From positions 1-20,757 of the IMG/VR virus record IMGVR_UViG_3300031578_000418: a stretch of 20,757 bases of DNA; one strand, given 5' to 3'. Positions 1 through 20,757 of this stretch are shown piece by piece. Each line of letters starts with the position of its first letter. Position 1 is the stretch's first letter. This stretch comes from a virus. A program made the translations under genes and the position numbers. Under the pieces are notes generated by a model. The model did not search any database. It saw only the letters and a program-made list of their open reading frames with translations, and was not told the origin of the DNA.

Positions 1-159
1 ATCGAACCTGACTATAAGAAAAATGCTCCTACCCATTGGGTGAATGGCTTTGGTATAGTTGAGCACCTTCCAGCAACGGGATTTTTTAATTTGTATACCA
101 TTATTATTATTGAAGGATCGTTTATGTGGAATGGGAAATATTATGGCAAACAACTTTAA
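1..159 (+). CDS. C-terminal end of an unidentified protein (5' end outside window)
   Basis: The frame is open from base 1 and ends at a TAA at 157-159, giving the last 52 residues of a plus-strand protein that begins outside the window. The visible end is rich in aromatic and hydrophobic residues: a WVNGFGIVEH segment, then FFNLYTIIIIEG and a final MWNGKYYGKQL. A beta-rich tail of the form 'HW.NGF.IVE...FN.Y.I.I..G.F.WNGK.Y' recalls the C-terminal end of phage calcineurin-like metallophosphoesterases. No catalytic residue is in view, so that assignment is only a guess. A strong hairpin terminator follows 31 bases after the stop. Confidence 0.6.
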   Translation: MEPDYKKNAPTHWVNGFGIVEHLPATGFFNLYTIIIIEGSFMWNGKYYGKQL

Positions 160-190
160 AAAATTTAGCTAATACAAAATACTAGACAAA

Positions 191-227
191 AAAAGAATGG
201 GGGATTCATTAAGTCCCCCATTCTTTT
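191..227. terminator. Bidirectional rho-independent terminator
   Basis: A perfect 14-base-pair inverted repeat (191-204 pairing with 214-227) has a GGGGGA/TCCCCC core and a 9-base loop. On the minus strand it is followed by a run of seven T; on the plus strand the 3' arm itself ends in TTCTTTT. It lies between two convergent genes, the partial gene ending at 159 and the minus-strand gene ending at 256, and can serve both. Confidence 0.85.
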
Positions 228-255
228 ACATCTCGAAAACTAGATCTGTCTCCAA

Positions 256-504
256 TTAGTATCTCATTGCCAGATAAAGTTCCGGTGGTTCATTGATTTG
301 TATGATTTCGATAATTTCGATTTCTTCAACATCATCCGAGGAAACTTCTACTGTCTGAACTGGAGCTCTATCTGGACGATTGTTGATCTCAGACTGTAAT
401 GCACCGGTCATACATATTAGGGCGACCATGAATAAAACTAGGAAAGTGATAGCTATCATTTTCCTTTTAGCATCATTAACTATATTTTTTTTCATTGCAA
501 ACAT
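256..504 (-). CDS. Small single-pass membrane protein with acidic tail
   Basis: An 82-residue protein of unknown function. A basic N-terminus (about residues 4-15, KKN and KRK) is followed by one hydrophobic segment at about residues 17-36 (IAITFLVLFMVALICMTGAL). This fits a type II signal anchor, or an uncleaved signal. The rest is hydrophilic, with an acidic, isoleucine-rich stretch around residues 55-70. The start at 504 is chosen because GGAGGTG lies five to six bases upstream; an ATG three codons further in would be badly spaced. It is the last gene of a minus-strand cassette. It is separated from the previous gene by a hairpin at 546-576, so it may be expressed at a lower level. No family was recognised. 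Its membrane placement matches the envelope character of the neighbouring prepilin-like gene. Confidence 0.7.
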   Translation of the reverse strand: MFAMKKNIVNDAKRKMIAITFLVLFMVALICMTGALQSEINNRPDRAPVQTVEVSSDDVEEIEIIEIIQINEPPELYLAMRY

Positions 505-521
505 TTGACACCTCCAAAGTG
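502..521 (-). promoter_or_regulatory. Ribosome-binding leader, copy 1 of a near-identical 20-mer
   Basis: On the minus strand this reads CACTTTGGAGGTGTCAAATG, ending in the start codon of the gene at 256-504. It differs at one base from the leader at 1557-1576. The related leader of the zinc-ribbon gene is GGGAGGCGTCAAATG. It holds a strong Shine-Dalgarno sequence and decides the start. Confidence 0.7.
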
Positions 522-545
522 TAAAGGTTAATGTAAAAATCTCCT

Positions 546-576
546 ATGGGGCATAGTCAACTACCCTATGCCCCAT
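546..576 (-). terminator. Intergenic hairpin, likely partial terminator
   Basis: An 11-base-pair perfect inverted repeat (ATGGGGCATAG at 546-556 and its complement at 566-576) has a 9-base loop. It sits between two minus-strand genes, just after the stop at 586. Reading the minus strand, the hairpin is followed by AGGAGATTTTTAC, so only a short T run is present. It could attenuate or terminate transcription before the gene at 256-504, or stabilise the upstream mRNA. Confidence 0.55.
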
Positions 577-585
577 CAGCGATAT

Positions 586-1014
586 TTACTTTTCTGTTGA
601 ACCGTCTAAACCAATCGTTGCAATTGGCGGGGTCTTTGAGATCTTCTCATTCCAGAAGACCTGAATCTGATGACCCTTTTTTGGGTTGGCGATGATAATT
701 GACTTCATACCATTGCCGTCATTGATCGTCGGATAATAAATCACTGACTCCGGCGTTTGTACCTGATAGGTATGGAATTGATGAATCTGGTTTGGTGAAA
801 GACCCGGAAGGAAATCTGGAAGTCTGACGACCTTAAATGAGCCAAAGTTCATGGACTCAAGTGTATCATTAGATTCTTGAGCAGTTTCGTTCAATGCTCC
901 CATGAACATATGACATATTGCGCACTCACCCCTTACCTTTTTATTACCTTCTGATTGTATGGGTAATCCATGTGCAGCTCCACATTTATCACAGTAACTC
1001 AACATTTTAACCAT
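586..1014 (-). CDS. Zinc-ribbon protein of unknown function
   Basis: A 142-residue protein with two CxxC pairs near the N-terminus (Cys8, Cys11, Cys31, Cys34; CDKC and CAIC), the usual layout of a structural zinc ribbon. The remaining ~105 residues show no known motif. They contain a proline- and glutamine-rich centre (LPGLSPNQIHQFHTYQVQ) and beta-strand-like segments. The start at 1014 is preferred over an in-frame ATG at 1035 because GGGAGG lies five bases upstream of it. The ribosome-binding site lies inside the end of the upstream prepilin-like gene, and the two genes overlap by 8 bases, so translation is probably coupled. It could be a cytosolic partner or regulator of the cassette; nothing in the sequence shows which. 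Confidence 0.75.
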   Translation of the reverse strand: MVKMLSYCDKCGAAHGLPIQSEGNKKVRGECAICHMFMGALNETAQESNDTLESMNFGSFKVVRLPDFLPGLSPNQIHQFHTYQVQTPESVIYYPTINDGNGMKSIIIANPKKGHQIQVFWNEKISKTPPIATIGLDGSTEK

Positions 1015-1375
1015 TTGACGCCTCCCATTTTCCATAAGTGTTTTTGACAGACCTGATTCGTTTAAGATGAAATGCTTTATCCCTTATCATAATAATCCCT
1101 CCATCCTGATCTTTTGATTGCCAAACATAATCAAGGATTTTAAGATTATTATAAACTTCTTCATCCGAGGTCCACCCTACATCAAGTTTCAGATTTGTCC
1201 ATGCTTCCAACTCTTTTTCATTTAGACTTATAATTACAGATATAAGCACTGACTCTTCTGCCTTTATTGAAGTTCCTCCGATCACCTTGTACACACCGAT
1301 TGAAAGTATAACTCCCATGATCGCAAGAACAGCAATGATCTCAACCAGAGTAAACCCTTTTTGATTTCTCAACAT
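1007..1375 (-). CDS. Prepilin-like protein (type IV pilin/pseudopilin N-terminus)
   Basis: A 122-residue protein with a canonical class III (prepilin) signal. A short basic leader, MLRNQKG, is followed by FTLVE, i.e. Gly(-1), Phe(+1), Glu(+5). Then comes a ~20-residue hydrophobic helix (IIAVLAIMGVILSIGVYKV). Prepilin peptidase (PilD family) cuts after that glycine and methylates the phenylalanine. The ~90-residue remainder is a small globular domain with Trp, Asp and Gly residues spaced as in short minor pilins (LNEKELEAWTN, a KWEASNG end). It has no cysteine pair. AAGGAGGT lies only two bases from the ATG but five from the next codon, TTG, so the true start may be one codon later. No assembly ATPase, platform protein or peptidase gene is in the window, so host machinery would be needed. 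It lies between a 58-residue gene and the zinc-ribbon gene. Confidence 0.8.
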   Translation of the reverse strand: MLRNQKGFTLVEIIAVLAIMGVILSIGVYKVIGGTSIKAEESVLISVIISLNEKELEAWTNLKLDVGWTSDEEVYNNLKILDYVWQSKDQDGGIIMIRDKAFHLKRIRSVKNTYGKWEASNG

Positions 1376-1382
1376 TACCTCC

Positions 1383-1559
1383 TTATGCAGTTTGGGTCTC
1401 AATCGTTTCGGAATCGTTGATTGGGTGATACTTTGTGATTCCCCAACCATATTTTCCTAGCATGTCAACCACTGAAGCCATGCTTGTTATTACGGTTATC
1501 TCAGTTTCCCGAACTTCCCCAGTTGTAACGTTTTCACATTCAATCTTATATCTTTTCAT
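1383..1559 (-). CDS. Small protein of 58 residues, first gene of the cassette
   Basis: ATG at 1559 to TAA at 1383-1385 gives 58 residues: MKRYKIECEN at the start and SETIETQTA at the end. GGAGGTG lies five to six bases before the ATG, in a leader nearly identical to that of the gene at 256-504. The N-terminal half alternates charged and beta-branched residues (TGEVRETEITVITS), as in a small beta-sheet. A more mixed segment with GKYGWGITKYHP follows. There is no signal peptide and no known motif. The stop is 7 bases before the next start, so it forms an operon with the prepilin-like gene. The real frame and strong ribosome-binding site support expression; the function is unknown. Confidence 0.7.
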   Translation of the reverse strand: MKRYKIECENVTTGEVRETEITVITSMASVVDMLGKYGWGITKYHPINDSETIETQTA

Positions 1560-1576
1560 TTGACACCTCCATAGTG
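1557..1576 (-). promoter_or_regulatory. Ribosome-binding leader, copy 2 of a near-identical 20-mer
   Basis: On the minus strand this reads CACTATGGAGGTGTCAAATG, matching the leader at 502-521 at 19 of 20 positions and ending in the start codon of the 58-residue gene. The shared stretch covers more than a Shine-Dalgarno site alone would require. Confidence 0.7.
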
Positions 1577-1613
1577 TTGTTAGTTAAATGATTAAGAACT
1601 ATTCCTGCTACTA

Positions 1614-1628
1614 ATTAATATATATAGT
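1614..1628 (-). promoter_or_regulatory. Putative minus-directed phage promoter element
   Basis: The 15-mer ACTATATATATTAAT (minus strand) occurs here and again, exactly, at 7828-7842. Both copies lie in intergenic regions from which a minus-strand cassette departs. There is no copy in the region before 2731, where only a plus-strand gene starts. The minus direction is inferred from this distribution. The AT-rich core resembles a phage late-type TATA box, but low-complexity AT sequence can recur by chance. Confidence 0.45.
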
Positions 1629-1645
1629 GGAACATAATATATATA
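1629..1645 (+). promoter_or_regulatory. Putative plus-directed phage promoter element, copy 1
   Basis: GGAACATAATATATATA fits the form (A/G)GAACA(A/T)AATATA(A/T)A also seen at 2680 and 7868. It lies about 90 bases upstream of the ATG at 1734 and directly beside the minus-directed element, giving a compact divergent promoter region. T4 late promoters carry TATAAATA; this is a related but different AT-rich box. It is the most divergent of the three copies. Confidence 0.45.
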
Positions 1646-1733
1646 GGCATTTATATACGCGTAATTCACCGACAGACTTTAAACTAAAATTTATGAGATT
1701 CTAGTCTGTAATCTGTAAAAGGAGATGTAAAAA

Positions 1734-2531
1734 ATGACTTATAAAGATCAATTCGTAGCTGAAGTAAAATCAAATGGACGAATCCTTAGAGTTAAAGATG
1801 GAAGCGTCTACCTACCTTTTGGAAGCGAGTACACTATTCTACTAAAAAATCTAAACTCAAAAAGAGCATCTGTGAATATTTCGATTGATGGTGAAGATGT
1901 TTTAGATAATAGTAGTTTAATTCTCGACGCAAACTCATCAACAGAAATAGAAGGATTTCTTCGCGGAAATGTTGCACGTAATCGTTTTCGATTTATTAAT
2001 AAAACAAAACAGATTAGTGAGCATAGAGGCGATAGAGCAGATGATGGATTAGTTAGAATAGAATTTGCTTTTGAAAAACCGATACCTGAACCTCAAATTA
2101 AGAAGGTTATTGAGGAAGTTCATCATCACTATCATAATAGTCCATTTGTATATACTTATCATAGTGGGGTAGATTGGACTTATAATGATACTCTTAGATC
2201 TGGTTGTGAATCAATAAGTAGAAGTATGACGAATATGAGCAGCAATGTTACTATGGATTCTCTTGGAGTACAAAATATTTCTAATATCCCAAATATGGAT
2301 GAAGGAATAACTGTAAAGGGGTCTGAATGTAATCAACAGTTTAGTTATGCTTCTATTGGCGAACTAGAGGAATCTGCTGTTATTGTTATTCAGTTAAAAG
2401 GACTTGCTGAATCAGGTAGTCAGGTTTCAGAACCGATAACGGTTCAAAGAAAACTAACTTGTTCCTCTTGTGGAGTCAGGTCAAAATCATCATTCAAGTT
2501 CTGCCCCAATTGTGGAACATTTCTAGAATAA
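1734..2531 (+). CDS. Phage protein with beta-sandwich-like N-terminus and C-terminal zinc ribbon
   Basis: A 265-residue protein, AAAGGAGAT before the ATG. Residues ~12-90 look like a beta-rich domain: GSVYLPFGSEYTILLKNLNS, then an ISIDGEDVLD turn and an 'S-T-E-I-E-G-F' strand. This pattern is found in small phage proteins that offer glycine-rich edges and a jelly-roll-like fold. Residues 130-134 form a histidine cluster (HHHYH). A Ser/Asn-rich linker follows (~150-185), then a second conserved block (ITVKGSECNQQF, ~191). The protein ends in a clear zinc ribbon, CSSC at 243-246 and CPNC at 257-260. It is probably a structural or virion-associated protein, given the tail genes downstream, but no precise role can be assigned. 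A large hairpin and a new promoter-like element follow, so it may be its own transcription unit. Confidence 0.75.
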   Translation: MTYKDQFVAEVKSNGRILRVKDGSVYLPFGSEYTILLKNLNSKRASVNISIDGEDVLDNSSLILDANSSTEIEGFLRGNVARNRFRFINKTKQISEHRGDRADDGLVRIEFAFEKPIPEPQIKKVIEEVHHHYHNSPFVYTYHSGVDWTYNDTLRSGCESISRSMTNMSSNVTMDSLGVQNISNIPNMDEGITVKGSECNQQFSYASIGELEESAVIVIQLKGLAESGSQVSEPITVQRKLTCSSCGVRSKSSFKFCPNCGTFLE

Positions 2532-2566
2532 TAGAACAAAAACGTATGGGTGCCTATATAATTCTT

Positions 2567-2624
2567 GAGGGGACTGGATACTTGAGTAACGATAAATTTG
2601 TAGCTCGTTATTCCCAGTCCCCTC
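2567..2624 (+). terminator. Long two-tier hairpin after the zinc-ribbon gene
   Basis: GAGGGGACTGG (2567-2577) pairs perfectly with 2614-2624. After a six-base bulge, GAGTAACGA (2584-2592) pairs with 2605-2613, with one G:T pair. Together this makes a 20-base-pair stem around a 12-base loop. Only a weak T-rich stretch follows on the plus strand (CCGTTATTTCCTTTT), so it may act as a terminator, a transcript-end stabiliser or another structured RNA. Confidence 0.6.
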
Positions 2625-2679
2625 ATTATCCGTTATTTCCTTTTGAAAAATAGTAAATAGTTCTAAACACACTAAATAA

Positions 2680-2696
2680 TAAGAACAAAATATAAA
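2680..2696 (+). promoter_or_regulatory. Putative plus-directed phage promoter element, copy 2
   Basis: TAAGAACAAAATATAAA is repeated exactly, all 17 bases, at 7868-7884. It lies 34 bases before the ATG at 2731, a fitting distance for a promoter whose AATATAAA box acts as a -10 or late-type element. No minus-directed element is present here, in keeping with the absence of a minus-strand gene starting from this gap. Confidence 0.6.
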
Positions 2697-2730
2697 GTAA
2701 AACGTCACCATTTTGGAAGGACTAAAAATT

Positions 2731-3438
2731 ATGGCAAAAAAAGAAATTTCGACAACAGAGTATATAATAAAGGACTTTTACGGAGATAAATGCTTGGGGG
2801 ATGCAGTTCGAGATGGTGTTTCTAGAGTATCTCAAAAACCACAAGGGTTCGTAGAAGTTTATGAAGTTGAGAAAACTGGAGAGAAAAAGCTTATCGGCCG
2901 TCATAACTTAGTTCTATATCAAGGACGAGAATGGCTGATACAACGTATGATGAATATAGATAATCCAGCTGTTACATCTACAAAAGATGAATGGATTAAC
3001 TGGTTTGGCCTTGGTGACGGCGGTGTTCTACCTGCGGATCCAATAGATCCTATACCACCTGTTCTTACAGATACTGAGTTGTATTCAAATATAATGATTA
3101 ATGCTTCAGATTCCTCAAGTGCAGACTATTGGAATGTAGTAGACGCCGACCACCCAGATATAGGATACTATAAGCATCCTCTTGATGATGTAGAATTTGA
3201 ACAGGATGCTTTAAATGATGATAATTGGTTAGTTGCGAAGATAACTGTTACGATTGGGATTGATGATGCCAATGGAAACCAACTCAGTGAAGCTGGTCTC
3301 TTTACAGCATCATCAGATTCAGGAGGATATAGTATAGATGGTAGTGGAAATTTTACTTTATTCGCCAGAACAACTTTCCCATCAATTATTAAAACGAGCG
3401 ATAGACGCTTAATATTCAGGTGGTATTTGTACGTATAA
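2731..3438 (+). CDS. Tail-collar-like virion structural protein
   Basis: A 235-residue protein. The ATG at 2731 is chosen over a TTG at 2713 because GGAAGGA lies upstream of it. The N-terminal third has a strand-turn-strand layout (FVEVYEVEKTGEKKLIGRHN) followed by LVLYQGREWLIQRMM and an EWINWFGLGDGG segment. The C-terminal third has DDANGNQLSEAGLF, then GNFTLFARTTFPSIIKTSDR and a final RRLIFRWYLYV. This succession (an 'EAGLF' turn, a 'lFAR..FP' strand, then a short hydrophobic terminal strand) is typical of phage tail-collar or baseplate attachment domains. Its place just before the sheath gene supports a virion role. The exact T4 counterpart is not identified. Confidence 0.65.
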   Translation: MAKKEISTTEYIIKDFYGDKCLGDAVRDGVSRVSQKPQGFVEVYEVEKTGEKKLIGRHNLVLYQGREWLIQRMMNIDNPAVTSTKDEWINWFGLGDGGVLPADPIDPIPPVLTDTELYSNIMINASDSSSADYWNVVDADHPDIGYYKHPLDDVEFEQDALNDDNWLVAKITVTIGIDDANGNQLSEAGLFTASSDSGGYSIDGSGNFTLFARTTFPSIIKTSDRRLIFRWYLYV

Positions 3439-3536
3439 GGGTTTTCAATTCTGTTAAACCTGGAGAAAGGATACTAGAATCTTAGAGATTTAAAAAACGA
3501 CAATAGAGAATTTTACATCATAGGAGGAAAACAGAT

Positions 3537-5501
3537 ATGGGACAAAACGTATCTCCGGGTGTATATACTAAAATTATCGACCTTTCACAATTCGTACAAG
3601 CGGTACCATCAACAATTGGTTTCATTTGTGCATTAACAGAGAAAGGAGAAGATAACACCCTAAAATTTATTGGCGGTAGAGCTGACTATATCGCCGAGTT
3701 CGGGGAACCGAACATTAGCACATATGGAAAAAATTACGGACAAGGCCCTTATTGCGCATATAACTATTTAGGAGAATCTGGAGCTCTTTATTTTATGAGA
3801 TGCCTTCCGGATGATGCAGCATACTCCAATATGAGAATAGATGCAACATTTGGAGCTACAGATACCACAGGAAGCATAGTAGTTACTTCTGTTGATACTT
3901 TAAATACTGTAACCGAAATTAAAACCAATCTATCTTTAGCTGCTGTTCCGCCAACATACCCAGTCTGCTTCTTATATCCAATAGGAAGAGGACAATGGTA
4001 TAATGGTCTCGGGGTTAGAATTACTGAAGTTGCTAATCCGACTCTTTGGGATCAATATATTATAGATATTTATGAGAGACAGTCAGATGGTGAAGATGAA
4101 ATTATTGAATCATTTGAAATTTCATTTGATCCTACCGCTAGGGATGGTGCTGGTGAGTCTCTTTGGATTGTTGATGTGTTGAACTTATATTCAGCAGTTC
4201 TTAGAGCTGATATGACACTAGCAAGTGGTGCATATAGTTCTGGGTATGATGCTGTTGTTAAAGTATATGATAAAAATATTGGTAATATTACTACAGTTAC
4301 AACTGCCGGGTCTGCATCAATTACAGATAGTAAACAAGATTTTGGAGACTGGGATACATCACCAGAAGTGGGTAATGCTGCTTATTCCATTTATGCAAAA
4401 GACGCAAAAGGCGTTGAAATTTGGGGTTGGTTAGGAGCATCCAGTGGAGTAGATGGAGAAACAGTTAACGTATTCAATGAAAGAGCATTAGCTACTGCCA
4501 TTCAAAGTTGGAATGGAAATATAACAGATTTTGATACAAATACAGAAGTTGAGTATAGGATTAAAGCTAATATCAGTACATTTGCAGAACCATTTGTTGG
4601 ATCAGTTCCAATTCCATTAAGAAAAGGAAGTGATGGAACTCTGTTAACTGGAACAGGTGATATTGATACTGTTGTAGCTACTCAAATATTAGCACAAGGT
4701 TATGCTGGGCTTCTTGATGATGCTGTATTAGATACAGAAAATATCTATTACTCAATGGTGTTTGATGCTGGATATCCAACTGATGTTAAGACACAAATCA
4801 GTACTCTTGTTCAAACAAGACGTGATTCTGTTGGTATTATTGACAATGGAGATAATCCATCATTTACTACATCATTGACAACAAGAAGAAATGTTCACAC
4901 ATTCAATACTTACTTCTTAGCACTTTATGAATCATATAGTAAAGTATTTGATATATTTACAGGCCAAGATATATGGTTCTCACCAGTATATCATATGTCT
5001 TATATTCTACCAAGAAATGATAATGTTGCAGAAATTTGGTTTGCAGCAGCTGGTTTCAATAGAGCTGCAATCGACACAATCAAAGAACTGAGATTTAATC
5101 CTCGTCTTGGAGAAAGAGATCAGATGTATCTCGCACAGTTAAATCCGATTGTTAAATTCAACCCTGGTTATGTTGTTTGGGGGCAGTTAACAACACAAGC
5201 GAGACCAAGTGCTCTGCAAGATTTAAATATTGTTAGACTTGTTTTATATGTTAAGAGAGCATTTGAGGAATTTTGTAGATTCTTTATATTTGAACAAAAT
5301 GATGAAATTACTTGGTCATCAGTTTCTACAAACTTAGTGGAGTTCTTAGAAGTAATTAAAAACAAACGTGGTCTGTATAGCTATGCAGTTGATGTTGGCG
5401 CAACAGACTATGAAAGAAAAACAAAGAGATTCCATGTTAATGTAACTTTAGAACCAACTAGAGTTGTAGAACAAATTGAGTTGAATTTCTTCATTAAATA
5501 A
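3537..5501 (+). CDS. gp18: Contractile tail sheath protein (T4 gp18-like)
   Basis: A 654-residue protein, close in length to T4 gp18 (659). It forms the contractile outer sheath that drives the tube through the host envelope. The N-terminus VSPGVYTKIIDLSQF is the usual sheath opening ('sPGVy..e.d.s'). The C-terminal quarter is diagnostic: WGQLTTQARPSALQDLNIVRL, then VLYVKRAFEEFCRFFIFEQND, and a terminal beta strand with RFHVNVTLEPTRVVEQIELNF, the segment that interlocks neighbouring subunits. The middle (~120-340) is a more variable, surface-type insertion. AGGAGGAAAACAGAT precedes the ATG. The 98-base gap upstream shows only this ribosome-binding site. The tube gene, which normally follows, is displaced to 8444 by a minus-strand cassette. 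Confidence 0.95.
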   Translation: MGQNVSPGVYTKIIDLSQFVQAVPSTIGFICALTEKGEDNTLKFIGGRADYIAEFGEPNISTYGKNYGQGPYCAYNYLGESGALYFMRCLPDDAAYSNMRIDATFGATDTTGSIVVTSVDTLNTVTEIKTNLSLAAVPPTYPVCFLYPIGRGQWYNGLGVRITEVANPTLWDQYIIDIYERQSDGEDEIIESFEISFDPTARDGAGESLWIVDVLNLYSAVLRADMTLASGAYSSGYDAVVKVYDKNIGNITTVTTAGSASITDSKQDFGDWDTSPEVGNAAYSIYAKDAKGVEIWGWLGASSGVDGETVNVFNERALATAIQSWNGNITDFDTNTEVEYRIKANISTFAEPFVGSVPIPLRKGSDGTLLTGTGDIDTVVATQILAQGYAGLLDDAVLDTENIYYSMVFDAGYPTDVKTQISTLVQTRRDSVGIIDNGDNPSFTTSLTTRRNVHTFNTYFLALYESYSKVFDIFTGQDIWFSPVYHMSYILPRNDNVAEIWFAAAGFNRAAIDTIKELRFNPRLGERDQMYLAQLNPIVKFNPGYVVWGQLTTQARPSALQDLNIVRLVLYVKRAFEEFCRFFIFEQNDEITWSSVSTNLVEFLEVIKNKRGLYSYAVDVGATDYERKTKRFHVNVTLEPTRVVEQIELNFFIK

Positions 5502-5508
5502 GCAAAAA

Positions 5509-5550
5509 AATGAAGGCGGTCTGGGTGAAATATACCAGATCGCCTTCATT
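5509..5550 (-). terminator. Rho-independent terminator at the sheath/CreA-like junction
   Basis: A 16-base-pair stem (5509-5524 with 5535-5550, one G:T pair) has a 10-base loop. It lies between the sheath stop and the convergent minus-strand gene. On the minus strand the stem runs into seven T, so it is a strong terminator for the CreA-like cassette. On the plus strand no T run follows, so it may serve the sheath transcript only as a 3' end block. Confidence 0.8.
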
Positions 5551-5556
5551 CCGTCG

Positions 5557-6036
5557 TTAGGGTGCTAAAGGAATTCCCAACGGAACAACAGATAGAGAAT
5601 GTTTCAATGATCCGTCAAACAACTTGGTTGTGTAGACGTTATAGATAAGAACATTCTTTTCTGCATCATAGCTTCTTGAAATTCTCATGACTTTTGTTCC
5701 TATTGACTTTCGGAAATGCCCAATATCATGATTGGTTTTCTTATTGATAATCTGTTTTCCATTTTCATCAACAGGAATCTTTCCAGTTAATCGACAAGCA
5801 ATTGATGTATTACTTGGATCCGAAAGCTGAAATCCTGTCGCAATTATGTGTGCAATATAAATGCTGACAAATGGATTTTCAGGATCATTAATCCGTATGG
5901 TTTCTAGATCATAGTTATTTGGGCCAATTGGGTCAACAGCCAAGAAACGATCAATTCTGACTGCTTTGACTTCGGCGAAGGTAGAGATTGGGATTAAGAA
6001 AGACATGAGTAGGGCTGCGATAATATATTTTTTCAT
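5557..6036 (-). CDS. creA: CreA-family exported protein
   Basis: A 159-residue protein. Residues 1-21 form a signal peptide (KK, hydrophobic IIAALLMSFLIPI, then STFA before E). The rest follows the bacterial CreA family: VDPIGPNN (~35), DPENPFVSIYI (~51-61), DPSNTSIACRLTGKI (73-87), then MRISRSYDAEKNVLIYNVYT (~117-136) and DGSLKHSLSVVP (~141-152). This matches the family's 'DPSdasIaCrq.GPI', 'FYDakRNtLvYlaYsdkl' and 'eGSpKNsisaVP'. CreA proteins are small periplasmic proteins of poorly known function. The usual first cysteine (in GVTC or NVTC) is replaced, leaving a single Cys81, so the family's likely disulfide is lost. Its ATG overlaps the stop of the upstream membrane-protein gene by four bases, so translation is coupled. 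Presence in a phage tail region is unusual. Confidence 0.85.
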   Translation of the reverse strand: MKKYIIAALLMSFLIPISTFAEVKAVRIDRFLAVDPIGPNNYDLETIRINDPENPFVSIYIAHIIATGFQLSDPSNTSIACRLTGKIPVDENGKQIINKKTNHDIGHFRKSIGTKVMRISRSYDAEKNVLIYNVYTTKLFDGSLKHSLSVVPLGIPLAP

Positions 6037-6398
6037 TTGACTGACTCCTTATCTGTTTCAGGTTTAGGGGTATACTTTAGGTCCCATTGATACATCCCAT
6101 AGAAACACAAGATATGAGTTGCAAACCAGAATAAAGTTAACCACCACCATCCCAAAGCAATGCACGTTAGAAAGTTGAAAGTATATGTAACAACAAAAGG
6201 TTTCATGGGTTTGACTCTAGCTTTCATTATGGCAAGCCATGTAAAAACAATCATTACAAAAGAAGACCAAAATGTGTAAATATTTTCAGCCCATTTTTGT
6301 TGGAAGACCCCACCAATGACTCCAATGAATAGGAATACAATAAGCAGTCCGAGAGTTATAAAATTCTTTTTCGTTAACGGTTGTGATCCATTCTTCAT
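6033..6398 (-). CDS. Multi-pass inner-membrane protein
   Basis: A 121-residue protein of unknown function. Hydrophobic segments lie at about residues 13-32, 40-58 and 66-102; the last may be two closely spaced helices, giving three or four in all. It has basic loops (KKN at ~10, KARVKPMK at ~59-66) and is rich in Trp and Phe (GWWWLTLFWF). The C-terminus is hydrophilic and charged (KPETDKESVK). By the positive-inside rule the loop at 59-66 is probably cytoplasmic. AAGGAGATG precedes the ATG. It overlaps the CreA-like gene at its 3' end and starts 12 bases after the radical SAM stop, so it belongs to the same operon. A role with the exported CreA-like protein in the envelope is inferred only from this arrangement. 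Confidence 0.75.
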   Translation of the reverse strand: MKNGSQPLTKKNFITLGLLIVFLFIGVIGGVFQQKWAENIYTFWSSFVMIVFTWLAIMKARVKPMKPFVVTYTFNFLTCIALGWWWLTLFWFATHILCFYGMYQWDLKYTPKPETDKESVK

Positions 6399-6410
6399 AA
6401 TAACATCTCC

Positions 6411-7430
6411 TTATAATTCTAATGGGCATTTGTCCTTTTGTTTTCGTAACATTCTCCGAAACTTTTTAAATGGTTTTGAATTGTTCCAGATCTCTTTAAT
6501 GTCTTTTTTTCCAATGGAAATTGCCCATTCTCCTTTGTTTGCAAAACTACATGGCATTAGTTTCATATCCGGAGTAATATATGCTGACATCCTTGCACCT
6601 TCACAAGTATCAATTGATAGTTGTTGAAGTTCGGTAGGAGTACTCTTTTTCAAAACGTGATTACAAAGGCAAGAATCCATCCCAACTTTAAATTTTGCTT
6701 TGGAGTTAAAAATAAGACTTGAGAAGACACCAAATTGATATTCAGTTGGCCTCATATCAATTAAGTTTTCCCCTGCTCCTGCTGGTTTGAATAGAAGAAA
6801 TATCACAGCATTAAGTCTATTAATGTCAACCAAAGTGTTTCTTCCAGTTGAATAACCTTGTACTTCCCATGGATTTCTTCCATATAGAATTTTTATAGCG
6901 TCTCCAAATGATCCTTGTGAGAAGATCATATGAATGTTAGTTTTAATTCCAGCATCCATAAACCTTTCAATAGCTTCATATGTAGTTGGAGTATGATAAT
7001 CGCTAACGGCTACGGCACCACACATTTTCGAGATTTCAATTTCGTCATCTGTTAAATCGATCCCGCTTGTCGTATAGTTTGGCATGACATTATTTTCTCG
7101 GGCGTATTCAATGATTTCTTTGAAGTTCTCATGTTTATTGGGATCACCTCTTCCTCCCAATGCAACTTGATTCGTGTGATGCTTCACTTGATCAACGATG
7201 CTTTTAAAATCTTCCAATTTCATGTTCGGATTGTTTTGATGTCCTTGGTAACAAAATGCACATTTATTTACACAAGTCCCCATTACCCCAATGTCTAATA
7301 ACGAGGGGAGCTGTAGTGAGAATGGATCTGGTTTTCCATTAGCTCCTCTCATCATCTCAAATCCTGACTGTGGATCGAAGAATATTTCGTAGTCATCATT
7401 GATAAAACATTTAATTTTTCTTTCACTCAT
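6411..7430 (-). CDS. Radical SAM enzyme with SPASM-like C-terminus
   Basis: A 339-residue protein. Cys53, Cys57 and Cys60 (CVNKCAFC) form the CxxxCxxC site that binds the 4Fe-4S cluster with S-adenosylmethionine. The following GGRGDPNKH (~92-100) fits the SAM-contacting region, and TTSGIDLTDDE (~120-130) and HTPTTYEAIERFMDAGIKTNIH (in ~146-167) fit later barrel strands. The C-terminal part has Cys254, Cys256, Cys276, Cys294 and Cys335, including CEGARMSAYITPDMKLMPCS. This is the pattern of a SPASM or related auxiliary-cluster domain, ending abruptly at CPLEL. Such enzymes often modify peptides or proteins. The start codon shares a base with the stop of the upstream acidic membrane protein, which makes that protein a candidate substrate or partner. 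The substrate is unknown. Confidence 0.85.
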   Translation of the reverse strand: MSERKIKCFINDDYEIFFDPQSGFEMMRGANGKPDPFSLQLPSLLDIGVMGTCVNKCAFCYQGHQNNPNMKLEDFKSIVDQVKHHTNQVALGGRGDPNKHENFKEIIEYARENNVMPNYTTSGIDLTDDEIEISKMCGAVAVSDYHTPTTYEAIERFMDAGIKTNIHMIFSQGSFGDAIKILYGRNPWEVQGYSTGRNTLVDINRLNAVIFLLFKPAGAGENLIDMRPTEYQFGVFSSLIFNSKAKFKVGMDSCLCNHVLKKSTPTELQQLSIDTCEGARMSAYITPDMKLMPCSFANKGEWAISIGKKDIKEIWNNSKPFKKFRRMLRKQKDKCPLEL

Positions 7431-7771
7431 TATAATTTGACTCCTTCTTCGGGTCCGTTCTCTGGTTTTGGTTGGTTAGTTTCTATCTCTGGGATCGGGG
7501 TCTTTTCTTTTTCTATTTTTTCATCTTCCCCTTCCTCTTGAGCGTCTTTATTGATTGCTTTTTCAAAAGACTCCTTTGCCTTTATAATTAGTTCTTTCAC
7601 TTCCGGTTTAATTTCTTCAATTGCCTCTTTCACTTCTTCGATGACCCCTTTATCCTTATCATGAATAACCACCTCTTTTTTATTAGCATCATCATCAAAA
7701 AATATATTGTAAAGAAAGATCAAAAAGAAAATTCCTGCCAAACTAATTCCGCCTCCTGAACTTTTACTCAC
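7430..7771 (-). CDS. Membrane-anchored acidic coiled-coil-like protein
   Basis: A 113-residue protein starting at GTG with AAAGGAGG six bases upstream. A short Ser/Gly-rich N-terminus (SKSSGGGIS) is followed by a hydrophobic segment at ~10-25 (LAGIFFLIFLYNIFF). Then comes a strongly charged helix-prone stretch (~40-85, repeated EEVKEAIEEI/EVKELIIKAKES patterns) and a Pro/Glu-rich tail ending EGVKL. This fits a single-pass anchored protein with a soluble coiled-coil domain. It is the first gene of the four-gene minus-strand cassette, and its stop overlaps the radical SAM start (TAATG). No family was identified. It could be a partner, scaffold or target of the radical SAM enzyme; the sequence does not show which. 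Confidence 0.7.
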   Translation of the reverse strand: MSKSSGGGISLAGIFFLIFLYNIFFDDDANKKEVVIHDKDKGVIEEVKEAIEEIKPEVKELIIKAKESFEKAINKDAQEEGEDEKIEKEKTPIPEIETNQPKPENGPEEGVKL

Positions 7772-7827
7772 AAAATTCCTCCTTTCAAGTCAAATAGATA
7801 ATATCAAGAATTCATTTTCATTTAGTT

Positions 7828-7842
7828 ATTAATATATATAGT
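7828..7842 (-). promoter_or_regulatory. Putative minus-directed phage promoter element, copy 2
   Basis: ACTATATATATTAAT on the minus strand, identical to 1614-1628. It lies about 57 bases before the GTG at 7771 and heads the radical SAM/CreA-like cassette. Confidence 0.5.
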
Positions 7843-7867
7843 TTTAAGATCTTTTACTTGTACTTTC

Positions 7868-7884
7868 TAAGAACAAAATATAAA
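7868..7884 (+). promoter_or_regulatory. Putative plus-directed phage promoter element, copy 3
   Basis: TAAGAACAAAATATAAA, an exact 17-base match to 2680-2696. It lies 19 bases before the ATG at 7904 and heads the long tail operon. Confidence 0.6.
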
Positions 7885-7903
7885 ATGAGGTTGTGGTATT
7901 AAA

Positions 7904-8440
7904 ATGGGAAAAAAATATATTGAACCAATAGATTTTGGATTAGAGTCTTTATTTCCTGTTGATTCCTTCCCGGAAGTACCAGAACGGAAAAAGAAAAGAC
8001 ATATAATACGATCACTTTACCCAGAGAGCAAACTTGAAAATATACCGAGAAGAGCAATGATCGACCTTGATGGAACCATTCACAAATATTCAAAAGGATA
8101 TAGTGATGGCACTATTTATGACGATCCGTTTGCAGGAGCGAGAAAGGTTATTGAATGGTTAAAAAGATTAGGTTACGAAATAGTTATTTTTACCACTCGT
8201 GCGTCACAAAAAAATGCTGCCGAACATGGTGGCGATCATAAAGAAGAGATCCAAAAAGTAGGAAAGTGGCTGGATAAGCACGGGATTCATTTTGACAGAA
8301 TTACAGCAGAAAAATTAGCAGCCGATTTTTATATCGACGATAAAGCGATTCATATACAAGATGGGAATTGGGATGAAGTTCTCAAAGTTATCCAAAAACG
8401 AATTAACTATAAAGTTGCTGAAGCAACGTGGAGGTTATAA
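7904..8440 (+). CDS. HAD-superfamily hydrolase-like protein
   Basis: A 178-residue protein. All four HAD motifs can be placed. Motif I is DLDGT at 54-58, with Asp54 as nucleophile and Asp56 as acid/base. Motif II is the threonine in FTTRAS (~96-101). Motif III is Lys137 in TAEKLAAD. Motif IV is the acidic pair in FYIDDKAI (Asp145, Asp146). The active site is therefore intact and a phosphatase or phosphotransferase activity on a small substrate is likely. About 47 residues precede the domain, with a basic EVPERKKKRH stretch. A cap insertion between motifs I and II is small. It opens the tail operon, four bases before the tube start. The ribosome-binding site is weak (GAGG, spaced ~13). Its metabolic substrate cannot be read from sequence. 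Confidence 0.8.
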   Translation: MGKKYIEPIDFGLESLFPVDSFPEVPERKKKRHIIRSLYPESKLENIPRRAMIDLDGTIHKYSKGYSDGTIYDDPFAGARKVIEWLKRLGYEIVIFTTRASQKNAAEHGGDHKEEIQKVGKWLDKHGIHFDRITAEKLAADFYIDDKAIHIQDGNWDEVLKVIQKRINYKVAEATWRL

Positions 8441-8443
8441 GAA

Positions 8444-9184
8444 ATGAAAAGTTCATTTTCTGAAGTACAGAACAATTTTTATACCAGAAAACTAGGCGGA
8501 ACATCTATTGGTGTTGCTGATCCTTATGTAACTGGGTATCACTTTATTTGGTTTGATAAGATTCCAAACGGACTAGCAAAAGCAATCCAATTAAATAATT
8601 CTGGTATTGCTGGCGGAAGTGGTATTCAAGATGAGCAAGAAATAAAGAAAGTATTAGCAGCAACATGCCTTTCTGTTACACCACCTGGAGGAACTCTAAA
8701 TAAAGTTGAGTACACTGGATTAGGCGGAGTAAAGTGGGCAGTTCCTGGTAATATTGATTATGGTAATACAGTATCTGTAAAATTCTTTGAATTTAATAAG
8801 ACTCCAATCCTGGATATTATGCACGGTTGGGTTAAATTAATTAGAGATTATAGAACTGGTGTAGCTTCTGCATCTCTAGAAGACGGAGCAGAAGGTATTG
8901 GTTATTCAAAAAGAACATATGCTGGTTTAATGTATTACTGGACTACAGCTCCTGATGGTGTTACAGTTGAATATTATGCATGCTATGATGGCATGTTTCC
9001 AGCAAAAGATCCACAGGATTTATTCACAAGTGATGTAGAAACTGTTGGAAGACTGGACGTTGAAATTGAGTTTAACGTCGATTATGCTTGGCATGAACCT
9101 TGGGTCTTCAAAAAATGCCAGGGATTTGCTCAAGGCATGTTCAAGGAAAGTAAAAGCAAAGTTCTAGCTTATAATAACTCATAA
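8444..9184 (+). CDS. gp19: Tail tube protein (T4 gp19-like)
   Basis: A 246-residue protein, longer than T4 gp19 (163). It stacks in rings to make the inner tail tube through which DNA passes. Diagnostic features lie in the middle: SVTPPGGTLNKVEYTGLGG (~77-95), KWAVPGNIDYGNTVSVKFFEF, then PILDIMHGWVKLIRDYR. This is the gp19-type fold with an aromatic 'F.e......i..W...iRD.r' block. The C-terminal half holds a second strand set (YYWTTAPDGVTVEYYACYDG and VGRLDVEIEFNVDYAWHEP). GGAGG lies 13 bases before the ATG. It is followed at once by cysteine-rich genes, not by the portal gene as in T4. Confidence 0.85.
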   Translation: MKSSFSEVQNNFYTRKLGGTSIGVADPYVTGYHFIWFDKIPNGLAKAIQLNNSGIAGGSGIQDEQEIKKVLAATCLSVTPPGGTLNKVEYTGLGGVKWAVPGNIDYGNTVSVKFFEFNKTPILDIMHGWVKLIRDYRTGVASASLEDGAEGIGYSKRTYAGLMYYWTTAPDGVTVEYYACYDGMFPAKDPQDLFTSDVETVGRLDVEIEFNVDYAWHEPWVFKKCQGFAQGMFKESKSKVLAYNNS

Positions 9185-9196
9185 GGATTCTATAAT

Positions 9197-9691
9197 ATGA
9201 TAAACCTTAGATTAGTTGCCTATTTGATGGTTTATGAATCTAATCTTAGTAAACCAGCTAAATTACAGCTGGTTAACTTTTTGAAAGAAGCAACTGAACC
9301 ACAGATTAAGTTATTTGTAGTAGAGGGAAGAGTTGGTAATGTTTCCCAGAAGCAGGAATTGGAGCTAGATTCTATATTAGAGGTAGCTCCAATTGCTGCC
9401 TACTATGCTTCTTCAATTGTATGGGGTGCAGCAATTGGGTTAGCTATGAAAGCATTTAATAAATACTTTGGAGAAGCAGCCAAAGCATGTGCTGAAAAGA
9501 GAGGGAGAGAAAAGAAACTGTGTATGAATGTTTATACAGTGAGAGCTTATCAACAAAAAATTACTGTCCTTAAAACGGAAGCTGGAAAATGTAATCAAAC
9601 GGCTGATCCAAAAAAATGTAGTGAAAAATTTATTAAAAATATAAAAGTTATTGAAAAACAATTGATAAAAATAAGATCAAAAATGCTTTAA
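9197..9691 (+). CDS. Cysteine-module protein with helical N-domain (module copy A)
   Basis: A 164-residue protein of unknown function. Residues ~8-47 form a small helical domain (NLSKPAKLQLVNFLKEATEP) shared with the next gene. Residues ~65-90 are hydrophobic (IAAYYASSIVWGAAIGLAM), perhaps a membrane or core helix. Then comes a basic cysteine region: Cys98 and Cys109, spaced 10 apart, followed by Cys132 and Cys141 in a KC-x8-C pair, and a long amphipathic helix. The same plan occurs twice in the protein at 11434-12573, but there each of the first two positions is a CX3C pair. Here the outer cysteines are Ala94 and Tyr113. AAGGA lies nine bases before the ATG. Its place between tube and baseplate genes suggests a tail component or assembly factor. 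Confidence 0.7.
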   Translation: MINLRLVAYLMVYESNLSKPAKLQLVNFLKEATEPQIKLFVVEGRVGNVSQKQELELDSILEVAPIAAYYASSIVWGAAIGLAMKAFNKYFGEAAKACAEKRGREKKLCMNVYTVRAYQQKITVLKTEAGKCNQTADPKKCSEKFIKNIKVIEKQLIKIRSKML

Positions 9692-9704
9692 CAAGGAGCC
9701 AAAA

Positions 9705-9917
9705 ATGAGAAGAGACTTAGAACTAAAATTATTTGCTGCTGAATCAGTTGCGGGTTCTCGACTATCAAAAGCAGCAAAACTTCAACTGATGAATTTCATC
9801 GAACATGATGCAAGCGATGCACAAATAAAAGCTCTTATCATGGATGGAAAAGTAACACAGTTGGATGAGTTAGCAGAGCAAGTTGTACATGATAGATGGA
9901 CTGCTTTAATATCTTAA
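9705..9917 (+). CDS. Stand-alone copy of the helical domain of the preceding protein
   Basis: A 70-residue protein, AAGGAG six bases before the ATG. Residues ~19-50 (RLSKAAKLQLMNFIEHDASD and QIKALIMDGKV) match residues ~17-46 of the preceding protein: LSK-AKLQL-NF, then QIK and a G-V end. Unlike that protein it has no hydrophobic segment and no cysteine; it ends with an acidic, helix-prone tail (QLDELAEQVVHDRWTALIS). It may be a soluble partner or a duplicate that lost its C-terminal module. No remnant of the cysteine module is seen after the stop. Function unknown. Confidence 0.65.
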   Translation: MRRDLELKLFAAESVAGSRLSKAAKLQLMNFIEHDASDAQIKALIMDGKVTQLDELAEQVVHDRWTALIS

Positions 9918-9960
9918 AAAGAAGTATTAAATAGATCCGAAAGGAAAGGAGATTAACAGA

Positions 9961-10755
9961 ATGACATTTACAGGATTTAATATTAAGTACCCGGAGTATG
10001 AAGTAGTAACACCTCAAACAAAGCATTCATTCACATTACGAAGTTTGAATGTTCAAGAAGAAGAAAAACTAAAAGGGAGTATGATTTCTCCACAAAAAAT
10101 CGCAGAGCATTTAAATCAATGTTTATTTGATTCTATAGTTAAGAAACCTGACGTAATTAAAAATCTTGATACATTTTTAAGGAATGTAACATTAAAAGAT
10201 AGGGATGCTCTCTTATATGGTTTATATCATGTTACATATGAAGAGATTAGAAACTATGAACTCAAGTGTGGGTCATGTTCTAAACAATATCCAGTTACAG
10301 TTAAAGCATCTGATACATTCAATTTTACATCATATCCTCGCGCTGATATTTTAAAAGCAAGAATAAAAGTTGAGTTGCCGGCATCTCCGGGTGTAATTGC
10401 GATGATTAAGCAACCAACCCTATTTGATGAAGTTTCAAGTATGAGGACATTGAGTTCAAGACCAAACAGTACAATGGACTTAATAACTGAAACTCTTATC
10501 ATTGAATCTTTTGAGGAAGATATCCCAGATAAAACTGAACCAGTTGTATATAAAGATAAGGCAGATATTATTGATGCATATCTTACATTACCTGCTAAAG
10601 ACAAGCGAGAAATTTACAGAGCTTATAATGACCAATTTGGGCAATTTGGAGTTAAATTAAAAATGAAAAGTTATTGCCCAGCATGTGGCTTTGATGAAGA
10701 TCATGATATTGACTTAGTGGAAAACTTTTTTCGTTCATTATATGGGGCGGAGTGA
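9961..10755 (+). CDS. Baseplate hub assembly protein (T4_baseplate family, gp26-like)
   Basis: A 264-residue protein, AAAGGAGAT before the ATG. The opening (KYPEYEVVTPQTKHSFTLRS, then LNVQEEEKLKGS) and the block LKDRDALLYGLYHVTYEE (78-95) are the hallmarks of the T4_baseplate family. In T4 this is gp26, needed to assemble the baseplate hub. Two CxxC pairs (Cys103/Cys106 and Cys239/Cys242) are 133 residues apart and could form one zinc site, joining the two ends of the protein. The last 14 bases overlap the start of the next gene in another frame. As with tail assembly chaperones, it may act as a chaperone and not remain in the virion. The family call is good; the exact T4 equivalence is an inference. 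Confidence 0.75.
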   Translation: MTFTGFNIKYPEYEVVTPQTKHSFTLRSLNVQEEEKLKGSMISPQKIAEHLNQCLFDSIVKKPDVIKNLDTFLRNVTLKDRDALLYGLYHVTYEEIRNYELKCGSCSKQYPVTVKASDTFNFTSYPRADILKARIKVELPASPGVIAMIKQPTLFDEVSSMRTLSSRPNSTMDLITETLIIESFEEDIPDKTEPVVYKDKADIIDAYLTLPAKDKREIYRAYNDQFGQFGVKLKMKSYCPACGFDEDHDIDLVENFFRSLYGAE

Positions 10756-10966
10756 TAGCAAAGATGATGCTGTCGAGATTTATAGGAAATCCTCTTCCCT
10801 GGACGTTTATGCTTGCATGGAATTAAGTCACCAGGCATACGTACAGGTGATGGCCATGCCAGTTAAAAAGTTCTACGACTATCTTAAATGGAAAGCAGAA
10901 CTAGAAGAAGAAAAACAAAAACAAATAGATGAAGAATCACAAAAATTAAAAAATAAGAAATTTTAG
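10742..10966 (+). CDS. Small overlapping hub-assembly partner candidate (gp51-like position)
   Basis: A 74-residue protein whose ATG lies within the last codons of the preceding gene, in the +1 frame. The middle has YACMELSHQAYVQVMAMPVKKFYDYLKWKAE (~23-53), then a charged helix (EEEKQKQIDEESQKLKNKK). A short 'aY..v..MP...fydYL.WK..LEE' helix pair is common in small phage genes placed directly after hub-assembly genes; in T4 that partner is gp51. No Shine-Dalgarno sequence of normal strength or spacing is seen before the ATG, so translation probably depends on the upstream gene. A frameshift fusion to the preceding protein is an alternative. Confidence 0.6.
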   Translation: MGRSDSKDDAVEIYRKSSSLDVYACMELSHQAYVQVMAMPVKKFYDYLKWKAELEEEKQKQIDEESQKLKNKKF

Positions 10967-10977
10967 GATTAGAAAAT

Positions 10978-11421
10978 ATGTCAAATTTGTTAACTCGGTT
11001 TAAAAAAACAGTTGTTGGTTCTAATAAAAAGATTGGGGACTATTTGTCAAAAATTGATGTTTCAGGAGATTTTAAAAGAATTACTGACATTGAAGTTATA
11101 ATAGCATCCTGGAGTAATATTCTAATTACTCCAAAAAGAACATATCAGTTTGATCCAGAGTATGGAAGCAATCTTTATAAAATGATTTTTGAACCGACCG
11201 ATGATGCAACACTAGCCGAAATTACTAATGACGTTGTTAACTCATTAAGTTTATATGATAATAGGGCAATAATTAAAGATATTAATGTAATATTTTCAAC
11301 AAATTTAAAAGGGTTTAATGTTGCTATAGATGTTGAGTACCAAGGCGAGAAAGGACAACTTGAAGTTGTTATTGATGAGAATTCGTATTTCAAATTCTTT
11401 GAAGTACCAAACATAGTTTAA
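10978..11421 (+). CDS. gp25: Baseplate wedge protein (T4 gp25-like, GPW/gp25 family)
   Basis: A 147-residue protein, near the length of T4 gp25 (132). gp25 is a core wedge protein that links the baseplate to the first sheath ring. The family signature is clear: ASWSNILITPKRTYQFDPEY (43-62), then GSNLYKMIFEPTDDATLAEI. A 'SLYDNRAIIKDINVIFS' strand pair and a terminal VAIDVEYQGEKGQLEVVID segment follow. Older annotations call the family lysozyme-like, but no such activity is expected. Start ATG at 10978 with AGGA upstream, 11 bases after the previous stop. It lies upstream of gp6 with two genes between. Confidence 0.9.
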   Translation: MSNLLTRFKKTVVGSNKKIGDYLSKIDVSGDFKRITDIEVIIASWSNILITPKRTYQFDPEYGSNLYKMIFEPTDDATLAEITNDVVNSLSLYDNRAIIKDINVIFSTNLKGFNVAIDVEYQGEKGQLEVVIDENSYFKFFEVPNIV

Positions 11422-11433
11422 TAGGGAGTTAAT

Positions 11434-12573
11434 ATGGATAAAAAATTAATAACTGAAGTTGGTAAACAATTTCTTTTAGAGTTTGCAATTGGGGATCAAT
11501 TTCTTAAAGAAAATCTTACATTTAAAGAGCATGTTAAACTTTGCGGTGAAATAATGACCTTGGATTATGAAGGTGTAGCGACAGTATTCTCTGAAGACAT
11601 TAGAGAATTTGAAGGTAAGTTTTCTAAGTTTTTAAAATACGGACTTGCTGGAGTAGCCGGAGCAACATTAGGTCTTAAAGCAGCAGGGTTAAAAGTTGGT
11701 TTACTCAAAGCTCCCGGTCTTGCTATGTTTGCTTTATATTTATTCAGAAAAGCAACAGACCCATGTGAAAGAGCATGCTTTAGAACTATGCCGATGTCTG
11801 CGAAAAGGGATGCGTGTAAACTTGAATGTAAAGTTGATGCTGCTCGGCAACTTGTAAATGAGCTCAGATCTGAAATAGCAAAATGTAGACAATTTACTAA
11901 TCCTCCAAAATGTGAAAAGAAATTAATGAAGCAGTATATAAGATGGAGCAAAAAACTTCAAGAATTACTGATAAAATTGAGAGCTGTTAAAGCAGGTCAA
12001 GTTCAAAAAGTACGTAAAATAAGAGGCAAAGAACTTAGTAAAAGAGCAAACGCATTGTCAGATAGCGCCAATATTTCAACTTCAAGACTTGCTAAATTAA
12101 TATCTGAGAGTGAAGAAGTGAGAACCAGATTAACATTCAAAGAGCATTTATATCTATATAATAGTGTTAAAAAAAAAGTAATTGAAGAAGAACTGAAAGC
12201 TCCAAAGACTAAACCAATTACTCAAAAAATACTATCAGTTGGTCTTGTAACAGCAGCTGCAGTTATTCCATTGCCTGGTTTAGTTTTAGCAATGGTTCAT
12301 TTAACTGATGCAAATATATATAAGTGTGCAGTTAAATGCGCTAAATTAAAAAATGAAGAAGATAAAGTTTATTGTCACAAACGATGTAAACTTATGGGAA
12401 TTCAATGGACAATAAGTTATATTGAAGGTGAAAGAAGAAAATGTTCTGGCAAAAAGAAGGGTGTAATAAAATGTGAGGAGAAACTTCGTAAACTTGTTAG
12501 AAAATGGAAACTTAAAGAGATTGAAGCTAAAATTAGACTTGATACTTATAAAAGGAAAAAAGGTATTAGATAA
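11434..12573 (+). CDS. Internally duplicated cysteine-rich protein (module copies B1 and B2)
   Basis: A 379-residue, very basic protein made of two repeats. Each has a helical segment with LTFKEH (28-33 and 233-238), a hydrophobic stretch (~68-104 and ~266-290), a twin CX3C motif, a KC-x8/9-KC pair and a long Lys/Arg-rich helix. B1 cysteines are 111, 115, 128, 132, 151 and 160 (CX3C-X12-CX3C); B2 cysteines are 298, 302, 314, 318, 337 and 347 (CX3C-X11-CX3C). A related single module is in the protein at 9197. Twin CX3C in a helical hairpin normally gives two parallel disulfides, or a metal site. It lies between gp25 and a neck/baseplate-type gene, so a tail role is likely. A membrane-active or tube-internal role is possible. 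GGGAG precedes the ATG; the stop overlaps the next ATG (TAATG). Confidence 0.7.
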   Translation: MDKKLITEVGKQFLLEFAIGDQFLKENLTFKEHVKLCGEIMTLDYEGVATVFSEDIREFEGKFSKFLKYGLAGVAGATLGLKAAGLKVGLLKAPGLAMFALYLFRKATDPCERACFRTMPMSAKRDACKLECKVDAARQLVNELRSEIAKCRQFTNPPKCEKKLMKQYIRWSKKLQELLIKLRAVKAGQVQKVRKIRGKELSKRANALSDSANISTSRLAKLISESEEVRTRLTFKEHLYLYNSVKKKVIEEELKAPKTKPITQKILSVGLVTAAAVIPLPGLVLAMVHLTDANIYKCAVKCAKLKNEEDKVYCHKRCKLMGIQWTISYIEGERRKCSGKKKGVIKCEEKLRKLVRKWKLKEIEAKIRLDTYKRKKGIR

Positions 12574-13244
12574 TGTCAACTCAAAAATATGAGAGATTAT
12601 ACTTCTATGTTCATGAGTATCAAAAACTGGTTTATGATTTTTATGCGGAAGATGTTGTCAGATTTTTGGTAACTTATTACAATATGAATATTCCAAAAAC
12701 AATTTGGGAAGATGAAAATATTTTTGGCGGTCCGTATGAATGGACGGGTGATTTATCAGGAATCAAAAGAAATAAAATTTTAGTTCTACCGGTTTATTAT
12801 GTCGATCAAGTAGTAACAGCGTTTGATGCTGAAGAAACTGGATATAATAAAGACAATGAAACTACATTTGTAATTCCTAGTACACATGGTTTCATTCCTT
12901 ATCCACAAGATATTATTAAAGTAGAACAACATTATTTAAGACCGACAAATGATGTTTATCCTCTATATGTTGTTTCGGGAGTTGAAATTTCTGCTAATAC
13001 GGATCGTAGATATTGGAAATTAAAAGTTGAAACCTTCCAAAGCGAAACCTTGGCTTCTGTAGATGCGCAAGTTGAGAATATATATTCATATGTGGAATAC
13101 GACAAAAAAATTCATACATTATACGATGCTGAATTTATGGCAAGATTATTAGTAAAGGATTCAAACTTGCGACCAACTCTAAAAAATTTACATGACGAAA
13201 GAGTAGGGTTTTATTATACACCAAGGCAACCAGTGTCTTGTTAA
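12573..13244 (+). CDS. Neck or baseplate virion structural protein
   Basis: A 223-residue protein rich in Tyr and Phe. The centre has WEDENIFGGPYEWTGDLSGI (~41-60), then NKILVLPVYYVDQV, and a FVIPSTHGFIPYPQDIIKVE block (~99-118). That fits a beta-barrel-like layout, with a 'P..gD.i.v' turn as in phage neck and connector proteins. The next segment, YWKLKVETFQSETLASVDAQ (~147-166), followed by YVEYDKKIH, resembles the 'kl.ve....s...l..Qv...y.fveydk.i' end of T4-type neck proteins. Its place before gp6 would instead suggest a baseplate component. Its ATG shares a base with the upstream stop. No T4 number can be assigned. Confidence 0.55.
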   Translation: MSTQKYERLYFYVHEYQKLVYDFYAEDVVRFLVTYYNMNIPKTIWEDENIFGGPYEWTGDLSGIKRNKILVLPVYYVDQVVTAFDAEETGYNKDNETTFVIPSTHGFIPYPQDIIKVEQHYLRPTNDVYPLYVVSGVEISANTDRRYWKLKVETFQSETLASVDAQVENIYSYVEYDKKIHTLYDAEFMARLLVKDSNLRPTLKNLHDERVGFYYTPRQPVSC

Positions 13245-13256
13245 GGGAGATAAAGA

Positions 13257-15731
13257 ATGGCTGAAACACTGTCAAGTCAGATATACTTATCTAGAGATTC
13301 TATTAGAGAACAGATAACTGAGAGAGCTAAATTATACTTAGAACTAGAAAATGTGGATCTTACGAAATCATCATTTTTAAGTTTTATGATTGATACATTA
13401 TCTACATTGACCGCTAATCTTCTATTTTATCAATTATCGTCGTATAGAGAATTTTTCTTAACTAAAGCACAATTGCCAGAATCAATTTTAAATCTTTCTG
13501 CTTTTCTCGGTTATAATACTAGAGAAGCTACAGCAGCAACAGCGGATATTTTAATTACAATACCTTTTGGGTTTGATGATCCAATCACCCAATTTATTAT
13601 ACCGGAAAATTTTAAGTTTACAGCTGATGGATCAATTATTTTTCGTACTTATTATATAACAACAATTACAGTCACAAATAATGCTTCAGTTAAAATTGAA
13701 GTCAAAGAAGGTAACGTAAGATTTAATTTACCCGTAAGTATTAGTTTAGAAGAGTTTAGTTTTGTTTTGCCCATTAGACAACTTCAAGAAGTAAATCAAG
13801 AGTTCCAAATTGATAGTGATATATTATCTTTTCAATTTATAACATTAGATGTTCCTATTAATGGCCAAGTTTCTGGTTTAGAAGTTCAAATTAAAGAACC
13901 AGGCAGCGCTGGATATTCAATTTGGTCAGAATTTGAAAGTCTATTCTTAATGAGCGATACAGATGAAGGTTATGTTTCTAGGCGAACTGATGTTGGAAGA
14001 AGATTGACATTTGGAAATGGTTTGGTCGGAGTTCAACCAGACCCCGGATCAAGTGTTTTGGTTACATCTCAAGTAACTCAAGGAGAGGCCGGAAACGTTA
14101 TTCCTGGTTCAATAAGAAGCGGAGACAGAATATATTTAACTAATTTAGCTGGATTGACTCAGGTTGTTAATTATGAAGTTACCAATACTTCTTCTGCGTT
14201 CGGTGGTGCCGATGAAGAATCTTTAGAAGAAGTTAGAAGAAATTCTATTGATGCTTTGACTGCTCTTAATAGGTTAGTAACTGAAAATGACTATACAGTT
14301 ATCAATGTTATTGTTCCCGATTCTCCTTTGGCACAAAATGCTCTTCCTGTTTTAAAGAGATCAGATCTTCAAGTCAATGAAATATCTCTATTCAGTGGTA
14401 TACTTTTTGGTTCTAGTGTCACGGAAACATCCAATTTAGTCCCAACTCGCAATGTATTTTTTACACTTCCTGCTGGTGCAACTGGAATATCAAGAGATAC
14501 TACAATAACAATAGATGGCAATGATTATTTAACTCTTTTTGAAATCAGAATTGATTATTTAAATTCTGTTGGTTATTATGACTATGTTATTTATGAAGTT
14601 TCATTAATACCTGCAATTGAGACAAGTTATCCAACTGATTATGATATTTATGCTGATCTTATTGAGGTTATAAGAGACGGAACAGAAGGTATATTTAAAT
14701 TACATTATAAAGGCGATGAACCTGATATGGATCTTGCAAGTGCCAAGATGGTTACTGTATCAAGTGGATCCACAAAATATATGACAAATGATTCATCAGC
14801 AAGTTACTTTGTATATACGTTTGATCCTTATACTGATATACCCTCAGGTGAGCAGACTTACGAGTTTACAATTAGCGACCCCTTAGGTGATCCAGTTGTA
14901 ACATATTCTAATAAGGTTACATTCAGAGATGATCTATCTGACTTTATGAGATCGAATGTAGATTTTGATAGCACAGCAACTTACGTTTATGACGTTCCGG
15001 TGATACTATCAGAGTATTATGATGGTATAGATCAGAGAGCATTTGAGCTTGAGGTTATGCAAAAATTAATTAGTACTATGGATTTAAATGATTATAGAAT
15101 GCTTACAGATTTTTCAAATACTAAATTCACAAATACTTATGGTCCGTTGCTTAATATGTTATTAAATGTACCAACCATTTCCGACATAGTTGACATTCTT
15201 CCTATCTTACCTACTTCATGTAATTTGGATGATCGTTATATTATTACTGGTGCAGAATGTGGTAATGCGGATTATATTGCTAAATGCGTCGATGCCACAG
15301 CACTTATATTTACACATTCTCAACCTGTTTCTGATAGTATTGCTTATATTACTAATAAAGGTGAAAAGTATACTTATTCAGTTAGAGGATGGATTCCATT
15401 ACCAGTTTATACTTGTCCTTTGATTATTGAACTTGAAGTATTTAGATCAACTACTTATAGTGGAACTCTTTCATCACTTATTTCATCAGTACAAGAAACG
15501 GTCTATGATGCGTTTGTTGATAGGTTTGGAACCAATATAGAGATATTCCGTTCAGAAATTATTGATGTAGTGCAGAATATTGATGGTGTTAGTCACTGTA
15601 CTCTTAAACAACCTGTTACAAGTATTTATTTTAATTTCCAGTTAAAAGATTTGACACAAGATCAGTTATTAAAATATGGACCTGAATATGTATATTTTAT
15701 ACAAGATGAAATTATAGTTAGGGTGATATAA
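13257..15731 (+). CDS. gp6: Baseplate wedge protein (T4 gp6-like, baseplate J family)
   Basis: An 824-residue protein, against 660 for T4 gp6. gp6 dimers form the inner ring of the baseplate. The N-terminal part has the family's opening helices (SFLSFMIDTLSTLTANLLFY, then LPESILNLSAFLGYNTREAT). The baseplate-J core follows: TDVGRRLTFGNGLVGVQPDP (~247-266), QGEAGNVIPGSI, then AFGGADEESLEEVRRNSIDA and RLVTENDYTVI. The C-terminal part returns to known fold elements (WIPLPVYTCPLIIELEVFRS and VSHCTLKQPV). A region at about residues 380-560 appears extra compared with T4 and looks like a beta-rich insertion. GGGAG lies eight bases before the ATG. Confidence 0.9.
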   Translation: MAETLSSQIYLSRDSIREQITERAKLYLELENVDLTKSSFLSFMIDTLSTLTANLLFYQLSSYREFFLTKAQLPESILNLSAFLGYNTREATAATADILITIPFGFDDPITQFIIPENFKFTADGSIIFRTYYITTITVTNNASVKIEVKEGNVRFNLPVSISLEEFSFVLPIRQLQEVNQEFQIDSDILSFQFITLDVPINGQVSGLEVQIKEPGSAGYSIWSEFESLFLMSDTDEGYVSRRTDVGRRLTFGNGLVGVQPDPGSSVLVTSQVTQGEAGNVIPGSIRSGDRIYLTNLAGLTQVVNYEVTNTSSAFGGADEESLEEVRRNSIDALTALNRLVTENDYTVINVIVPDSPLAQNALPVLKRSDLQVNEISLFSGILFGSSVTETSNLVPTRNVFFTLPAGATGISRDTTITIDGNDYLTLFEIRIDYLNSVGYYDYVIYEVSLIPAIETSYPTDYDIYADLIEVIRDGTEGIFKLHYKGDEPDMDLASAKMVTVSSGSTKYMTNDSSASYFVYTFDPYTDIPSGEQTYEFTISDPLGDPVVTYSNKVTFRDDLSDFMRSNVDFDSTATYVYDVPVILSEYYDGIDQRAFELEVMQKLISTMDLNDYRMLTDFSNTKFTNTYGPLLNMLLNVPTISDIVDILPILPTSCNLDDRYIITGAECGNADYIAKCVDATALIFTHSQPVSDSIAYITNKGEKYTYSVRGWIPLPVYTCPLIIELEVFRSTTYSGTLSSLISSVQETVYDAFVDRFGTNIEIFRSEIIDVVQNIDGVSHCTLKQPVTSIYFNFQLKDLTQDQLLKYGPEYVYFIQDEIIVRVI

Positions 15732-15732
15732 T

Positions 15733-16851
15733 ATGGATGAGCTATTACAACAACTCAAAATAGATGACTCAAGATTAAAACGAATTATTGTGAATTCTAT
15801 ATCTCATAATTTAAGTTCGCTTTCTGAACCCTGCGTGTATCCTGAAGTTAAAAAACATTATTATGAGATGGTTAGATTATCTGGGTTAACTGAAAAGGAA
15901 ATAAAAGCATTTACGAAAAGAAGATGGGCGGGGAGAAAAGAAGCTAAATTTATGGCGCATATGGATCCAATCGCTAATTTTTATGTTTTTCTTATGCAAC
16001 ATTATATAAAAAAGAGAGATAAGATTGGATACCGAAACTTGATGATTTTTTATATTATCCGACATTATGCAAACTTAATGCATAAATACTTTCCATATTG
16101 TATTGATGATGCATTTAAATATGCATTAGAAACTCTAACTAGAACACATCTGTTTTCTAGAGAAAAAACAATTCCAAATGCTTTATTTTTCTTATCTGAT
16201 GAAATGATAAGAAGATGGACTAGTGGTTTAGAAAAAAATGATCTTGATGAAGTATCTAAATTTATGCAAGAGAGTCGTAATAGACTTGAACAAAGCATGA
16301 GAAGTTTTGCTAGTACATATCATAAAGCTGCCAAGGAAGGAGTTGGTCTTAAAACTGAAGTAATACCAACAGACGATGAAGATAATGAAAATGCATTTCA
16401 GAATGTATCACAAGAAACTGGTACTAGATTAATAGATAAAGTTGTTCAAAAAATTACTGTTTACAAACACGTTGACCACAATGCGATGATGGAATCCAGA
16501 AAGGAAGCTAGAATTAGCAGTGCTCTTGCGACACAAATAGTTAATAAACTAAACAATACTAAATATGTTGATAAGTTAAGAACTATCTATAGATTGTATG
16601 TGAAAGACTTACAAAATTCGGATTCTCTATGTGGGAAGCAGTTTTATCCTTTTGTTAGAAAGTTAATGTCAATAAAAAGAACTAGAATGAAAATATATTT
16701 CAAACAGCAAATCAATATTTTACTTCTTGATATTCTCAAAGAAATTGGTTATAATAAGAAGTATAACGAATTAACCTCTCAAACACAATTTCTTCATAAT
16801 TTATTTCTCGCCTACTATTTAACGATGGTATTTAAGAATACTGTTTGTTAA
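15733..16851 (+). CDS. Helical phage protein of unknown function, last gene of the tail operon
   Basis: A 372-residue, Lys/Arg-rich, almost wholly helical protein. No catalytic motif was seen. Regions of note: a basic RRWAGRKEAKFM segment (~54-65), a Tyr/Ile-rich helix (YRNLMIFYIIRHYANLMHKY, ~101-120), an acidic linker (PTDDEDNENAF, ~212-222) that divides it into two halves, and a C-terminal hydrophobic helix (FLHNLFLAYYLTMVF). It starts two bases after gp6 with only a weak AGGGTGAT site, so it is probably coupled to gp6. It could be a virion or baseplate assembly protein. Its stop overlaps the convergent tube-junction-like gene by four bases, with no hairpin between them. Confidence 0.65.
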   Translation: MDELLQQLKIDDSRLKRIIVNSISHNLSSLSEPCVYPEVKKHYYEMVRLSGLTEKEIKAFTKRRWAGRKEAKFMAHMDPIANFYVFLMQHYIKKRDKIGYRNLMIFYIIRHYANLMHKYFPYCIDDAFKYALETLTRTHLFSREKTIPNALFFLSDEMIRRWTSGLEKNDLDEVSKFMQESRNRLEQSMRSFASTYHKAAKEGVGLKTEVIPTDDEDNENAFQNVSQETGTRLIDKVVQKITVYKHVDHNAMMESRKEARISSALATQIVNKLNNTKYVDKLRTIYRLYVKDLQNSDSLCGKQFYPFVRKLMSIKRTRMKIYFKQQINILLLDILKEIGYNKKYNELTSQTQFLHNLFLAYYLTMVFKNTVC

Positions 16852-18212
16852 CCCTCGGATACTGTTGCTTTTAGTATAGCAGATATATTTGTTGATGATA
16901 ATGAAGTTCCTGGAATTCTCGGTGGTACAAAGTTTGGATCGCTTTCACGTTCCAAAGCTCTTTGTTTTAATTTGTCTCCTGTTGAAGTTCTGGTACCAAC
17001 AGGTTCTAAAGTCGCTACTTGTATTTGTCTTGCTTGAGATGCTTTATTTTTTTGAACTTGAAAAGATTCTCTTTCATCTGGAAAACTAACAGCTGGTGAA
17101 CTACTCACACCTACTATTTTAGAAATATTTTCATTCATTTTATCTCTTCTAACAAATGTACTTCCCTGATGTGTTGTTAACTCATCTATATATTTTCTCA
17201 CTGTTGGTCGTTGATCAAATTTTCCAGATGGTTCTTCTTCTAATAACATACTTCTATGAAGAGCTTGAAAATCAATTCTTACATCGCATATCCCTAAATT
17301 TTGATTAAATGCAATTTGTTGTTGATCCCCACCTTTTACAATTGTGATATTAGTTATAGCAGCTGGTGCTAATTCATATAGTCCAGCAACCTTAATTCTT
17401 TGGTAGAAAGGCCATCTATATGAATTGCCATTATCTGTTCTTGGGGTTGCTAAAGCTAGAAAACAAGCAATAGGTCCAGCAATAAACCTTTTAGTTGATT
17501 GAGTACTTCCTGGTAATGGATTGAATAGTCTTATTGTTACGCTATATGATGGAGTAAAACCACTGTTCGACCAGATTTGCGGAAAATCAATTCTATGACC
17601 TGCTAGCATTTTATTTACTAAACCACTACCACCGCGAAGCATTTTTCCCATTGCTCCATCATCTGCACCGCTACCTTCTAAATACTTATTTAAATTTTGT
17701 GCCATATTAACACCGGCTTCAGCGCCTGATTTAAGTACGCCTCCCGTGGCCCCACCCATACTTTCACCAGCCTTTGCCACCTCGCCAGCATATTCTATGA
17801 AAGCGTTACTAGCATTTTTTTGTCCAGACAATTGAACTATCTGACTGAGAGCAGAAGAAGCAACATCAGTAAATTTTTGTAAGAAGGTTTCAGTATATTC
17901 ATTTGAAAATGTATCAGTTGGAAAATTATCAGCAATAAATGCAGCTCTTATTGGAATCGTTGTAGCGAATCCAAGGTTCTTTAGAATTTTTAGATATGCA
18001 GTTTTTCCTTTGCTTTCATCTAATGTAAAAAGAGATAATCCAGTAGCAAAATGCGGTTCAGCAGGCCAGAACTCGATAATTGGCATACTATTTCTAATCA
18101 TATCATCACTAACATAAGATGATGGAGGCATTCCAAATGCGTCCATGAATGGACTTAAACTCATTGTTAAGTTGCTATCCGCTCGCTCATTTCCTAACCC
18201 TATATCTGCCAT
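16848..18212 (-). CDS. Probable baseplate-tail tube junction protein (T4 gp48/gp54-like)
   Basis: A 454-residue protein. The central domain (~207-322) has HRIDFPQIWSNSGFTPSYSV, a TIRLFNPLPGSTQSTKRFIA strand pair, then GPIACFLALATPRTDNGNSY and RWPFYQRIKVAGLYELAPAA, and ends near DVRIDFQALHRSML. 'lP.iW..S.y..s.s..irL.nP.g....i..fi.gPi..lLaLa.P......sy..PF' is the layout of T4 gp48/gp54, which cap the baseplate and start tube assembly. Residues ~120-205 are Ala/Gly/Ser-rich, and the last ~100 residues are low-complexity and basic. AGGAGAAAAT precedes the ATG, 11 bases after the tape-measure-like stop. gp29, gp48 and gp54 act together in T4, which supports the call. Confidence 0.55.
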   Translation of the reverse strand: MADIGLGNERADSNLTMSLSPFMDAFGMPPSSYVSDDMIRNSMPIIEFWPAEPHFATGLSLFTLDESKGKTAYLKILKNLGFATTIPIRAAFIADNFPTDTFSNEYTETFLQKFTDVASSALSQIVQLSGQKNASNAFIEYAGEVAKAGESMGGATGGVLKSGAEAGVNMAQNLNKYLEGSGADDGAMGKMLRGGSGLVNKMLAGHRIDFPQIWSNSGFTPSYSVTIRLFNPLPGSTQSTKRFIAGPIACFLALATPRTDNGNSYRWPFYQRIKVAGLYELAPAAITNITIVKGGDQQQIAFNQNLGICDVRIDFQALHRSMLLEEEPSGKFDQRPTVRKYIDELTTHQGSTFVRRDKMNENISKIVGVSSSPAVSFPDERESFQVQKNKASQARQIQVATLEPVGTRTSTGDKLKQRALERESDPNFVPPRIPGTSLSSTNISAILKATVSEG

Positions 18213-18223
18213 ATTTTCTCCTA

Positions 18224-20757
18224 TTAACTGATGTTACATCTTTCAACATCAGATGCATATCCATAGCCAGACCCAAACCCTCTGCTTCCAGCATCTCTAC
18301 CGCCGCCTTGACTACTTGAAATATTATTAGTATTAGATGTTATATTTTTACTAGATACATTTGTTGCATTTACTGATGCTGCGGTGGCCTCACCCATTTT
18401 ATCTTTTAAGGCACTCGTTTGATTCTCCAATCCAGCAGCCGCCGCCTGTCGTTTTGATTTTTCTTCATCAGCTAGTTTTTGACCAAGTTTTGTTCCAGTT
18501 TGATCTGATGATAAGAGTAAGTCTTTTAGTCCACCCTGACTATCAAGAAAGACTTCGTACCAAACATCGTCAATTCTAGCTCTGGTTAAAACACCATTAT
18601 TCCACGTACCAGCACTTGCACCAAGAGTTCCAAGAGCTATATTCATTCCTATCTTTTTACGTTTTCGATATTCTGCCTCTGGTTCCATTGCCAGTCGATT
18701 AACAGTACGATACCTATCTGATGAACTACCTGCTTCTCCCTCTCTGGCTTTTTTATTGTACTCGTCGAGAGTTTTCTTTTTCTCTCCTTTTTTGACACCT
18801 TCTATAGCTTTATCTGCTAAGGTCCCTTCCTCAACATTCTTAACAAATGCCTTCATCCCTTTTAAAAACTTTCCAATGAATGGAATACCAAGTATTTTTT
18901 TATAAATCCAGTCATTAAAATCTTTTAATGCTTGTGGAATTGCTTGAAACATACCAACAAGTTTCATAAAACCGGCTTTTAGGGTATCCCAAACTTCTGC
19001 AAATTTACCTCCAATCCATCCGGCGAGTTTTATAAGTTTTCGTGTTGGCCATGATACCACATCCCAAATAGCTGTTAGAGCTTTTCCTACGAAGGTATCT
19101 TTGATTTTATCCCATATTTTTGATGTTCCAGTCTTTATTAGTCCTACTGCTTTTTTAAGTGCCCATATCATCATTAATGGTGGCAACATTACTTTAGGCG
19201 CCCAAAATTTAACTTTTTTCCATATCTTTTTACCTGTTTCTGTTTCTGTTACAAATCTTTTAAAGAACTTGACTACTTCTCCTATCATCTTAAATGGAAA
19301 TGTTACTATCCTCCAAATAGCTTTACCCAATTTCTTAATTGGTGCAACTACAAAATCAAGTGCTTTAGAAATCCTCTTGCCACCAATAAAACCAAGGATA
19401 CCACCTGCCAGAGCTCCAATCGCACCCCCAATCATGCTACCAACAATAGGAATAGGAATAAATGAGCCAGCTATTGCTCCAATAGAACCGCCTTTCATAG
19501 CTCCACTAAGTGCACCAGAAGCTCCAGAGTCTCTGCCTCCTATAAATGCAGAAAATCCTCTAGTAATCGTATCTCCGGCAAAACCTTGTGGATCTCGCAT
19601 TACGCTATATGCATCCCATCCCATCTCGCCTACGGAAATAGCTGCGCCAAGTCCGATCACAGCTTTTCCTCCAACTTTTGCTGCATTAAGGCCAAGTTTT
19701 CCAACAAATTTGCCTCCACTTTTAGCAGCTCTACCAACACCCTTTGCTGCAAATTTACCAGCAGCTTTTGGGCCTGCCATTCTAGCAACTCGTCCTGTCT
19801 TACCAGCAAATTTTCCAGCTTGTTTAGCTTTTCCTCCTAATGCTTTAACTCCTTTACCAGCATGAGATATAAATCCCGGTCCACCTTTTTGAAATAGACC
19901 CCTTATTCCAAGTTGAGTTAAAATAGGAGCTAGAAGCCATCCTAACATTCTAACCCCCATACTAATCGCATTTTGAAACATAGTAAAGGCAAACATGGCA
20001 ATTTTCCAGATCCAATCTTTCATTCCTTTCGCTCGTTTTGCCATTCGTCCTAAGAAACTAGTTTGCTGTTCATTTGCTTTTCTATTTTTCTTTATTTCTT
20101 CAAATTGTTTCTCACCTCTGTTCTTTGCTCTTTCATAATGTTTTTTCGCATATTTCGTTGCAGAATCTACATGTTTCTTTGCTGTTTCAGCAAGACCAAG
20201 TTGTATAACTCCCTGTTTAACTCTTTCTTTGGTCGTATGAAACGTCTGTCCTATATATTCAACCCAACTTGGAGAATGTGGTTTCTCTCTTTCTTCTTGG
20301 TCGCCTTTCATTTTTGTAAGGTCTTTAAGATACTCGGTCATTTGCTTAAAGTATGAGGAAGTTGTTTCGGCGGCATCACCAGCCATTCCTTTTCCTACCC
20401 CTACCCCTTTTTCCAATGAAGGTTTAGCAGCTTCTGCGCCCTGTTTGGCTAAACCAAACATTCCTTTCAATCCGCCTTCTTTTCTAAATTCAGTTATTTC
20501 ATCATCAGAGACACCAACCATTCTCAAGATGGTGTCCATTCCTTTACCTTTTAATCCTTTCCCTTTTCCCTTACCTTTTAAAATTCCCTTCACTTTTTGG
20601 AACATTGTATATTTATCCATCATAGGTGGTGAAGGTTCATAACCAGCAGCCACTGTTGCAGATACTCTTGTATATTTAGCTATAGCATCTAGTTTGGGCA
20701 TTGCTGTTGTATAGAGGACACCAAGAAGGTTTGCTACTTTTAAGAATACATTACTTG
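18224..20757 (-). CDS. Tape-measure-like protein (N-terminus outside window)
   Basis: At least 843 residues, running off the right edge. An in-frame ATG at 20701 has no Shine-Dalgarno sequence, and the frame stays open for 18 further codons to the edge (VFLKVANLLGVLYTTA before that Met), so the true start is probably outside. Numbered from that Met: a Lys/Gly repeat (KGILKGKGKGKGLKGKG, ~38-54), a charged helical region (~110-215), hydrophobic segments (~228-270) and a Lys/Gly/Ala repeat region (~280-350). A long glycine-zipper stretch follows (~396-441, GAIAGSFIPIPIVGSMIGGA), then further amphipathic helices (~445-640) and a Ser/Asn/Gly-rich tail. Length and composition fit a tail tape measure or T4 gp29-type hub protein. 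Such proteins set tail length and help DNA cross the inner membrane. Confidence 0.65.
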   Translation of the reverse strand, partial: SNVFLKVANLLGVLYTTAMPKLDAIAKYTRVSATVAAGYEPSPPMMDKYTMFQKVKGILKGKGKGKGLKGKGMDTILRMVGVSDDEITEFRKEGGLKGMFGLAKQGAEAAKPSLEKGVGVGKGMAGDAAETTSSYFKQMTEYLKDLTKMKGDQEEREKPHSPSWVEYIGQTFHTTKERVKQGVIQLGLAETAKKHVDSATKYAKKHYERAKNRGEKQFEEIKKNRKANEQQTSFLGRMAKRAKGMKDWIWKIAMFAFTMFQNAISMGVRMLGWLLAPILTQLGIRGLFQKGGPGFISHAGKGVKALGGKAKQAGKFAGKTGRVARMAGPKAAGKFAAKGVGRAAKSGGKFVGKLGLNAAKVGGKAVIGLGAAISVGEMGWDAYSVMRDPQGFAGDTITRGFSAFIGGRDSGASGALSGAMKGGSIGAIAGSFIPIPIVGSMIGGAIGALAGGILGFIGGKRISKALDFVVAPIKKLGKAIWRIVTFPFKMIGEVVKFFKRFVTETETGKKIWKKVKFWAPKVMLPPLMMIWALKKAVGLIKTGTSKIWDKIKDTFVGKALTAIWDVVSWPTRKLIKLAGWIGGKFAEVWDTLKAGFMKLVGMFQAIPQALKDFNDWIYKKILGIPFIGKFLKGMKAFVKNVEEGTLADKAIEGVKKGEKKKTLDEYNKKAREGEAGSSSDRYRTVNRLAMEPEAEYRKRKKIGMNIALGTLGASAGTWNNGVLTRARIDDVWYEVFLDSQGGLKDLLLSSDQTGTKLGQKLADEEKSKRQAAAAGLENQTSALKDKMGEATAASVNATNVSSKNITSNTNNISSSQGGGRDAGSRGFGSGYGYASDVERCNIS

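Follow-up and report, generated by a model that had tools for sequence, protein, structure and literature searches.

The window analyzed here is the whole of a 20,757-base stretch of DNA from an IMG/VR viral record. Among its products are a contractile tail sheath (PF17482; phrog_19666 at 5e-70) and two baseplate components, a hub and a wedge. The nearest named relatives of the sheath and the baseplate hub belong to AR9, PBS1, phiR1-37 and other jumbo phages, at just 21-30% identity. A scan of viral contigs detected more than 160 relatives of the sheath, and therefore the clade is a large, uncultured one. Judged from these sequences, the window represents part of the genome of an uncultured jumbo phage that is distantly AR9/PBS1/phiR1-37-like; a non-viral contig as the source was considered and rejected. 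When 84,980 genomes of bacteria and archaea were scanned with the CreA-family protein encoded in the window and, separately, with the PilX-like protein described below, neither had a cellular relative, and no host could be assigned.

The CreA-family protein (PF05981, 78.5 bits) is encoded at 5557-6036 on the minus strand and is kept in many relatives within the phage clade. A radical SAM/SPASM protein (PF04055 and PF13186; 6411-7430, minus strand), possibly a modifier of peptides or proteins, is encoded near the sheath in most relatives. Adjoining genes at 9197-9691, 9705-9917 and 11434-12573 have similar openings and appear to encode related phage proteins; two of them have a cysteine motif of the kind CA..RG..KK.C / CERACFR..C...C.

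As the preliminary description had stated, a gene for a prepilin-like protein is embedded in this tail-gene region (Table 1). It lies in an operon of its own, divergently oriented and equipped with strong ribosome-binding sites, in which the genes for a 58-aa protein, the prepilin, a zinc-ribbon protein and a short membrane protein follow each other on the minus strand. The zinc-ribbon gene likely starts at ATG 1014, which is preceded by GGAGGCG and gives an 8-nt overlap with the prepilin stop. Promoter and terminator scans did no better than shuffles. In relatives, a short membrane protein often precedes pilX, a gene for a second pilin that is discussed below; the similarity is weak in some cases (25-31% in L008, L010 and L090; 18% in L071), and in L071 the protein precedes the prepilin instead of pilX. 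In one relative, L003, an HNH-endonuclease-like ORF (7095-7682, minus strand; a weak match that stays under its cut-off) separates the flank gene from the pilin operon and is possibly a homing endonuclease.

Table 1. Features of the pilin operon and its surroundings (window positions, except where a related contig is named).
Feature	Position	Strand	Remark
Metallophosphoesterase gene, 3' end	1..159	+	Convergent; follows pilX in relatives, so gene order is conserved, pilX loss aside
Remnant of lost pilX-like gene	240..260	-	ACTAATTGGAGACAGATCTAG (TNWRQI*), last codons
82-aa protein, one predicted membrane helix	256..504	-	Similar short protein directly upstream of pilX in most pilX-bearing relatives
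142-aa zinc-ribbon protein	586..1014 (ORF 586-1035)	-	Not specific to pilin loci, since relatives that lack the prepilin have it too
Prepilin gene, 122 aa (121 aa if TTG 1372 is the start)	1007..1375	-	Class III signal, predicted alpha-1 and small beta-sheet
Prepilin leader (M)LRNQKG	1355..1375	-	Cleavage predicted after Gly; PF07963 match spans residues 3-26
Phe+1 codon; Glu+5 codon	1352-1354; 1340-1342	-	Prepilin signal
58-aa protein, first gene of the operon	1383..1559	-	Homologues ahead of pilin genes in L003 and L006
265-aa zinc-ribbon protein	1734..2531	+	Conserved flank; landmark for the pilin slot in relatives
Contractile tail sheath	3537..5501	+	Myovirus marker
Spine-only prepilins	L097 1345-1581; L100 1333-1596; L099 1333-1584 (83 aa)	-

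The N-terminus of the 122-aa ORF reads MLRNQKG|FTLVEIIAVLAIMGVILSIGVYKV and contains all of the elements of a class III signal, namely a short charged leader, Gly at -1, Phe at +1, Glu at +5 and about 20 hydrophobic residues. Pfam N_methyl (PF07963) matches the protein with 32.7 bits (E 4.7e-8; cut-off 21.2) and NCBIfam TIGR02532 with 31.3 bits (cut-off 16.3). With just a few dozen genes in the window, scores of this size are far beyond chance; the possibility of a chance motif was rejected, and the earlier claim of a phage-encoded prepilin at this position was borne out. The start codon is probably TTG at 1372 and not ATG at 1375, which would make the leader MRNQKG, because the Shine-Dalgarno sequence AAGGAGG crowds the ATG and is better spaced to the TTG and because the ORF of the L003 homologue opens at TTG. 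Apart from the general signal model, no NCBIfam pilin model scored above its cut-off, and the C-terminal domain matched no Pfam family of its own.

The profile search against pilin families and the fold prediction that had been proposed as checks both point to the pilin superfamily. A profile built from the prepilin family matches the sequences of solved structures, including geopilin (7.8e-11), MshA and PilA5. In an AlphaFold2 model based on the family alignment (pLDDT 78.6), residues 10-65 form a single 56-residue helix, the alpha-1 spine whose absence would have counted against the assignment, and this is followed by a short helix and a four-stranded antiparallel sheet. Thus, the model has the long N-terminal alpha-1 and antiparallel sheet of the superfamily. 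When the model was compared with 862 chains by VIA-align, the top four were all pilins or pseudopilins, namely PilJ (Z 5.8), an Xcp pseudopilus chain (5.6) and PilA5 (5.5 and 5.4), modest values, with the next unrelated row at Z 4.3. Foldseek searches of PDB and BFVD with the small pilin returned nothing significant, and small helix-dominated models are hard for Foldseek. Except for Foldseek, all of the available sequence and structure tests mark the product as a pilin precursor, and its membership in the type IV pilin superfamily, as judged from sequence and model, is well supported.

The same comparisons bear on whether the protein is a T2SS pseudopilin, one that would join the pseudopilus of the host T2SS and change secretion. 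There are weak NCBIfam matches to the N-termini of GspH and GspG, and the chain of the XcpGHIJK pseudopilus is the second-best VIA row. However, the scores for GspG (22.0 of 88.85 bits) and GspH (22.1 of 80) are far below their cut-offs and lie mostly over the signal and helix; GspJ reaches 13.2 of 64.85 bits. In addition, the companion pilin encoded by relatives combines PilX_N with a ComZ-like solenoid, both of them features of type IV pili (T4P). We regard the T2SS as an improbable destination for the protein.

Homologues with the same neighbours occur in other phages, in the same slot. Nine of them, with 31-96% identity to the prepilin in the window, were aligned with it, and Gly-1, Phe+1 and Glu+5 are invariant in all ten sequences; loss of this site in homologues would have spoken against the preliminary description. 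All ten also match N_methyl, and the C-terminal part of the alignment has more invariant residues, for example W59, R106 and W117. A comparison with the L003 homologue gives dN 0.16 and dS 0.84, or dN/dS of about 0.2, which indicates that the window prepilin is under purifying selection. Could the gene be passenger host DNA that has no function in the phage? Its mosaic presence and the loss of pilX in the window would fit. However, many phages have the gene in this slot, with identities of 31-96% and a dN/dS of about 0.2, and a prepilin is present in all five of the long uncultured relatives. These selection and conservation data largely refute the idea, and we give it almost no credence.

The pilins diverge much faster than the tail sheath and out of step with it. 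For example, L053 and L059 are 87% identical in the sheath and 35% in the prepilin, while L006 and L071 are 69% and 48% identical, respectively. For PilX, the corresponding sheath and PilX values are 80% and 37% for L071/L010 and 67% and 71% for L002/L010. Such sheath-discordant divergence fits allele exchange, as in the host-facing modules of phages.

In relatives, the divergent prepilin operon often also encodes a second pilin of about 360 aa. L003 has a 363-aa version, encoded after the membrane-protein gene; L002, whose sheath is 99% identical to that of the window, has the first 157 residues of the PilX-like protein and then the contig ends. The L003 companion contains a PilX_N domain (41.6 bits; cut-off 25.5), and all ten aligned companions match PilX_N (E <= 0.01). 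All ten lack Glu at +5. GspK, the tip pseudopilin of the T2SS, also lacks this residue. In the model of the companion (pLDDT 87), alpha-1 (3-65) and a pilin sheet are followed by a beta-solenoid (160-343) and a final strand (354-362), so that the solenoid is predicted to be inserted between the penultimate and last pilin strands. In structural comparisons the solenoid matched ice-binding solenoids (Z 13-15), the protein as a whole matched ComZ (Z 10.3), and PilA, a minor pilin of S. sanguinis, matched over the pilin portion (Z 9.7).

The window itself has lost this gene. After the membrane-protein gene only ACTAATTGGAGACAGATCTAG (TNWRQI*) is left, at 260-240, and then comes the convergent metallophosphoesterase gene as in relatives; the remnant matches the TSWRQI end of the intact pilX in L003, L006 and L007. 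A deletion is the simplest reading, and misassembly close to the end of the metagenomic contig may be an alternative cause. At 9100-9280 (compare window 230-270), L002 shares the short 3' junction of the window; beyond it, part of the membrane-protein gene is duplicated, and the intact beginning of pilX follows. This arrangement looks like recombination between variants with and without pilX.

The distribution of the two genes is mosaic. With the 265-aa flank gene as the landmark, 13 of 27 slots, the window included, hold a prepilin gene, a PilX-like gene or both; this is not an unbiased rate because some of the loci were chosen via PilX. Some relatives have the prepilin without pilX, some have pilX without a recognized prepilin in the slot and some have neither, and therefore the pair is not obligatory. 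PilX-like genes are also present in four phage-like contigs (L011-L014) that are without the sheath or baseplate genes of the window. Each of the five long uncultured contigs (101-244 kb) encodes exactly one N_methyl protein; two of these contigs were found via the sheath and three via an SbcD-like gene that adjoins the prepilin in the first two, which introduces some bias, and the latter three have no detectable relative of the window's sheath. The prepilins of three relatives (L097, L099 and L100) are spine-only versions that, at 78-87 aa, consist of hardly more than the helix, and in L097 and L100 the gene is directly upstream of the SbcD-like nuclease gene. Runs of small proteins beginning MK(I/L/F)K(S/T/A/I)DFVTNSSS, members of a family that recurs in tandem-like fashion within each run, are also encoded upstream of the SbcD-like gene (L097 1571-2678, minus strand; L114 2433-2714; L115 1774-3004).

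The preliminary description had considered prepilins to be rare in phage genomes, and this view calls for correction. Several PHROGs families, phrog_3433 ('pilin'), 10597, 13280, 27437, 11596 and 11263, have the same N-terminal prepilin signature as the window protein, with matches mainly over the signal and helix, and every long uncultured relative tested has a prepilin. A tblastn search of 50,697 phage records with the prepilin gave no match, nor did one with a 42-aa consensus N-terminus, for which low-complexity filtering may hide matches. The consensus result is therefore not evidence that phages lack prepilins, and PHROGs shows that they have them. Since PHROGs already holds prepilin N-termini, one of them named 'pilin', the window prepilin alone adds to known phage proteins. 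The enlarged two-pilin cassette, rather than a phage prepilin as such, is what is unusual. Its ComZ-like, putative tip pilin has no PHROG match, a BLAST search of the 50,697 phage records gave chance matches only and none that was credible, and we found no description of phage-encoded pilins in the open-access literature searched.

One could also imagine that the class III signal simply anchors a virion or lysis factor in the membrane and that the protein never enters a filament. The location among tail genes would be consistent with this, as would a 267-aa protein of L127 (1078-1881, minus strand), in which the prepilin motif lies mid-protein after a membrane and coiled-coil-like part; this N-terminal part weakly resembles Rz-like spanins, and the protein is either an odd fusion or has a misplaced start. 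However, the prepilin is encoded in its own divergent operon with strong ribosome-binding sites, the invariance of Gly, Phe and Glu would be needless for a mere anchor, and in relatives the same operon encodes a second pilin of a different subfamily. We rate a pure anchor as a slim prospect.

If the protein enters a filament, the question is which machine would build it. The claim that no assembly machinery is nearby was extended to relatives; the window's own record is a 20.8-kb fragment. No Peptidase_A24 (PilD) or T2SSE (PilB) match was above cut-off in 17 related records, five of them of 101-244 kb, and no T2SSF (PilC) match was above cut-off in those five long records; controls were detected. 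In G004, G028 and G029, the T2SSE, T2SSF and Peptidase_A24 models gave weak matches (22.9 bits at most, below cut-offs), and these were rejected as machinery. With PilD, PilB and PilC absent from the related records searched, a complete phage-borne T4P or T2SS was not found, and therefore any processing and assembly must come from the host. The prepilin would most plausibly serve as a subunit of the host's T4P or T2SS, and the PilX/ComZ-like companion found in relatives favours T4P.

We consider the best explanation to be that the protein is a true phage pilin, from an operon that makes two pilins, and that the host T4P assembles them as minor or tip pilins; we would put this at about an even chance. 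The full operon would supply the 122-aa pilin with Glu+5 and the approximately 360-aa ComZ/PilX-like pilin that lacks Glu+5 and has an inserted beta-solenoid. After insertion of the two in the inner membrane, the prepilin peptidase of the host would cleave and N-methylate them, and the host's T4P apparatus would build them in as minor pilins. The tip cap, which might bind DNA, would be the PilX/ComZ-like protein, and the small pilin would be the next subunit, linking the cap to the host major pilin. The phage tip would then replace or compete with the host tip complex and alter the binding or the extension and retraction of the pilus, and the phage would likely benefit because pilus-dependent rival phages are shut out or because attachment of the infected cell is changed. 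A shift in the ratio of minor to major pilins is reported to alter T4P dynamics (PMC13249403), and other ways in which phages act on T4P to achieve exclusion are known (PMC11436027). Because the tip pilin is lost, the lone pilin of the window phage would have to serve as a minor subunit or else compete with the minor pilins of the host. Several points count against this explanation: the presence of T4P in the host is assumed; the window phage is without the tip pilin; the pair is not obligatory; and the small pilin has no significant Foldseek match and modest VIA Z values.

The chief rival is that the small pilin acts as a poison. The T4P or T2SS machine of the host would take it up, the filament would stall or be capped, and the cell would become non-piliated or secretion-deficient. 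The spine-only versions would poison best, the window phage retains the prepilin after the loss of the tip pilin, and machinery is absent from the phages searched. However, a folded and conserved C-terminal domain under purifying selection, together with a 360-aa tip-type companion, suggests a working subunit. Short pilins can also still build filaments, as Geobacter PilA-N, which the prepilin family profile matches, does in some bacteria. A poison is therefore unlikely in our judgment, though it deserves to be taken seriously. A bolder form of the preferred explanation, host T4P fitted with phage minor or tip pilins, is that jumbo phages re-tip the pili. They would contribute a pilin that acts as a linker and, as the cap, a ComZ-like adhesin or receptor, so that the pili of the infected cell end in a tip chosen by the virus, the tip alleles being swapped among phages like receptor-binding proteins; this we offer tentatively, as possible rather than probable.

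The prepilin and pilX would be a defined gene pair for asking whether lytic viruses remodel the surface of their host during infection, and the many natural pilin alleles would be a set of exchangeable tip modules for the study of minor pilins.

In conclusion, the phage pilins can be placed beside several known systems. The closest named sheath and baseplate-hub relatives, the AR9/PBS1/phiR1-37 jumbo phages, share only 21-30% identity with the window phage, and none of the six isolate jumbo phage genomes searched, AR9 and phiR1-37 included, encodes an N_methyl protein. Type IV pilins with N_methyl, such as Geobacter PilA-N, Thermus PilA5 and MshA, have the class III signal, Glu+5, alpha-1 spine and small beta-sheet in common with the window prepilin; however, the latter is encoded by a phage in which assembly genes were not found. 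ComZ, the competence tip pilin of Thermus thermophilus and a proposed tip-located DNA receptor, has a solenoid at the same insertion point as the companion pilin, and FfIBP is the closest fold for both solenoids (PMC6561018). Like ComZ and the PilX_N minor pilins, the companion has a PilX_N N-terminus, no Glu+5 and, in the model, an ice-binding-like solenoid between the last two strands, but its solenoid has about 185 residues compared with approximately 380 in ComZ, and the companion is phage-encoded and deleted in the window. Finally, phage inhibitors of T4P, such as those that act on PilB, or the Pf4 protein, probably share with the pilins the host T4P as target and superinfection exclusion as benefit (PMC11436027). 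These inhibitors hit the machine or its expression, whereas a phage of the window type would supply a subunit itself. If this is true, pilus subunits supplied by a phage, including a tip-type pilin with a solenoid, would be a different way to take over a surface machine than blocking it with an inhibitor.
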